64,000 bases of DNA, taken from Frondihabitans sp. 762G35 (GTDB taxonomy: Bacteria; Actinomycetota; Actinomycetes; Actinomycetales; Microbacteriaceae). The stretch lies in NCBI RefSeq assembly GCF_002074055.1, contig NZ_CP014619.1, positions 1,364,001-1,428,000 of the forward strand, given 5' to 3'. Position 1 is the stretch's first letter, and each line of letters opens with the position of its first letter. Shown one piece after another: positions 1 through 64,000 of this stretch. The notes under the pieces were generated by a model that was not told where the DNA came from, searched no databases, and saw nothing but the letters and a program-made list of their open reading frames with translations. The position numbers were made by a program, and so were the translations under genes.

Positions 1-676
1 CGTGCACGACGACGACGACCTGGTCGTCGTCGACAAGCCGGTCGGAGTCGCGGCGCACCCCTCCGTGGGCTGGACGGGCCCGACCGTCCTCGGCGGTCTC
101 GCGGCTGCCGGTTTCACGATCGCGACGAGCGGTGCCGCCGAGCGCGCCGGGATCGTGCACCGGCTCGACGTGGGCACGTCGGGCCTCATGGTCGTCGCGA
201 AGAGCGAGCGCGCCTACTCGCTGCTGAAGCAGGCGTTCCGCGAGCGGACCGTCGAGAAGATCTACAACGCGGTCGTGCAGGGGCACCCCGATCCCCTGAC
301 GGGGACGATCGACGCGCCCCTCGGGAGGCACCCCTCCTCGTCATGGAAGTTCGCCGTCGTGGTCGACGGGAAGCCGTCGGTGACTCACTACGAGACGGTC
401 GAGGCGTTCCCCGCCGCGTCCCTCCTGGAGGTGCACCTCGAGACGGGCCGCACGCACCAGATCCGCGTGCACATGGCGGCTCAGCGACACCCCTGCGTCG
501 GCGACGCCCTCTACGGCGCCGACCCGACCCTCTCGGCGCGTCTGGGGCTGACCAGGCAGTGGCTCCACGCCGTCCAGCTCGGTTTCGACCACCCGGCGAC
601 GGGGGAGTGGGTGTCGTTCCGGTCGGCCTATCCGGCAGACCTTCAACACGCGCTTGAAGTGCTTCGCGCCTCCTGA
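1..676 (+). CDS. rluD: RluA/RluD-family 23S rRNA pseudouridine synthase (5'-truncated)
   Basis: Converts uridines of 23S rRNA to pseudouridine during large-subunit assembly. The window begins inside the gene, so the N-terminal part (any S4-like RNA-binding domain) is missing. About 224 residues of the catalytic domain remain. The HRLD motif carrying the catalytic Asp is at about residues 53-56 of the visible part, preceded by [10 protein letters not shown] and followed by [10 protein letters not shown]. The family signature [10 protein letters not shown] lies further on. A small gap and a promoter-like hexamer separate it from dnaE. RluD rather than another RluA paralogue is inferred from this neighbourhood, which is common in actinobacteria; the exact target uridines cannot be read from the sequence. 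Confidence 0.9.
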
Positions 677-710
677 CGACGACACGCCGAAGAGCGTCGG
701 TGGTCGCCGT

Positions 711-716
711 TAGGCT
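711..716 (+). promoter_or_regulatory. Putative -10 element (TAGGCT) for dnaE
   Basis: TAGGCT fits the actinobacterial TANNNT -10 consensus and is the same hexamer seen before ctaC, trpD and argG in this window. It leaves an untranslated leader of roughly 50 nt before the TTG start of dnaE. No convincing -35 was seen. Confidence 0.45.
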
Positions 717-771
717 GGAAAGCGTTCCACCAGCCGGTCGGATTCCGCCGTCTCGTTCCTAGGGAGCAGCC

Positions 772-3700
772 TTGTCGCCGAGCACCGATTCCTTCGTGCA
801 CCTGCACGTCCACAGCGAATACTCGATGCTCGACGGCGCCGCCCGCGTCAAACCCCTCATCGACGAGGCTGTGAAGCAGGGCATGCCCGCTGTGGCCGTG
901 ACCGACCACGGCAACGTGTTCGGGGCCTTCGACTTCTACAAGTCGGCCACCGAGGCGGGCATCAAACCCATCATCGGCACCGAGGCGTACATCACCCCCG
1001 GCACTCACCGCTCCGACAAGACGCGGGTCAAGTGGGGCGACGGCGGTCGCGACGACATCTCCGGTGCCGGCTCCTACACGCACATGACGCTGCTCTCGGA
1101 GACGACCGAGGGCATGCACAACCTCTTCCGGCTGTCGTCCCGAGCGTCGCTCGAGGGCTACTACTTCAAGCCGCGGATGGATCGCGAGCTCCTCTCCACC
1201 TACTCCAAGGGCCTCATCGCCACGACCGGTTGCCCGAGCGGCGAGGTGCAGACGCGGCTCCGGCTCGGCCAGTACGACGAGGCCGTCAAGGCCGCGAGCG
1301 ACTTCCGCGACATCTTCGGCAAGGAGAACTACTTCGCCGAGATCATGGATCACGGTCTCGGCATCGAGCGCCGCATCATGGACGACCTCGTCCGCCTCGC
1401 CAAGCAGCTCGACCTGCCGCTCCTCGCCACGAACGACCTCCACTACACGCACGAGCACGACGCGACGAGCCACGCCGCGCTCCTCTGCGTGCAGTCCGGT
1501 TCGACGCTGAGCGACCCCAACCGGTTCAAGTTCGACGCCGACGAGTTCTACCTCAAGACCGCCGCCCAGATGCGGCACCTCTTCCGCGACCACCCGGAGG
1601 CGTGCGACAACACGCTCCTGATCGCCGAGCGCTGCGAGGTGACGTTCGACACGTCCGCCAACTACATGCCGCGCTTCCCGGTGCCCGAGGGCGAGACCGA
1701 GGACACCTGGTTCGTCAAGGAGGTCGAGAAGGGCCTCGTCTACCGCTACCCCGACGGCATCCCCGCCGACGTGCGCGCGCGGGCCGACTACGAGGTCGGC
1801 GTCATCGTGCAGATGGGCTTCCCCGGCTACTTCCTCGTCGTCGCCGACTTCATCAACTGGTCGAAAGACAACGGGATCCGGGTCGGGCCGGGTCGTGGCT
1901 CCGGCGCCGGTTCCATGGCCGCCTACGCCATGCGGATCACCGACCTCGACCCGATCCGCCACGGCCTCATCTTCGAGCGCTTCCTCAACCCCGACCGCGT
2001 CTCCATGCCCGACTTCGACGTCGACTTCGACGACCGTCGGCGCACCGAGGTCATCAACTACGTGACCGACAAGTACGGCGACGAGCGCGTCGCCCAGATC
2101 GTCACCTACGGCACCATCAAGGCCAAGCAGGCTCTCAAAGACTCCTCGCGCGTCCTCGGCTTCCCCTTCGGCATGGGAGAGAAGCTCACGAAGGCGATGC
2201 CTCCCGCCATCATGGGCAAGGACATCCCGCTCACGGGCATCTTCGACCGCGAGCACCCCCGCTACAAGGAGGCGGGCGACATCCGCGCCGTCGTCGAGGG
2301 CGACCCGGAGGCGAAGACCGTCTTCGACACCGCGCTCGGGCTCGAGGGCCTGAAGCGCCAGTGGGGCGTGCACGCGGCCGGGGTCATCATGTCCAGCGAC
2401 CCGCTGCTCGACATCATCCCGATCATGAAGCGCGAGCAGGACGGCCAGATCGTCACGCAGTTCGACTACCCCGCGTGCGAGTCGCTCGGCCTCATCAAGA
2501 TGGACTTCCTGGGGCTCAGAAACCTCACGATCATCAACGACGCGCTCGACAACATCAAGTCCAACCGCGGCTTCGACCTCGTCCTCGAAGACCTCGAGCT
2601 CGACGACAAGGGCGCCTACGACCTCCTCGCCTCGGGCGACACCCTCGGTGTCTTCCAGCTCGACGGCGGGCCGATGCGCGGGCTTCTGCGCCTCATGCGC
2701 CCCGACAACTTCGAGGACATCTCCGCGGTCATCGCGCTCTACCGCCCGGGCCCCATGGGCGCCAACTCGCACACCAACTACGCGCTGCGCAAGAACGGCG
2801 CGCAAGAGATCACGGCCATCCACGCCGAGCTCGAGGAGCCGCTGCGCGAGGTGCTCGGTGGCACCTACGGCCTGATCATCTACCAGGAGCAGGTGATGAG
2901 CGTCGCGCAGAAGCTCGCCGGCTTCTCGCTGGGTCAGGCCGACATCCTCCGCCGCGCGATGGGCAAGAAGAAGAAGTCCGAGCTCGACAAACAGTTCGCG
3001 GGCTTCCAGCAGGGCATGTTCGACAACGGCTACTCGGCCGACGCCGTGCAGAAGATCTGGGACATCCTGCTCCCGTTCTCCGACTACGCCTTCAACAAGG
3101 CGCACTCGGCCGCCTACGGCGTCGTCTCCTACTGGACCGCCTACCTCAAGGCGCACTATCCGGCCGAGTACATGGCCGCGCTGCTGACCAGCGTCGGCGA
3201 CTCCCGCGACAAGCTCGGGCTCTACCTGAACGAGTGCCGGCGGATGGGCATCCAGGTGCTCCCGCCCGACGTCAACGAGTCGATCGGATTCTTCGCCGCC
3301 GTCGGCGAGGACATCCGCTTCGGCATGGGTGCGGTGCGCAACGTCGGCTTCAACGTGGTCGACCACATCATCGCCGCGCGCCAGGAGAAGGGCGCCTTCA
3401 CGTCGTTCCACGACTTCCTGCGCAAGGTCCCGATCCCGGTCGCGAACAAGCGCACCGTCGAGTCGCTCGTCAAGGCGGGCGCCTTCGACTCGCTCGGGAA
3501 CACGCGCCGCGCTCTCGTCGAGATCCACGAGTCGGCCGTCGAGGCCGCCGTCAGCGAGAAGCGCGCGGAGGCGAACGGCCAGGTCGGCTTCGACTTCGAC
3601 TCCCTGTGGGACGAACCCGCGCAGGTCCAGCACGTCCCCGAGCGGCCCGAGTGGTCCAAGCGCGACAAGTTGGCCTTCGAGCGCGACATGCTCGGGCTCT

Positions 3701-4287
3701 ACGTCTCCGACCACCCTCTGGCGGGGCTCGAACTGCCGCTGGCCAAGCACGCGTCGACCACGATCACGCACATCGCGTCGTCCGACGACTCGATCGACGG
3801 CGAGACGGTCACCGTGGCGGGTCTCATCACGAGCGTGCAGCACCGCGTGGCGCGGAACTCCGGGAACCCCTACGGCATCATCACCGTGGAGGACTTCTCC
3901 GGGGAGATCAGCGCGATGTTCCTGGGCAAGACCTACCAGGAGTTCGGGCCGTCGCTCGTCGGCGACTCGATCATCGTGCTGAAGGGCCGGGTCAGCGTGC
4001 GCGACGACGGCAAGAACCTCCACGCGGTCAGCATGTTCCTGCCCGACCTCGGCGTCGCCGCGAGCAGCGGGCCGCTCGTGCTGAGCATGCCGGAGTTCCG
4101 GGCGACGCACGACGTCGTGACCGAGCTCGGCGCGGTGCTCGGTCGACACGCCGGTGCCACGGAGGTCCGACTGCGCCTGCTGAAGGGCGACAACGCGCGC
4201 ACCTTCGAGATCCCCTACCCGGTCGACATCACGGCCGACCTCTACGGAGAGCTCAAGAGCCTGCTCGGGCCCAGCTGCCTGCTGTGA
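772..4287 (+). CDS. dnaE: DNA polymerase III alpha subunit
   Basis: Replicative DNA polymerase catalytic subunit, 1171 residues, full length for the DnaE1 class. The N-terminal PHP domain opens with HLHVHSEYSMLDGAARV at about residues 10-26. The polymerase catalytic core carries PDFDVDFDD near residues 417-425. Helix-hairpin-helix and OB-fold regions follow (GLITSVQHRVARNSG, then the FSGEISAMF stretch). The start is a TTG with AGGGAG five bases upstream; no in-frame ATG fits the conserved N-terminus better. Tandem hairpins follow the stop. It stands between rluD and hisD on the same strand. Confidence 0.97.
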   Translation: MSPSTDSFVHLHVHSEYSMLDGAARVKPLIDEAVKQGMPAVAVTDHGNVFGAFDFYKSATEAGIKPIIGTEAYITPGTHRSDKTRVKWGDGGRDDISGAGSYTHMTLLSETTEGMHNLFRLSSRASLEGYYFKPRMDRELLSTYSKGLIATTGCPSGEVQTRLRLGQYDEAVKAASDFRDIFGKENYFAEIMDHGLGIERRIMDDLVRLAKQLDLPLLATNDLHYTHEHDATSHAALLCVQSGSTLSDPNRFKFDADEFYLKTAAQMRHLFRDHPEACDNTLLIAERCEVTFDTSANYMPRFPVPEGETEDTWFVKEVEKGLVYRYPDGIPADVRARADYEVGVIVQMGFPGYFLVVADFINWSKDNGIRVGPGRGSGAGSMAAYAMRITDLDPIRHGLIFERFLNPDRVSMPDFDVDFDDRRRTEVINYVTDKYGDERVAQIVTYGTIKAKQALKDSSRVLGFPFGMGEKLTKAMPPAIMGKDIPLTGIFDREHPRYKEAGDIRAVVEGDPEAKTVFDTALGLEGLKRQWGVHAAGVIMSSDPLLDIIPIMKREQDGQIVTQFDYPACESLGLIKMDFLGLRNLTIINDALDNIKSNRGFDLVLEDLELDDKGAYDLLASGDTLGVFQLDGGPMRGLLRLMRPDNFEDISAVIALYRPGPMGANSHTNYALRKNGAQEITAIHAELEEPLREVLGGTYGLIIYQEQVMSVAQKLAGFSLGQADILRRAMGKKKKSELDKQFAGFQQGMFDNGYSADAVQKIWDILLPFSDYAFNKAHSAAYGVVSYWTAYLKAHYPAEYMAALLTSVGDSRDKLGLYLNECRRMGIQVLPPDVNESIGFFAAVGEDIRFGMGAVRNVGFNVVDHIIAARQEKGAFTSFHDFLRKVPIPVANKRTVESLVKAGAFDSLGNTRRALVEIHESAVEAAVSEKRAEANGQVGFDFDSLWDEPAQVQHVPERPEWSKRDKLAFERDMLGLYVSDHPLAGLELPLAKHASTTITHIASSDDSIDGETVTVAGLITSVQHRVARNSGNPYGIITVEDFSGEISAMFLGKTYQEFGPSLVGDSIIVLKGRVSVRDDGKNLHAVSMFLPDLGVAASSGPLVLSMPEFRATHDVVTELGAVLGRHAGATEVRLRLLKGDNARTFEIPYPVDITADLYGELKSLLGPSCLL

Positions 4288-4300
4288 GGTCGTGCGGCGC

Positions 4301-4347
4301 GCCCGCCGGGTCGCTCCGGCGGGCCCCGCGCACGGCGTCGCGCGGGG
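4301..4347 (+). terminator. Tandem GC-rich hairpins after dnaE
   Basis: Two adjacent perfect inverted repeats: GCCCGCCGG (4301-4309) with CCGGCGGGC (4316-4324), and CCCCGCGC (4324-4331) with GCGCGGGG (4340-4347). They share one base, so they may be alternatives. There is no U tract. They lie between the dnaE stop and the hisD start, so a terminator or attenuating structure is plausible but not certain. Confidence 0.5.
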
Positions 4348-4357
4348 TGCCAGCGAC

Positions 4358-4363
4358 TACGCT
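4358..4363 (+). promoter_or_regulatory. Putative -10 element (TACGCT) for hisD
   Basis: TACGCT (TANNNT class) lies 9 nt before the hisD ATG and overlaps the approach to the GGAGGGG ribosome-binding site. If it is used, transcription would begin within or just after that site, so either the hexamer or the Shine-Dalgarno sequence is probably incidental. Confidence 0.35.
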
Positions 4364-4372
4364 GGAGGGGCC

Positions 4373-5683
4373 ATGTTGAAGACCACCGACCTCCGAGGTC
4401 AGACCCCCAGCCGCGCCGAACTCCTTGCTCTCATCCCGCGTTCCGCGGCCGACATCTCCACGGCGGCGGCGGCAGCCCAGACGCTGATCGACGACGTGCG
4501 ACACCGCGGATCGGAGGCCCTCCTCGAGCAGGCCGAGCGTTTCGACCGGGTGCGTCCGACGGCGCTCCGCGTCTCGGCGGCCGACATCGAGCGCGCCGTC
4601 GAGGCTCTCGACCCGCTAGTCCGCGCCGCCCTCACCGAGTCGATCGCGCGGGTGACCGAGGCCAGTCGCGCGCAGGTCCCCGAGCCGCGGACGACGTATC
4701 CGGCACCCGGGGCGAGTATCCTGCAGCGCTGGCAGCCCGTAGCCCGCGCCGGCGTCTACGTGCCGGGTGGCAAGGCCGTCTACCCCTCGAGCGTCGTGAT
4801 GAACGTCGTCCCGGCTCAGATCGCCGGGGTCCCGTCGATCGCCCTCGTCTCGCCCGCGCAGGCGGAGTTCGGCGGGTCCGTCCACCCGGTCATCCTCGGC
4901 GCCGCCGGTCTCCTCGGCGTCGACGAGGTCTACGCGATCGGCGGCGCGGGCGCCATCGGGGCCCTGGCATACGGCGTGCCCGACCTCGACCTCGAGCCCG
5001 TCCAGGTCATCACGGGTCCGGGCAACAACTTCGTCGCCGCGGCGAAGCGGCTCGTGCGCGGGGTGGTCGGCATCGACGCCGAAGCCGGTGCCACGGAGAT
5101 CCTCGTCATCGCCGACGCCACCGCCGACCCGGTGCTCGTGGCGGTCGACCTCATCAGCCAGGCCGAGCACGACGAGAACGCCTCCGCCGTCCTCGTGACC
5201 GACTCGGTCGACCTGGGGCGTCGGGTCGCCGACGAGGTGGCCCGCCTCGCCCCGCTGACCCTCAGTGCCGAGCGCGTCGCGACGGCCCTCGCGGGGGAGC
5301 AGTCGGCGATCGTCCTCGTCGACGACCTCGCCGCGGCGGCCGCGTTCAGCAACGCCTACGGCCCCGAGCACCTCGAGATCCAGACGGCCGACGACGACGC
5401 CGCGCTCGCCCTCATCGAGAACGCCGGAGCCGTCTTCGTCGGCCCCCACACGCCCGTGAGCCTCGGCGACTACCTCGCCGGGTCGAACCACGTCCTTCCG
5501 ACCGGCGGCCAGGCGCGCTACTCGTCCGGGCTGGGGGCCTACACGTTCCTCCGACCGCAGCAGATCGTGCGCTACGCGGCCGAACCCCTCGAGGCCGTCT
5601 CCGAGCGCCTCGTGGCCCTCTCGCGGGCCGAACTCCTGCCGGCGCACGGCGAGGCCGTCGCCGCCCGCTTCACGCGCCCCTGA
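4373..5683 (+). CDS. hisD: Histidinol dehydrogenase
   Basis: NAD- and zinc-dependent enzyme that oxidises L-histidinol to L-histidine, the last two steps of histidine synthesis. The protein has 436 residues, normal for the family. Diagnostic segments are VPGGKAVYPSSVVMN, GPGNNFVAAAKR, the SQAEHDENASA segment with its conserved His, and the C-terminal GPEHLEIQT and GSNHVLPT regions. The ATG at 4373 is preferred over in-frame codons upstream because of the GGAGGGG just before it. No other his genes are in the window; nrdR follows after 33 nt on the same strand. Confidence 0.96.
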   Translation: MLKTTDLRGQTPSRAELLALIPRSAADISTAAAAAQTLIDDVRHRGSEALLEQAERFDRVRPTALRVSAADIERAVEALDPLVRAALTESIARVTEASRAQVPEPRTTYPAPGASILQRWQPVARAGVYVPGGKAVYPSSVVMNVVPAQIAGVPSIALVSPAQAEFGGSVHPVILGAAGLLGVDEVYAIGGAGAIGALAYGVPDLDLEPVQVITGPGNNFVAAAKRLVRGVVGIDAEAGATEILVIADATADPVLVAVDLISQAEHDENASAVLVTDSVDLGRRVADEVARLAPLTLSAERVATALAGEQSAIVLVDDLAAAAAFSNAYGPEHLEIQTADDDAALALIENAGAVFVGPHTPVSLGDYLAGSNHVLPTGGQARYSSGLGAYTFLRPQQIVRYAAEPLEAVSERLVALSRAELLPAHGEAVAARFTRP

Positions 5684-5701
5684 CCGTCCGTCGACGCCCA
5701 C

Positions 5702-5707
5702 TATCCT
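5702..5707 (+). promoter_or_regulatory. Putative -10 element (TATCCT) for nrdR-pyrD
   Basis: TATCCT is a TANNNT hexamer ending 9 nt before the nrdR ATG. No purine-rich Shine-Dalgarno is evident in the short leader, so a leaderless or nearly leaderless transcript is possible. Confidence 0.45.
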
Positions 5708-5716
5708 GAGGCCACC

Positions 5717-6202
5717 ATGTTCTGCCCCTTCTGCCGTCATCCCGACTCCCGAGTCGTCGACTCCCGCACGAGCGACGACGGCACCTCCATCCGCCGCCGC
5801 CGCCAGTGCCCCAACTGCGGCCGACGCTTCTCGACCACCGAGACCGCGAGCCTCGCCGTCATCAAGCGCAACGGCGTCCTCGAGCCCTTCAGCCGGGAGA
5901 AGATCATCTCCGGCGTGAGGAAGGCCTGCCAGGGGCGCCCCGTCACCGACGGCGACCTGGCGGTCCTGGCGCAGAAGGTCGAGGAGTCGGTCCGGTCGAG
6001 CGGTGCATCGCAGATCGATGCGAACGAGGTCGGCCTCGCGATCCTGCCGCCCCTGCGCGAGCTCGACGAGGTCGCCTACCTGCGCTTCGCCAGCGTCTAC
6101 CAGGCGTTCGACTCGCTCGACGACTTCGAGGAGTCGATCCGGGCACTCCGCACCGACCATGTCGCCGAGACCATCACGGCGTCGCGCGCGAGCGACGAAT
6201 GA
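5717..6202 (+). CDS. nrdR: Transcriptional repressor NrdR
   Basis: Nucleotide-sensing repressor of ribonucleotide reductase genes, 161 residues. The N-terminal zinc ribbon has Cys3, Cys6, Cys31 and Cys34 (CPFC and CPNCGRRF). An ATP-cone domain follows from about residue 47, containing [16 protein letters not shown]. The protein would bind NrdR boxes upstream of nrd operons; no nrd gene or obvious paired box was found in this window. Its stop overlaps the pyrD start in an ATGA junction, so the two are probably translationally coupled. Confidence 0.96.
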
Positions 6203-7266
6203 CGTCCTCCGGCGACGTGCCCGAGTCGGGCTGGTACCACTTCGTCTTCTCGAAGTTCTTCGTGCGGATGGATCCCGAGCGGGCGCACCACCTCGCGTTC
6301 CGCGTCATCCGGGCGGTCCCGATCTTCCCGGGCATCCGCGCCCTGTCGCGCCGCTACACGCACCCGCACCGCTCGCTCCGCGTCACCACCCTCGGCCTGA
6401 CGTTCCCGTCGCCGTTCGGCGTCGCCGCCGGCTTCGACAAGGACGCCCGCGGGATCGCCGGCCTGGGAGCGCTCGGTTTCGGCCACGTCGAGGTCGGCAC
6501 GATCACCGCGCGCCCGCAGCCGGGCAACGACCGGCCGCGCCTGTTCCGCCTCGTCCGCGACCACGCGGTCGTGAACCGCATGGGCTTCAACAACGGGGGA
6601 GCGGTCAAAGCCGCCGGGGCCATCGGACGCGCCCGCCACCTTCGGAGTCGGCCGGTCATCGGCGTCAACATCGGCAAGAGCCGCGTCGTCGACGTCGACG
6701 ACGCTATCGACGACTACCTCGTGTCGACGCGCCTGCTGGCGCCCCTCGCCGACTACCTCGCCGTCAACGTGTCTTCGCCGAACACGCCGGGCCTGCGCGG
6801 CCTGCAGGAGCTCGACCGCCTCACACCGCTGCTCACCGCCATCCGCGACGCCGCCGGGACGACTCCGGTGCTCGTGAAGATCGCGCCCGACCTCGACGAC
6901 GACGCGGTCCGGGACGTCGGCCTGCTGGTCGGCGAGCTCGGGCTCTCCGGCGTCATCGCCACGAACACGACGCTCTCGCGCGAGGGGCTCCTCTCCGCCG
7001 CGGCGGACGTCGAGCGGGCAGGAGCCGGGGGCCTCTCGGGCGCGCCGCTCGCCGCGCGATCGCTCGAGGTGCTGAAGGTGCTCCGCGAGGTCGTTCCGGC
7101 GGAGACCTGCGTCATCTCCGTCGGCGGGGTCTTCACCGCCGCCCAGGTGCAGGAGCGTCTCGACGCCGGTGCCACCCTCGTGCAGGGCTACACCGGCTTC
7201 CTCTACCTCGGGCCGCTGTGGGCGAGGCAGATCAACCGGGGCCTGCGCGACCTGCAGCGCCGCTAG
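6199..7266 (+). CDS. pyrD: Dihydroorotate dehydrogenase (quinone), class 2
   Basis: FMN enzyme of pyrimidine synthesis that oxidises dihydroorotate to orotate and passes electrons to the quinone pool at the membrane. The protein has 355 residues. Class 2 features are an N-terminal membrane-association helix region (residues about 10-45), [21 protein letters not shown], the substrate-binding [14 protein letters not shown] and the FMN-binding ISVGGVFTA near the C-terminus. The start ATG overlaps the nrdR stop. It converges on the DUF3043 gene, whose stop overlaps the last bases of pyrD, leaving no room for an intergenic terminator. Confidence 0.96.
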
Positions 7267-7829
7267 GCGGGGAACTCGCCGCGCTTCACCTGCGGCTTCG
7301 GCAGGCGCATGATCTTGAGCTGCAGCGAGCGCATGGCGGCGTACCACTTGAGGCCGCGCTCGACGTTGTCGGCGCCGTACTTGTCGGAGAGCTTCTTCGT
7401 GATGCGGCGGCCCACGAAGAAGCAGTCGACCACGGCGAAGAGCACGTAGGCCCAGATGATCAGGAGCGACGCGGCCGCGACGGCGGGCACGGCCGTCAGG
7501 ATGAGGATGATCACCATGATCGGGATCATCGCCTCGCCGACGCTCCACCGGGCGTCGATGTAGTCGCGGACGTACTTGCGCTGAGCGCCCTTGTCGCGGG
7601 CGGGGAGGAACTTCTCCTCGCCGTTGGCGAGACCGACGCGGGCGCGGTTGCGCTGCTCCTGCACCCGGTCGCGCTGCGCACGGCGGGCCTCTTTGCCAGT
7701 GGGGACGAGGGGGCGGAGGTTGGCCTTCTCGCGCTCCCGACGCGTCGGCGTGGGTCGACCCTTCCCCGTCGCGGGGGCGTCGGTGCGCTCGGTCGAGTTG
7801 TCGGGGGAGATGAGGGGTGCCTTGGCCAC
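7263..7829 (-). CDS. DUF3043 integral membrane protein
   Basis: Protein of 188 residues from a GTG start preceded by AAGGAT. An ATG 15 bases further upstream would add five residues. The N-terminal 90 residues are basic and polar (GKGRPTPTRREREKANL is the family hallmark). Two adjacent hydrophobic helices lie around residues 100-145 (MIPIMVIILILTAVPAV, then LLIIWAYVLFAVVDCF), followed by a basic C-terminus. This matches DUF3043, an actinobacterial family without an assigned function. It is divergent from the dipeptidase gene with 43 bases between start codons, so their promoters must overlap or interleave. Confidence 0.85.
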   Translation of the reverse strand: MAKAPLISPDNSTERTDAPATGKGRPTPTRREREKANLRPLVPTGKEARRAQRDRVQEQRNRARVGLANGEEKFLPARDKGAQRKYVRDYIDARWSVGEAMIPIMVIILILTAVPAVAAASLLIIWAYVLFAVVDCFFVGRRITKKLSDKYGADNVERGLKWYAAMRSLQLKIMRLPKPQVKRGEFPA

Positions 7830-7858
7830 GGGTGATCCTTGCATTCGGTCTGAGGAAA

Positions 7859-7864
7859 TAAGAT
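7859..7864 (+). promoter_or_regulatory. Putative -10 element (TAAGAT) for the M20 dipeptidase
   Basis: TAAGAT fits TANNNT and ends 8 nt before the ATG of the dipeptidase gene. The AT-rich stretch also contains TAATCT on the opposite strand, which could serve the divergent DUF3043 gene. Confidence 0.4.
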
Positions 7865-7872
7865 TACCTGCC

Positions 7873-9285
7873 ATGACCTGGAATGAGCACCCCGTGGAGC
7901 CCACCGACCCCGAACTCGCAGCCAAGCTCCGGGAGTCGGTGCAGGGCGCGCTCCCCGCCTCCATCGCCGACCTCGCCGCCCTCGTGAAGATCCCGTCCGT
8001 CTCGTGGGAGGCCTTCGACGCGTCGCACGTGCAGGCGAGCGCCGACGCGGTGGCCGCGCTCGTCGAGGAGACGGGTCTGTTCGACACGGTGCGGACGAGC
8101 CGCGCGCCCATCGAGGGCGACACGCTCGGCCAGCCGGCGGTCCTCGCGACGCGCGAGGCCAGGAACGGCCGACCCACGGTCCTCCTCTACGCCCACCACG
8201 ACGTGCAGCCCCCCGGGTCCGACGACCTGTGGGAGACCCCTCCGTTCGAGCCGACCGTCCGGGGCGACCGCCTCTACGGTCGCGGCGCCTCCGACGACAA
8301 GGCGGGCGTGATGACCCACGTGGCCGCCCTCCGCGCGGTCCGCGAGGTCCTCGGCGACGACCTTCAGGTCGGCATCGTCCTCTTCATCGAGGGGGAGGAG
8401 GAGTTCGGGTCCCGATCGTTCTCCCACTTCCTCGAGCAGCACCGGAGCGAGCTGGCGGCCGACCTCATCGTCGTGGCCGACGCCGACAACTGGAGCACCT
8501 CGATCCCCGCCCTCACCGTCGCCCTCCGAGGCAACGTGACCTTCAAGCTCACCGTCCGGACCCTCGACCACGCCTCGCACTCCGGCATGTTCGGCGGTGC
8601 GGTGCCCGATGCCATGCTGGCCCTCGTCAAGCTGCTCGCGACCCTCCACGACGAGGACGGCTCCGTCGCGGTCTCGGGGCTCACGGAGCGCGAGACCGAC
8701 TACCCCGACTACCCGGAGTCGCAGCTTCGGGAGGAGACCGGCCTGCTCGAGGGCGTCAGCCCGATCGGGGCCGATCACATCCTGAGCCGCCTCTGGTCAA
8801 AGCCGTCCGTGACGGTCACGGGGATCGACGCGCCGAGCGTCGCCAACGCGTCGAACACGCTCCTGCCCGAGGTCTCGGTGCGCATCAGCGCGCGCATCGC
8901 CCCGGGTCAGCCGGCGGGCGAGGCGTACGAGGCCCTGGCGGCCCACCTCGCCGCGCACGCTCCCTTCGGAGCGCACGTCGAGATCAGCGACGTCGACCGC
9001 GGCGACGCCTTCCTCGTCGACACCTCCGGGTGGGGCTTCGCCGAGGGCATGCAGGCTCTGGCCGAAGGATGGGGCGAGACACCGGTCGAGACCGGCATCG
9101 GCGGCTCCATCCCCTTCATCTCCGACCTCGCGGCCGTCTTCCCGGAGGCGCAGATCCTCGTGACCGGGGTGGAGGACCCCGACACGCGGGCGCACAGCCC
9201 GAACGAGTCGCAGCACCTCGGGGTGTTCCATCGCTCGATCCTGAGCGAGGCGCTTCTGCTCGCGCGGCTCGACGGGCGAGGCTGA
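7873..9285 (+). CDS. M20-family dipeptidase/metallopeptidase
   Basis: Probable cytosolic zinc dipeptidase of 470 residues. Metal-site motifs of the M20 family are visible: YAHHDVQPPG (first His ligand and catalytic Asp) near residue 106, YGRGASDDKAGV with the bridging Asp near residue 139, and the catalytic Glu pair in EGEEEFGS near residue 175. The dimerisation insertion follows (HASHSGMFGG). A C-terminal His (THAHSPNE-like, here DTRAHSPNESQH) supplies the last ligand. The substrate is not determinable. It has no signal peptide. A second M20 gene of a different subtype lies at 57.7 kb. Confidence 0.92.
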   Translation: MTWNEHPVEPTDPELAAKLRESVQGALPASIADLAALVKIPSVSWEAFDASHVQASADAVAALVEETGLFDTVRTSRAPIEGDTLGQPAVLATREARNGRPTVLLYAHHDVQPPGSDDLWETPPFEPTVRGDRLYGRGASDDKAGVMTHVAALRAVREVLGDDLQVGIVLFIEGEEEFGSRSFSHFLEQHRSELAADLIVVADADNWSTSIPALTVALRGNVTFKLTVRTLDHASHSGMFGGAVPDAMLALVKLLATLHDEDGSVAVSGLTERETDYPDYPESQLREETGLLEGVSPIGADHILSRLWSKPSVTVTGIDAPSVANASNTLLPEVSVRISARIAPGQPAGEAYEALAAHLAAHAPFGAHVEISDVDRGDAFLVDTSGWGFAEGMQALAEGWGETPVETGIGGSIPFISDLAAVFPEAQILVTGVEDPDTRAHSPNESQHLGVFHRSILSEALLLARLDGRG

Positions 9286-9341
9286 CCTGCTTACACTTGA
9301 ACACGCGCGTTCTCACGCACCCCAGCTCGAAGGAGGCACCA

Positions 9342-9743
9342 ATGACAGACACCGCCACCGCATCCACCCAGACCGCATCCACCAGCACCGATGCGACGAA
9401 GTCTCTCGATGTGAAGGAACACGGCGTGGGCCTCTCGGCCGCCGCCGCCGACAAGGTCAAGAGCCTCCTCACGCAGGAGGGACGCGACGATCTGCGCCTC
9501 CGCGTGGCCGTCCAGCCCGGCGGCTGCTCGGGCCTGATCTACCAGCTCTACTTCGACGAGAGGCTCCTCGAGAATGACGCGACCGTTGATTTCAATGGGG
9601 TCGAGGTCGTCGTCGACAAGATGAGCGTCCCCTACCTCGACGGCGCGTCCATCGATTTCGAGGACACGATCGAGAAGCAGGGCTTCACCATCGACAACCC
9701 CAACGCGCAGGGCTCGTGCGCGTGCGGTGACAGCTTCCACTAA
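9342..9743 (+). CDS. erpA: A-type iron-sulfur cluster carrier (HesB/IscA/ErpA family)
   Basis: Protein of 133 residues that holds and delivers Fe-S clusters. The family Cys triad is present: Cys62 in GGCSG and Cys126/Cys128 in CACGDSF at the C-terminus. A Ser/Thr/Ala-rich N-terminal extension of about 25 residues precedes the conserved domain. The ATG has a strong AAGGAGG. The gene directly precedes the cytochrome oxidase operon but is separated from it by a perfect hairpin, so it is probably its own unit. Delivery to the Rieske protein or other respiratory Fe-S proteins is inference. The symbol erpA follows common actinobacterial practice; IscA-type naming is possible. Confidence 0.9.
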   Translation: MTDTATASTQTASTSTDATKSLDVKEHGVGLSAAAADKVKSLLTQEGRDDLRLRVAVQPGGCSGLIYQLYFDERLLENDATVDFNGVEVVVDKMSVPYLDGASIDFEDTIEKQGFTIDNPNAQGSCACGDSFH

Positions 9744-9760
9744 GTCATCGCTCAGAGATC

Positions 9761-9794
9761 GAAGGGGAACCATCCAGACGGGTGGTTCCCCTTC
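9761..9794 (+). terminator. Rho-independent-type terminator after erpA
   Basis: Perfect 12-bp stem GAAGGGGAACCA (9761-9772) with TGGTTCCCCTTC (9783-9794) and a 10-base loop, 18 bases after the stop. The run of T is short, as is usual in high-GC actinobacteria. Confidence 0.85.
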
Positions 9795-9838
9795 GGCATT
9801 TCGGGTGGCGCGTGCGAATCGGAGCCCCCGGCTGCGAG

Positions 9839-9844
9839 TAGGCT
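9839..9844 (+). promoter_or_regulatory. Putative -10 element (TAGGCT) for ctaC-ctaD-ctaF
   Basis: TAGGCT hexamer downstream of the erpA terminator. It would give a leader of about 65 nt before the ctaC GTG, which has GAGAGG as its ribosome-binding site. Confidence 0.45.
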
Positions 9845-9912
9845 AAGCATGTTCCTTTTCTTACTGTGAGAGAGGGGACAAGCCCCACACTCGCATCATC
9901 CGAGAGGTAACA

Positions 9913-10809
9913 GTGCGCTCTAATCGCCGACTTCGATGGGTGGCCCTTCCCGGGGCCGCCGTCCTGATCCTGGCCCTGGCAGGTTGTTCGCAGCAGGAGC
10001 TCCAGGGGTGGCTGCCGACGACGCCCGGCACCACGAACCACGTCAACGACACCATCGGCCTCTGGGTCACGTCGTGGATCGTCCTCCTCGCGGTCGGCAT
10101 CATCACGTGGGCGCTCATCATCTGGGCCGTCGTCGTGTACCGACGCCGCAAGAACCAGACGGGCCTCCCGGTCCAGCTCCGCTACAACATGCCGATCGAG
10201 ATCTTCTACACGATCGTGCCGCTGTTCCTCGTGCTGGGCTTCTTCTTCTTCACCGCGCGCGACCAGGCCAACATCGAGAAGCCGACGGCGAACCCCGACG
10301 TCACCATCTCCGTCTACGGCAAGCGCTGGGCGTGGGACTTCAACTACATGAACACCGCCGACAAGTCGCAGAGCGTCTACACCCAGGGCATCCAGGCGCA
10401 GCAGCTCGGCGACGGCACCGTCGACGAGTCGAAGCTGCCCGTGCTGTACCTGCCCCAGGGCAAGACGGTCAAGATCAACCTGAACTCGCGCGACGTGATC
10501 CACTCGTTCTGGGTCGTGGACTTCCTCTACAAGAAGGACATGATCCCGGGCAAGCAGAACGTCATGTACTTCACGCCCGAGAAGTTGGGCACGTTCACCG
10601 GCAAGTGTGCGGAGCTGTGCGGCGAGTACCACTCGCTCATGCTCTTCAACGTGAAGGTCGTCTCCCCGGCCGACTACCAGTCGTACCTCGACACCCTGCG
10701 CGCCGAGGGCAACGTCGGCGACATCGGCGGCTCGTACGACACCAACACCAACCAGCCCAACAACAAGGCTCCGGTGGCCGAAGGCGCCGCCAGCACCTCG
10801 AGTAAGTAA
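9913..10809 (+). CDS. ctaC: Cytochrome c oxidase subunit II (aa3 type), lipoprotein
   Basis: Carries the CuA centre that takes electrons from the bcc complex, 298 residues. The N-terminus has a signal sequence ending in a lipobox (LALAGC, Cys at about 25). Two transmembrane helices follow (residues about 50-72 and 95-115). The cupredoxin domain has the CuA ligands: His near 197 (DVIHSFW), Cys232, Cys236, His240 and Met243 in the segment [12 protein letters not shown]. The start is GTG with GAGAGG. ctaD follows after 11 nt and ctaF after that, forming one operon. Confidence 0.96.
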
Positions 10810-10820
10810 GGCAGCGTTCA

Positions 10821-12566
10821 ATGAGCTCAGCCACTGCGACCAGGCCCGAGACCGGCGGCCAGGCGTCCAGCCAGAACTTCAACACGACACGCGTCGGCCG
10901 TAAGGGCAACGTGGTCGTCCGGTGGATCACCTCCACCGACCACAAGGTCCTCGGGTACCTCTACCTGATCACCTCGTTCATGTACTTCCTCATCGGTGGA
11001 GTCATGGCGCTGATCATCCGTGCGCAGCTCTTCGCGCCGGGGCTCAACGTCGTCGACACCAAAGAGCAGTACAACCAGCTCTTCACGATGCACGGCACGA
11101 TCATGCTGCTGCTGTTCGCGACGCCGCTGTTCTCGGGGTTCGCCAACGCGATCATGCCCCTGCAGATCGGTGCCCCGGACGTCGCGTTCCCGCGACTCAA
11201 CGGCTTCGCCTTCTGGCTGTACTTCTTCGGCGCCATCATCGTCATCGCCGGCTTCCTGACCCCGCAGGGTGCGGCCTCCTTCGGGTGGTTCGCCTACGCC
11301 CCGCTGTCCGACACGACTTTCACACCGGGTCTCGGTGGCAACCTCTGGGTGTTCGGCCTGGCTCTGACCGGATTCTCGACGATCCTCGGTGCCGTGAACT
11401 TCATCACGACGATCATCACGATGCGCGCCCCGGGCATGACGATGTTCCGCATGCCGATCTTCACCTGGAACACGCTCGTCACCTCGATCCTCGTGATCAT
11501 GGCCTTCCCGGTCCTGGCGGCCGCCCTCTTCGGCCTCGGATTCGACCGCGTGTTCGACGCGAACGTGTTCAACCCGGCCAACGGCGGTGCGATCCTCTGG
11601 CAGCACCTGTTCTGGTTCTTCGGCCACCCCGAGGTCTACATCATCGCGCTGCCGTTCTTCGGTATCGTCTCCGAGGTCTTCCCGGTCTTCAGCCGCAAGC
11701 CGATCTTCGGGTACAAGACCCTCATCTACGCGACCATCTCCATCGCCGCCCTGTCCGTGACCGTGTGGGCGCACCACATGTACGTCACCGGTTCGGTCCT
11801 GCTTCCGTTCTTCTCGCTGATGACGATGCTCATCGCCGTCCCCACGGGCGTGAAGATCTTCAACTGGGTCGGCACCATGTGGCGCGGCTCGATCACCTTC
11901 GAGACTCCGATGCTCTGGGCGATCGGCTTCCTGATCACCTTCACCTTCGGTGGTCTGACCGGCGTCATCCTCGCCTCGCCGCCGCTCGACTTCCACGTGT
12001 CCGACTCGTACTTCGTCGTGGCGCACTTCCACTACGTCGTCTTCGGCACGGTCGTCTTCGCGATGTTCTCCGGCTTCTACTTCTGGTGGCCGAAGTGGAC
12101 GGGCAAGATGCTCAACGAGACGCTGGGCAAGGTCCACTTCTGGCTCCTGTTCATCGGCTTCCACACGACGTTCCTCGTGCAGCACTGGCTCGGTGTGATG
12201 GGTATGCCCCGTCGCTACGCGACCTACCAGCCCGAAGACAACTTCACCTGGATGAACCAGCTCTCCACCACCGGAGCCATGCTCCTCGGTGTCTCGATGC
12301 TGCCGTTCCTGTACAACGTCTACATCACCGCTCGGGTCGCCCCGAAGGTGGCCGTGAACGACCCGTGGGGCTACGGCCGCTCGCTCGAGTGGGCGACCTC
12401 CTGCCCCCCGCCGCGGCACAACTTCACGTCGATCCCGCGGATCCGTTCGGAGTCCCCGGCCTTCGACCTGAACCACCCCGAGGCAGGTCTCCCCGTCGGC
12501 ATCGGTCCGCTGAAGGACGCCCCGGATGCCCCCACGTACGACGCAGCGTCCGAGAAAGTGAAGTAG
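10821..12566 (+). CDS. ctaD: Cytochrome c oxidase subunit I
   Basis: Haem-copper core of the aa3 oxidase that reduces oxygen and pumps protons, 581 residues and about 12 transmembrane helices. The CuB site and the cross-linked Tyr are in [18 protein letters not shown]. The haem and CuB His residues also appear in WAHHMYVTG and AHFHYVVFG. The low-spin haem ligand His is in [10 protein letters not shown] near the N-terminus. Compared with other actinobacterial CtaD the length is normal. It sits 11 nt after ctaC and 7 nt before ctaF. Confidence 0.98.
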
Positions 12567-12573
12567 CAGATCC

Positions 12574-12996
12574 ATGAGAGCGCAATCGAACATCTTCTGG
12601 GTCCTGGCCGTCTTCTTCTTCGTGGCCGACGCGGCCTACACGGTCTGGAGCCTCCTCTCCTACGAGTTCGCCAAGGTCGAATGGACGGGCACGCTCGGGA
12701 TCGGCCTCGCGGGGATCATGTCGATCTTCCTCGGCTACTACATGAACCGCTCGCACGCGGCTCAGTCGGGTGACCTGCCGGAAGACCGCCTCGACGCGAA
12801 CATCGACGACGGCGACCCCGAGATCGGGTTCTTCAACCCGTGGTCGTGGTGGCCCATCATCCTGGCCGCCGGATGCACCCTGGTCTTCCTGGGTCTGGCC
12901 GTCGGCATGTGGATCATCTTCTTCGGCGCGGCGCTCACCACGATCGCTCTCGTCGGATGGGTCTTCGAGAACTACCGCGGTATCCACCAGCACTGA
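12574..12996 (+). CDS. ctaF: Cytochrome c oxidase subunit IV (actinobacterial CtaF)
   Basis: Small accessory subunit of the actinobacterial bcc-aa3 supercomplex, 140 residues. Four hydrophobic helices in two pairs are visible (residues about 5-28, 33-52, 88-110 and 112-132). The central loop has the conserved acidic and aromatic pattern DPEIGFFNPWSWWP. It is the last gene of the ctaCDF operon. A UUCG-capped hairpin follows the stop. The gene has no obvious catalytic residues; its role is structural by family knowledge. Confidence 0.93.
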   Translation: MRAQSNIFWVLAVFFFVADAAYTVWSLLSYEFAKVEWTGTLGIGLAGIMSIFLGYYMNRSHAAQSGDLPEDRLDANIDDGDPEIGFFNPWSWWPIILAAGCTLVFLGLAVGMWIIFFGAALTTIALVGWVFENYRGIHQH

Positions 12997-13432
12997 CGCG
13001 GATCCGACCATGGCTGGGCATCACCTTCGGGTGGTGCCCCGCTTTCGTGTCCCCACGGATCCGGATCCGTCGCCGGTCCTGCCGCGGACGCATCGGATCA
13101 GCGCTCCGGGCGTGTCAGGCGGCCTCAGGAGCTCTGCGAGGGCACGGAGACACGGAAGGTCGGGCGCGGGGGTCGGGCGGGTCGACGTCGGGTCTCCGTG
13201 GACTTTCCTGCTGTGGCGACGAGCGTGTCAATCGCCCTGACAGCGATGTGACCCGCTCGCACGCGAAGAAAACCACAGCCGGGATGACACGCAGGACGCG
13301 GAGACGCATCGAGAGCTCTCGGGACCTTCGGAGGTGCTGGGGGAGGAGACGGCGCTGTACGGTCGGTCGCAGGAGGCGACTGCGCCGCGTGCGCTTCGGC
13401 TCCGTCGCCAGTCCCCACTCCGAAGGAGCCTC
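12997..13432 (+). other. 436-bp intergenic region after ctaF
   Basis: No credible gene on either strand. It holds the ctaF terminator hairpin (13016-13039) and a perfect 16-base palindrome at 13055-13070. A weak TANNNT hexamer, TACGGT, lies at 13358-13363 about 70 bases before the next gene. The rest shows no repeats or conserved signals that I recognise. Confidence 0.6.
13016..13039 (+). terminator. UUCG-loop terminator after ctaF
   Basis: Ten-base-pair stem GGGCATCACC (13016-13025) with GGTGGTGCCC (13030-13039), one G-U wobble, closed by the very stable tetraloop UUCG (13026-13029). It starts 20 bases after the ctaF stop. Confidence 0.8.
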
Positions 13433-13852
13433 ATGGAAACCCTCTTCACCGTCCTCCACGTCGTCGCTGCCGTCTTCATCGTCGGGCCGATGGCGATCCT
13501 CCCCATGACGGCCCTGCGAGCACTGAGAGCCGGTCACACCGATCAGGTCGCGGTGCTGGCGAAGAGCACACGGGTCTTCACCCTGCTCTCCCTCGTGGTC
13601 GCGGTCCTCGGCTTCGGAGTTCTGGGCATGAGCTCCCGGAGCGACGACCTCTCGTTCTCGACCCCGTGGATCCTGGCGTCCGTCGTCCTCTACGCCGGCG
13701 CCCTCGCCGTCAGCCTCGTCGTGGTCGTTCCCGCGCTTCAGGCCGCAGCCGGGGGAGCCGCCGGCTCCACCTACGGCCGTGTCGCCGGCGGGTCGGGGAT
13801 CGTCGCGCTCCTCCTCGTCGCGGTCACGGTGCTCATGGTCTGGCAGCCGTAG
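13433..13852 (+). CDS. Small membrane protein, probable DUF2269 family
   Basis: Protein of 139 residues with four predicted transmembrane helices: residues about 3-22 (LFTVLHVVAAVFIVGPMAI), 45-65, 76-98 and 115-136. The N-terminal LHVVAAVFIVGP with a conserved His is reminiscent of DUF2269 membrane proteins. I chose the ATG preceded by GAAGGAG; an in-frame start 33 codons upstream has no such site. It lies between the two halves of the terminal oxidase gene set and converges on qcrB, but no functional link is shown. Function unknown. Confidence 0.72.
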   Translation: METLFTVLHVVAAVFIVGPMAILPMTALRALRAGHTDQVAVLAKSTRVFTLLSLVVAVLGFGVLGMSSRSDDLSFSTPWILASVVLYAGALAVSLVVVVPALQAAAGGAAGSTYGRVAGGSGIVALLLVAVTVLMVWQP

Positions 13853-13887
13853 GGTTCGCGTCGGCAGCGCGCACCGCACAAGCATGA

Positions 13888-13924
13888 CGAAGGGCCCGTC
13901 CACACGAGGTGGACGGGCCCTTCG
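13888..13924 (+). terminator. Bidirectional terminator between the DUF2269-like gene and qcrB
   Basis: Perfect 16-bp stem (13888-13903 with 13909-13924; arms CGAAGGGCCCGTCCAC and its complement) with a 5-base loop ACGAG. It lies between two converging genes and can serve both strands. Confidence 0.9.
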
Positions 13925-13939
13925 GCGTGTGGGTCTGGA

Positions 13940-15607
13940 TCAGTGGCGTGAAGCCTCGACCTCGGCCTGGTCGGCGTGGTCACCGTGGCTGCTGTGCGCG
14001 GCCGCCAGCTCGCTCGGCGTGACCGGCGAGATGCGGTCCTCGAAGAAGAACCCGGAGACCGATGCCCGGACGCGCTCGAGCGGCGTGACCTGTCCGCGCT
14101 CGTTCGGACGCACCGTGAGCGGCTCGTACTCGTTGAAGCTGACCAGCTTCCAGAGCTCGTACTTGTCGAGGGGCTCGTGCACCTCGATGTACTCGCCACC
14201 CGGGAGACGGACGATGCGGCCGGACTCGTTGCCGTGCAGCGCGATCTCGCGATCCTTGCGCTGGAGGCCGAGGCAGACGCGCTTCGTCACCCAGAAGGCG
14301 ATGAACGGGCCCGCTACCGCGAAGAACTGCATCACGTGGATGACCTGGTCGATCGACAGCTTGAAGTGCGTCGCCATGAGGTCGGACGAGGCCGCTGCCC
14401 AGAGGGCGGCGTACAGCGTCATGAAGGCGGCGCCGAAAGCGGTCCGGGTCGGCGCGTTTCGCGGGCGGTCGAGGATGTGGTGCTCGCGCTTGTCGCCGGT
14501 CACCCAGCCCTCGAAGAACGGCCAGAACGCGACGGCCCCCAGGAGACCCATCAGGACGACGATCGGAACGAGGATGTTGAACGAGACCGTGTAACCGGCC
14601 CAGACGACCTCCCAGTGCGGCGGGACGAGGCGCAGGGCGCCGTCGGCGAAGCCGATGTACCAGTCGGGCTGCGTTCCGGCCGAGACCGGTGAGGGGTCGT
14701 ACGGACCGTAGTTCCAGATCGGGTTGATCGTGAACAGCGACGCGATCAGGACGATGACGCCGAAGACGATGAAGAAGAATCCACCGGCCTTGGCGGCGAA
14801 CACCGGCATGACCGGGACGCCCACGACGTTGTCGTTGGTCTTACCGGGGCCCGCGAACTGCGTGTGCTTGTTGATGATCAGCAGCAGCAGGTGAGCGCCG
14901 AGCATGGCGATCAGGAGGGCCGGCAGGAGCATGATGTGCAGCGAGTACAGGCGGCTCACCACGGCCGTGCCCGGGAACTCCCCGCCGAACAGCAGGTAGG
15001 AGATCCACACGCCGATGACCGGGATGCCCTTCACCATGCCGTCGATGATGCGGAGACCGTTACCCGACAGGAGGTCGTCGGGGAGCGAGTAGCCGGTGAA
15101 GCCCTCGGCCAGCGCCAGGATGAACAGGACGAAGCCGATGAACCAGTTGATTTCGCGCGGCTTGCGGAAGGCACCCGTGAAGAAGATGCGCAGCATGTGC
15201 AGGCCGATGGCGGCGATGAAGAGCAGCGCCGCCCAGTGGTGGATCTGGCGGAAGAGCAGACCACCGCGGATGTCGAACGAGATGTTCAGGGTCGAGTTCA
15301 TCGCGGCGGACATCGTGATGCCCTTGAGCGGTGCGTACGAGCCCTGGTAGATCGTCTCGGTCATCGACGGCTGGAAGAAGAAGGTCAGGAAGGTGCCGGA
15401 CAGCAGGATGACCACGAAGCTGTAGAGGGCGACCTCACCGAGCATGAACGACCAGTGGTCGGGGAAGATCTTGCGACCCACCTCCTTGACCAGGCCGGAG
15501 ATGCTGGTTCGTTCGTCGATGTAGTTGGCGGCTCCGCCAACGAATTTCATGCCGCGGCCCTGCTGGACGGCAGGGACGTTCGACTTGGATGCAGTTGCGG
15601 TACTCAA
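13940..15607 (-). CDS. qcrB: Cytochrome bc1 complex cytochrome b subunit
   Basis: Di-haem cytochrome b of the menaquinol:cytochrome c reductase, 555 residues with eight or nine transmembrane helices. The first haem-bearing helix pair is seen in RQIHHWAALLFIAAIGLHML (the paired His motif) and the second in LYSLHIMLLPALLIAMLGAH. The quinone-site segment appears as NPIWNYGPYDP rather than the mitochondrial PEWY. The C-terminal soluble extension is typical of actinobacterial QcrB. The TTG start overlaps the qcrA stop (TTGA), with GGGAG upstream, so translation is coupled. It is the last gene of ctaE-qcrCAB. Confidence 0.96.
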   Translation of the reverse strand: MSTATASKSNVPAVQQGRGMKFVGGAANYIDERTSISGLVKEVGRKIFPDHWSFMLGEVALYSFVVILLSGTFLTFFFQPSMTETIYQGSYAPLKGITMSAAMNSTLNISFDIRGGLLFRQIHHWAALLFIAAIGLHMLRIFFTGAFRKPREINWFIGFVLFILALAEGFTGYSLPDDLLSGNGLRIIDGMVKGIPVIGVWISYLLFGGEFPGTAVVSRLYSLHIMLLPALLIAMLGAHLLLLIINKHTQFAGPGKTNDNVVGVPVMPVFAAKAGGFFFIVFGVIVLIASLFTINPIWNYGPYDPSPVSAGTQPDWYIGFADGALRLVPPHWEVVWAGYTVSFNILVPIVVLMGLLGAVAFWPFFEGWVTGDKREHHILDRPRNAPTRTAFGAAFMTLYAALWAAASSDLMATHFKLSIDQVIHVMQFFAVAGPFIAFWVTKRVCLGLQRKDREIALHGNESGRIVRLPGGEYIEVHEPLDKYELWKLVSFNEYEPLTVRPNERGQVTPLERVRASVSGFFFEDRISPVTPSELAAAHSSHGDHADQAEVEASRH

Positions 15608-16671
15608 CGGTCTCGCTCCCAGAAACTCGGGCCCACGGGTTCGTGGAAATCGCTCTGCGCGACGAGATACCCTTCGGAGTCGACGGTGATCGGCAGCTGC
15701 GGGAGGGGCCGACTTGCGGGCCCGAAGATCACATGGCAGTTGTTGGTCACGTCGAAAGTCGACTGGTGGCAGGGGCAGAGCAGGTGGTGTGTCTGCTGCT
15801 CGTAGAGGGCCACGGGGCACCCCACGTGAGTGCAGATCTTGGAGTAGGCGACGATTCCGTCATACTGCCAGTTCTCGCGACCTGCGGGTTCGTTCAGGTC
15901 AGCGGGATTCAGCCTCATGAGGAGGACGGCCGCCTTGGCTTTCTCTTCGAGCAGGTCTTGCGACTGGAGCAGGTCTTCCGGGATGACGTGGAAGACGGAG
16001 CCGAGAGTCACGTCGGCCGCTTTGATGCGGGTACCGGTCGGGTCGAGCGACAGGTACGAGCCCTTCTTCCACATGGTGTGGCGGAGGACGGTGTTGGGGT
16101 CGATCTTCGGTCCGAGGTCGCGGAAGATCACGACGCCGGGCAGGATGAAGGCCACGACGGCCCCGAACAGGCTGTTGCGGATGAGAGCGCGCCGACCGAA
16201 GCCGGACTCCTTGTTGCCGAGGGTGAAGACCTCGGCTGCCTTGGCACGCGTCGCGTCGGAGCCGCGCGTGAGGTGCCGCATCTCCGTGATCTCGCGGGCG
16301 GGCATGAGCGTCTTCGACCAGTGGACCGCGCCGATGCCGATCGACAGGAGACCGAGGGCGATACCGAGACCGAGGAAGAGGTTGTTGAGCCGGATCGAGC
16401 CGGTGTCACCCGGGGTGATCGGGAAGGCGATGTAGGCCGCGACGGCGAGCACGCTGAACACGACGCTCGCGAAGAAGAGGAAGGAGACCTGGCGCTCGGC
16501 CTTCTTCTCCTCCTTGGGGTCGAGGTCGGTGACGCGAAGACGGTGCGGCGGCTCGCCCGGGTTCTCGAAGGCGTCCGTCGTGACGACCGCGGTCCCTGCC
16601 GAGGTCTTCAGCGGCTCGCTCTTCTCGACAGCGGAGCCCGTTCCCGGGGTCTCGTCGTCGTGATCTGCCAT
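15604..16671 (-). CDS. qcrA: Rieske iron-sulfur subunit of the cytochrome bc1 complex
   Basis: Holds the [2Fe-2S] cluster that takes electrons from menaquinol, 355 residues. Three transmembrane helices (residues about 65-85, 95-115 and 165-185) match the actinobacterial QcrA topology. The Rieske ligands are Cys280 and His282 in CTHVGC and Cys299 and His302 in CPCHQS, with Cys285/Cys301 for the disulfide. I chose the ATG at MADHDDE, with AAAGGC upstream. It overlaps the qcrB TTG start by three bases and follows qcrC by 65 nt. Confidence 0.96.
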   Translation of the reverse strand: MADHDDETPGTGSAVEKSEPLKTSAGTAVVTTDAFENPGEPPHRLRVTDLDPKEEKKAERQVSFLFFASVVFSVLAVAAYIAFPITPGDTGSIRLNNLFLGLGIALGLLSIGIGAVHWSKTLMPAREITEMRHLTRGSDATRAKAAEVFTLGNKESGFGRRALIRNSLFGAVVAFILPGVVIFRDLGPKIDPNTVLRHTMWKKGSYLSLDPTGTRIKAADVTLGSVFHVIPEDLLQSQDLLEEKAKAAVLLMRLNPADLNEPAGRENWQYDGIVAYSKICTHVGCPVALYEQQTHHLLCPCHQSTFDVTNNCHVIFGPASRPLPQLPITVDSEGYLVAQSDFHEPVGPSFWERDR

Positions 16672-16736
16672 GGTGTTGCCTTTCGGTGAGTCGAGGACTC
16701 GTGAGTGCGGGACTCGCGAGAAGTGGGGTTCTCGGT

Positions 16737-17546
16737 CTAGTTGGACTTCGCGGTCAGCCAGACCGTGATGGCGACGATGGCTCCGAGGCCGAAGATCCAG
16801 ATGAAGAGACCTTCGGACACCGGGCCGAGGTTGCCGAGTTCGAATCCACCGGGCGAGGGGTTCTTCTCGAGGTACTTCAGGTAGGTGATGATGTCCGCTT
16901 TGTCCTGCGGGGTGATGTTCAGGTCGTTGAAGACCGGCATGTTCTGCGGGCCGGTGAGCATGGCCTCGTAGATGTGCTTGGAGGTGACGCCCTTGAGCGC
17001 GGGGGCGAACTTGCCGTCGGTCAGGGCTCCGCCGGCTCCGGCGACGTTGTGGCACATGGCGCAGTTGATGCGGAAGAGCTCGGCGCCCTTGGAGGCGTTG
17101 GCGTTGCCCTGGAGGTACTGGGCCTCGGGCTCCGACGGACCGGTTCCGAGCGAAGCGACGTACGCCGCCATGTCCTGGATCTGCTGGTCGGTGAACTGGA
17201 CCGGCTTCTTGAGCGCCTGGGGGCCGTTGGCCGCGCCGGGCATGCGGCCCGTGCCGACCTGGAAGTCGACCGAAGCGGCGCCCACGCCGATGAGGCTCGG
17301 GCCGGCGGTGGTGCCGGAGCCGTTGACGTTGTGGCAGGTCGCGCAGTTCGCGGCGAAGAGCTTCTTACCCTCGTTGACGTTTGCCTGCGAGCTGCCCGAG
17401 CTCGTCTCGGCCGTCGCGGAGGAGGTGAACAGGGCGTACGCACCACCGGTGGTCAGGAGACCGACCAGGATGAGCGAGACGGTCGCGACGGGGGAGCGGC
17501 GGCCGACGGCTCGCTTCTTTTGTGTGCTGCTTCTCTTAGAGAACAT
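16737..17546 (-). CDS. qcrC: Di-haem cytochrome c subunit of the bcc complex
   Basis: Cytochrome cc that passes electrons directly to CuA of the oxidase in actinobacteria, 269 residues. It has an N-terminal membrane anchor (residues about 22-42) and two haem c motifs, CATCH at 68-72 and CAMCH at 162-166. Axial Met candidates are in GRMPG and NMPVF. A C-terminal helix (FIWIFGLGAIVAITVWL) anchors the other end. The start is ambiguous: ATG at 17546, or a TTG five codons upstream that sits closer to the ctaE stop. Neither has a strong Shine-Dalgarno sequence. Confidence 0.95.
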   Translation of the reverse strand: MFSKRSSTQKKRAVGRRSPVATVSLILVGLLTTGGAYALFTSSATAETSSGSSQANVNEGKKLFAANCATCHNVNGSGTTAGPSLIGVGAASVDFQVGTGRMPGAANGPQALKKPVQFTDQQIQDMAAYVASLGTGPSEPEAQYLQGNANASKGAELFRINCAMCHNVAGAGGALTDGKFAPALKGVTSKHIYEAMLTGPQNMPVFNDLNITPQDKADIITYLKYLEKNPSPGGFELGNLGPVSEGLFIWIFGLGAIVAITVWLTAKSN

Positions 17547-17564
17547 GGGGAAGGGATCCAATGC

Positions 17565-18200
17565 CTATTTGAGGATGTAGATGACCAGGAACAGGCCGAT
17601 CCAGACGACGTCGACGAAGTGCCAGTAGTAGGAGATGACGATGGCGCCGGTCGCCTCGCGGTGACCGAAGTTCTTGACCGCGTACGCGCGACCGATGATG
17701 AAGAGGAAGCAGATGAGACCACCCGTCACGTGAGCCGCGTGGAAGCCGGTCGTGAGGTAGAAGGCGGAACCGTAGGCGCTCGACTGGAGGGTGACGTGCT
17801 CGGCGATGAGGTTCGTGTACTCGTACATCTGCAGCGACACGAACGTCGCACCCATGGCGTAGGTGAGGAAGAACCATTCGACGAGGCCCCACTTGCTGAC
17901 CTGGAAGAGGGAGCCGGTGCGCTTGCCCTGCATCCGCTCCGCGGCGAAGACGCCGAACTGGCAGGTCACGCTGGACAGCACCAGGGTGATGGTGTTGAAG
18001 GCCGCGAACGGGACGTCGAGCTTGCCGGTCTCGCTGGCCCAGAGCTCGGGAGACGTGCTGCGGAGGGTGAAGTAGATCGCGAACAGACCCGCGAAGAACA
18101 TCACCTCGCTGCCGAGCCAGACGATCGTTCCGACGGCAGCGGTGCTGGGCCGATTGACGACCGGCCCGCCTGAGGGTCTCGAGAGAGAGGTACTTGTCAC
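17565..18200 (-). CDS. ctaE: Cytochrome c oxidase subunit III
   Basis: Integral membrane subunit of the aa3 oxidase, 211 residues with five transmembrane helices. The family pattern is clear: GTIVWLGSEVMFFAGLFAIY near the N-terminus, the Glu- and His-containing middle segment AFYLTTGFHAAHVTGGL, and the C-terminal YYWHFVDVVWIGLF. A GTG at 18200 gives the usual actinobacterial length; another in-frame GTG ten codons upstream is possible. It heads the ctaE-qcrC-qcrA-qcrB operon and is divergent from trpD across about 100 bases. Confidence 0.95.
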   Translation of the reverse strand: MTSTSLSRPSGGPVVNRPSTAAVGTIVWLGSEVMFFAGLFAIYFTLRSTSPELWASETGKLDVPFAAFNTITLVLSSVTCQFGVFAAERMQGKRTGSLFQVSKWGLVEWFFLTYAMGATFVSLQMYEYTNLIAEHVTLQSSAYGSAFYLTTGFHAAHVTGGLICFLFIIGRAYAVKNFGHREATGAIVISYYWHFVDVVWIGLFLVIYILK

Positions 18201-18288
18201 GGGTCCATTATGGACGATAAACCGCGCCACGTTTCGCCCCGACAGACTGCCAGTGTCGACATCGAGATATCTGAGAAGACCTGCTTAG

Positions 18289-18294
18289 TAGGCT
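18289..18294 (+). promoter_or_regulatory. Putative leaderless promoter -10 (TAGGCT) of trpD
   Basis: TAGGCT ends 7 nt before the trpD ATG. That is the spacing expected when transcription starts at the A of the start codon. A GGGAG lies in the gap but is only three bases from the ATG, too close to act as a ribosome-binding site. Confidence 0.55.
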
Positions 18295-18301
18295 GGGAGT
18301 C

Positions 18302-19354
18302 ATGTCGAACGAGCTGACCTGGCCGAGCATCCTGGATTCCCTGCTGGGGGGTACGGACCTCTCGATCTCCGAGGCCACCTGGGCCATGGAGCAGGTGATG
18401 ATCGGCCGTGCGACGGACGCCCAGCTGGCCGCGTTCCTCATCGCGCTGCGGGCCAAGGGCGAGACGGTCGACGAGATCGTCGGCTTCCGCGACGCCATCC
18501 TCGCGCAGGCGCTCCCGCTGCCCGTCGACTCGATGGGAGTCGACATCGTGGGTACCGGGGGAGACCGTTTCGGCACCGTGAACGTCTCCACCATGGCGTC
18601 GGTCGTCGTGGCCGCGGCGGGCGTGCCCGTGATCAAGCACGGCAACCGCGCGGCGAGCTCGGCCTCCGGGTCGAGCGACGTCCTGGCGGCGCTGGGGGTC
18701 GACCTGACCCGCGATCCCGCGCGCGTCGCGGAAGTGCTCGGCGAGGTCGGCATCACGTTCGCCTTCGCCGCGGCCTTCCACCCCGGATTCGCCCATGCGG
18801 CCGCGACCCGCCGTGAGATCGGCGTCCCCACCGTCTTCAACTTCCTGGGTCCGCTCACGAACCCGGCCCGCCCCGAGGCCAGCGCCGTGGGGGTCGCGAA
18901 CCTCGAGAAGGTCGGCCTCGTCGTCGGCGTGTTCCAGACCCGCGGCGCCACCGCGCTCGTCTTCCGCGGCGACGATGGTCTCGACGAGTTGACGACCACC
19001 GGCCATAGTCACATCTGGGAGGTCACCGGCGGCTCGGTCACCGAGCACGACCTCGATCCGCTGGAGCTCGGCCTCGCCAGGGCGTCCATCTCCGATCTCC
19101 TCGGGGGAGACGCGGCCCACAACGCCGAGGTCGCCCGGCGGACCCTCGCCGGCGAGACGGGTGCGGTCCGCGACATCGTGCTGCTGAACGCGGCGGCCGG
19201 ACTCGTCTCGTTCCGCCTCGCCGCGGATCCTGCGCAGCGCGAGCGCCCCATCGTCGCCCGGTTCCGGGAGCAGCTCGAGGTGGCCGCCCGGACGATCGAC
19301 TCGGGGGCCGCCACGGCGAAGCTCGACCAGTGGGTGGCCGCGACCCGCGCCTGA
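18302..19354 (+). CDS. trpD: Anthranilate phosphoribosyltransferase
   Basis: Transfers phosphoribose from PRPP to anthranilate in tryptophan synthesis, 350 residues. The PRPP/Mg site motifs are GTGGD at 84-88, NVST at 94-97 and KHGNRAASS at about 112-120. The fold matches the class IV phosphoribosyltransferases in length and motif order. No other trp genes are in the window; the pairing with ctaE divergently is common in actinobacteria. A strong hairpin lies between its stop and the converging glpK. Confidence 0.96.
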   Translation: MSNELTWPSILDSLLGGTDLSISEATWAMEQVMIGRATDAQLAAFLIALRAKGETVDEIVGFRDAILAQALPLPVDSMGVDIVGTGGDRFGTVNVSTMASVVVAAAGVPVIKHGNRAASSASGSSDVLAALGVDLTRDPARVAEVLGEVGITFAFAAAFHPGFAHAAATRREIGVPTVFNFLGPLTNPARPEASAVGVANLEKVGLVVGVFQTRGATALVFRGDDGLDELTTTGHSHIWEVTGGSVTEHDLDPLELGLARASISDLLGGDAAHNAEVARRTLAGETGAVRDIVLLNAAAGLVSFRLAADPAQRERPIVARFREQLEVAARTIDSGAATAKLDQWVAATRA

Positions 19355-19378
19355 CAGGCGGGCGCCACGAGACGGCGA

Positions 19379-19409
19379 AAGGCCCGGCAGGATCATCCTG
19401 CCGGGCCTT
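19379..19409 (+). terminator. Bidirectional terminator between trpD and glpK
   Basis: Near-perfect inverted repeat: AAGGCCCGGCAGGAT (19379-19393) and its exact complement (19395-19409) around one central base. It separates two converging genes. T/A-rich ends flank the stem on both strands. Confidence 0.9.
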
Positions 19410-19427
19410 CGCCTGTCGCCTACCGCG

Positions 19428-20948
19428 TCAGTTGACGTCGTCGTCGACCCAGTCGAAGGTCTTCGTGACGGCCTTCTTCCAGAGCCTGAGCTGACGGTCG
19501 ACCTCGGCCTGGTCGAGCGAGGGCGTCCAGCGGGCGCTCTCCTGCCAGTTCTGACGGAGGTCGTCGAGGTTCGCCCAGAAGCCGACGGCCAGGCCGGCGG
19601 CGTAGGCGGCGCCGAGCGCCGTCGTCTCCGCGACGACGGGCCGCACCACGGGCACGCCGAGGATGTCGGCTTGGAACTGCATGAGGACGCTGTTCGCGGT
19701 CATGCCGCCGTCGACCTTCAGCTCGGTCAGGTCGACGCCGGAGTCGGCATTCACCGCGTCGAGGACCTCGCGGGTCTGGTAGGCCGTCGCCTCGAGGGCC
19801 GCGCGGGCGATGTGACCCTTGTTGACGTACCGCGTGAGTCCCACGAGGGCGCCGCGCGCGTCGGAGCGCCAGTAGGGGGCGAACAGTCCGGAGAACGCCG
19901 GGACGAAGTAGGCGCCGCCGTTGTCCTCCACCGTCGCCGCGAGCGTCTCGATCTCGGGGGCCGAGGAGATGATGCCGAGGTTGTCCCGGAGCCACTGCAC
20001 GAGCGAGCCCGTGACGGCGATGGAGCCCTCGAGCGCGTAGTGCGTCGGACCGTCGCCCAGCTTGTAGCCGATGGTCGTCAGCAGGCCGTTCTCGCTCCGG
20101 ACCTTCTCGGTGCCCGTGTTGAAGATGAGGAAGTTACCCGTGCCGTACGTGTTCTTCGACTCGCCCTTGTCGAACGCGGCCTGGCCGAACGTGGCGGCCT
20201 GCTGGTCGCCGAGGATACCGGCGATCGGGACCTCGCGGAGGAGGCTCGAGTCGGAGACGTAGCCGTAGACCTCGGACGACGACTTGACCTCGGGGAGCAT
20301 CGACTTCGGCACGCCGAAGACGTCGAGGATGTCCTGGCGCCACTCGAGGGTCTCGAGGTCGAGGAAGAGGGTGCGCGAGGCGTTGGTGACGTCGGTCACG
20401 TGGACGCCGCCGTTCAAGCCGCCGGTGAGGTTCCAGAGGACCCAGGTGTCGGTCGTGCCGAAGAGCAGGTCGCCGGCGTCCGCCTTGGCGCGCGCGCCCT
20501 CGACGTTCTCCAGGATCCAGACGATCTTCGTGCCGGCGAAGTAGGTGCTGAGGGGGAGGCCGACGATGTCCTTGAAGCGCTCGACGCCGCCGTCCGCGGC
20601 GAAGCGGTCGACGATCTCCTGCGTGCGGGTGTCCTGCCAGACGATCGCGTTGTAGACGGGCTCGCCGGTGTTCTTGTCCCACACGACAGCGGTCTCGCGC
20701 TGGTTGGTGATGCCGACGGCCTTGATGTTGTGGCGCGTGATGTTGGCGCGCGAGAGAGCCTGGCCGATGACCTCGCGGGTGTTCTCCCAGATCTCCTTGG
20801 GGTTGTGCTCGACCCAGCCCGCCTTCGGGAAGATCTGCTCGTGCTCCATCTGACCGGTCGACACGATCGACCCGGAGTGATCGAAGACGATCGCTCGGGT
20901 GCTCGTGGTTCCCTGGTCGATCGCGAGGATGTACTCGTCGTCGCTCAC
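19428..20948 (-). CDS. glpK: Glycerol kinase
   Basis: Phosphorylates glycerol to sn-glycerol 3-phosphate with ATP, 506 residues. FGGY-family features: the N-terminal phosphate-loop-like [15 protein letters not shown], the substrate segment GITNQRET and [19 protein letters not shown] in the middle, and the C-terminal [12 protein letters not shown] adenosine region. The start is GTG with AAGGAG nine bases upstream. It follows the glycerol facilitator gene on the same strand. There is no glycerol-3-phosphate dehydrogenase in the window. Confidence 0.97.
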
Positions 20949-21044
20949 GGTGGTGCTCCTTCTTCGTTGAATGGTTCGTTACCGGTGCTTGCGGGCGTGC
21001 CGACCCGGGCGGCTCACGCGAGGCGGAGCCGCTCGGGCCCGCGC

Positions 21045-21764
21045 TTACGCGAGGGGGAGAAGCGGGTAGGACAGCAGAGCGGCCAGGACGCCGCCGACGA
21101 GGGGTCCTGCGACCGGGACCCAGGCGTAGCCCCAGTCGCTGCCGCCCTTGCCCTTGATCGGGAGGATGGCGTGCGCGATGCGCGGGCCGAGGTCACGGGC
21201 GGGGTTGATGGCGTAGCCGGTGGGGCCACCGAGCGAGGCGCCGATCGCGATCACGAGGAAGGCGACGGGGATCGCGCCGAGCGCGGCGGGGGTCTTGCCG
21301 TTGGTGAAGGCGATGATCACGAACACCAGGACGAAGGTGCCGATGACCTCGGTGACGAAGTTCCAGGCGTAGTTGCGGATCGCAGGGCCCGTGGAGAAGA
21401 CGCCGAGCTTGGCGGCGGGCTCCGGCTCCTCGTCGAAGTGGTTCTTGTAGGCCAGCCACACGAGCACGGCGCCGATGAAGGCGCCGATCAGCTGGGCGAT
21501 CACGTAGACGAAGAACTCGCCGATCGTGATCTTGTTGAGGACCAGCATCGCGATGCTGACGGCCGGGTTGAGGTGGGCTCCCGAGGAGTACGAGACGGTG
21601 ACACCGGCGAAGACCGCGAGGCCCCAGCCGAAGTTGACCATCAGGGTTCCGCCGTTGAAGCCCTTGCTCTTGGTGAGAGCAACGTTGGCGACCACACCTC
21701 CACCGAGGAGGAGCAGCATCGCCGTTCCCACCGTTTCCGAGAGGAAAATTGTTCCGAGAGACAC
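21045..21764 (-). CDS. glpF: Glycerol uptake facilitator (aquaglyceroporin)
   Basis: MIP-family channel of 239 residues with six transmembrane helices and two half-helices. The pore motifs are NPAVS at 66-70 and NPARDLGPR in the second half. The Asp directly after NPAR is the residue that marks glycerol-conducting members over water-only aquaporins. GTG start with AGGAAGG five bases upstream. glpK lies 96 nt downstream, so glpF-glpK is probably one transcript. It is divergent from dhaKLM across a 216-base control region. Confidence 0.95.
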   Translation of the reverse strand: MSLGTIFLSETVGTAMLLLLGGGVVANVALTKSKGFNGGTLMVNFGWGLAVFAGVTVSYSSGAHLNPAVSIAMLVLNKITIGEFFVYVIAQLIGAFIGAVLVWLAYKNHFDEEPEPAAKLGVFSTGPAIRNYAWNFVTEVIGTFVLVFVIIAFTNGKTPAALGAIPVAFLVIAIGASLGGPTGYAINPARDLGPRIAHAILPIKGKGGSDWGYAWVPVAGPLVGGVLAALLSYPLLPLA

Positions 21765-21824
21765 GTCGACCTTCCTTAGTCGCTAGAGGCGGAGGTCGCA
21801 GAACGCGGCTCCGCAGTGAGCGTG

Positions 21825-21843
21825 TGTCAACACCATAGTGGTG
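21825..21843. promoter_or_regulatory. Possible operator and -35 between glpF and dhaK
   Basis: The minus strand carries TTGACA (complement of 21825-21830), a -35-like hexamer for glpF. Immediately beside it is the inverted repeat CACCA-TAG-TGGTG (21831-21843). The surrounding intergenic DNA is unusually AT-rich for this window. A repressor site controlling glycerol genes would be expected here; the cognate protein is unknown. Confidence 0.35.
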
Positions 21844-21980
21844 CGGCAACAATTTGCGACAGATGTCCGAACGGTTTGTTTCGTGTCTATCTCTGCCCGT
21901 TGTCGGGGCGCTATTTTGAGAGCACACGTCACGGTCGACGCGTGTCAGCGGCGACCGGGCACCGAGCGAGGAGGCCTTCG

Positions 21981-22982
21981 ATGAAGAAGCTCATCAACGA
22001 TCCCAAGAACGTCGTCGACGAATCGGTGGAGGGCTTCGGACTGGCCCACCCCGACCTCGTCCGCGTCACGCCCGACCCGCTCTTCGTCGCCCGCGCCGGC
22101 GGCGCCGAGCAGGGCAGGGTCGGTATCGTCAGCGGCGGCGGATCCGGGCACGAGCCGCTCCACGCGGGTTTCGTCGGGTTCGGGATGCTCTCGGCCGCGG
22201 TTCCCGGTCCGGTCTTCACCTCGCCGACCCCCGACCCGATCGTCGCGGCCACCGTCGCCAGCGACGGCGGCGCCGGCGTGCTCCACATCGTCAAGAACTA
22301 CACGGGCGACGTGCTGAACTTCGAGACGGCGGCCGACCTCGCCGACGCCGAGGGCGTCCGGGTGGTCTCCGTGATCGTCGACGACGACGTCGCGGTCAAG
22401 GACAGCCTCTACACGGCGGGCCGCCGCGGCGTGGCCGGCACGGTCGTCGTCGAGAAGGTGGCAGGAGCCGCGGCCCAGCGCGGTGACGACCTCGACGAGG
22501 TCGCGCGCATCGCCACGAAGGCCAACTCCGTGACGCGGTCGATGGGCGTCGCGCTGGCCGCCGGCATCGTGCCGCACGCCGGCGAGCCGAGCTTCACGCT
22601 GGCCGAGGACGAGATCGAGATCGGGATCGGCATCCACGGGGAGCCGGGCCGGGAGCGGATCGCGCTCGAGCCGGTCGACCGGATCGTGGACCGGATCCTG
22701 GCGCCCATCCTGGAGGACCTCCCCTTCTCGTCGGGCGACAAGGTGCTCCTCTTCGTGAACGGCATGGGCGGCACGCCGCTCGTGGAGCTGTACATCGTCT
22801 TCCGCCGCGCCTCCCAGATCTTCGCCGAGAAGGGCATCGAGGTCACGCGTACGCTGGTGGGCGACTACGTCACCTCGCTCGAGATGCAGGGGGCCTCGAT
22901 CACCGTGACGAAGCTCGACGACGAGCTCACCGAGCTGTGGGACGCACCCGTCGAGACCGCGGCGCTCCGCTGGGGGCGCTGA
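21981..22982 (+). CDS. dhaK: Dihydroxyacetone kinase, substrate-binding subunit
   Basis: Binds dihydroxyacetone for PTS-dependent phosphorylation by DhaL and DhaM, 333 residues. The substrate loop GGGSGHEPLH is at about 52-61. The His that forms the covalent hemiaminal with the substrate is His219 in GIGIHGEPGR. The ATG has GAGGAGG about 8 bases upstream; an in-frame codon about 55 codons upstream lies in the promoter region. It opens dhaK-dhaL-dhaM. Together with GlpF this suggests use of dihydroxyacetone or oxidised glycerol. Confidence 0.95.
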   Translation: MKKLINDPKNVVDESVEGFGLAHPDLVRVTPDPLFVARAGGAEQGRVGIVSGGGSGHEPLHAGFVGFGMLSAAVPGPVFTSPTPDPIVAATVASDGGAGVLHIVKNYTGDVLNFETAADLADAEGVRVVSVIVDDDVAVKDSLYTAGRRGVAGTVVVEKVAGAAAQRGDDLDEVARIATKANSVTRSMGVALAAGIVPHAGEPSFTLAEDEIEIGIGIHGEPGRERIALEPVDRIVDRILAPILEDLPFSSGDKVLLFVNGMGGTPLVELYIVFRRASQIFAEKGIEVTRTLVGDYVTSLEMQGASITVTKLDDELTELWDAPVETAALRWGR

Positions 22983-23043
22983 CCGTGACGCCGATCCGCC
23001 GCGAGCACCAGAACAGCAGCGCCGACGAGAGGAACACCGCAGC

Positions 23044-23694
23044 ATGAATTTGGGCATCTCCTGGGTCACCGCCTGGGTCGAGGACACCGTCGAGGTCGTC
23101 TCGAAGAACCGCGTCCGGCTGATCGAGCTCGATCGCGAGATCGGCGACGGCGACCACGGCGAGAACCTCGACCGCGGCTTCACCGCCGTGAAGGCGAAGT
23201 TCGCCGCCCTCGACCCGGCCTCGACGCCCGGGGCGGCTCTGAAGCTCGTCGCGACGACCCTCATCTCGACGGTCGGAGGCGCCTCCGGCCCCCTGCTCGG
23301 CACCGCCTACCTCAAGGGTGCGCAGGCCGTCGGCGACGCGACCGAGCTCGACTCCGACGCAGTCGTGGCGCTGCTGACGGCCGCGCGCGACGGCGTGGTC
23401 CTCCGCGGGAAGGCGGCGGTCGGCGACAAGACGATGATCGACGCCTGGACCCCCGCGGTCGACGCGGCGGCGTCGGCCGCGGCGGGCGGCGCCTCACCGG
23501 CGGCCGTCCTCCGGGCCGCGGCGGACGCGGCAGCCGAGGGTGCCGTCTCGACGGAGCCGCTGGTCGCTCACAAGGGTCGCGCCAGCTACCTGGGCGACCG
23601 GGCCATCGGGCACCGCGACCCGGGCGCCGAGTCGTCCTCTCTCATCCTCGCGGCCGCGGCCGACGCGGCCGAAGCAACGGAAGGTCAGTCATGA
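23044..23694 (+). CDS. dhaL: Dihydroxyacetone kinase, ADP-binding subunit
   Basis: Keeps a bound ADP that is rephosphorylated by DhaM and donates phosphate to dihydroxyacetone on DhaK. The protein has 216 residues. The Mg-ADP binding Asp residues are in LDREIGDGDHGENL (Asp30, Asp35, Asp37). Other family motifs are GGASGPLLGTAYL and the C-terminal GRASYLGDRAIGHRDPG. It follows dhaK by 61 nt and overlaps the dhaM start in an ATGA junction. Confidence 0.95.
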   Translation: MNLGISWVTAWVEDTVEVVSKNRVRLIELDREIGDGDHGENLDRGFTAVKAKFAALDPASTPGAALKLVATTLISTVGGASGPLLGTAYLKGAQAVGDATELDSDAVVALLTAARDGVVLRGKAAVGDKTMIDAWTPAVDAAASAAAGGASPAAVLRAAADAAAEGAVSTEPLVAHKGRASYLGDRAIGHRDPGAESSSLILAAAADAAEATEGQS

Positions 23695-24383
23695 CTGCAC
23701 AGGTCGGAATCGTCGTCGTCTCGCACAGCGCGAAGATCGCGGAGGGCGTCGTCGAGCTCGCGGGTCAGATGGCCCCCACGGTCACCTTTCGGGCGGCCGG
23801 CGGCACGGACGACGGCGGGATCGGGACGAGCTTCGACGCGATCGCCGCGGCGATCTCCGGGGCCCAGAGCGGCAAGGGCGTCGTCGTCCTCTGCGACCTC
23901 GGCTCGGCGATCCTGACCGCGGAGACGGCCGTCGACTTCCTCGACGACGCCGAGAAGGCCCTCGTCGTGATCGCCGACGCGCCCGTCGTCGAGGGCACCG
24001 TCGCGGCCGCCGTGGCCGCGGAGACGGGCGGAACGCTGGCCGAGGTGGCCGCCGCCGCTCGCACCGCGTCCGGCGTCGCCGATCCGCACGCCGACGAGCG
24101 CGACCTGAGCCGGAGCGAGATCAAGGAGGCCGTGGAGCGCTCCGCGGTCCTCGTCAACCCGTCGGGTCTCCACGCCCGACCGGCCGCGGAGCTCGTCAAG
24201 CACGCCTCGCAGTTCTCGTCGAGCGTCCAGGTCAACGGCGTGGACGCCAAGAGCCTCCTGCGCATCATGGGCCTCGGCCTGGCCCAGGGCTCGACCGTGA
24301 GCCTCGTCGCCAGCGGGCCCGACGCCCACGAGGCGGTCGACGCCCTGATCACCCTCATCGAGAGCGGATTCGGCGAGGTCTGA
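23691..24383 (+). CDS. dhaM: PTS-dependent dihydroxyacetone kinase phosphotransferase DhaM (EIIA-HPr fusion)
   Basis: Phosphate carrier that feeds the DhaL-bound ADP, 230 residues. The N-terminal EIIA-mannose-like domain has the phosphorylated His at residue 12 (VVVSHSAKIAEGV). After an Ala-rich linker, a complete HPr-like domain follows with its active His161 in NPSGLHARPAAELV and a Ser at 188 in the usual regulatory position (KSLLRIMGLG). Unlike the Escherichia coli protein there is no third, enzyme I-like domain, so a separate enzyme I must charge it. The stop codon lies at the edge of a 19-base tandem duplication. Confidence 0.93.
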   Translation: MTAQVGIVVVSHSAKIAEGVVELAGQMAPTVTFRAAGGTDDGGIGTSFDAIAAAISGAQSGKGVVVLCDLGSAILTAETAVDFLDDAEKALVVIADAPVVEGTVAAAVAAETGGTLAEVAAAARTASGVADPHADERDLSRSEIKEAVERSAVLVNPSGLHARPAAELVKHASQFSSSVQVNGVDAKSLLRIMGLGLAQGSTVSLVASGPDAHEAVDALITLIESGFGEV

Positions 24384-24419
24384 GTCGTCGCGCGGGGTCA
24401 GAGTCGTCGCGCGGGGTCA
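24382..24419. repeat. Perfect 19-bp tandem duplication at the dhaM/ychJ junction
   Basis: The 19-mer GAGTCGTCGCGCGGGGTCA occurs twice back to back (24382-24400 and 24401-24419). It begins in the dhaM stop codon and ends with the complement of the stop codon of the converging ychJ-like gene. A recent slippage duplication in the tiny space between two genes is the simplest reading. Confidence 0.9.
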
Positions 24420-24839
24420 GGTGCCGTCGACGTACAACCAGCGCCCGGCCTCGCGCACGAACCGGCTCGTCTCCTGTTGGAGATTCGCGCCTCCCGCGTC
24501 CCGGTAGTGCGCGGTGAAGCGGACGACGCCGCGCACGTCGAAGGGGCCGCCCTCGGCCGTCGACTCGACGTCGAGACGGAACCAGCGGACGTCCCGATCG
24601 AGGTCGAGCGCCTCGGGCCTCGTGGAGGGGTGCCACGACGCGAGCAGGTACGCCTCGTCGGAGGTGGCGAAGGCCGTGAACCGGGAGCGCATGAGCCGCT
24701 CCGCCGTCGGAGCGACGGCCTCGCCACGGAGCAGCGGACCGCAGCACTCGCCGTAGACCAGGCCGCTCAGGCAGGGGCAGCGCGCGTCGTCGGCCGGGGG
24801 AGCGGAGCTCGTGCGAGCGGGCGGCGGGGGAGGCGTCAC
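24417..24839 (-). CDS. YchJ/UPF0225-family protein with N-terminal SEC-C-like metal motif
   Basis: Protein of 140 residues. After a Pro-rich leader of about 18 residues comes CPCLSGLVYGECCGPL, the Cys-rich signature of the YchJ family and related SEC-C zinc motifs. The rest is a cystatin/NTF2-like segment with RLMRSRFTAFAT and FTAHYRDAGG, typical of UPF0225. Function unknown. GTG start three bases after the deaminase stop on the same strand, so the pair is probably cotranscribed. Confidence 0.86.
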   Translation of the reverse strand: MTPPPPPARTSSAPPADDARCPCLSGLVYGECCGPLLRGEAVAPTAERLMRSRFTAFATSDEAYLLASWHPSTRPEALDLDRDVRWFRLDVESTAEGGPFDVRGVVRFTAHYRDAGGANLQQETSRFVREAGRWLYVDGT

Positions 24840-24842
24840 GAC

Positions 24843-25847
24843 TCAGCCCGCCTCGAGAGGCCCGGGGACTCCGGGGATCTCGGCGAGGAATCGCGCTCGA
24901 TCGGTCTCGCCGAGGAACGACGCCTCGAACGAGTTCCGGGCCAGGAGGTCGAGCTCCGAGTCGGTCAGGGCCAGCGCCTCGGTCACGGCGCGGACGTTGT
25001 CGTCGTGGTAGCCGCCGAAGTAGGCGGGGTCGTCGCTGTTGAGCGTGACGAGGAGCCCTTCGTCGAGCATCCTGCGGAGAGGGTGGTCGGCGAGGTCGGG
25101 CGGTGCCGTCTTGAGCGCGAGATTCGACAGCGGGCAGACCGTCAGCGGGATCCGCTCGTCGCGGAGGCGCGCCACCAGGTCGGGATCCTCGAGCGCGCGG
25201 TTGCCGTGGTCGATGCGCTCCACGTGAAGCAGGTCGAGGGCGTCGCGGACGTTCTCGGGGCCGCCCTCCTCGCCGGCGTGCGCGACGCGACGGAGCCCCT
25301 CCGACCGGGCGATGCCGAACGCCTCCGCATAGAGCGCGGGCGGGTAGCCGACCTCGGTCGAGTCGAGCCCGACTCCGACGAATCGGTCGCGGAACGGCAT
25401 CGCCGCGCGGAGCGTCTCGACGGCGGCGTCGCCCCCGAGATCGCGGAGGAAGCAGAGGATGAGGTCGGCCGAGAGGCCGAGATCGCGGCGTGCCTCGTCG
25501 ACGGCCGCCCCGAAGCCCGCGAAGACGACCTCCAGCGGGATACCGTTGCCCAGGTGCGTCTGCGGGTCGAAGAACATCTCCGTGTGGCGCACGCCCGCCA
25601 GGGCGGCCCGCTTCAGGTAGGCCGCCGCGAGGTCGTGGAAGTCCTCCTCCGTCCGCAGGGCGCCGAGGTTCTCGTAGTAGAGGTCGAGGAACGACTGGAG
25701 ATCGTCGAAGGCGTAGCGGGAGCGGAGCTCGTCGACGTCCCAGCTCGGCGGGGTCACACCGTTCCGCCGCGCGATGTCGACGAACTGCTCCACCTCGAAG
25801 GTGCCCTCGAGGTGGACGTGGAGTTCGGCGAAAGGTCTCACGGGCAC
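24843..25847 (-). CDS. Adenosine/adenine deaminase family protein
   Basis: Zinc-dependent purine deaminase of 334 residues. The zinc and catalytic residues are visible: His10 and His12 in ELHVHLEG, His190 in VAHAGEEGG with its catalytic Glu, His214 in RIDHGNRA, and Asp272/Asp273 in NSDDPAYFGGY. The last motif, with PAYFGG, is the form I associate with adenine deaminases rather than classical adenosine deaminase, so the substrate is open. GTG start; a second in-frame GTG two codons later. Divergent from a small membrane-peptide gene. Confidence 0.88.
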   Translation of the reverse strand: MPVRPFAELHVHLEGTFEVEQFVDIARRNGVTPPSWDVDELRSRYAFDDLQSFLDLYYENLGALRTEEDFHDLAAAYLKRAALAGVRHTEMFFDPQTHLGNGIPLEVVFAGFGAAVDEARRDLGLSADLILCFLRDLGGDAAVETLRAAMPFRDRFVGVGLDSTEVGYPPALYAEAFGIARSEGLRRVAHAGEEGGPENVRDALDLLHVERIDHGNRALEDPDLVARLRDERIPLTVCPLSNLALKTAPPDLADHPLRRMLDEGLLVTLNSDDPAYFGGYHDDNVRAVTEALALTDSELDLLARNSFEASFLGETDRARFLAEIPGVPGPLEAG

Positions 25848-25901
25848 CTCGGTTATCTGCGGTAGGGCGTAGTTTCGTCAGAACGATACCAAGGAGGACC
25901 C

Positions 25902-28401
<2,500 letters not shown>

Positions 28402-28403
28402 CC

Positions 28404-28829
28404 ATGGCCGAGACGCCCACCGTCCTGTTCGTCTGCGTGCACAACGCCGGGCGGTCCCAGATGGCCGCCGGCTACATGACGGCCCTCTCCGGCGGGCGCG
28501 TCGCGGTCCTCTCGGGTGGGTCGGAGCCGGGGAGCCAGATCAACCCCACGGCGGTCGCGGCCATGGCGGAGGAGGGCATCGACATCACGGGGAACGTCCC
28601 TCAGCTCCTGACGACCGATCAGGTGCGGGAGTCCGACGTCGTGATCACGATGGGCTGCGGTGACGCGTGCCCGATCTTCCCGGGCAAACGCTACGAGGAC
28701 TGGGAGCTGGTCGACCCCGCGGGCAAAGCCATCGACGAGGTGCGACCGATCCGGGACGACATCAAACGCAGGATCGAGGCGCTCCTGTCCGAGATCCTGC
28801 CGGCGGACGGCGGGGGAGCGGTCTCGTAG
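28404..28829 (+). CDS. Arsenate reductase ArsC-like / low-molecular-weight phosphatase family protein
   Basis: Protein of 141 residues. The P-loop CVHNAGR (Cys11 to Arg17) followed by SQMAAGY is that of actinobacterial arsenate reductases that work with mycothiol/mycoredoxin or thioredoxin. A later CGDACP segment provides two more Cys. Its ATG is two bases after the argG stop, so it is probably cotranscribed with argG. No arsR, arsB or acr3 gene is nearby, so arsenate as the real substrate is inferred from the family only. Confidence 0.85.
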   Translation: MAETPTVLFVCVHNAGRSQMAAGYMTALSGGRVAVLSGGSEPGSQINPTAVAAMAEEGIDITGNVPQLLTTDQVRESDVVITMGCGDACPIFPGKRYEDWELVDPAGKAIDEVRPIRDDIKRRIEALLSEILPADGGGAVS

Positions 28830-28906
28830 CGTCGGGGCGTTCCGCGCTTCTTCTTTTGTAAGGTTCCGGAATCTCTCGACACTTCTGTAGTGAAGGGGGG
28901 TTCGAG

Positions 28907-29446
28907 ATGACACCAGGATCCGAGACCGACGCGGATCTCGCGCTGCGGACCGCGATGGGCGACCACGACGCGCTCTCGACGCTGTTCGACCGCTACGTGG
29001 CCGTTCTGACCAGGTACGCCTGGGCGATCGCCGCGCGGCGCGAGGACGTCGAGGAGATCGTCCAGGACACCTTCGTCACGCTGTGGTCGAAGGCCGGGAC
29101 GTTCGAGCTCGCCAACGAGTCGCTTCTGCCGTGGCTCCTGGTCGTGTGCCGGAACCACTCGCTCAACAGCCTCCGCCGGGTCGAGCGGTCGCGCAGCGAC
29201 GAGCTGCCCGACGACCTGCCCGCCCGCGCCGACGACAGCGCGGCGAAGGACCAGCTCCGCTGGGTCCGCGACGAGATCGAGGCGCTCTCGCCTCTCGATC
29301 GGCGGGTCTCGGAACTCTGCCTCCTTGAGGGGCGCTCCTACGCGGAAGCGGGGGAGATCCTCGGCCTCAGCGTCGGTGCCGTCACCCAGCGCGTGTCGCG
29401 ATCACGGAACAGACTGAAGAAGGCGGTGACCCGCGATGGACAGTAG
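28907..29446 (+). CDS. ECF-type RNA polymerase sigma factor
   Basis: Sigma-70 family protein of 179 residues. Region 2 spans about residues 20-90 (LFDRYVAVLTRYAW, then EDVEEIVQDTFVTLWSKA). Region 4 spans about 125-175 and ends in a helix-turn-helix (GRSYAEAGEILGLSVGAVTQRVSRSR). Strong AAGGGGGG before the ATG. It overlaps the next gene by 11 bases, so the two are coupled. No typical zinc anti-sigma factor follows; the overlapping membrane protein is the likely partner. A TANNNT hexamer, TAAGGT, lies at 28859-28864. Confidence 0.92.
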   Translation: MTPGSETDADLALRTAMGDHDALSTLFDRYVAVLTRYAWAIAARREDVEEIVQDTFVTLWSKAGTFELANESLLPWLLVVCRNHSLNSLRRVERSRSDELPDDLPARADDSAAKDQLRWVRDEIEALSPLDRRVSELCLLEGRSYAEAGEILGLSVGAVTQRVSRSRNRLKKAVTRDGQ

Positions 29447-30206
29447 GCCCCCCACCGGTGACGACCTCACCAGGATGATCGTGTCGATGAAGCAGAACGT
29501 GATCAGGAGGACGGAGACCCCACCCCGGCGCTCCCGGGCCCACGTCGGCCTCATCATCGGGGCGGTCGTGCTCCTCGGCATCGGTACCGCCAGCGGAGCC
29601 GTGGCCCTCGGCCTGGTCGGTCACCCGTTCGCCGCGCCGGTCCCGCCGTCGCCCTCGTCCACGGTGAGCACCGCGGTGCCCGCACCGAGCACCTCCGCCT
29701 CCGCTGCACCCGCGCCCGCTCCGTCGGCCGCTCCGGTGGCGGGGCTGCGCATCCCGACCGAGTGCACCGACGTCGTGGCCGCCGTCGATGCGGGAAGGCT
29801 CTTCGGCGCCTCGCCGCTCCAGCAGGCCCTGCCCGCGGTCGCCGGATCGACGCCGATCCCGGTTCCGTCGCCTCCCGGACCGGATCCGTCGATCTACAAG
29901 ACCCCGTCGCTCTACTGCATCTGGGCCGATCCTCGGGCCGACGTCACTCACCTCACGGTGGAGATGGGAACGGCCTCGACCGCGGAGACGTCGGCCAGCA
30001 TCGACGCTCTCGTGGAACGGGGATTCACCTGCTCGACGGGCGACGGCGGTCGGTTCTGCCAGCAGGTGAAACCCGACGACGAGTATCCCGTCGATCAGAC
30101 GAGGACCTTCTTCGTCCGGGGCGACACCTGGATCGAGATCAGCCAGGCGAACTTCCCGACCAGCGACCTGCTCGGCGCCATCACCGACCACCTCTCGCAG
30201 CCGTGA
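29436..30206 (+). CDS. Membrane-anchored protein of unknown family, candidate anti-sigma partner
   Basis: Protein of 256 residues. A short basic cytoplasmic N-terminus (about 33 residues) leads into one transmembrane helix (about 37-60, GLIIGAVVLLGIGTASGAVAL). A Pro/Ser/Ala/Thr linker of about 45 residues and an extracellular domain of about 150 residues follow. Four Cys in that domain (in PTECTDV, LYCIWAD, FTCSTG and RFCQQ) could form two disulfides. No HxxxCxxC anti-sigma zinc motif is seen. Its start lies inside the sigma gene. Anti-sigma activity is inference from coupling and topology. Confidence 0.7.
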   Translation: MDSRPPTGDDLTRMIVSMKQNVIRRTETPPRRSRAHVGLIIGAVVLLGIGTASGAVALGLVGHPFAAPVPPSPSSTVSTAVPAPSTSASAAPAPAPSAAPVAGLRIPTECTDVVAAVDAGRLFGASPLQQALPAVAGSTPIPVPSPPGPDPSIYKTPSLYCIWADPRADVTHLTVEMGTASTAETSASIDALVERGFTCSTGDGGRFCQQVKPDDEYPVDQTRTFFVRGDTWIEISQANFPTSDLLGAITDHLSQP

Positions 30207-30253
30207 GCGTCACGGCGTCACCTCACCACCGCGAACGTCGAAGGAGCAGCACG

Positions 30254-30697
30254 ATGACCGGAAGAATCACGATCAGCAGGGTCAGTACCGCGGCGGGATT
30301 CGTCGTCCTGGCGGGTCTGGTGCTCACGGGGTGCGCCGGCCCGGGGGAGTCGAGCCCCGCCACGACGACGGCGACTGCACCGCCCGTGGCGACCGCGCCG
30401 GCGACGACCGGTTCCGCCGAGCCGTCGACGCCCTCGTCATCCCCGCCACCCGTCGCGGAGCTGTCCGCCAAGCAGAAGGCCTACGAGGCGTGCGCCGCGT
30501 ACGCGGCCTCGCACAACGGCGGGACGCTGAAGAAGTACAACCCGGCTTTCGAGATCATCACGACGAATCAGGGTTCTCCGGCACTCGACCTCCCGATCAC
30601 GACTCCCGAGGGAACACCCGCGCTGTACCTCTGCGTGCTTCCCGGCTATCCCGACTCGTTCACCGTGAGCGAGGCCGGCCCGCACGACGCCGGGTGA
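30254..30697 (+). CDS. Small secreted lipoprotein of unknown function
   Basis: Protein of 147 residues with a signal sequence and lipobox (LVLTGC, Cys at about 27). A Thr/Ala/Pro/Ser linker of about 40 residues follows, then a compact domain with two Cys (YEACAAYAAS and LYLCVLPG) that probably form a disulfide. AAGGAGC precedes the ATG. It follows the membrane protein by 47 bases on the same strand, so the sigma factor, membrane protein and lipoprotein look like one operon. The shared linker style and paired Cys suggest related extracytoplasmic roles. Family not recognised. Confidence 0.75.
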   Translation: MTGRITISRVSTAAGFVVLAGLVLTGCAGPGESSPATTTATAPPVATAPATTGSAEPSTPSSSPPPVAELSAKQKAYEACAAYAASHNGGTLKKYNPAFEIITTNQGSPALDLPITTPEGTPALYLCVLPGYPDSFTVSEAGPHDAG

Positions 30698-30728
30698 CGG
30701 GGTCCAGAGAGGGGTTTGTCCCTATCTC

Positions 30729-30750
30729 TTGACATAATGTGCATTATCAG
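30729..30750. promoter_or_regulatory. Isolated AT-rich inverted repeat with TTGACA
   Basis: An AT-rich island in the gap between the lipoprotein gene and the converging secreted-protein gene. It has TTGACA (30729-30734) overlapping ATAATG-TG-CATTAT (30733-30746). No gene starts nearby on either strand, so it could be an unused site or the promoter of a small RNA. Confidence 0.25.
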
Positions 30751-30768
30751 CGCTTCCTGATCGGGGAA

Positions 30769-30798
30769 AGGGCCGAGCGAAAATCTTCGCTCGGCCCT
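30769..30798 (-). terminator. Terminator between the lipoprotein gene and the Ig-like protein gene
   Basis: Perfect 13-bp stem AGGGCCGAGCGAA (30769-30781) with its complement (30786-30798) and a four-base loop AATC. It lies 22 bases past the stop of the minus-strand gene and about 70 bases past the plus-strand lipoprotein gene, and can serve both. Confidence 0.88.
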
Positions 30799-30819
30799 GC
30801 CTCACCGTGTCGGTGGAAT

Positions 30820-32166
30820 TCAGCCGATGGGCACGATGACCGCCTGGAACGCACCGAAGTGCAGCGTCTCGACCTCGCCCGTGACGGCCTTCGCGGAGAT
30901 CGTCAGGTCGTAGACGCGCGTCTTGTCCCAGTTGCCGCGCGACGACCACTGGCCGAATCGATCCACCTCGACCGTCTGGAACACCTCGCCGGTCGTCGTC
31001 GACGCGATCGTCACCGTCGAGTAGGCGGTCGCCGTTCCCGTGAAGGTGGCCGTGGCTCCGCCCGCGTCGGGTCGTCCCACAACCGTGTCGGTCACTTTCA
31101 CGGGCTCGTGCGTGGGCGGAAGCAGGAGCCGCTGCACGGTGCTGATGCGGCCGTCGCTGCGGGTCTGCGTGGCTTCGATGTCGTACGTCCTCGTCGATCC
31201 GTAGTCACGCGCCGGGAGCGACCAGGAGCCGTCGTCGGCGACGATGGTGGACCCCATGACGTCGTTCGCCCCATCCTGCCTGTCGACGGCGACGATCTGT
31301 GCCCCCGGCGTTCCCCTGCCGGAGAGGACGTTGAGGCCAGGTCGATAGAAGTAGCCGTAGCGGATGCTCGTGATCGTGATGTCACCCTCCTGCCAGCGAG
31401 TGTCTGCGTCGCTTCGGCCATCGGTGGTCGACGCGACGGTCCGCACCGCGGACGCCGAGCCGATCTCGACACTCGCCCGGGTCGTGTTCGCGCCCCTGGA
31501 GAGCTGGGTCACCGTCAGGTCGTGCCGGGACGAATCGAGTGCGGACGTCGTGAGCGACCACGTGCCGTCGCTGCGGACGGTGGTGGACCCCACGGCGGTC
31601 GTGGCACGGTCGGCGAAGACGGTGACGTCCCCCTCGGGCGTGCCGGTCCCGGTCACCGTGACGCCGCCGCCGGCGTGGGCGGAGCCCGAGGCCGGCGTGG
31701 CGATCTTCACTTCGTCGCCGTAATCGAGTCGGACCTCCGTGCTGTCCCCTTCGTAGCCGCCGACCAGCTCGTGGACGAGGACCGACGTGGGCTCGCCACC
31801 GTCGTTCGGCGCGGTGATCTCGAGGGTGTAGTCACCGTCGGCGTCGGCCTCGGTCCACGCCTTCGAAGACTGTCCCCACGTGGTCGCGATGGCCTCGACG
31901 AACGCATAGGGGCTCGCCGTGCCCGTTACGACGGCCGGGTTCCGGTTGCCAGGACGGAAGGATCCCGTGGCCGTCGGTGCCGGTGCGCGGTAGACGAGAG
32001 TCGCCGAGTCGACGGGTGCCGTCGCGACGAAGGCGGCGCCGGACGGCATCGCGGTCGAGGCATCAATGCGCGGTGAGGCGTGAGCCGTCGAGGTCGCCAG
32101 GGCGGCGATGGTGCAGCCCAGAAGAATCGTGGATCCGATGGTGGTCGAGCGAGGAAGAAATCGCAT
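30820..32166 (-). CDS. Secreted protein with bacterial Ig-like repeats
   Basis: Protein of 448 residues. The signal peptide ends near residue 31 (LATSTAHASP). The mature part is a series of about four beta-rich modules of roughly 90-100 residues. Each has a G-T-G/A-T start and an AxDG-x-W-S/T-L-type end (SDGTWSLTTS, ADDGSWSLPA, DRFGQWSSRG). This pattern is that of bacterial Ig-like domains in surface proteins. There is no LPXTG motif or membrane anchor, so it may be released. I chose the ATG; a TTG three codons upstream is alternative. No catalytic motif seen. Confidence 0.78.
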   Translation of the reverse strand: MRFLPRSTTIGSTILLGCTIAALATSTAHASPRIDASTAMPSGAAFVATAPVDSATLVYRAPAPTATGSFRPGNRNPAVVTGTASPYAFVEAIATTWGQSSKAWTEADADGDYTLEITAPNDGGEPTSVLVHELVGGYEGDSTEVRLDYGDEVKIATPASGSAHAGGGVTVTGTGTPEGDVTVFADRATTAVGSTTVRSDGTWSLTTSALDSSRHDLTVTQLSRGANTTRASVEIGSASAVRTVASTTDGRSDADTRWQEGDITITSIRYGYFYRPGLNVLSGRGTPGAQIVAVDRQDGANDVMGSTIVADDGSWSLPARDYGSTRTYDIEATQTRSDGRISTVQRLLLPPTHEPVKVTDTVVGRPDAGGATATFTGTATAYSTVTIASTTTGEVFQTVEVDRFGQWSSRGNWDKTRVYDLTISAKAVTGEVETLHFGAFQAVIVPIG

Positions 32167-32168
32167 GG

Positions 32169-32208
32169 GTGACAATCCGTTTCGTGAGGGGGTTGGATTG
32201 TCACACTA
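32169..32208 (-). promoter_or_regulatory. Inverted repeat and promoter just upstream of the Ig-like protein gene
   Basis: GTGACAATCC (32169-32178) and GGATTGTCAC (32195-32204) form a perfect 10-bp inverted repeat with a 16-base spacer, ending two bases from the ATG. On the minus strand TAGTGT (complement of 32203-32208) could be the -10. The repeat would then be either an operator over the start site or a hairpin sequestering the ribosome-binding site. Confidence 0.5.
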
Positions 32209-32316
32209 GTATTCGACATATTACGAGAGCGTGAGTGCCCTGAGGGCCGCTGAGCCGGTCGCTGCAGCCGTCACCCGCGGCTCCACGGAGCTCGAGCTCT
32301 CGGAGACGCCCACGCC

Positions 32317-33690
32317 TCAGCCGACGCCGCGACCCGCGAGGAACACCATCGGGTCGGTCGCGACCCCGCCCAGCCGGATCTCGAAGTGCAGGTGGCAGCC
32401 CGTCGAGACGCCGGCGTTGCCGACGCCCGCGATCGTCTGCCCGGCGCGGACCGACTGACCGGGTCGGACGTAGATGCCGCTCGAGTAGACGTGCCCGTAG
32501 GCGCTCGTGACGCCGTTGCCGTGGTCGATGATGATGAGGTTGCCGTAGCCCCCGTAGGGGCCCGCGTAGGTGACCGTCCCGGCCGAGGTGGCGAAGATAG
32601 CGGTCCCGCAGGAGGCGCTGAAATCGGCACCCGCGTGGAGGCGGTAGTCGTGATAGACGGGGTGGAGGCGGTAGCCGTAGGCCTGGTAGAAGCTGTACGA
32701 GGTGATGGGGCGGGTCCACCCGGTCGGTGCCGGAGCGACCGGCCCGGTCGGGGGCCTGGTGGTCGCTCCCCCGGCGCCTCCCCCGGCGCCTCCCGAGTTG
32801 GCCGCCGCGGCTGCGGCTGCGGCAGCCGCCGCCGCCCGAGACGCCGCCTCGGCGCGAGCCGCCTCCTGCTGGCGGGCCCTCTCGGCCGCCGCCGCGCGGG
32901 CCGCCGCCTCGGCGCGCGCTTTGACACCGGCCTGGTAGCCCTGCTCGACCGACTGCCGGTCGTCACGGAGGGTCGCGAGCTGGGCGGTCATCACCCCCAG
33001 GTTCTCCTGCTCCGCCTGCTCGGCCGCGGACGCCGCGACGCTGGCGGCGTTCGCCTCCTGCAGGGCCTTCATGGAGGCGGAGGCGAGCTTCGTGCGCTCG
33101 AGCTTGGCCACCTCGGCCTGATCGGCGAGCGACCTCGCGGCGTTCGTCGCCGTGCGGGCGCTCGTGTACAGGGAGTCGATCTGCTCGCCGAGCTTCGACG
33201 AGAGGCTGAGGCCGCGGAGGAACTCCCCCGGCTCCTGCTTGCCGAAGACGAGCTGCGTCGTCAGGTTCCCGGCGCCCGGGCGCGCGAGGGACGCGGCGAT
33301 CTGGCCGACGGAGTCGCCGAGGCGGTCGGCCTCCTTCTGGGCGGCTTCCTGCTTCAGCACGAGGCGGTCGTAGTCGCCGCTGGCCTTGTCGAGGGCATCC
33401 TGCGATCGCTGGTAGGCGGCACCGGCGTCCTCGGCGCGTTTCGCCGCGGACGCGGTGGCCGAGCGGAGCTTGGACACGAGACCGTCGAGGACGGAGATCT
33501 GACGCTGCTTCGTCTGCTCGTTCCCGCGGGCCGACTGGACCTCGGCCCAGGTCGGATACGCGGCGGCGTCGGCCGGCGAGGCGACCAGGAGCGGCGCCAG
33601 AAGGGCCAGGACGAAGCCCACGGCGGTCACGCCCGCGAGGCGGTTCCGGGGGGCGCGGTTCTGTCTCGTCGTCGCCGCACCCGTCTTCAC
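32317..33690 (-). CDS. Secreted M23-family peptidoglycan endopeptidase with coiled-coil domain
   Basis: Protein of 457 residues. A signal peptide ends near residue 43 (ASPADAAA). A long coiled-coil region (about 45-290) ends in an extreme Ala/Glu/Arg-rich stretch and a Gly/Pro linker. The C-terminal LytM domain has the zinc ligands His352 and Asp356 in HAGADF and His435 in HLHFE, with catalytic His400 and His433. The layout resembles EnvC/RipC-type septal hydrolases that are activated by FtsEX through the coiled coil, but no ftsEX is in the window. GTG start; the short upstream region has CACGCT seven bases before it. Confidence 0.9.
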   Translation of the reverse strand: MKTGAATTRQNRAPRNRLAGVTAVGFVLALLAPLLVASPADAAAYPTWAEVQSARGNEQTKQRQISVLDGLVSKLRSATASAAKRAEDAGAAYQRSQDALDKASGDYDRLVLKQEAAQKEADRLGDSVGQIAASLARPGAGNLTTQLVFGKQEPGEFLRGLSLSSKLGEQIDSLYTSARTATNAARSLADQAEVAKLERTKLASASMKALQEANAASVAASAAEQAEQENLGVMTAQLATLRDDRQSVEQGYQAGVKARAEAAARAAAAERARQQEAARAEAASRAAAAAAAAAAAANSGGAGGGAGGATTRPPTGPVAPAPTGWTRPITSYSFYQAYGYRLHPVYHDYRLHAGADFSASCGTAIFATSAGTVTYAGPYGGYGNLIIIDHGNGVTSAYGHVYSSGIYVRPGQSVRAGQTIAGVGNAGVSTGCHLHFEIRLGGVATDPMVFLAGRGVG

Positions 33691-33782
33691 ACTCTCGAGC
33701 GTGTCACACCCGGGCTGCGTTCCTCCCGAGACCGACCGGCGAGTCCGAGTCTCGCACAGCGGTCGACGTCGGGGGCGGGCGC

Positions 33783-33788
33783 TAGCGT
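33783..33788 (+). promoter_or_regulatory. Putative leaderless promoter -10 (TAGCGT) of the histidine kinase gene
   Basis: TAGCGT ends 7 nt before the GTG of the kinase gene. This supports choosing that GTG, because the gap cannot hold a normal leader. Confidence 0.5.
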
Positions 33789-33795
33789 GGGGGGC

Positions 33796-35034
33796 GTGTG
33801 GACCTCGCTCGAACGCCGACCGCTGGTCGTCGACGCCCTCGCCGCGGCGGTCGCCTTCCTCTTCTTCGGCGCGCTCGACCTGGCGCGCACGGGCCCCGAG
33901 ACGCTGCCGGTCGACGCCCTCTTCGCCCTGGCCACGGCCTTCCGGCGCCGCTCCCCGGGCCTCGGCCTCGGGATCGCGTGGTCGGGCGCTCTCGTCCAGC
34001 TGATCATCCTGCCGTCGTTCATCAACGGCAACGTCCTCATCGCGGTCGTCATCTTCGCCACGAGCCTCGCCGAGAGACCGGTCGTCCGGCGCCTCGGCCT
34101 CGTCTCGAGCGTCGTCGGGGGCATCATCGCCAGCGTCAAGCTCGTCCTGATCACCGGCGACTTCGTCCCGAGCAACCAGGAGGGGGCGCAGCTGGCGCTC
34201 TCGCAGGTCATCTACTTCGTGGGCGTCTCCGGCGTCGTCGCGGCGGCACTCTCCCTCTTCTGGCTGCTCGGGGCGGTCACCCGGGTGCGTCGGGCGTACG
34301 TGACGGAGCGTCTCGAGCGCCTCGAGAGCGAGCAGGACCTCCTGCGCGCCCAACTCCGCGTCGCCCAGCAGACGGAGCGCACCCGGATCACGCGCGAGAT
34401 GCACGACGCCATCGGACACTCCCTCGCGGTGATCATCGCGCAGTCCGACGGCGCCCGCTACGCCGTCGCCAAGAACCCCGCCGCGGCGACCGACGCGCTC
34501 GGCGTCATCAACCGGTCGGCGCGGTCGGCCCTCGACGACGTGAGCCAGCTCCTCTCCGTCCTCCAGGAGGCGGGCGATCACCAGAGCTCGCTGGGCGTCG
34601 CCGATCTCGAGGGGCTCGTGTCCACCATGACCTCGTCCGGCCTCGACGTCACCCTGCGGGAGACGGGCGAGCGCCTGCCGCTGTCCACCTCGAACGACCT
34701 CGCCCTCTACCGGGTCGTCCAGGAGAGCCTCACGAACGCCCTCAAGCACGGCGGCTCCGGCACGGAGGTGACGATCGACCTCGACTGGACGACGTCCGCG
34801 GTCTCCCTGGCGTCCCGCACCGTCGAGACGGACGGCCCGGGGCTCGTGGCGCCGTCCGGGCAGCGCCCCGACGACGGGCAGGAGTCCCCCACCCGCGTCG
34901 GCTACGGTGTCGCGGGGATGACGGAGCGCGTTCGTCTCGTCGGCGGGACCGTTCGAGCGGGACGGCGAACCGACGGGGTGCACGGCTACGAAGTCCTCGT
35001 GACCATCCCCCATCCTGCAGGAGGCACCGAGTGA
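33796..35034 (+). CDS. Two-component sensor histidine kinase (HisKA_3/NarL type)
   Basis: Membrane sensor kinase of 412 residues. Five or so transmembrane helices occupy residues about 12-160, with no large extracellular domain, as in DesK/LiaS-like kinases. A coiled linker leads to the phosphoacceptor His203 in TREMHDAIGHSLAVI. The ATPase domain has the N box VVQESLTNALKHGG and a G-box VGYGVAGMTERV. The stop overlaps the response regulator start (GTGA). The stimulus is unknown; cell envelope or membrane stress is a guess from topology. Confidence 0.92.
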   Translation: MWTSLERRPLVVDALAAAVAFLFFGALDLARTGPETLPVDALFALATAFRRRSPGLGLGIAWSGALVQLIILPSFINGNVLIAVVIFATSLAERPVVRRLGLVSSVVGGIIASVKLVLITGDFVPSNQEGAQLALSQVIYFVGVSGVVAAALSLFWLLGAVTRVRRAYVTERLERLESEQDLLRAQLRVAQQTERTRITREMHDAIGHSLAVIIAQSDGARYAVAKNPAAATDALGVINRSARSALDDVSQLLSVLQEAGDHQSSLGVADLEGLVSTMTSSGLDVTLRETGERLPLSTSNDLALYRVVQESLTNALKHGGSGTEVTIDLDWTTSAVSLASRTVETDGPGLVAPSGQRPDDGQESPTRVGYGVAGMTERVRLVGGTVRAGRRTDGVHGYEVLVTIPHPAGGTE

Positions 35035-35720
35035 CGATCCGAGTGGGCCTCGCCGACGATCAACCCCTGTTCCGTGCCGGCATCCGCATGATCCTCGACT
35101 CGCAGGACGACTTCGAGGTCGTCTGGGAGGCCTCCGACGGTGCCGAGGCCGTTCATCGAGCCGGGAGCGACCCGGTCGACCTGATCCTGATGGATCTCGA
35201 GATGCCCGGTGTCGACGGCGTCGAGGCGACGACCCGGATCCTCGGCGCGGGCACCGAGAGCGACGGGCACCTCACCCGCGTGGTCGTCCTCACGACCTTC
35301 GAGCTCAACGACAAGACGTTCACGGCGATCCAGTCCGGCGCGAGCGGCTTCCTGCTCAAGAACGCCGATCCCGAGTTCCTGCTCGCCAGCCTGCGGACCG
35401 TCCACGCGGGCTCCGCCGTCGTCGCCCCCTCGGTCATGACCGGGCTCGTCGAACGATTCGCCCGGCGGACGGCCTCGATCGACACCGATGCCCTCGGGGA
35501 GCTGACCGCTCGCGAACGCGACATCTTCTCGCTGCTCGCGCTCGGGCTCAGCAACAACGAGATCGCCGAGAGTCGCCACCTGAGCGACGCCACGGTGAAG
35601 ACGCACGTGAGCAGGATCCTCGGCAAGCTCGACCTCCGCGACCGCGTGCAGCTCGTCATCTACGCGTACGAGAACGGTCTCGTCACGTCGCCGGGCGACC
35701 CGAACTCGAAGGCTTCTTAG
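35031..35720 (+). CDS. Two-component response regulator (NarL/FixJ family)
   Basis: DNA-binding response regulator of 229 residues. The receiver domain has the acidic pair in LADDQPLFR, the phosphorylated Asp55 in ILMDLEMPG and the Lys in GFLLKNADPE. The C-terminal LuxR-type helix-turn-helix is LTARERDIFSLLALGLSNNE with SDATVKTHVSRIL. It is translated with the kinase through a GTGA overlap. It converges on the glycosyltransferase gene with only 15 bases between stops and no hairpin. Confidence 0.94.
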   Translation: MTIRVGLADDQPLFRAGIRMILDSQDDFEVVWEASDGAEAVHRAGSDPVDLILMDLEMPGVDGVEATTRILGAGTESDGHLTRVVVLTTFELNDKTFTAIQSGASGFLLKNADPEFLLASLRTVHAGSAVVAPSVMTGLVERFARRTASIDTDALGELTARERDIFSLLALGLSNNEIAESRHLSDATVKTHVSRILGKLDLRDRVQLVIYAYENGLVTSPGDPNSKAS

Positions 35721-35735
35721 GCCCGTCGGCTCGGG

Positions 35736-36866
35736 TCAGGCGGCTTTGTCGACCGCGACGAGCTCGCGGTCGGCGATGGCCTCGACGGTCGCCTCGGCGG
35801 GCTTCTGCTTGTAGACCACGCGCGACTGGTAGAGGAAGCGCAGGGTGAAACCGAAGACGATCAGGACCGCCTGCACGAACACGCTGTGCAGGCTCGTGCT
35901 CTCGACGATGATCCAGAGGACGGACGTGCGGATCGCGGTCTCGGTGCCGTTGAACGCGAACGTGTGCCACCAGCGGCGCCACATGCTGCGGGCTCCGGCG
36001 CGCAGATCGTTGAAGATGAAGCGCTCCTGCAGGAGGAAGTTGCCGACGATCGTCACGACGGCGGCCACGATCGCGGCGGCGAGGTAGCCGACGCCGAGGC
36101 CCTGAAGGCCCGCCATGATGAGGAGGTTGGCGACGGCGCCGAGCGCGCCGATCGCGGCGAAGCCGGAGATGCGACCGAACTTGAGGTCGAAGAGCTGGCG
36201 GCCGAGTGCGACGCCCTGCTTCATGTCGGCCTTCGAGGTGCCGGCGTGGCGCGCGTCGAAGACGAGAGCGACCTCTTCGACGGCGAGGTCCTGGCGGGCG
36301 AGGATCTCGAGCAGGATCTTGAACCCGCGCGGCCGCAGTCCGTCGAGGTCGACGGCCCCGCGACGCACGGCGAAGAAGCCGGACATCGGGTCGGTGCACG
36401 CCTTGAGTCGCTGCGGGAAGAGCGCCTTGGTGACCCGGATCGACGCCTGCGAGACGGCGCGTCGCACGCCGTTGCTGAGGCCGTCGCTCGAGCCGCCGTC
36501 GACGTGACGCGAAGCGACGACGACGTCGGCGCCGGTGGCGCGGCCCTTCGCGAGAACGGACGGGAGGGTCTCGGGGCGGTGCTGGAGATCGCCGTCCATC
36601 GTGACGGCCCACTCCCCCTGAGCCTGACGAAGGCCCTCGATCACGGCGCCGGAGAGACCCCCGGTCGGGACGTCGCGGTGCAGGAGGCGCACCGTGATTT
36701 CGTGCTCGGAGGAGACGCGCTCGATGACGGCCGGGGTGTCGTCGGTCGAATCGTCGACGAAGAGGATCTCGACGGCGAGGCCCACGGTCGCCTTCTCGAT
36801 GCGAGTGACGAGCTCGTCGATGTTCGGCGCTTCGTTGAAGGTGGGGACGACCACGGAAAGATCCAT
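35736..36866 (-). CDS. Glycosyltransferase family 2 fused to a GtrA-like membrane domain
   Basis: Protein of 376 residues. The N-terminal 220 residues are a dolichol-phosphate-mannose-synthase-like GT2 domain: VVVPTFNEAPNIDEL, VDDSTDDTP and the nucleotide-sugar DXD site MDGDLQHRPE. The C-terminal part (about 232-355) has four transmembrane helices of the GtrA type, including FVVGN-like VTIVGNFLLQERFIF. It probably makes a polyprenyl-phosphate sugar and helps move it across the membrane for wall glycosylation. TAGGCT lies six bases before the ATG. Confidence 0.9.
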   Translation of the reverse strand: MDLSVVVPTFNEAPNIDELVTRIEKATVGLAVEILFVDDSTDDTPAVIERVSSEHEITVRLLHRDVPTGGLSGAVIEGLRQAQGEWAVTMDGDLQHRPETLPSVLAKGRATGADVVVASRHVDGGSSDGLSNGVRRAVSQASIRVTKALFPQRLKACTDPMSGFFAVRRGAVDLDGLRPRGFKILLEILARQDLAVEEVALVFDARHAGTSKADMKQGVALGRQLFDLKFGRISGFAAIGALGAVANLLIMAGLQGLGVGYLAAAIVAAVVTIVGNFLLQERFIFNDLRAGARSMWRRWWHTFAFNGTETAIRTSVLWIIVESTSLHSVFVQAVLIVFGFTLRFLYQSRVVYKQKPAEATVEAIADRELVAVDKAA

Positions 36867-36872
36867 GGATCC

Positions 36873-36878
36873 AGCCTA
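36873..36878 (-). promoter_or_regulatory. Putative leaderless promoter -10 (TAGGCT) of the GT2-GtrA gene
   Basis: The minus strand reads TAGGCT, then six bases, then the ATG at 36866. This is the leaderless spacing seen at other starts in the window. Confidence 0.55.
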
Positions 36879-36924
36879 GGGACGGCACCTAGCGAAGGGA
36901 TCGGCCACTCGGGCGAACTTCCGT

Positions 36925-36942
36925 GTCAGCACATGTGATGAC
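36925..36942. promoter_or_regulatory. 18-bp palindrome upstream of the GT2-GtrA gene
   Basis: GTCAGCACATGTGATGAC is an inverted repeat with a single mismatched pair (arms GTCA.CACA and TGTG.TGAC). It is about 50 bases upstream of the GT2-GtrA -10 and about 40 bases beyond the stop of the S9 peptidase gene. The AT content and symmetry suit a regulator binding site. Confidence 0.4.
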
Positions 36943-36984
36943 ATCCGTGGCGTGTCGCGTCGTTCCGCTGGGCGCCCGCTCCGA

Positions 36985-38994
36985 CTACGCCGCCGTCACG
37001 GGGAGGTACCGGCTCCACCAGTCGAGGATCGCCTCGAAGCGCTGCACACGGTGCCGCGGACGGCCCGACCGGCTGAGCTCGTGGTTCTCGCCCGGGAACA
37101 CCAGCATCTCGGACTCGACTCCGGCGCGCACGAGGCCGAGGTAGTACCGCTCCGCCTGCGACAGGGGGCAGCGCAGATCGTCTTCGCTGTGGATCACGAG
37201 CGTGGGCGTCGTCACCTGCGCGACGACGGCCTGAGGGCTCTGCGCCGCCACCTTCACGGGATCCGTGCCCGTGTACTGCTCGCTGAAGAAGGTGCCGATG
37301 TCGGACGTCCCCGTGAAGAACTCGGGGTCGAGGAAACCGCGCTCCACGATGGCTCCGGCGAAGCGGTGATCGTGGGCGATGGTCCAGGCGGTGAGGTAGC
37401 CGCCGTAGGAACCCCCGAGGATCCCGGTGCGGGAGGCATCGAGCGCCGGGTCGGCGGCGATCGCGCCGTCGAGGAAGTCGAGGACGTCGGTGAGGTCGAC
37501 GGTACCCATGGCCTCCTTGATCGCCCGACCGAACGCCTGGCCGTATCCGGCCGCGCCGCGGGGGTTGCACATGACGACCCCGTATCCGGCCGCGGCGTAG
37601 ACCTGCGCCTCGTCGAACAGCGAGCCCGTGAACTGCGCGTACGGGCCGCCGTGGATGAGCAGCAGCACGGGGTGCGGCCCCTCGCCCTCGGGGGTGAGGA
37701 CCCACCCGTGGATCGGAGTCCCGTCTCGCGCCTCGATGACCGTGTCGACGGCCGGGACCGTGCCGGTGAGGCGGACGCCGGCACCGAGGTCGGTGAGCGT
37801 GACGAGGGAGCCGTCGCGGACGACGGCCAGCTCTCCGCCGCTCTCCGGTGTCGCGACCGTGACGGCGACGGTGCCGCCCGCGGCGGACGATCCCGTCACC
37901 TCGACGGCGCCGTCGGTGAGGCGCTCGACGGCGCCCGTCACGTCGATCCGGAGGAGCTGGACGGTGCCGCGCGTCGTCAGGGAGGCGTAGACCGCGTCGT
38001 CACCGGCGACCTGGAGGACCGACGATCCCAGATCGAGGTCCTCCGGGTCGGTGAGACGGCGGGGCTCGGAGCCCGGTTCGTCGACGACGTAGAGGGCGCT
38101 GTTCGTCCCGACGAAGTCGAGGCCGTCGGGGCCGAGGTCGGAGGCCAGCACGAACGTCGTGCCTCCGGGCGTCGCGATGACGTCGTCGACGCCGAGGCGC
38201 GTGTCGGGGCCGACGATCTCCGTCACGCGGGTGAAGGCACCGTCTGCGGAGAGCCCGGCCGCGTAGGCACCCCGGAGGAGGTCGCGCTCGCGACCCTCGT
38301 GGACCGCTGCCACGTACGTCACGGCGCGGTTGTCCGGGGTGAAGCGGGCGTGCGCGTGGTCGGTGTCGTCGGAGGTGACCTGGACGGCCACGGGGACACC
38401 TCGGGTGTCGGAGGCGTCGTGATCGACCTGGCCGACGACGGGAGCGGGAGCGACGTAGGGCTCCCCGCCCACGTCGGGCACGTCGACGACGAAGACCTGG
38501 GCGCGCTGGTCGACGACGTAGCCGACTCCGTTCGAGAGGTAGCGCGTCGTCGTGATGCGCCTCGCCGGCTCGGCGGCGGGCGAGATGCCGTCGACCGTGC
38601 CGTAGCGCCCCTCCTCGGGCACGCGCGCCACGAAGACGATGCGGTGGCCGTCGGGCGACCAGGAGAAGTCGGAGACGCCGAGCTTCCGGTCGGTCAGGGC
38701 GACGGGTTCGCCGCCCGCGGCTCGCAGGACGTGCAGCTGGGGGGCGAAGCCGGGGGCGGCGCGCAGAAACGCGATCAGCGACCCGTCGGGCGAGAATCTC
38801 GGAGACGTGTCGCGGTGGCCGCGCGTGAGGCGCTCGGCCGGCGCCGAGCCGTCGGCGGGCACGTGCCAGAGCTGGCCCACGTAGGTGTCGGCCGCGATGT
38901 CGGGGCGCGTCACGGCGAAGACGATTCGGCGTCCGTCGGGCGAGACGGCCGGGGCGGAGGCGGACGAGAGCAGGTTCAGATCGGTGGGCTTCAT
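36985..38994 (-). CDS. S9-family prolyl oligopeptidase-type serine peptidase
   Basis: Protein of 669 residues, probably cytoplasmic because no signal peptide is seen. The N-terminal two thirds form a beta-propeller with WD40-like repeats (SPDGRRIVFAV, SPDGSLIAFL, SPDGHRIVFV). The C-terminal alpha/beta-hydrolase domain has the catalytic Ser529 in GGSYGGY, Asp606 in HSEDDLRCP and His638 in ENHELS. The layout matches acylaminoacyl-peptidase and dipeptidyl-peptidase relatives. I chose the ATG (MKPTDLN) preceded by GGAGGGG; a GTG three codons upstream is alternative. Confidence 0.92.
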   Translation of the reverse strand: MKPTDLNLLSSASAPAVSPDGRRIVFAVTRPDIAADTYVGQLWHVPADGSAPAERLTRGHRDTSPRFSPDGSLIAFLRAAPGFAPQLHVLRAAGGEPVALTDRKLGVSDFSWSPDGHRIVFVARVPEEGRYGTVDGISPAAEPARRITTTRYLSNGVGYVVDQRAQVFVVDVPDVGGEPYVAPAPVVGQVDHDASDTRGVPVAVQVTSDDTDHAHARFTPDNRAVTYVAAVHEGRERDLLRGAYAAGLSADGAFTRVTEIVGPDTRLGVDDVIATPGGTTFVLASDLGPDGLDFVGTNSALYVVDEPGSEPRRLTDPEDLDLGSSVLQVAGDDAVYASLTTRGTVQLLRIDVTGAVERLTDGAVEVTGSSAAGGTVAVTVATPESGGELAVVRDGSLVTLTDLGAGVRLTGTVPAVDTVIEARDGTPIHGWVLTPEGEGPHPVLLLIHGGPYAQFTGSLFDEAQVYAAAGYGVVMCNPRGAAGYGQAFGRAIKEAMGTVDLTDVLDFLDGAIAADPALDASRTGILGGSYGGYLTAWTIAHDHRFAGAIVERGFLDPEFFTGTSDIGTFFSEQYTGTDPVKVAAQSPQAVVAQVTTPTLVIHSEDDLRCPLSQAERYYLGLVRAGVESEMLVFPGENHELSRSGRPRHRVQRFEAILDWWSRYLPVTAA

Positions 38995-39001
38995 CCCCTC
39001 C

Positions 39002-39007
39002 ACCCTA
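39002..39007 (-). promoter_or_regulatory. Putative -10 element (TAGGGT) of the S9 peptidase gene
   Basis: TAGGGT on the minus strand ends 7 nt before the ATG at 38994. The gap is GGAGGGG, which could instead be a ribosome-binding site placed too close to the ATG. The same double reading occurs at hisD. Confidence 0.4.
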
Positions 39008-39493
39008 TTCCGCGAGACGGTCCGATCGGCCTTCCGCGTCGCCGCTGTGGAGAACCTCGCGGACGAGAGCGGCGAGATCGAGGGGTTCGACCAGGTCGTC
39101 GGTCGCCTCGAGCTCCGCCAGCGACCACCACCGCGCCTCCAGGATGTCGACCCGCTCGTCGTCGGTCCACTCGTCGGCGACGACCTCGAAGTGCGGCATC
39201 CGCACGACGAAGAACTCGGCGTGACCGTGGGTGTGATCCGCTTCGTCCCACTCCACCTCGAAGTCGTCTCGGCGGACGACGGGCCCGGGATCGTCGATCT
39301 CCTGCCCGGTCTCCTCGCGGAGCTCGCGGATCGCCGCCTGACGGTGGTCCTCCCCCGGGTCGACTCCCCCGCCGGGCGTGATCCAGCGCGAGACGCCCGA
39401 CGTGTCGGGTGCCTTCGTCAGCATGAGGAGGACGCGGTCGTCCGGGTCGGCGACGACGAGCCGCGACGTCGCGCGCAGGATCCGCCCGGTCAC
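39005..39493 (-). CDS. Nudix hydrolase
   Basis: Protein of 162 residues that cleaves a nucleoside diphosphate linked to another group. The Nudix box lies at about residues 41-63: GGGVDPGEDH followed by RELREETGQEI, with the required Gly, Glu and EExG positions. The substrate cannot be told from the box. It starts with GTG five bases after the SDR gene stop on the same strand, so they may be cotranscribed. Its stop is ten bases upstream of the S9 peptidase start. Confidence 0.9.
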   Translation of the reverse strand: MTGRILRATSRLVVADPDDRVLLMLTKAPDTSGVSRWITPGGGVDPGEDHRQAAIRELREETGQEIDDPGPVVRRDDFEVEWDEADHTHGHAEFFVVRMPHFEVVADEWTDDERVDILEARWWSLAELEATDDLVEPLDLAALVREVLHSGDAEGRSDRLAE

Positions 39494-39498
39494 GATCG

Positions 39499-40263
39499 TC
39501 AGACCGTCCGGAAGTCCGACACGTCGCCGACGAGGCGAGTGTTGTCGGCCGGGATGGGGTCGACGGCCGCCGAGGCGACCTCCGCGGCGAACTCGGCGAC
39601 GTTGTAGAGGCGCCCGGCGGCCTCCTTGCGAGCGGAGATGGCACCGGGGTTGCTGCGCTCGAGCAGCGTGGCCGTGATGGTGCCCTCGATCATGTCGCCG
39701 GAGACGACGACGAAGTCGATGCCGCGCTCGGCGAGCTCCGGGATGAGGTCGCGCAGGGCGTCCTCGCCGGCGCGCTTGCTGAGGGCGACGGGCAGGTACT
39801 CGGGCATCGTCTCGGTGGTCCGGATGAAGTGGGCCTGGTGGCTGGTCACGAACACCACCCGCGAGCCGGGGGCGAGCAGCGGCAGGGTCTGCGTCAGGAC
39901 GTCGACCTGCGCGTCGCGGTTGAGCTGGAGCGCGTAGTCCTCGGCCATGCCCGACTCCATGCCGCCGGAGGCGTTGAGGACGAGGATGTCGAGACCGCCG
40001 AATTCGCGCTGGACGTGACCGAGCATCTCCGCGACGGACGCCTTGTCGGTGAGGTCGGCCCCGATCGCCATGGCGGTGCCGCCGGCCTCCTCGATCTTCG
40101 ACACGAGCTGCAGGGCACGCTTCTCCTTGTTGCGGTAGTTGACGACGACCTTGGCTCCGGCCTCGGCGAGGTACTGGACGGTGTCGGCGCCGACTCCTCG
40201 GGACGAGCCCGTGACGAGGGCGCGCTTGCCCGAGAGGGAACCGGTGGCGAGGGGGTTGGACAC
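39499..40263 (-). CDS. SDR-family oxidoreductase with atypical active site
   Basis: Short-chain dehydrogenase/reductase fold protein of 254 residues. The cofactor motif is TGSSRGVG near residue 19. The following Arg/Asn pattern in VVVNYRNKEKR suggests NADP preference. The structural motif LNASGG replaces the usual NNAG. At the catalytic YxxxK position the sequence is VALSK, so the general-acid Tyr is Val; the nearest Tyr is seven residues before the Lys. GTG start with AGGAG seven bases upstream. Activity and substrate are uncertain. Confidence 0.85.
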   Translation of the reverse strand: MSNPLATGSLSGKRALVTGSSRGVGADTVQYLAEAGAKVVVNYRNKEKRALQLVSKIEEAGGTAMAIGADLTDKASVAEMLGHVQREFGGLDILVLNASGGMESGMAEDYALQLNRDAQVDVLTQTLPLLAPGSRVVFVTSHQAHFIRTTETMPEYLPVALSKRAGEDALRDLIPELAERGIDFVVVSGDMIEGTITATLLERSNPGAISARKEAAGRLYNVAEFAAEVASAAVDPIPADNTRLVGDVSDFRTV

Positions 40264-40401
40264 GGGGCGACTCCTGTCGTTCGAGGGCGCGACCGGGTCG
40301 AGGGTCGCGTCGGGGCCGTGATCGCGGAGGATCCTGACGGCCAGGTGTGAGGATACCAACTGCTCTGCCGACGGGCTTCGGCGACTGCTAGTTTGGGTGG
40401 A

Positions 40402-40425
40402 ATAACACCGGGAGATATAACACCG
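40402..40425 (+). promoter_or_regulatory. Direct repeat upstream of nfeD
   Basis: ATAACACCG occurs twice (40402-40410 and 40417-40425), 15 bases apart start to start, just before the ribosome-binding GAGGGGGAGG of the NfeD gene. TAGTTT at 40389-40394 may be the -10. The repeats could be a regulator site or a leader element. Confidence 0.35.
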
Positions 40426-40440
40426 AGGGGGAGGTTCCAC

Positions 40441-40965
40441 ATGGTCGAACTCTTCACGACCTACGCGTGGGTGATCTGGCTCGCACTGATCCTCCTCTTC
40501 GTCATCGTCGAGGTCGCCACCGTCGAGTTCACCTTCCTCATGCTCGCCATCGGCAGCGTCGGGGGTCTCGTCACCGGTCTCGTGGGCGGTCCCTTCTGGC
40601 TGCAGGTTATCGTGGCGGCGCTCGTCTCGGTCCTCCTCCTCTTCACCGTCCGCCCGCCGCTCCTGCAGGCCCTCAAGCGCGGTGGCGATCCGACGCCGAG
40701 CAACGTCGAGGCTCTGCTCGGTCTCCGCGGCGAGGTGGTCGTGGCCATCGAGGGCGCTGCCGGAGAGGGCACGACGGCGCCGGGGCGACCCGCGCTGGGC
40801 CGCCCGGGCCCCGGTCAGGTCAAACTCGCCAACGGCGAGACGTGGACCGCGCGCCTCTTGGCGCCGGAGGGCACGAGAACTCTCGACCCGGGCACGGCAG
40901 TCGTCGTGACCGCTATCGAAGGGTCGACAGCAGTCGTCGTCCCCACCGAAAGGACATCATCGTGA
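40441..40965 (+). CDS. NfeD-like membrane protein
   Basis: Protein of 174 residues. Three hydrophobic helices occupy residues about 5-75, and a soluble OB-fold-like domain of about 85 residues follows (GLRGEVVVAIEG ... VKLANGETWTARL). This is the short NfeD1b form that accompanies stomatin-like proteins. The stop overlaps the start of the SPFH gene (GTGA), which confirms the usual functional pair. These pairs organise membrane microdomains or guard membrane integrity by family knowledge. Confidence 0.9.
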   Translation: MVELFTTYAWVIWLALILLFVIVEVATVEFTFLMLAIGSVGGLVTGLVGGPFWLQVIVAALVSVLLLFTVRPPLLQALKRGGDPTPSNVEALLGLRGEVVVAIEGAAGEGTTAPGRPALGRPGPGQVKLANGETWTARLLAPEGTRTLDPGTAVVVTAIEGSTAVVVPTERTSS

Positions 40966-41948
40966 CCGGAACCTCGATCGGCGGGATCGTTCTCGCCGTG
41001 TTCCTCATCATCGTCATCATCTTCGTGCTGGTGATCCTGTTCCGGGCGATCCGCATCATCCCGCAGGCGACGGCCGGAGTCGTCGAGCGTCTCGGCAAGT
41101 ACCACAAGACCCTCGCCCCCGGGCTCAACATCCTCGTGCCGTTCATCGATCGTGTCCGGCCGCTGCTCGACATGCGCGAGCAGGTCGTCTCGTTCCCGCC
41201 CCAGCCGGTCATCACCGAGGACAACCTCGTCGTCTCGATCGACACCGTCGTCTACTTCCAGGTGACCGACGCGCGTGCGGCGACCTACGAGATCGCCAAC
41301 TACCTCGGGGCCGTCGAGCAGCTGACGACCACCACGCTGCGGAACGTCGTCGGCGGGCTGAATCTCGAAGAGGCTCTCACGAGCCGCGACAACATCAACG
41401 GCCAGCTCCGCGTCGTCCTCGACGAGGCGACCGGCAAGTGGGGTATCCGCGTCGGCCGCGTCGAGCTCAAGGCCATCGAGCCGCCCCTGTCCATCCAGGA
41501 CTCCATGGAGCAGCAGATGCGCGCCGAGCGCGACCGCCGCGCCCAGATCCTCCGGGCCGAGGGAACCAAGCAGGCGGCGATCCTCCAGGCGGAGGGTTCC
41601 CGCCAGGCCAGCATCCTCGAGGCGGAGGGTGCCGCGAAGTCGCAGGTCCTCCGGGCTCAGGGTGAGGCCGAGGCCATCCAGACCGTCTTCAAGGCCATCC
41701 ACGACGGCGACCCCGACCCGAAGCTGCTCGCGTACCAGTACCTCCAGACCCTGCCCAAGATCGCCGACGGCAACGCGAGCAAGGTCTGGATGATCCCGTC
41801 GGAGTTCACCGAGGCCCTCAAGGGCGTCGGAGCCGGGTTCCTCGGGGCACGCGACGCCGTGAAGCCCGAAGCCGGGACCCCCGACGCCGCCGCGCCCGCT
41901 CCGTCCGGAGCGCCGACCCCTCCCGCCGCGGCTCCGAACCGGCCCTGA
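40962..41948 (+). CDS. SPFH/Band 7 stomatin-like protein (QmcA type)
   Basis: Membrane-microdomain scaffold of 328 residues. One N-terminal transmembrane helix (about 5-30) is followed by the SPFH domain, beginning with RIIPQATAGVVERLGKYHKTL. A long helical region (about 180-245) has repeated Ala-Glu-Gly heptad-like segments (RAEGTKQAAILQAEGSRQAS). The C-terminus is a Pro/Ala-rich tail. GTG start, coupled to nfeD. No protease partner is fused to it. Confidence 0.92.
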   Translation: MTGTSIGGIVLAVFLIIVIIFVLVILFRAIRIIPQATAGVVERLGKYHKTLAPGLNILVPFIDRVRPLLDMREQVVSFPPQPVITEDNLVVSIDTVVYFQVTDARAATYEIANYLGAVEQLTTTTLRNVVGGLNLEEALTSRDNINGQLRVVLDEATGKWGIRVGRVELKAIEPPLSIQDSMEQQMRAERDRRAQILRAEGTKQAAILQAEGSRQASILEAEGAAKSQVLRAQGEAEAIQTVFKAIHDGDPDPKLLAYQYLQTLPKIADGNASKVWMIPSEFTEALKGVGAGFLGARDAVKPEAGTPDAAAPAPSGAPTPPAAAPNRP

Positions 41949-41978
41949 CGGGCCGGGCCGAGGGTCGACGAGGTCGTC

Positions 41979-42776
41979 GTGATCACGCGCTGGTTCACAC
42001 CCGGTCCGCCCCGTGTCCTCGCTCACCGCGGTCTGACTCGGGGCGACGACGGCCAGACGGCTCCCGAGAACACGCTGCTCGCGTTCCTCTTCGCGCTCGA
42101 CCGCGGCGCGACTCACATCGAGACCGACGTCCACGTCACCCGGGACGGCGTCGCGGTGCTCTCCCACGACCCGGACTTCCGGCGGACCACCGGCGATTCG
42201 ACGGCCCTCCACGACGTGTACCACCGGGAGCTCCACCGCTATCCGCTGGGCGCAGGGCAGGAGGTCCCGTCGCTGGCGGAGGCGTTGCACACGTTCCCCG
42301 AGGCGCGGTTCAACATCGATCTCAAGGTCGACGGGGCCGTGGCTCCTGCGGTCGCCGCGATCCGGCGCGAGGGTGCCGTCGACCGGGTGCTGCTGACGTC
42401 GTTCGACGATCGACGGAGGCGCCGGGCCGCAGCGGAGCTCCCCGGCGTGGCGACCTCTCCAGGGTCGTCGGGTGTCGTCCGGGCCGCTCTGGCCTCTCGG
42501 CTGCCGTCGGGCCGTCTCGGTCGCGCCCTCTTCTCGACGGGTCCCCTGCGCGGGATCTCCGCGTTGCAGGTGCCGGAGCGTCACCGAGGGGTGGTCATCG
42601 TCACCCCGGGGCTGATCGACCTCGCCCACGAGAACGGCGTCGAGGTGCACGTCTGGACGGTCGACGAGCCGGCCTACATGGTGCGACTCCTCGACCTCGG
42701 AGTCGACGGACTCATCACGGATCGCGCGGATCTGGCGCTCGATGTGGTGAAGCGCCGTGCTGCCGATGCCCTGTGA
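41979..42776 (+). CDS. Glycerophosphodiester phosphodiesterase family protein
   Basis: Cleaves glycerophosphodiesters to glycerol 3-phosphate and an alcohol, 265 residues. Active-site elements: AHRG with His16, PENT with Glu30, ETDVHVTRDG with Glu49 and Asp51, SHDP with the second His, and NIDLK with the Lys. No signal peptide, so it is probably cytoplasmic. GTG start with a weak AGG. It may link phospholipid turnover to the glycerol genes at 20 kb, but they are not neighbours. Confidence 0.9.
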   Translation: MITRWFTPGPPRVLAHRGLTRGDDGQTAPENTLLAFLFALDRGATHIETDVHVTRDGVAVLSHDPDFRRTTGDSTALHDVYHRELHRYPLGAGQEVPSLAEALHTFPEARFNIDLKVDGAVAPAVAAIRREGAVDRVLLTSFDDRRRRRAAAELPGVATSPGSSGVVRAALASRLPSGRLGRALFSTGPLRGISALQVPERHRGVVIVTPGLIDLAHENGVEVHVWTVDEPAYMVRLLDLGVDGLITDRADLALDVVKRRAADAL

Positions 42777-42818
42777 GCGCACTGTGAAAGATCGGCACAC
42801 GAAACAATGCCGGGTGCT

Positions 42819-42831
42819 ATGACGTTATAAC
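42819..42831 (+). promoter_or_regulatory. Probable rbpA promoter region
   Basis: An AT-rich patch, TATGACGTTATAAC, lies 32 bases before the rbpA ATG and includes the 8-base palindrome GTTATAAC. Either TATGAC or TATAAC could be the -10. The leader then contains GAGAGGAG as a normal ribosome-binding site. Confidence 0.4.
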
Positions 42832-42862
42832 GGGAGATTGCAACGCGAGAGGAGACCACACA

Positions 42863-43228
42863 ATGGCAGATCGCAGTTTGCGCGGAATGAGGCTCGGTAG
42901 TCAGAGCCTGCAGAGCGAAGAGGGCGTCGAGTTCTCGCCCCGGAAGAAGGCCGTCTACCAGACGACCGACGGGTCGACCTTCGAAGTCGTGTTCGCCGCG
43001 GAGGCGGAGATCCCCGACTCCTGGCAGTCCCCCAAGAGCGGACAGGAGGGCCTCCTGCTCTCCGCCGACGGCAAGCGGGTCGACATCGACCGCGGTGACG
43101 TCAAGGTGCCGCGGACCCATTGGGACATGCTTCTGGAGCGACGCACGCGACCCGAGCTCGAGGAACTCCTGCAGGAGCGACTCGACTTCCTCCGGGCGCG
43201 GAAGGGCCAGCAGAAGATCGGCGCCTGA
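42863..43228 (+). CDS. rbpA: RNA polymerase-binding protein RbpA
   Basis: Actinobacteria-specific transcription activator that binds the principal sigma factor and RNA polymerase and helps open the promoter, 121 residues. The N-terminal tail starts MADRSLRGMRLGSQS. A core domain follows (KAVYQTTDGSTFEVVFAAEA), and the basic linker and sigma-interaction domain end with RTRPELEELLQERLDFLRA. The core lacks the zinc-binding Cys found in Streptomyces RbpA, as in some relatives. GAGAGGAG precedes the ATG. A hairpin with a T tract ends the gene. Confidence 0.96.
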   Translation: MADRSLRGMRLGSQSLQSEEGVEFSPRKKAVYQTTDGSTFEVVFAAEAEIPDSWQSPKSGQEGLLLSADGKRVDIDRGDVKVPRTHWDMLLERRTRPELEELLQERLDFLRARKGQQKIGA

Positions 43229-43267
43229 CGCCCCTTCAGTCTGCCCGACACCCTTTTCCCCACGTAG

Positions 43268-43294
43268 AGCGCCGGTTCTGGGCCGGCGCTTTTT
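43268..43294 (+). terminator. Terminator between rbpA and lnt
   Basis: AGCGCCGG (43268-43275) pairs perfectly with CCGGCGCT (43283-43290) over a 7-base loop and is followed by a run of five T. This is the most classical rho-independent terminator in the window. Confidence 0.92.
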
Positions 43295-43321
43295 CGCGTG
43301 CCCGGACGATCGCGGTGAGCC

Positions 43322-44917
43322 TCAGGCGGCGCGACCCAGCCGACGAGCCCGCCGCGCCGATCGCCGCTCGCGCTTCCGCGCCTGGGCCGTGTCGCCGTAT
43401 CCGGTGCCGATCAAGAGCACCCGGGCCAGCACGAGGGCTGCGACGCCAAAGAGCGAGACCAGCCCCTCGAGCGCTCCCCCGGCGGCGATGGCCGGCGTGA
43501 TGCCCGTCCCGAGCTTCACCGTGCTGAGCAGGGTCCCCGGCTGGTACGCCGGGATGGAGTCGATCGTGCTGCCGTCGGCGGCGATGACCGCGCTGGAGCC
43601 GACGGTGGAGATGTTCACGAGCGGCCTGGACGACTCGATCGCCCGGAGGCGCGCGATGGCCAGCTGCTGCGAATTCTCGTCGGTCCGGCCGAAGTCGGCG
43701 TTGTTGGTCTGGGCCAGGATCACCTGGGCGCCGCCGCGGACAGCCTCGGTCGTCAGGGAGTCGTCGACGATGTCGAAGCAGATGGAGATGCCCGCACGGA
43801 TCTTCCCGATGTCGAGGACGGTCGGGCGGGTGCCCGGCGTGTAGTCGCGCGCGATGAGGTCGACGAGGCTCGGGGCGAAGGGGCGCCAGAACGACCTGTC
43901 GGGCACGTACTCGCCGAAGGGCACGAGGTGCTTCTTGTCGTACTGCGCCTGGACCTCGCCGTCCTGCCAGACGAGCGACGAGTTATACACCTTCGATCCC
44001 CGCTGCGTGATGACGCCGGAGACGAGGGGCGCCCTGTAGGCGTTCGAGAGGGTGTCGAACACGTACCTGCCGTAGGGGTCGCGGGTGGGGTCGCGGTCGC
44101 TGCCGCCCTCGGGCCACACGATCATGTCGACGTCGTCGGAGGGCGACACGCCGGCCGTCGTCGCGAGGACCTGAGCGTCGGTCAGATCGCCGTAGACGCG
44201 CTTGTCGAAGTAGCCGGCCTTGCCGTCTCCCTGGACCGCGGCGATCTTCGCGGTGCCGTCGGTGCGGGTCGGCCAGGCGGGCACGGCGAGGATCGCGACG
44301 ATGGTGGTCGCCCCGATCAGGAACCGGGTGGAGCGCAGCACCGGCTTCTCGACGACCAGCTGGATCACGAGGGCGACGAACCCGACGATGAGGAAGGTCA
44401 GGCCGGAGATCCCGACCCAGGCCACGAGCGGCGCGAAGGGGCTCTCCGCCTGGCTCTCCGCCACGCGGCCCCAGGAGAAACCGCCGTAGGGCCAGTGGCC
44501 GGAGGCGTACTCCCTCGCCGTCCAGAGGCCCGACACGACGACCGGCAGGAGCACCAGCCGACCCGGCACGGTCGGCCAGACCCGCGGCACCCAGCGGTAC
44601 GCCAGTGCGATGGCGACCGCTCCCGCGGCGAAGAACAGCGCCTCCAGGGTCGCGAGCGCCACCCAGGGCAGGGCCCCGAGGTAGAGACTCGTCCACTCCA
44701 CGTGGACGAGGAAGAAGGACAGGCCGCCCAGGATCCCGACCAGGATCGCGCCGCCGACGGAGCGTCCGAGGAAGGACACCAGGTAGAGCGCGACGCCGAC
44801 GAACGCGAGAGGCCAGACTCCGCGGTCGGGGAAGGCCGCGTCGAGGACCGGCCCGGCGCCGACGGCCACGATCGCCGCCACCCACAGGGGCAGGCGGAAG
44901 TCGGGTTCGGAACGCAC
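43322..44917 (-). CDS. lnt: Apolipoprotein N-acyltransferase
   Basis: Adds the third acyl chain to lipoproteins at the membrane, 531 residues. About eight transmembrane helices lie in the first 215 residues and near the C-terminus. A nitrilase-like domain is between them with the catalytic triad Glu270 (IVWPEGGSD), Lys328/329 (YDKKHLVPFGEYVP) and Cys380 (GISICFDIV). GTG start chosen because TACAAT lies six bases upstream; longer in-frame starts would cover that. Several lipoproteins encoded here (ctaC, FKBPs, 30.3 kb) are candidate substrates. Confidence 0.95.
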   Translation of the reverse strand: MRSEPDFRLPLWVAAIVAVGAGPVLDAAFPDRGVWPLAFVGVALYLVSFLGRSVGGAILVGILGGLSFFLVHVEWTSLYLGALPWVALATLEALFFAAGAVAIALAYRWVPRVWPTVPGRLVLLPVVVSGLWTAREYASGHWPYGGFSWGRVAESQAESPFAPLVAWVGISGLTFLIVGFVALVIQLVVEKPVLRSTRFLIGATTIVAILAVPAWPTRTDGTAKIAAVQGDGKAGYFDKRVYGDLTDAQVLATTAGVSPSDDVDMIVWPEGGSDRDPTRDPYGRYVFDTLSNAYRAPLVSGVITQRGSKVYNSSLVWQDGEVQAQYDKKHLVPFGEYVPDRSFWRPFAPSLVDLIARDYTPGTRPTVLDIGKIRAGISICFDIVDDSLTTEAVRGGAQVILAQTNNADFGRTDENSQQLAIARLRAIESSRPLVNISTVGSSAVIAADGSTIDSIPAYQPGTLLSTVKLGTGITPAIAAGGALEGLVSLFGVAALVLARVLLIGTGYGDTAQARKRERRSARRARRLGRAA

Positions 44918-44923
44918 CCGAGG

Positions 44924-44929
44924 ATTGTA
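44924..44929 (-). promoter_or_regulatory. Putative leaderless promoter -10 (TACAAT) of lnt
   Basis: The minus strand reads TACAAT, six bases, then GTG at 44917. It is the closest match to a canonical -10 among the leaderless candidates here. Confidence 0.55.
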
Positions 44930-44972
44930 CGGTCCCGGACCTCGGAGGACGCTCCGCCAGGCAGCGCCCGCG

Positions 44973-47483
44973 TCAGACGGTGCTGTAGGAGACGATGCCG
45001 CGTCGGACCGCATCCAGCGCCTTCCTGGCCACGGGCCCGACGGGCGGGTCGGCCACGACCGAGAGCTGGTCGAGGAGGTCGATGGTCTGCTTGGTCCAGC
45101 GCACGAAGTCGCCGGCCGCGAGATCCGCGTCGTCGAGCACGGAGTCGAGGGAGGCGCCGCGGGCCCAGCGGTGCATGGCGAGCGCGAGGCCGGGAGCGGG
45201 CTGCTGCGTGCCCGGGAGGCGGTGGGCCTGCTCCAGGTCGTCCAGCTCGCTCCAGATCGTCTGCGTGCGGTCCAGGGCCGTCCGGAACTCCCCGCGGGGC
45301 AGGTAGCGCTCCGAGAGCATGCCCTCGTCGCGGCGCGGCTCGTAGACGAGGGTCGCGGCCATGGCGGCCAGCGAGGGCACGTCGAGCTGGTTCCAGACCC
45401 CGCGACGGAGGCACTCGGCCACGAGCAGGTCGCGGTCGCCGTAGATCCGGCGGAGGGTCCGGCCGGGGGCGGCCACGTCGACCTCCGCGACGCGGGAGAG
45501 CGTCGAGGAGTCGCGGGTGGCGTCCGAGCCGTCGCGCGGCACGAGGTAGCCGAGGTCGAGGAGGACGTCGGTCACGCGGTCGAAGATCTTCGCGACGGCG
45601 CCCGTGCGGCTTCGGATCTGCGCCGAGAGCTGGTCGGTCTGCTTCTTCAGCTTGTACCAGCGCTCGGCCCATCGGGCGTGCTGCTCGCGCTCGGGGCAGG
45701 CGTGGCACGGGTGCTGTCGGAGCTGGCGACGAAGCGCCGTGATCTTCTCCTGGCGCCGGTCCCGCTCCCCCCGGCCCTGGACGTCGGCCCGCGACGCGTT
45801 CTGATTCTCGAGCGCCGCGATGTCCTGGCGGAGCTGGATGTACTCGCCGAAATCGCCGAGGTGGCAGGCCATCGAGGCCGCGTAGCCGTCGAGCGACTGC
45901 TGCTGCGTGCGCACCTTCTGGGCGAGGTCGACGACCGCGCGGTCTGCCTGGAACTGGGCGAACGACGTCTCGAGCACCTCGCGGGTGCGGGAGCGCCCGA
46001 ACTGCTCGATCAGGTTGACGGCCATGTTGTAGGTCGGCCGGAAGCTGGAGTTGAGCGGGTAGGTCCGGCGGGAGGCGAGGGCCGCGACCGCCTGGGGGTC
46101 GAGCCCCTGCGACCACTGGATGACCGAGTGGCCCTCCACGTCGATGCCTCGGCGTCCGGCGCGACCCGTGAGCTGCGTGTACTCCCCCGGCGTGATCGGG
46201 ACGCGCGCCTCGCCGTTGAACTTCTCGAGCTTCTCGAGCACGACGGAGCGCGCCGGCATGTTGATGCCGAGCGCGAGCGTCTCGGTCGCGAAGACCGCCT
46301 TGACGAGCTTCTTCTGGAAGAGCTCCTCGACGACCTCCTTGAAGGCGGGCAGCATGCCGGCGTGGTGGGCCGCGACGCCGCGCTCGAGACCCTCGAGCCA
46401 CTCGTAGTAGCCGAGGACGGCGAGATCCTCGTCGCGGAGGGTCCGGCAGTGGTCGTCGACGATCTCGCGGATCTCGTCGCGGTCGGCGGCGGAGGTGAGC
46501 CGGATGCCGGACCGGAGCACCTGCCGGACGGCCTGGTCGCAGCCGACCCGACTGAAGACGAAGAAGATGGCGGGCAGGAGATTCAGGCCGTCGAGCATGT
46601 CGACGATCTTCCAGCGGTCCATGCGCCCGGGATTCGCCTGCGGGTGCGGAGCGGGCCGGGAGCCGCCGCGCCGACCCGAATAGCCGTGACCGCCGCTCCC
46701 CGGGCGTCCGCCGCCCCCGCGGGAACCGCCTCGGCGGCCCAGGGCGGTCGCGCGCACGAGCTCGGGGTTGACCCGGTTCGTGGCCGCCTGCCCGGACGAG
46801 TCGAAGAGGTCGAGGTACTTCGAGCCGACGAGTACGTGCTGCTGGAGCGGGACGGGCCGCTCCTCCGAGACGATCACGTCGGTCTCGCCGCGGACCGTCT
46901 GGAGCCAGTCGCCGAACTCCTCGGCGTTCGACACGGTCGCCGAGAGGGACACCATCCGGACGTCGAGCGGCAGGTGGATGATGACCTCCTCCCACACCGC
47001 CCCGCGGAAACGGTCGCCGAGGAAGTGCACCTCGTCGAGGACGACGTAGCGGAGGTCCTGGAGGAGGTCGGACCCGGCGTAGAGCATGTTGCGGAGGACC
47101 TCGGTCGTCATGACCACGATCCGGGCCCGGGAGTTGACGTTCGTGTCTCCGGTGAGGAGCCCGACCTCGCTCGCGCCGTACTCGGCGACGAGCTCCTGGT
47201 ACTTCTGGTTGCTCAGCGCCTTCATCGGCGCCGTGTAGAAGACCTTGTCGCGGGGATCCTGCATCGCCAGGTGGATGGCGAACTCGGCCACGAGCGTCTT
47301 GCCCGCCCCGGTGGGCGCCGCCACGAGGACGCTCCGCCCCTGCTCGACGACCTCGCAGGCCTTGATCTGGAACGGATCGAGGTCGAAGGCGAGCCCCGAC
47401 CGGAACACCTGCAGCTGGGGAGTCCTGCTGCGGTTGCGGGAGGCGGCGAACCTCTCGGCGGGAGACAGTTCGCTACTGGTCAC
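44973..47483 (-). CDS. helY: DEAD/DEAH-box RNA helicase, HelY/Ski2-like
   Basis: ATP-dependent helicase of 836 residues. Motif I is APTGAGKT at about 56-63, motif II is DEVH near 150, motif III is SLSATV, and motif VI is QLTGRAGRRG. A Gly/Arg/Ser-rich insertion (about 250-285) splits the two RecA-like domains. The C-terminal Ski2-type region includes a Cys-rich segment (HPCHACPEREQHARW) and the DUF/DSHCT-like helical tail. It is the last gene of the pafBC-tatAC-helY series, as in mycobacteria. Confidence 0.94.
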   Translation of the reverse strand: MTSSELSPAERFAASRNRSRTPQLQVFRSGLAFDLDPFQIKACEVVEQGRSVLVAAPTGAGKTLVAEFAIHLAMQDPRDKVFYTAPMKALSNQKYQELVAEYGASEVGLLTGDTNVNSRARIVVMTTEVLRNMLYAGSDLLQDLRYVVLDEVHFLGDRFRGAVWEEVIIHLPLDVRMVSLSATVSNAEEFGDWLQTVRGETDVIVSEERPVPLQQHVLVGSKYLDLFDSSGQAATNRVNPELVRATALGRRGGSRGGGGRPGSGGHGYSGRRGGSRPAPHPQANPGRMDRWKIVDMLDGLNLLPAIFFVFSRVGCDQAVRQVLRSGIRLTSAADRDEIREIVDDHCRTLRDEDLAVLGYYEWLEGLERGVAAHHAGMLPAFKEVVEELFQKKLVKAVFATETLALGINMPARSVVLEKLEKFNGEARVPITPGEYTQLTGRAGRRGIDVEGHSVIQWSQGLDPQAVAALASRRTYPLNSSFRPTYNMAVNLIEQFGRSRTREVLETSFAQFQADRAVVDLAQKVRTQQQSLDGYAASMACHLGDFGEYIQLRQDIAALENQNASRADVQGRGERDRRQEKITALRRQLRQHPCHACPEREQHARWAERWYKLKKQTDQLSAQIRSRTGAVAKIFDRVTDVLLDLGYLVPRDGSDATRDSSTLSRVAEVDVAAPGRTLRRIYGDRDLLVAECLRRGVWNQLDVPSLAAMAATLVYEPRRDEGMLSERYLPRGEFRTALDRTQTIWSELDDLEQAHRLPGTQQPAPGLALAMHRWARGASLDSVLDDADLAAGDFVRWTKQTIDLLDQLSVVADPPVGPVARKALDAVRRGIVSYSTV

Positions 47484-47503
47484 CCCGCCATTGTGTCACG
47501 CCG

Positions 47504-48328
47504 TCATTCTCCGGCCAGTTCCGCGTCGAGTTGCGCGTCGAGTGCGTCGACCCTCTTGGAAACGCGTCGGTCGTGGATCCAGGTGACCCCGCAGGCGAGC
47601 AGGTAGAGCAGGATCATCGGGACGGCCAGCAGGAGCATCGAGATGACGTCCGCCGCGGGCGTCACGAGCGCCGTGAAGAGGACGATCAGGATGATCGCCA
47701 CGCGCCAGCCCTTGATGATCGCCTGAGCGGAGATCACGCCGACGAAGTTGAACAGCACCAGGAACACGGGGAGGACGAAGGCCACGCCGACGGCCAGGAC
47801 CAGCTTCAGGACGAAGTCGTAGTACGTCTTGGCGTCGATGATGCTGGAGTCCTGCTGCGCGATGAAGGACGTCATCACCTGCACGATGTGCGGGAGGACG
47901 AACACGCCGGCCGAGCACCCCGCCAGGAACAGCGGGATGGCCGTGAGCAGGAAGCCGAGGGCGTAGAGCTTCTCCTTGCGCACCAGCGCCGGGACGATGA
48001 ACGCCCAGATCTGGTACAGCCACACCGGGCTGGCGATGATGACGCCGACCGTGATGGTGATGGTCAGCTTCAGGTCGAAGGCACCTGTGACGTTCGAGAA
48101 GTTCAGGGACGCGTTGCGGTGCTCCGCGCCAGCGATGGTGACGACCGGCGCCCGGAGGACGTCGAGCACCATGTCGGAGAGGAACCAGCCCGCGACGGAT
48201 CCGATGACGATGGCCAGCGCCGCGAAGAAGAGTCGCCGACGAAGCTCGATGAAGTGCTGCCCCAGCGACATGCGGCCTTCATGATCTTTGCCGGTCTTTC
48301 TCGCGCCGCTGACTCCGGTCGCGGCCAC
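47504..48328 (-). CDS. tatC: Sec-independent protein translocase TatC
   Basis: Core of the twin-arginine translocase that recognises folded Tat substrates, 274 residues with six transmembrane helices. Signature parts: HFIELRRRLFFAALAI at the N-terminus (with the conserved Glu), the periplasmic loop, and the segment SPVWLYQIWAFIVPAL. The first 20 residues are polar. GTG start, three bases after the tatA stop. The C-terminus is charged. Possible Tat substrate in the window: the Rieske protein family uses Tat in actinobacteria. Confidence 0.95.
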   Translation of the reverse strand: MAATGVSGARKTGKDHEGRMSLGQHFIELRRRLFFAALAIVIGSVAGWFLSDMVLDVLRAPVVTIAGAEHRNASLNFSNVTGAFDLKLTITITVGVIIASPVWLYQIWAFIVPALVRKEKLYALGFLLTAIPLFLAGCSAGVFVLPHIVQVMTSFIAQQDSSIIDAKTYYDFVLKLVLAVGVAFVLPVFLVLFNFVGVISAQAIIKGWRVAIILIVLFTALVTPAADVISMLLLAVPMILLYLLACGVTWIHDRRVSKRVDALDAQLDAELAGE

Positions 48329-48331
48329 GCG

Positions 48332-48643
48332 TCAGGCCCGGGGCGGGAAGTCGTTCGACGACGTGGTCGTCGTCGTCGTGGTGGTGCTGCCGTCGGGGTT
48401 GACCACGGTCGTGGTGTGAGGGACCGGAGCGGCGGTGCTCGCGGTCGACTCGGTGCCGGAGGCGGTGCCGGCTGCGCTGCCGGTGCCCTTGGCGTCTTTG
48501 GCGGGGGTCGCCATTTCGTTGCGGAAGATCTTCATGGACTGGGCGATGCCCTTGGAGAGTGCGGGCAGCTTCGTCGCGCCGAAGAGCAGCACGACGATAC
48601 CGAGGATGATGAGGAGGTGGATTCCACCGAGGTTTGCGAACAC
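48332..48643 (-). CDS. tatA: Sec-independent protein translocase TatA
   Basis: Pore-forming Tat component of 103 residues. The hydrophobic helix is LIILGIVVLLFGATKLPAL at residues about 10-28, with the family FG hinge. An amphipathic helix follows. The C-terminal half is low complexity (Ser/Thr/Ala) and includes an uninterrupted run of eight Thr before SSNDFPP. GTG start with AAGGAG. Only TatA and TatC are present; a TatB is not seen nearby, as is common next to helY. Confidence 0.93.
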   Translation of the reverse strand: MFANLGGIHLLIILGIVVLLFGATKLPALSKGIAQSMKIFRNEMATPAKDAKGTGSAAGTASGTESTASTAAPVPHTTTVVNPDGSTTTTTTTTSSNDFPPRA

Positions 48644-48704
48644 GGTCGTTGCTCCTTGCGAGTTCTGGGAGGTCCAAGTGTAACCCGCTGCTCTGCCGAT
48701 TCCG

Positions 48705-49679
48705 CTAGGCCTCGTACCTTTTCGCAGCTCGGGACGCCCACTCCGCCACGGCCGCTCTCGCCGCGGGCGGCTCGATCACGACGGCGCGACCGGGGAGCCC
48801 CGCGACGAGACGGGCGAGCGAGCCGAACTGGTTGACGCGGAGCCGCATCCTGCACCGGCCGTTGCCGAGGTCGTCGACGTCGTCGGGTGCGTAGTCGGCC
48901 AGGACCGGGCTGGCGGCCGCGTCGATCTCGACCGTGACGACGACGTCGTCGGGCGATCCCTCGAAGAGCGTCTCGGGCAGCGTCACGTCGTCGGCCCGGA
49001 ACGAGATCGGCCGGTCGCTGACGGCGGCCTGGCTGATGCGATCGAGCCGGAACGTGCGGACGGCCTCGCGCAGGTGGTCGAAGCCGCGGAGATACCAGTC
49101 GGTGTCGACCGACTCGACGCGGAGAGGATCGACGCGCCGTCGCTCCTTCTGTCCACGGACCCCCGAGTAGTCGAACTCGATCTGCACTCCCTCGTCGACG
49201 GCGCGGTGCACCAGCGACAGGAGCTCGTTGGTCTCGGTGTTCTCGACGGCCACCTGGCTCGGGGCGCTCGACGCCCCTCGGGCGAGCTTCGACATGAGGG
49301 TCGCGATGGCCTGGCGGTCGGCGTTCTCCGGCAGCGACGAGAGGTACTGCAGGCCGGCGATGAGCGCGGCGGCCTCGCGGGCGGAGAACCGCGGGGAGTC
49401 GTCGATCGCGACGAGGTTCGTGAGGACGATCACGTCGTTCTGCTCGAAGTCGTCCCAGGCGATGTCGAAGAGGTCGCCGTGCTGGTACTGCGTCGTCTCG
49501 CCGGGGATGCCGGACACGGCGATGAGCTCGACGGCACGCCGGATCTGCGTCACGGGAACCCCGAAGTGCGCGGCGGCCTCGGCGACGGAGACGCTCCCGC
49601 GGTCCATCAGGTACGGCACGAGGGAGAGCAGGAAGGCCAGTTTGTCCTGCGCCTGGAGCGGAGGGGTGCGGTCGCTCAT
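48705..49679 (-). CDS. pafC: WYL-domain transcriptional regulator PafC
   Basis: Half of the PafBC transcription activator of the DNA-damage response, 324 residues. An N-terminal winged helix-turn-helix (about 10-65, LMDRGSVSVAEAAAHFGVPV) is followed by a WYL ligand-binding domain (VQIEFDYSGVRGQKERRRV; DTDWYLRGFDHLREAVRTFR). Its start overlaps the pafB stop (ATGA). In actinobacteria the pair responds to single-stranded DNA and controls many SOS-independent repair genes. Confidence 0.93.
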   Translation of the reverse strand: MSDRTPPLQAQDKLAFLLSLVPYLMDRGSVSVAEAAAHFGVPVTQIRRAVELIAVSGIPGETTQYQHGDLFDIAWDDFEQNDVIVLTNLVAIDDSPRFSAREAAALIAGLQYLSSLPENADRQAIATLMSKLARGASSAPSQVAVENTETNELLSLVHRAVDEGVQIEFDYSGVRGQKERRRVDPLRVESVDTDWYLRGFDHLREAVRTFRLDRISQAAVSDRPISFRADDVTLPETLFEGSPDDVVVTVEIDAAASPVLADYAPDDVDDLGNGRCRMRLRVNQFGSLARLVAGLPGRAVVIEPPAARAAVAEWASRAAKRYEA

Positions 49680-50704
49680 CGGGCGCCATCGCTCTCGGGA
49701 AGACGGACCGCAGGAGCCTCGTGGTCGGCGACGAGCGTCGCGAGGCGCTCCTCGACCAGCGCCCGCACGGCGGCGGGCTCCACGACCTCGACCTCCGGGC
49801 CGAACGACGAGAGCTCGTCGGCGAGCAGGTGCCGGTCGGAGAAGTGGACCACGAGGGTCCCGTCGTCGATCCGTCGGGTGCCGCGACGCTTCACCAGGCG
49901 CGTCTCGGCGTCGGACGCCGGGTCGACACGGACCCGGGCGGTCTGGGAGTCCCAAAGCGCCTCGAGGTCGGCGAGGGAACCCTCGGCGGTCGCGTCGTCG
50001 GGCCGATCGATCACGCGCGTCGTCGCGACGACGGGGCTGACGATCCGCGACAGGAGGAAGGTGCGGCGGCCGCCCGTCTCGGGATCGATGGCCGAGCACA
50101 TCCAGCGCCCCTGGAACTGCACGAGGGCGTAGGGCACGACGCGGCGCTCGCGCGGGGCGTCCTCCCCCGGCTTCAGGTAGTCGAAGCGGACGACGACGGA
50201 GCGGTCGAGCGCCAGGCGGAGCGGTTCGAACGCCGCGTCGCGGGAGCGGATGCGCGGCGCGTAGGCGAGCTCGGGCACGGGGGCGGTGCCTCCCAGGCTG
50301 CGGAGCTTGAGGAGGGCCCGCCTCGACTCCCCCGACAGGGTCCCCTCCCGCCAGACCATTGCGGCCAGAGTGAGGAGGGCCGTCTCCTCCGAGGAGAAGG
50401 CGATGTCGACGGGCAGCTCGTAGGCGCCGCGCGGGATCCGGTAGCGGAGGTTCTGGTTGTTGCCGGACGAGCCGAGCTCCTCGAGTGTCTCGAGGGGTAC
50501 GCCGAGTTCGCGGATGTCGTCTTTATCGCGTTCGAACTGGCGCTCCAGGGCGGCGTTGTCCCCGCTCGACCAGCGCTGCCGGTAGCCCTGGACCGTCGAG
50601 AGGATCTCGGTCTTCGTCAGACCCGTCTCGGTCGCGAGCAGCGCGAGGACGAGGCTGAAGAGCCTCTCCTCGACCGGGATGCGCGGAGTTCGGGCTGCGG
50701 ACAC
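49676..50704 (-). CDS. pafB: WYL-domain transcriptional regulator PafB
   Basis: Partner of PafC, 342 residues, with the same architecture. The winged helix-turn-helix covers about 10-75 (EERLFSLVLALLATETGLTK) and the WYL domain follows (VVRFDYLKPGEDAPRERRVV; FQGRWMCSAIDPETGGRRTF). Here the WYL triplet reads W-M-C, a known type of variation. GTG start with TAGGAT seven bases upstream. It is first in the run to helY. The gene that usually precedes pafB in other actinobacteria, pafA, is absent; two FKBP genes lie there instead. Confidence 0.93.
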   Translation of the reverse strand: MSAARTPRIPVEERLFSLVLALLATETGLTKTEILSTVQGYRQRWSSGDNAALERQFERDKDDIRELGVPLETLEELGSSGNNQNLRYRIPRGAYELPVDIAFSSEETALLTLAAMVWREGTLSGESRRALLKLRSLGGTAPVPELAYAPRIRSRDAAFEPLRLALDRSVVVRFDYLKPGEDAPRERRVVPYALVQFQGRWMCSAIDPETGGRRTFLLSRIVSPVVATTRVIDRPDDATAEGSLADLEALWDSQTARVRVDPASDAETRLVKRRGTRRIDDGTLVVHFSDRHLLADELSSFGPEVEVVEPAAVRALVEERLATLVADHEAPAVRLPESDGAR

Positions 50705-50711
50705 GACGATG

Positions 50712-50717
50712 ATCCTA
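50712..50717 (-). promoter_or_regulatory. Putative leaderless promoter -10 (TAGGAT) of pafB
   Basis: TAGGAT on the minus strand, seven bases before the GTG start. It lies in the 33-base gap behind the FKBP gene stop, so pafB-pafC-tatAC-helY may have its own promoter here. Confidence 0.5.
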
Positions 50718-50737
50718 GATCAGTCGCGCGACGCGGT

Positions 50738-51685
50738 TCAGAGCGAGCCCAGGACGTCGAAGACGTAGATCGAGGTCGTGGCGGTGCTCGACGTGGCGCT
50801 CGGCGGGATGACCACCATCACCTGGGAGCCGACCGTCTGTCCGACGAGGGCCTTCTTGAACTGCTCGGGCAAAGTGGCGTCGCCGAGCGGGATGGTGGTG
50901 GCGGCGTCGCCGTTCGTCCACGACGACTCCTGCACGGTCGGCTTCGCGGCCCAGTCGACCGCGGTGAACTGCACGACCGCGGTGTCCTTCGCCATGAGTC
51001 GGTGACCGGAGCCCTTGCGGACGAGCTGCACGACCTCCTTGGTCGGGGCGGCGACGTCGGGGACGCTGATGCCGGGCGCGCCGTTCGGCGCAGTCACGAC
51101 GGCGGGCATGTCGTTGACACCGAGCTGGAGGGCACCGTCGGCCTTCGGGAGGAAGGCCCGCTTGATGTCGATGACCGCCACGTACGCGGGGCCGGACGTG
51201 GTGTCGGTCTTGCCGGTCGTCGAGCTGAGGTCGCTGGCCTTGACGGCGACGGCGATGCGCGATCCGACGCGCGAGCACTCGAGGGCGTCGACGAGCGGGC
51301 CGCCCTTGGTCGCCCCGACGGTGATCGGCGCGGCGGGCGTTCCGTAGGAGCTCGCCTGCACCTCCTTGCCGGTGGCGCCCGAGTAGATCGTGTACTCGAT
51401 CAGCGCGGGGGTGCCGTCGGTCAGGATCCGGCCCGAGCCCTCGATCAGCGTGGACACCTCGGTGTGCGACGTGTTGATGGGGGTCGGGACCGTGACGGTC
51501 GGCTTCTCGCCGAATTTGCCGGTGGCGGAGACCACGTTCGACGCGTTCCCCGAGGCGGGAGCCGTGCATCCTGCGGAGCCGGGCGCCGGGGCCGTGGCGC
51601 AGGCGGACAGCGAGGCCACCAGGGCAGCCGTGACGAGCAGTGCGGGGAGCTTGCGCACGGACGGCAGCGCGGGGAGCTTGCGCAC
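50738..51685 (-). CDS. FKBP-type peptidyl-prolyl isomerase lipoprotein (divergent paralogue)
   Basis: Secreted lipoprotein of 315 residues with a lipobox near residue 29 (VASLSAC). Two tandem FKBP-like halves are visible, as in its neighbour. Key FKBP positions are eroded: the loop that reads VPPADGYGD in the neighbour is IPPSATSST here, so isomerase activity is doubtful. The N-terminus carries an in-frame duplication (MRKLPALPS-VRKLPALL). I chose the outer GTG, which has GAGGAT; the inner copy has no ribosome-binding site. It lies between the canonical FKBP and pafB. Confidence 0.85.
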   Translation of the reverse strand: MRKLPALPSVRKLPALLVTAALVASLSACATAPAPGSAGCTAPASGNASNVVSATGKFGEKPTVTVPTPINTSHTEVSTLIEGSGRILTDGTPALIEYTIYSGATGKEVQASSYGTPAAPITVGATKGGPLVDALECSRVGSRIAVAVKASDLSSTTGKTDTTSGPAYVAVIDIKRAFLPKADGALQLGVNDMPAVVTAPNGAPGISVPDVAAPTKEVVQLVRKGSGHRLMAKDTAVVQFTAVDWAAKPTVQESSWTNGDAATTIPLGDATLPEQFKKALVGQTVGSQVMVVIPPSATSSTATTSIYVFDVLGSL

Positions 51686-51688
51686 GGA
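51642..51688 (-). repeat. Duplicated 20-mer over the FKBP start codon
   Basis: GCGGGGAGCTTGCGCACGGA occurs at 51642-51661 and 51669-51688, a 27-base (9-codon) period. The copies contain the two candidate GTG starts. Sequence between the copies differs slightly, so the event is not brand new. Confidence 0.9.
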
Positions 51689-51785
51689 TCCTCTTTCTGT
51701 TGCTCTGCAGGCGTGACGCCGTGCAGGTCGGTGGCACCGCGGGACGGGCTGTCGCGGGCGGAGCCCGATCAGCCTACCGGGTGGG

Positions 51786-52757
51786 TCAGGAGACCTTGCC
51801 CAGGATGTCGACGACGAAGACGAGCGTCGAGTTGGCCGGGATCGAGGCGTTCGCCTTGTCTCCGTAGCCGTCCGCCGGGGGCACGACGAGAAGCACCTGG
51901 CTACCGATGGTCTTGCCCGCGAGGCCCTTGACCCAGCCGTCGATGAGCTGCCCGGAGGTCAGGCTCCCGACGAGCGGCTGGCCGTTCTTCCACGACGAGT
52001 CGAACACCTTGCCGTCGCTGTAGAGGACGCCCGTGTACTGCATCATCAGCGTGTCGCCCTCGGCCACCTTGGCGCCGGAGCCCTTGATGAGCGTGGTCGA
52101 CTGGAGGGTGGTCGGGGCCTTCGTCTTCGGGATGGTGATCGTCGGTGCACCGGTGGAGGAGAGCTTGACGGTCGGCTGGCCGGAGACCGGCTTCTGCGCC
52201 TCGCCCTCGGCGCGCCCGGGGAACGCCTTGAGGATGTCGGCGACGAACACGACGGAGTCGGTCGCGCCGATCTTGTAGTCGGCGATGCCCTTGCCGCCCG
52301 TGGCGTCCTTCGGGCTGGCGGCGATGGCGATGCGGTCGCCGACGTGGGAGCAGACGAGCCCAGAGCTCAGAGCGTTGAGGTTGGCGTTGGGGCCGGCCAC
52401 GAGGTAGGTGCCGCTGCTCTTGTAGTCGGTGGTGGTGGCCTTCGCGCCGGTCTTCCCGTCGTAGAGGCTGACCTGGAAGATGACCGGGTCGCCCTTCTCG
52501 ATCAGCTTGCCCTTGCCCGTGACGAGGGTGGTCTTCTCGGTCTTGTCGGTCGACAGGCCCTTGTCGAAGGTCACCGTCGGGGCGCTGCCCTGCTTGCCGG
52601 TGGCCTTGATGCCGTCGGAGAGGCTCCCGGAGGCGACTCCCCCGGAGCAGGAGGCCGACGTGTCGGTCTTCGCCGTGCATCCGGCGAGGGTGAGGCTCAG
52701 CAGGGCGCCGACCGTGGCGGCGACGGCGAGGGTCCGGGTGAAGGTGGAGTGGGGCAC
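51786..52757 (-). CDS. FKBP-type peptidyl-prolyl cis-trans isomerase lipoprotein
   Basis: Secreted prolyl isomerase of 323 residues. The signal peptide ends at a lipobox (LSLTLAGC, Cys at about 27). A first, weakly conserved FKBP-like half is followed by a canonical FKBP domain (about 215-323): VAEGDTLMMQYTGVLYSDGK, VFDSSW, GQLIDGWVKGL, VVPPADGYGD and IPANSTLVFVVDIL. GTG start with AAAGGA; its first base is one base from the trmI stop, so it is in that operon. FKBP lipoproteins near pafBC occur in other actinobacteria. Confidence 0.9.
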   Translation of the reverse strand: MPHSTFTRTLAVAATVGALLSLTLAGCTAKTDTSASCSGGVASGSLSDGIKATGKQGSAPTVTFDKGLSTDKTEKTTLVTGKGKLIEKGDPVIFQVSLYDGKTGAKATTTDYKSSGTYLVAGPNANLNALSSGLVCSHVGDRIAIAASPKDATGGKGIADYKIGATDSVVFVADILKAFPGRAEGEAQKPVSGQPTVKLSSTGAPTITIPKTKAPTTLQSTTLIKGSGAKVAEGDTLMMQYTGVLYSDGKVFDSSWKNGQPLVGSLTSGQLIDGWVKGLAGKTIGSQVLLVVPPADGYGDKANASIPANSTLVFVVDILGKVS

Positions 52758-52758
52758 G

Positions 52759-54582
<1,824 letters not shown>

Positions 54583-54639
54583 CTATCGTGGAGGATCAGC
54601 GCGGAGCCGTTCTCGTGGCCCGCGCAGTGAGGATGTCAG

Positions 54640-55548
54640 GTGTCGCCAACGTCACGATTCGCCGAGGGGCGGCTGCTCGTCGTCGCGTTCGAGGGCTGGA
54701 ACGATGCGGGTGAGGCGGCCTCCGGGGTCGCGCGCGCGCTGATCGAGACCCTCGACATGACCGCGATCGCCGAGCTCGACGGCGAGGCGTACATCGACTT
54801 CCAGTTCAACCGGCCCCAGGCCGCCCACGACGACGAGGGCAACGCGACGCTCGTCTGGCCGCGGATCCAGCTCCACGCGACGCCGTCGGTCTCCTCCGGC
54901 GTCACCGAGGTCGCCGACGGACTCGCCGCGCGCGACGGCGGGCTGCTCGTCCTGCTGGGCGCCGAGCCCTCGCGCTCCTGGCGGAGCTTCGCGGCCGAGA
55001 TCGTCGATCTCGCCGACGTCCACGGCGTCACCGGCGTCGTGTTCCTCGGCGCCATGCTCGCCGACGTGCCGCACACGCGCCCCATCTCGATCTACGTCGG
55101 CAGCGAGAACGACGACGTCCGCGCCGAGCTCACGGTCGAGCGGAGCACGTACGAGGGCCCGGTCGGCATCCTGTCGGTGCTCGGGCAGGCCCTCGAGCAG
55201 GCGGGCATCCCGACCCTCTCGATCTGGGCGTCGGTCCCGCACTACGTGCACAACGCCCCGTCGCCCAAGGCCTCCCTCGCGATCCTCGACAAGGTCCAGG
55301 AGATCACCGGCGTGGCGGTCCCCCGCGACGAGCTCGTCGAGGAGGCCGAGGCCTGGGAGAGCGGCATCGACGCGCTCGCCGCCGACGACGACGACATGGC
55401 CGGCTACATCGAGCAGCTCGAGCAGGCCCGCGACACCGTCGATTCGCCCGAGGCGAGCGGCGAGGCGATCGCTCAGGAGTTCGAGCGCTACCTGCGTCGA
55501 CGCGACGGCAAGTCCGGCGACGACCCCTGGCGCCCGCCCGCCGTCTGA
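54640..55548 (+). CDS. PAC2-family (proteasome assembly chaperone-like) protein
   Basis: Protein of 302 residues. The family signature AFEGWNDAGEAASGVARALI is near residue 15, and the C-terminal part has the conserved GIPTLSIWASVPHYVHNAPSP and a helical acidic tail. PAC2 proteins in archaea and eukaryotes help proteasome assembly; in actinobacteria the role is unknown, and they occur also where proteasome genes are absent. GTG start with GAGGA six bases upstream. TATCGT at 54584-54589 may be the -10. Confidence 0.9.
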   Translation: MSPTSRFAEGRLLVVAFEGWNDAGEAASGVARALIETLDMTAIAELDGEAYIDFQFNRPQAAHDDEGNATLVWPRIQLHATPSVSSGVTEVADGLAARDGGLLVLLGAEPSRSWRSFAAEIVDLADVHGVTGVVFLGAMLADVPHTRPISIYVGSENDDVRAELTVERSTYEGPVGILSVLGQALEQAGIPTLSIWASVPHYVHNAPSPKASLAILDKVQEITGVAVPRDELVEEAEAWESGIDALAADDDDMAGYIEQLEQARDTVDSPEASGEAIAQEFERYLRRRDGKSGDDPWRPPAV

Positions 55549-55595
55549 GTCGCGCATCACAGACGGCGCCCGAGCGATGGCTCAGGAGCGCGGAA

Positions 55596-56843
55596 TCAGG
55601 CGCGCAGGTCGATGCCCAGCAGGGCGTGCACCGCGTCGACGTCCACGCTCGTCGGCGGCACGTCCTCGACGACGGCGCGCTCGACGGCCGCCACGGCGTT
55701 CGGCGTGTCGAGATCGTCCGCCAGGGCGTCCCGCAGCGCGGCGACCAGGGGTGTCGCCTCCGCCCCCGGCGTCGCGTCGGCCGCCCAGGCGACCCAGTGC
55801 GTGATCCGGGCGATCGACGCGGTGACGTCGTCGTCGAACCACTCCCAGTCGCTCCGGTAGTGGTGCTGCAGGAGCGCGAGCCGCACGGCGCGAGGATCGA
55901 CGCCCGAGGCGACGAGCTCGCTGACCTTGACGAGGTTCCCGAGCGACTTCGACATCTTCTCGCCCTCGTACGCGACCATGCCGGCGTGCGCGTACAGCGA
56001 TGAGAAGGTCTCGCCCGTGAGGGCGGTCCCGTGCCCGGCGGACATCTCGTGGTGCGGGAAGATCAGGTCGCTTCCGCCGCCGTTGACGGACAGGGGCAGG
56101 CTGAGGTGCTCGAGCGCGATGACGGTGCACTCGATGTGCCAGCCCGGGCGCCCCTCCCCGAGGACGGTCGGCCAGGACGGCTCGCCGTCGCGAGCCGCGC
56201 GCCAGAGCAGCGGGTCGAGTGCGTTGCGTTTCCCGTCGCGGTCCGGGTCGCCGCCGCGCTCGCGGAAGAAGCGCATCATCGTCTCGGGATCGAGGCGGCT
56301 CTCGATCCCCAGGTGCCAGAGCGTCTCCTGCCCGGCGCGGTCGACGTCGAAGTAGACGTCGTCGCCCGCGGACGAGTCGGGCGTGTCGACGCGATAGGCG
56401 AACGACGACTCGAGGAGGGCGGACACGGAGCGGGCGACGTCGTCGACGACGTCGGTCACGGCCACGAAGTGGTCGGGCGGGATCACGCCGAGGTGCTCCA
56501 TGTCGGAACGGAAGAGGTCGGTCTGCGACGCGGCCAGCTCGCGCCAGTCGACCCCGGTGTCGCGGGCGCGCTCGAGGAGCGGGTCGTCGACGTCCGTGGT
56601 GTTCTGCACGTAGGTGACCTCCACGCCGGCGTCGCGCCAGATCCGCCCCAGCGTGTCGAAGGCGAGGTAGGTCGACGCGTGGCCGAGGTGGGTGGCGTCG
56701 TAGGGAGTGATCCCGCAGACGTAGAGCTGACCGCCCCGCGACACGTCGGTGACGTGCTTCGAGCCCGTCGCCGTGTCGTGGAGGGTGGGGAGCGGTGCGG
56801 ATCCCGGGAGGGACGGGAGGGCGGGGACGTTCCAGGAGCGCAT
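55596..56843 (-). CDS. mshC: L-cysteine:1D-myo-inositol 2-amino-2-deoxy-alpha-D-glucopyranoside ligase
   Basis: Mycothiol biosynthesis enzyme that joins cysteine to GlcN-Ins with ATP, 415 residues. It is a cysteinyl-tRNA synthetase homologue: HLGH at about 52-55 (HIGH motif), KMSKS near 288, zinc ligands in VCGITPYD and GWHIECTVIALEH. The N-terminal MRSWNVPALPSLPG and shorter C-terminus without the tRNA anticodon domain mark MshC over CysS. The ATG overlaps the uppP stop by one base. It shows that the organism uses mycothiol. Confidence 0.95.
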   Translation of the reverse strand: MRSWNVPALPSLPGSAPLPTLHDTATGSKHVTDVSRGGQLYVCGITPYDATHLGHASTYLAFDTLGRIWRDAGVEVTYVQNTTDVDDPLLERARDTGVDWRELAASQTDLFRSDMEHLGVIPPDHFVAVTDVVDDVARSVSALLESSFAYRVDTPDSSAGDDVYFDVDRAGQETLWHLGIESRLDPETMMRFFRERGGDPDRDGKRNALDPLLWRAARDGEPSWPTVLGEGRPGWHIECTVIALEHLSLPLSVNGGGSDLIFPHHEMSAGHGTALTGETFSSLYAHAGMVAYEGEKMSKSLGNLVKVSELVASGVDPRAVRLALLQHHYRSDWEWFDDDVTASIARITHWVAWAADATPGAEATPLVAALRDALADDLDTPNAVAAVERAVVEDVPPTSVDVDAVHALLGIDLRA

Positions 56844-57685
56844 CAGCCGATCACCCCGGTGCCGAGCAGCACGAAGAGGACCGCGCCGAGTGCGATGCGG
56901 TAGACGACGAACGGCAGGAAGCTCCGCTTCGAGATGTAGTTCATGAAGAACGCGATGACCACGAAGCCGACGACGAACGCCACCACGGTCGCCGCCGCGG
57001 TGTCGACGAGGGAGTACGGGTTCGAGGCGTTCGAGTGGATGGCCTGATACATCTCGAACAGGCCGCTCCCGAAAACCGCCGGGATCGCCAGGAGGAACGA
57101 GTAGCGCGCCGCCGCCGGACGGGTGTAGCCGAGCGCCAGGCCGGCCGACGTCGTCGCGCCCGAGCGGGAGACGCCGGGGATCAGCGCGAGCACCTGCGCG
57201 ATGCCGATCCCGACGCCGTGCGACCACCTCATGCGCTCGAAGGGCAGCTGCTTCCTCCCGAGGACGTCGCACGCGCCGAGGACGACGCCGAACACGACGA
57301 ACACGGTCGCGAGGAGCCACAGCGACCGGAAGTCCGTTGCGATGAGATCCTGCGTGAGGTAGCCCACGACGATGATCGGGATGGTCCCGATGATGACGAG
57401 CCATCCCATCCTGACGTCGGGGTCGCGGCGGTCCCAGCGGCCGATGAGCGCCAGGAACCAGCGCGACACGATCCGCGAGACGTCCTTCCAGAAGTAGATG
57501 AGCACCGCCAGCTCGGTGCCCAGCTGGATGATGGCGGTGAACGCCGCACCGGGGTCGAACTCCTTGCCCGCGGCGTGCGGGAAGAACAGACCGACGAGCC
57601 GAATGTGAGCGCTCGACGAGACGGGGAGGAACTCCGTCAGGCCCTGGACGAGGCCGAGCAGGAGAGCTTGGAAGAAGTGGTCCAC
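56843..57685 (-). CDS. uppP: Undecaprenyl-diphosphate phosphatase
   Basis: Membrane enzyme that recycles undecaprenyl pyrophosphate for wall synthesis, 280 residues with about eight transmembrane helices. The two catalytic regions are GLVQGLTEFLPVSSSAH near the N-terminus and IPGVSRSGATTSAGL in the second half. GTG start, with GAGAGG somewhat distant. It lies between an M20 peptidase gene (16 bases upstream) and mshC (1-base overlap), so the three are probably one transcript. Confidence 0.96.
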   Translation of the reverse strand: MDHFFQALLLGLVQGLTEFLPVSSSAHIRLVGLFFPHAAGKEFDPGAAFTAIIQLGTELAVLIYFWKDVSRIVSRWFLALIGRWDRRDPDVRMGWLVIIGTIPIIVVGYLTQDLIATDFRSLWLLATVFVVFGVVLGACDVLGRKQLPFERMRWSHGVGIGIAQVLALIPGVSRSGATTSAGLALGYTRPAAARYSFLLAIPAVFGSGLFEMYQAIHSNASNPYSLVDTAAATVVAFVVGFVVIAFFMNYISKRSFLPFVVYRIALGAVLFVLLGTGVIG

Positions 57686-57701
57686 GTGCGGCTGACGCCT
57701 C

Positions 57702-58997
57702 TCAGTATGTCGCGAGGAGATCGCGCAGGACGCGGGATCCGAAGGTTAGTGCGTCGAGGGGCACTCGCTCGTCGACGCCGTGGAACATCGCCGGGAAGTC
57801 CATCTCCTCCGGCAGACGAAGCGGAGCGAAGCCGTAGCCCTCGATCCCCAGGAGGCTGAGGGCCTTGTTGTCCGTCCCGCCCGAGAGGAGGTACGGCAGG
57901 ACCGGCGCGCCGGGGTCGTGGCGCCCGAGGGTCGACACGATCGCCTCGACCAGAGGGCCGCCGAACTCCGTCTCCAGGCCGATGTCGGTGTGCAGGGTGA
58001 CGATCTCGATGTCGTCGCCCACCAGCTCCTGCACCTGGGCGAGCACGGCGCCCTCCTCCCCCGGCATGCAGCGGATGTCGATCAGAGCCGACGCCTCGTC
58101 GGGGACGACGTTGTGCTTGTACCCGGCGGTGAGGACCGTCGGATTGGTCGTCACCCGCAGGCTGCCGCGGATGAAGCCGGACGCCGTGCCGGTCTTCAGC
58201 ACGAGCTCGTCGGGGCTCGTCGACGCAGGATCGACGCCCAGGATGCGCGCGACCTCGGCCAGGAGCTCCGTCGTCGTGTTCGTCATCTGGACCGGCCACT
58301 CCTGCCGACCCAGGACGGCGACCGCCTCGGCCAGACGCGTGACCGCGTTGTTCCGGATCATCTGCGACCCGTGACCCGCCGTGCCGCGGGCGATCAGCTT
58401 GATCCAGACGAGGGCCTTCTCCCCCGTCTGCAGGAGGTACGCGCGCTTGCCGTCGATGAACGTCGAGTACCCGCCCACCTCGCTGATCGCCTCGCCCATC
58501 CCGTCGAAGAGCTCGGGATGGTTCTGCACCAGCCAGTGCGACCCCAGGACGCCGCCCGCCTCCTCGTCGGCGAGGAACCCCACCACGAGATCGCGCTCCG
58601 GCCGCTCCCCCGCGCGCAGCAGGTCGCCGAGAGCCGTCAGCATCATGGCGTCCATGTTCTTCATGTCGACCGCGCCGCGACCCCACAGCATGCCGTCGCG
58701 CACCTCGCCGCCGAACGGATCGACCGACCAGTTCGCAGGATCCGCGGGCACCACGTCGAGATGCCCGTGGAGCACCAGACCCGGCTTCGACCGGTCGCGC
58801 CCCTCCACCCGGGCCAGGACGCTCGTGCGACCCGGCTCCGACTCGAACACCTGAGGCGTCACACCCAGCTCGACGAGCTTCGCCTCCACGTACTCCGCGG
58901 CGTCCGCCTCCCCGTTCGATCGGCCGGAACCGTAGTTCGTCGTGTCGAAACGGATCAGGTCGCGCGCGATGAGGGCTGTCTCGTCGAGTTCGGTCAT
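57702..58997 (-). CDS. M20/M25/M40-family metallopeptidase (ArgE/DapE-like)
   Basis: Zinc hydrolase of 431 residues. Ligand motifs: LHGHLDVVPAD (first His and Asp) near residue 77, WGRGAVDMKNMDAM with the bridging Asp, the Glu pair in ADEEAGG, and a C-terminal HGVDERV. The order and the HGHLDVVP form match the M20 group related to ArgE and DapE, but specificity is unknown. It is first in the M20-uppP-mshC operon. TAGCGT lies six bases before the ATG. Confidence 0.92.
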   Translation of the reverse strand: MTELDETALIARDLIRFDTTNYGSGRSNGEADAAEYVEAKLVELGVTPQVFESEPGRTSVLARVEGRDRSKPGLVLHGHLDVVPADPANWSVDPFGGEVRDGMLWGRGAVDMKNMDAMMLTALGDLLRAGERPERDLVVGFLADEEAGGVLGSHWLVQNHPELFDGMGEAISEVGGYSTFIDGKRAYLLQTGEKALVWIKLIARGTAGHGSQMIRNNAVTRLAEAVAVLGRQEWPVQMTNTTTELLAEVARILGVDPASTSPDELVLKTGTASGFIRGSLRVTTNPTVLTAGYKHNVVPDEASALIDIRCMPGEEGAVLAQVQELVGDDIEIVTLHTDIGLETEFGGPLVEAIVSTLGRHDPGAPVLPYLLSGGTDNKALSLLGIEGYGFAPLRLPEEMDFPAMFHGVDERVPLDALTFGSRVLRDLLATY

Positions 58998-59003
58998 GCC
59001 ACC

Positions 59004-59009
59004 ACGCTA
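59004..59009 (-). promoter_or_regulatory. Putative leaderless promoter -10 (TAGCGT) of the M20-uppP-mshC operon
   Basis: The minus strand reads TAGCGT, six bases, then ATG at 58997. A TTGACA lies upstream on the same strand (complement of 59024-59029), but the 14-base spacing is short for a -35. Confidence 0.5.
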
Positions 59010-59084
59010 CCCGGGGACGACCGTGTCAAAACCGCCCCCGGGATCGTGCTAATGTTTCGAGGCGGCAAAACGCCGCGAACACTC

Positions 59085-59169
59085 GTCCGGGTGGCGGAAA
59101 TGGCAGACGCGCTAGCTTGAGGTGCTAGTGCCCGTATAGGGCGTGGGGGTTCAAGTCCCCCCTCGGACA
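59085..59169 (+). tRNA. tRNA-Leu (GAG anticodon)
   Basis: Class II tRNA of 85 bases. The acceptor stem GTCCGGG (59085-59091) pairs with CTCGGAC (59162-59168) with one G-U. The anticodon arm is CTAGC-TTGAGGT-GCTAG, giving anticodon GAG, which reads CUC and CUU leucine codons. A long variable arm (TGCCCGTATAGGGCG) and a T arm (GGGGG-TTCAAGT-CCCCC) complete it. The discriminator base is A and CCA is not encoded. A terminator begins at the next base. Confidence 0.97.
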
Positions 59170-59219
59170 CGAACGAAAAAAGGCCATGCCCTCCAAGGGG
59201 CAGGGCCTTTTTTCGTTCG
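59170..59219 (+). terminator. Terminator of tRNA-Leu
   Basis: Perfect 16-bp arms (59170-59185 and 59204-59219; left arm CGAACGAAAAAAGGCC) enclose an inner stem TGCCC/GGGCA. The six A/T pairs give a T run within the right arm. The hairpin begins directly after the discriminator base. Confidence 0.93.
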
Positions 59220-59276
59220 TCGCCTTCTGCGACGCTGTCCGCGTCGCGTCGCTCCGCTGGGGTCCTCCGGACACGT

Positions 59277-59591
59277 GGCACGGGGGACGGCGCTTCGCGC
59301 GTCGTGGGCACGAGGTGCGGCGGCACGGGGGACGGCGCTTCGCGCGTCGGGGGCGCGAGGTGCAATGGCACGGGGGACGGCGCTTCGCGCGCCGTGGGCA
59401 CGAGGTGCGGCGGCACGGGGGGCGGCGCTTCGCGCGCCGTGGGCACGAGGTGCGGCGGCACGGGGGGCGGCGCTTCGCGCGCCGTGGGCACGAGGTGCGG
59501 CGGCACGGGGGGCGGCGCTTCGCGCGCCGTGGGCACGAGGTGCAATGGCACGGGGGACGGCGCTTCGCGCGTCGTGGGCCGGGGGCCGCGC
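59277..59591. repeat. Seven-copy 45-bp tandem repeat
   Basis: Units start at 59277, 59322, 59367, 59412, 59457, 59502 and 59547. Each begins GGCACGGGGG and has the core CGGCGCTTCGCGCG. Copies 4 and 5 are identical; the last diverges after GTCGTGGGC. Variable positions are the base after GGCACGGGGG or GGCACGGGGGG (A or G), a T/C in GCGTCG or GCGCCG, and the unit end (CGGC or CAAT). Each unit can fold into a short hairpin around TTC/TTCGC. A partial copy lies at 59737-59767. Confidence 0.95.
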
Positions 59592-59816
59592 GTCGGGGGA
59601 TCGTGGCTCGGGACGCTCCGGCAGGAGCCGACGTTAGTTAGGCAGGAGTTCGCTCGGTTTGGCGCGCACTCCGCAGGAGAAACGGCTCCTGCGGGATCGT
59701 GACGCAGGACGGTGACGCGGAAACTCCTGCTTTAGGGGCACGGGGGACGGCGCTTCGCGCGTCGGGGACGGGCAGCGAAAAGGCTGCGGGGCTGGGAACG
59801 GCTCGGGGGGCGGTCG

Positions 59817-59822
59817 TAGGGT
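59817..59822 (+). promoter_or_regulatory. Putative leaderless promoter -10 (TAGGGT) of the aldo/keto reductase gene
   Basis: TAGGGT ends six bases before the ATG at 59829. The intervening GGGG is too close to the ATG to serve as a ribosome-binding site. Confidence 0.5.
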
Positions 59823-59828
59823 CGGGGC

Positions 59829-60806
59829 ATGGACTATGTGCGACTGGGAACGAGCGGCCTGCAGGTGTCGGCCGTGACGCTGGGAATGATGAGCTACGGC
59901 GACCCGAAGAGGGGCGGCCACGAGTGGAGCCTCCCCGAGGAGGAGAGCCGGCCCTTCATCCAGCGGGCCCTCGAACTCGGCATCACCACCTTCGACACCG
60001 CCAACGTGTACAGCGACGGATCGAGCGAGGAGATCACGGGCCGCGCGCTCGCCGACTTCGCCCGCCGCGACGAGGTCGTCATCGCGACCAAGCTCAACGG
60101 GAGAATGCGCCCCGGACCGAACGGCGCTGGGCTCTCGCGTCTCGCCGTGATGACCGAGGTCGACAACAGCCTCCGCCGTCTCGGGACCGACTACATCGAC
60201 CTCTACCAGATCCACCGCTTCGACCCGGAGACCCCGGTCGAGGAGACCATGGAGGCCCTCCACGACGTCGTCAAGGCCGGCAAGGTGCGCTACATCGGCG
60301 CCTCCAGCATGTGGGCCTGGCAATTCGCGAAGATGCAGTACACCGCCGACCTCGCGGGGTGGACGCGCTTCATCTCGATGCAGGATCAGTACAACCTCAT
60401 CCAGCGCGAGGAGGAGCGCGAGATGCTTCCCTTCTGCCTCGACCAGGGCGTCGGCGTCCTCCCCTGGAGCCCTCTCGCTCGAGGCCGCCTCACGCGCGAC
60501 TGGGACGAGAAGACGGCCCGGAGCGAGACCGACCTCTTCGGCAAGACCCTCTACCGTCAGCAGGAGCAGGGCGATCGGGCCATAGCCTCCGCCGTGGCCC
60601 GCGTCGCCGACAACCGCGGCGTCTCCCGCGCGCAGGTCGCCCTCGCCTGGGTCCGCCAGCAGGATGCCGTCACCTCACCCATCGTCGGGGCGACGAAGCC
60701 GCACCACCTCGACGACGCCGTCGCCTCCGTCGACCTGGTTCTCACCGACGACGAGCTCGACGCGCTCGAATCGCCCTACGTCGCCCGGAATCCCGAGGGA
60801 TTCTGA
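59829..60806 (+). CDS. Aldo/keto reductase
   Basis: NADPH-dependent oxidoreductase of 325 residues with a TIM-barrel fold. The catalytic tetrad is Asp56 and Tyr61 (FDTANVYSDG), Lys88 (ATKLN) and His129 (YQIHRFD). The C-terminal cofactor region has SPIVGATKPHHLDDA. It is close to the YghZ/Tas-like and 1-deoxyxylulose-5-phosphate reductase-like subgroup. The substrate is unknown. A perfect hairpin follows the stop. Confidence 0.92.
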   Translation: MDYVRLGTSGLQVSAVTLGMMSYGDPKRGGHEWSLPEEESRPFIQRALELGITTFDTANVYSDGSSEEITGRALADFARRDEVVIATKLNGRMRPGPNGAGLSRLAVMTEVDNSLRRLGTDYIDLYQIHRFDPETPVEETMEALHDVVKAGKVRYIGASSMWAWQFAKMQYTADLAGWTRFISMQDQYNLIQREEEREMLPFCLDQGVGVLPWSPLARGRLTRDWDEKTARSETDLFGKTLYRQQEQGDRAIASAVARVADNRGVSRAQVALAWVRQQDAVTSPIVGATKPHHLDDAVASVDLVLTDDELDALESPYVARNPEGF

Positions 60807-60825
60807 CGTCGGACCGACCAAACCA

Positions 60826-60855
60826 CCGCCGCCCCTCGACCGCGAGGGGCGGCGG
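60826..60855 (+). terminator. Terminator after the aldo/keto reductase gene
   Basis: Perfect 13-bp stem CCGCCGCCCCTCG (60826-60838) with its complement (60843-60855) and a four-base loop ACCG, 20 bases after the stop. Confidence 0.88.
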
Positions 60856-60916
60856 GGGGCATCATGGGGGAATCCATCGGCGACGACGCCGACGAGACTG
60901 ACGAAGGGTACCGACC

Positions 60917-61192
60917 GTGACGGATCACGCGACCACTGAGAGCCCCGACGACGGCAAGGCCCGCGAGGCGCAGTCCGGGCAGGAGCAGACCGACCACGGC
61001 ACCGACGCGCCCCTGAACGGCGGCGAGCACGTCGAGTCGGGGTCCTACACCTCCACGAAGGAGCACGGCGTCGAGTACGACGGCGCCTTCACCGACAGCG
61101 ACATCCCCTCCGAGGGCGTCAAGCCCGGTGAGACCGACGCCGACCGCGCCGGCTTCGAGGGAAGCTACGTCGAGAGCGACGGCACCGAGTAA
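60917..61192 (+). CDS. Small acidic hypothetical protein
   Basis: Predicted 91-residue protein, very rich in Asp, Glu, Gly, Ser and Thr with few hydrophobic residues, so probably disordered and soluble. Segments such as KEHGVEYDGAFTDSDIPSEGV look non-random, and the gene has a GTG with GAAGGG upstream and a hairpin after the stop. I recall no named family. It sits between two redox genes with its own apparent transcription unit. Confidence 0.68.
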   Translation: MTDHATTESPDDGKAREAQSGQEQTDHGTDAPLNGGEHVESGSYTSTKEHGVEYDGAFTDSDIPSEGVKPGETDADRAGFEGSYVESDGTE

Positions 61193-61204
61193 CACGAGCC
61201 CGGG

Positions 61205-61221
61205 CCGACCCGAGGGGTCGG
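61205..61221 (+). terminator. Short hairpin after the small acidic protein gene
   Basis: Perfect 7-bp stem CCGACCC (61205-61211) with GGGTCGG (61215-61221) and a three-base loop, 12 bases after the stop. Confidence 0.6.
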
Positions 61222-61311
61222 TCCGTCGGGCGTGACGATGTCGAGGGCGGAGGCCGGGCATCCTGCGCTGTCATTTTTCCGCCGCGGAGCGAATCGACCC
61301 CGCGTGCGGAG

Positions 61312-61317
61312 TACCGT
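61312..61317 (+). promoter_or_regulatory. Putative leaderless promoter -10 (TACCGT) of ndh
   Basis: TACCGT ends six bases before the ATG of the NADH dehydrogenase gene. Only CGAGGC lies between them. Confidence 0.5.
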
Positions 61318-61323
61318 CGAGGC

Positions 61324-62649
61324 ATGACAACACGAATCGTTATTCTGGGTGGTGGTTCGGCGGGTCTCCACACCGCGCTGTGGCTCCAGCGGAAGCGTCC
61401 CCCGCAGAGCGCGAGCATCACGGTCATCGACCCGAGCCCGTACATGACCTATCAGCCGTTCCTTCCCGAGGTCGCCGGCGGCCACATCGATCCGAAAGAC
61501 GTGACCGTCCCGCTGCGGAAGACGCTGCGCCGGTCGAAGTTCATCCAGGGCGCCATGACCGGGATCGACACGGCGGCCAAGACCGTGACCGTCTCGCACG
61601 TCGAGGGAACGACCTCCGAGGTCGCCTACGACCACCTGGTGGTCGCCCTCGGAGCCGTGACACGCACGTTCCCGACACCCGGCCTCGCCGAGAACGCCGT
61701 CGGCTTCAAGAGCGTCGAGGAGGCGTTCTACGTCCGCAACCGCGTCCTCGCGAACATCGAGAAGGCCGCGTCGACGACCGATCCCGCCGAGCGGGCGAAG
61801 CTCCTCACCATCCTCTTCGTCGGCGGCGGCTACACCGGCGTCGAGGCGCTGGGCGAGCTGAACGACGCCGCCAACGCCGCCGTCGACCAGTACCCGCAGC
61901 TGTCCCGCCACGAACTCCGCTTCGTCCTGGTGGAGGCGCTCGACCGCGTCGCCCCCGAGGTCGGCCCGGAGCTCAGCAAGTGGACCCTCGGCGCTCTGCG
62001 CGCGCGGGGCATCGACATCCGGCTCAAGACCACGATGCCCTCCTGCGAGAACGGCGACTGCGTCCTCAGCGACGGCGAGACGATCCCCGCCGGCACGATC
62101 GTGTGGACGGCCGGCGTCAAGCCGAACCCGGCGCTCGACGCGACCGACCTCCCCCGCGGACCGAAGGGTCACGTCAACGCGAACGCGCGCCTCGAGGTCG
62201 TCACCGACGAGGGCAAGCGCGTCGACGGCGTGTGGGCTCTGGGGGACAACGCGCAGGTTCCTGACCTGACCGCGGCCAAGCAGCCGGCCTACTACCCGCC
62301 GAACGCTCAGAACGCGGTCCGCCAGGCCCGCACCGTCGCCGAGAACATCCTCGCGTCCATGGCCGGCGAGCCGCTGGCGGAGTACCGCCACGAGTCCGTC
62401 GGGACCGTCGCCAGCTACGGCATCGGCAAGGGAGCGGCCCTGATCCAGGGCGTGCACCTCAAGAACGTCCTGGCGTGGCTCGCCCACCGCGGCTACCACC
62501 TGCTGGCGATGCCGACCTACACGCGCAAGTGGCGCATCCTGACCGGCTGGATCACGAACTTCGTGAGCGGCCGCGACGAGACGACGCTGGAGAACCTCAC
62601 CGACCCCCGGGCGTCCTTCGTGGCAGCCGCCGGAGGCGTCAAGGAGTAA
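61324..62649 (+). CDS. ndh: Type II NADH dehydrogenase (NAD(P)/FAD-dependent oxidoreductase)
   Basis: Single-subunit, non-proton-pumping enzyme that passes electrons from NADH to menaquinone, 441 residues. The FAD-binding GGGSAGLHTALWL is at about 9-21 and the second Rossmann motif FVGGGYTGVEALGEL is near 165-179. ALGDNAQVPD is the FAD site near the C-terminus. The last 100 residues form the usual membrane-associated region (GVHLKNVLAWLAHRGYHL). It would feed the bcc-aa3 chain at 10-18 kb. A hairpin with a T-rich tail follows. Confidence 0.92.
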   Translation: MTTRIVILGGGSAGLHTALWLQRKRPPQSASITVIDPSPYMTYQPFLPEVAGGHIDPKDVTVPLRKTLRRSKFIQGAMTGIDTAAKTVTVSHVEGTTSEVAYDHLVVALGAVTRTFPTPGLAENAVGFKSVEEAFYVRNRVLANIEKAASTTDPAERAKLLTILFVGGGYTGVEALGELNDAANAAVDQYPQLSRHELRFVLVEALDRVAPEVGPELSKWTLGALRARGIDIRLKTTMPSCENGDCVLSDGETIPAGTIVWTAGVKPNPALDATDLPRGPKGHVNANARLEVVTDEGKRVDGVWALGDNAQVPDLTAAKQPAYYPPNAQNAVRQARTVAENILASMAGEPLAEYRHESVGTVASYGIGKGAALIQGVHLKNVLAWLAHRGYHLLAMPTYTRKWRILTGWITNFVSGRDETTLENLTDPRASFVAAAGGVKE

Positions 62650-63494
62650 TCGAGACACCTCTCGGCCACCGAGGCCCCCGCTTGCTGTGCGAACCATAGT
62701 GAGCGGGGGTTTCTTCTGTCAATCAGGGGATTTCGGGTGACGTTTCCCGTCCAGAGGGTCCGCCGCGTCTTTCCGAGATCACCCGTCTCACCCGTTGCAA
62801 CCATTCGGGGTACACGAACTGCGGTCATTGGGGAGGACTCCCGTCCGGGGGGTCTCGACGACCCTCGACGGGGACCCCCCGATCGGCCCTGCGGTTGAGG
62901 AACGGGCCCGGAACCCCGATCCCTGCAGGCATGGGGATCGAACGGGGTCCCGAACCGAACGGATCGGTCGCCCGACGACCGGAGCACCGCTCCGCCCCGA
63001 CGACTCCCCCGGGGCCTCCCGCACGCCTCACCCGGGCCACGGGTCCACTCACCCGTTTCGCTCACCCGACGAGGCACGAGCGGAGTCCCCCGAAATGGGG
63101 GCATGTGCTTCGTGTGTCGGATGCAATACCGTCAGAGCACACCCGGTAGAACTGGGGAAGTACCACACCCGAAGAAACACCCGCGGTCCAGCCGCGGAAC
63201 ACCCGTAGAACACACCCGAAAAGCTGCACCCGACACCCGAAATCGTCGACGCGCTCCGAGCCTCGAGACAAGCCGTACCCGACGGCCCCTCACCGGATCA
63301 GACATCGCGTCGTCGCCCGGGTGGACGACTGGAACCCGATCTCCGCTCGTCCACTCGAACCCGGCCGCCGATCACTCCCGAAAAGTGATCTGTCGGCACA
63401 GCGCCGCCTACCCGAACCTGAGATCCATGCTTACCCTGCAGCCCTCCCGTGCGCTTTCGCGTACCCACAGCCGCCCCGAATCGGTTGTGGAATC
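62650..63494 (+). other. 845-bp intergenic region with a cluster of CACCCG motifs
   Basis: No credible gene on either strand: the open frames lack codon bias, family motifs and ribosome-binding sites. After the ndh terminator, CACCCG occurs 12 times on the + strand (62780, 62789, 63029, 63050, 63063, 63140, 63166, 63178, 63200, 63213, 63227, 63234) and once inverted (62734). Seven lie within 100 bases, mostly as ACACCCG. A 7-bp hairpin CGATCCC/GGGATCG is at 62917-62940. The base composition is less GC-rich than neighbouring genes. Confidence 0.8.
62675..62715 (+). terminator. Terminator after ndh
   Basis: CCCCCGCTTGC (62675-62685) pairs with GTGAGCGGGGG (62699-62709), 11 bp with two wobbles, over a 13-base loop, then TTTCTT. 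Confidence 0.82.
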
Positions 63495-64000
63495 ATGACC
63501 GGCCTCGGCCGCGACATCGGCCAGACCCGCCGTGCCGCGTTCCCCGTGCCGGTGCGATCAGCGCAGGCGGAGTGGGCGGATCCAGGCGATCGGGTGGGCG
63601 GCGCCTCCGGAGTCGGCTGGGCGGTGCGCTACCGGCGCCGCCTCCTGGCCACGGACGCGATCATCGTCACCCTGAGCGTCGTCGTCGCCTCCTTCGTTGA
63701 GGCGTTCCGCGAGGGCCTCGACAAGACCGCGGCCGGCATCGCCGCGGCCGCTCCCGAGTCGGTCTTCGAATCGATCGGCTACCCCGTCGGGATCGGCGTC
63801 CTCTGGGCGCTCTGCCTGGCCGTCCACCGGACCCGCGACCTCGCCGTCGTCGGGACCGGCGCCGCCGAGTACAAGCGCGTCGTCAACGCCACCGTCCTGA
63901 CGTTCACCGTGATCGCCCTGATCATCTCGATCACCGGCCACCAGAGCATGCGGGCGTACTTCTTCGTCGCGCTGCCCGGGGGTGCGCTCGGCCTCATCGC
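63495..64000 (+). CDS. Probable polyprenyl-phosphate sugar transferase, N-terminal part (truncated by window end)
   Basis: An open frame from the ATG at 63495 runs off the window, giving 168 residues. A polar N-terminus of about 45 residues precedes RYRRRLLATDAIIVTLSVVV, the first of four transmembrane helices seen so far (about 50-67, 93-109, 125-146 and 150-168). The pattern GTGAAEYKRVVNAT and the segment RAYFFVALPGGALGLI match the membrane half of exopolysaccharide sugar transferases (WbaP/CpsE type). The catalytic cytoplasmic domain should lie beyond the window. The identification rests on this half only. Confidence 0.7.
   Translation, partial: MTGLGRDIGQTRRAAFPVPVRSAQAEWADPGDRVGGASGVGWAVRYRRRLLATDAIIVTLSVVVASFVEAFREGLDKTAAGIAAAAPESVFESIGYPVGIGVLWALCLAVHRTRDLAVVGTGAAEYKRVVNATVLTFTVIALIISITGHQSMRAYFFVALPGGALGLI

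Follow-up and report, generated by a model that had tools for sequence, protein, structure and literature searches.

What does a dense cluster of CACCCG words do in the 845 bp that separate a pyridine nucleotide-disulphide oxidoreductase gene from a bacterial sugar transferase gene (PF02397) in Frondihabitans sp. 762G35 (Microbacteriaceae)? The window, by which we mean the whole 64-kb stretch of DNA that was analysed, covers positions 1364001-1428000 of the 3.41-Mb single-contig genome. As the first-pass annotation had counted, the interval 62734-63239 contains 13 copies of CACCCG, of which the plus strand has 12 and the minus strand one (at 62734); seven are packed into 63140-63239 and six extend to ACACCCG. 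The gap as a whole holds 12 forward and two reverse copies, and in 1000 dinucleotide shuffles of the 845-bp sequence the forward count was never reached (mean 1.05, largest 5, 0/1000); by such shuffles 0.25 copies of ACACCCG are expected against the six present, and ACCCG occurs 16 times forward and three times in reverse. Over the whole 64-kb window the excess is mild (89 CACCCG against 73.2 expected, reached by 2/100 shuffles). The concentration is also rare genome-wide, since the pattern CACCCG-N1-30-CACCCG-N1-30-CACCCG occurs only 10 times in the 3.41 Mb, some matches overlapping, with six in the gap and four elsewhere; the reversed pattern, used as a control, has none.

The earlier statement that no gene explains the region was borne out, as none of its seven mechanical ORFs is above the Pfam cut-off (three weak matches, best E 0.089). 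The 23-codon ORF that ends on the sugar transferase ATG, a start codon aligned in seven genomes, is kept in 7/7 genomes, yet its substituted cells number 17/29/14 by codon position, which is not coding-like, and we rejected it as a protein-coding gene. Elsewhere in the window a tRNA gene is found at 59085-59169 (RF00005 match, genome 1423085-1423169) and a tandem array at 59277-59579 (45-bp unit, 6.7 copies, 93% matches). Beyond the window, another array with a 93-bp unit and 6.8 copies is located near the polysaccharide cluster at 1433754-1434382 of NZ_CP014619.1.

When the 850 nt upstream of the gene were aligned for seven Frondihabitans, conserved islands were seen amid diverged DNA, in the order 5' to 3' of TCACCCG half-sites, a palindrome, TAnnnT about 25 nt on, a variable CACCCG-rich array and about 260 nt strongly conserved to the start codon (Table 1). 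The block first singled out is conserved in part: the last ~260 nt before the gene are kept in the seven genus members, while within the array at 63139-63239 the CACCCG copies differ in number and position. Among 80 ortholog loci, 12 have the pattern CCCC..AA..GGGG no more than 1 kb 5' of the gene (three Frondihabitans, five Frigoribacterium, L042, L045, L051 and L082), at -377 to -622 in eleven loci and at -141 in L082. In those orthologs that were read by eye, TAnnnT follows the palindrome, about 10 nt farther off in Frigoribacterium. From this footprint we infer a promoter and a transcript start near 63139; a generic sigma-70 scan list did not contain the predicted promoter (63087-63132). 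The predicted leader folds with a z-score of -2.8, none of 100 shuffles being as good, and in Frigoribacterium a close counterpart of its CCUACCCGAACC element stands immediately before what appears to be the start codon.

Table 1. Features of the gap and its neighbours, in window coordinates
Feature	Position	Strand	Remarks
Pyridine nucleotide-disulphide oxidoreductase gene	61324-62649		5' neighbour of the gap
Gap without explaining gene	62650-63494		845 bp, between oxidoreductase and sugar transferase genes
Upstream TCACCCG half-sites	62734-62794		62734-62740 inverted; 62779-62794 direct pair
Three TCACCCG half-sites	63028-63068	+	directly 5' of predicted promoter
Palindrome CCCCC-GAAAT-GGGGG	63087-63101		putative activator site; conserved in genus, similar in some other genera
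-10-like hexamer TACCGT	63127-63132	+	25 nt after palindrome; TAnnnT in relatives; phylogenetic footprint
Predicted untranslated leader of sugar transferase	63139-63494	+	~355 nt; start placed from the -10-like hexamer
Dense (A)CACCCG array	63139-63239	+	variable in relatives
Hairpin 1, GCCGU-ACCCG-ACGGC	63272-63286	+	1/5 pairs varies in genus
Hairpin 2, GAUCACU-CCCGAAA-AGUGAUC	63370-63390	+	stem changes in relatives, loop core kept
CCUACCCGAACC element	63406-63419	+	near-invariant
23-codon upstream ORF	63427-63498	+	TGA overlaps sugar transferase ATG
Hairpin 3, CCACAGCCG-CCCCGAAU-CGGUUGUGG	63465-63490	+	ends 4 nt before start codon; stem covaries
Bacterial sugar transferase gene (PF02397), 5' part	63495-64000	+	ATG at 63495; 518 aa, continues beyond window end

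Relative to the predicted promoter the CACCCG copies fall into two groups, those up to 63068 lying 5' of it and those from 63140 on lying within the predicted transcript. The cluster is a mixture of two things, upstream TCACCCG half-sites and the ACCCGA repeats of the predicted leader, and the two are best treated separately. CACCCG itself was rejected as the functional unit, the conserved core being ACCCGA/CCCGAA, often in hairpin loops. Among the readings first offered, a long structured leader fits best, given that the gap contains a predicted promoter and, 3' of it, hairpins, both of them conserved; a multi-site operator fits the upstream TCACCCG copies only, and a stand-alone small RNA gene is unsupported because conservation continues to the start codon.

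The three predicted leader hairpins are well supported by comparison of the seven Frondihabitans sequences, in which the loop core CCCGA is invariant in all three. Of the cells contributed by their 18 pairs, 120/124 (96.8%) are paired, compared with 23-48% for slid partners. The stems were derived from the window's own letters, a choice that in itself tilts this measure towards the unslid version. More weight attaches to the both-sided changes, which amount to 16 cells against 6.3 in shuffles (0/500 reach it), with a covariation score of 0.376 against 0.139 (again 0/500). Less extreme values were obtained for the number of pairs with a both-sided change (7 against 4.5, 19/500) and for further pair types (14 against 10.3, 18/500). 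None of the seven copies in the dense array reaches a stem score of 5.

The same loop is met in the leaders of other orthologs, 14 of which were read and found to present ACCCGA(A) in short hairpin loops on differing stems. CCCGA had a stem score of at least 5 at 48 of its 188 occurrences in 25 leaders (25.5%), compared with 5.7% of 822 controls, and by this fraction it ranks sixth of 147 pentamers; CGAAT, CCGAA and CGAAA, which rank above it, overlap the motif, and ACCCC and CACGA, also above it, do not plainly do so. Over the 80 ortholog loci the hairpins number 34 in leaders (0.77 per kb), 66 in the rest of the strand (0.093) and 51 on the opposite strand (0.068), and nine other pentamers gave leader densities of 0.00-0.20 per kb, the overlapping ACCCG and CCGAA giving 0.45 and 0.59. 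In a 400-nt interval scored at 22 of the 80 loci, three of which (L036, L037 and L054) come from genomes also represented in the Frondihabitans set, at least one hairpin was present in 17, at least two in 10 and none in five. The sugar transferase leaders of the seven Frondihabitans have 3, 1, 3, 3, 4, 3 and 3 hairpins; in a 398-kb sample of the window's own genome, 1823 of 1960 bins of 400 nt had none, 132 had one, five had two and none had more, compared with the three of the leader. The Frigoribacterium loci L038-L041 and L069 carry the loop ACCCGAATC or ACCCGAACC on a perfect stem of 14-15 bp, which is unusually long, between about -138 and -366 as counted from the start of the tblastn match.

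The hairpin CCTGTNACCCGAANTGCAGG alone, sought with at most two mismatches in 249 Microbacteriaceae genomes, gave 59 places in 50 genomes, none in the window's own genome, against 13 for the reversed control. At 0-1 mismatch there were 18 places, of which 17 (16 loci) were examined and the one in G116 was left out; at least two of these loci, L156 and L162, are on contigs that, judged by their length, already figure in the 80-ortholog set. Eleven of the 17 best places precede this sugar transferase, as located by tblastn, at a distance of no more than about 400 nt. At two loci that bear the sugar transferase the hairpin precedes something else, namely an unannotated ORF followed by one resembling a WecG/TagA glycosyltransferase (L151), or a small protein without a Pfam match and a DUF5122-like protein (L158). 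The sugar transferase was not found at L159, where the hairpin precedes a PglD-type acetyltransferase, nor at L161, L163 or L166. Beyond these, 2/297 genomes at the order level have the anchor hairpin with no more than one mismatch; one of the two belongs to the same family, and both occurrences look like chance. DNA similarity to the whole gap outside the genus was limited to two weak short matches (G022, G050).

A second site in the window's own genome, on the minus strand at 2410116-2410196 of NZ_CP014619.1, consists of CCCCATTAGGGGGG, TATAGT and then two CCCGAAA-loop hairpins (CGTGAA-CCCGAAA-TTCACG and CGTGA-CCCGAAA-TCACG). Its promoter is similar (CCCC-N4-GGGG), and the gene behind it encodes a giant secreted PKD/laminin-G protein of 1578 aa. 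Equivalents in four other Frondihabitans have 2, 3, 3 and 1 hairpins, compared with two in the own genome. Pairing at this site was 78.9% against 76.3% shuffled and at most 48.4% slid, and its covariation score was 0.153 against 0.174 at two slides, the own sequence and that of G004 looking out of register in helix 1.

A triple-pattern search of the seven Frondihabitans brought 122 matches, compared with 20 when the pattern was reversed, and many of the 122 are coding repeats. Of 16 stretches examined, L209, L217, L221 and L222 were coding-looking or unclear and were excluded as targets (L209 and L222 have one hairpin each). A hairpin was present in the leader of a GT2 glycosyltransferase (L216) and in that of a pectinesterase-fn3 protein (L218) and its equivalent L219, the latter also with a CCCC..GGGG palindrome. 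Repeats without a strong hairpin were found before another GT2 gene (L215), a Rax2 propeller (L223), a Big_8 protein of the own genome (L210) and a presumably secreted protein (L220); the palindrome is present at L215 and L223. At L216, some 0.8 kb away from the GT2 leader and on the opposite (minus) strand, a further ACCCGA-type cluster with the hairpin CCCCA-CCCGAAG-TGGGG lies at ~2872 and precedes an ORF with a lipoprotein-like N-terminus. As this leader type is met in Microbacteriaceae ahead of genes for exopolysaccharide and for secreted surface proteins alike, it appears to mark a regulon.

We propose that the cluster is probably part of a promoter together with a structured mRNA leader bearing ACCCGA-loop hairpins, and that the leader is most likely read by a trans-acting RNA-binding factor. 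An RNA starting near 63139 would display repeated ACCCGA elements, several of them in the loops of small hairpins, and the factor would recognise these loops cooperatively, in either the nascent or the finished mRNA, and so control translation or elongation of its target mRNAs. Hairpin 3, standing so close to the start codon, could be the control point. The start of transcription, the reading of RNA rather than DNA, the factor and the direction of control are all parts of the proposal that we infer. More tentatively, Microbacteriaceae may have a post-transcriptional regulon of their own, Csr-like with a different code, in which an RNA-binding protein reads ACCCGA loops and coordinates the building of the cell surface; the exopolysaccharide, adhesin and plant-surface enzyme leaders could then plausibly, if not yet probably, be its members. 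Little is known of how high-GC actinobacteria regulate their genes after transcription. A family of leaders with a short loop code, recurring in plant-associated bacteria in front of capsule, adhesin-like and pectinesterase genes, would serve as bait for a new RNA-binding regulator, and it predicts a testable set of co-regulated surface genes.

The alternative that survives best, though we regard it as unlikely, is that the repeats are double-stranded DNA operators and that a transcription factor binds (T)CACCCG/ACCCGA cooperatively on both sides of the promoter. Several downstream repeats are unpaired, as would be expected of DNA sites, but the arms around the downstream loops change in step and the copies are nearly all on the coding strand (ACCCG within 1 kb in three Frondihabitans, 12-19 forward against 1-5 reverse). 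Mismatch counts, 7 G-T and 3 A-C with a background of 19 and 9, do not discriminate between RNA and DNA. On the upstream side, the TCACCCG sites resemble the Streptomyces BldM Group I consensus, given as TCACcCgnncGgGTGA in PMC4125116. The likeness to a BldM Group I operator lies in the palindrome TCACCCGTTCGGGTGT, found in five Frigoribacterium loci at the place that corresponds to the half-sites of 63028-63068, with one mismatch at the 14 specified positions of the consensus; two Frondihabitans (L033, L034) have TCACCCGTTCGGGGGT there, with two mismatches, and other relatives have three (L031, L032, L035) or four (L030). The gap of the window, in contrast, retains half-sites only, and its best match has four mismatches, which is chance level (111/200 shuffles as good), with none at three or fewer; the matches in L042, L045, L048 and L051 are likewise at chance level. 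Since the best match in the window is no better than chance and four relatives have 3-4 mismatches, a putative BldM-like activator at the upstream sites is only a lead. A further island, TCACCCGTCTCACCCGTT..CGGGGTACA..GCGGTCATT at 62778-62822, is conserved in the seven Frondihabitans about 300 bp 5' of the predicted promoter and is possibly another promoter or regulator site.

Returning to a leader read as RNA, it is improbable that it works by transcription control, either by loading Rho onto C-rich RNA or by processive antitermination for a long exopolysaccharide operon. The leader is C-rich with a negative GC skew, and it precedes a polysaccharide cluster as JUMPstart elements do (PMC2864571). 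However, no plus-strand terminator-like site was found in 62640-63640, and at E <= 0.001 the seven Frondihabitans genomes contain one PF02357 (NusG) match apiece, so that there is no sign of a specialised NusG paralog of the LoaP/RfaH type, which led us to reject antitermination of that type. Rho is also not known to need a fixed CCCGA loop. Pairing of the loops with an RNA partner, either a small RNA or tRNA-Pro(CGG), is more improbable again: the anticodon loop UUCGGGA of tRNA-Pro(CGG), whose gene and loop were read directly, is complementary to UCCCGAA, and CCCGA is the complement of U33-C34-G35-G36-G37, but the base 5' of CCCGA is often an A, which does not pair with A38, and in tRNA-Pro G37 normally carries a methyl group. 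Finally, an effect of chance or of the composition of GC-rich DNA is very hard to credit, because although the hexamer count is near expectation over the whole window and CCCGA-type clusters occur elsewhere (18 clusters of at least three [ACT]CCCGA in the 398-kb sample, three of which contain a single hairpin; among six control motifs, [AGT]TCGGG yielded 17 clusters, seven with a hairpin, and the other five yielded 0-7), the local shuffles, the hairpin covariation and the recurrence across genera speak against it.

The preferred reading, a leader recognised through its ACCCGA loops, invites comparison with several known systems. Among the open-licence literature records listed, none describes the element; looking for the word ACCCGA tests this only weakly. 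Rfam families offer a likeness only in kind, that of the cis-regulatory leader; a search of 62600-63700 gave three matches at E up to 10, far below the gathering score and outside the predicted leader, and six related loci gave one sub-threshold microRNA match at E up to 0.5. The JUMPstart/ops-RfaH, EAR and LoaP leaders are alike in being a conserved RNA element that leads a polysaccharide cluster, but here there are many repeats, and these also stand before secreted-protein genes.

The Csr/Rsm system is similar in that several hairpins per RNA present one short loop sequence and in that exopolysaccharide and surface genes are targets. It differs in the loop code, which is ACCCGA/CCCGAA in the leaders and not the GGA that CsrA reads. 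CsrA (PF02599) has a single match in each of 7/7 Frondihabitans genomes (at 271811-271963 in the own genome), a protein that is unusual in actinobacteria. In the two loci read (L278, L279) csrA adjoins an flhF-like gene. Three ACCCGA-type motifs close together were not seen by eye around csrA in these two loci or around ANTAR genes in four, and no Csr-type decoy RNA was seen. CsrA was rejected as the reader of ACCCGA on the absence of GGA from the loops and of a motif cluster from the two csrA loci read, and on its flhF-like neighbour there.

Targets of ANTAR proteins resemble the leader in carrying small stem-loops in tandem, some of them joined by short linkers, with a conserved A and G in the loop, and in standing before a gene. 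According to PMC8164766, their two loops are hexanucleotides with A1 and G4; the leader, in contrast, has loops of 5-9 nt with G at position 5 from the A (A-CCC-G), and more than two copies, many of them unpaired. The A1/G4 hexaloop being absent, the leader was rejected as an ANTAR target by the published loop rule. An ANTAR-domain protein (PF03861) is present in 7/7 Frondihabitans genomes, and an ANTAR-like reader of a seven-base loop is possible. Our best reading is that the element is an undescribed cis-regulatory leader which would work as Csr and ANTAR targets do, while belonging, by the features tested, to neither family.
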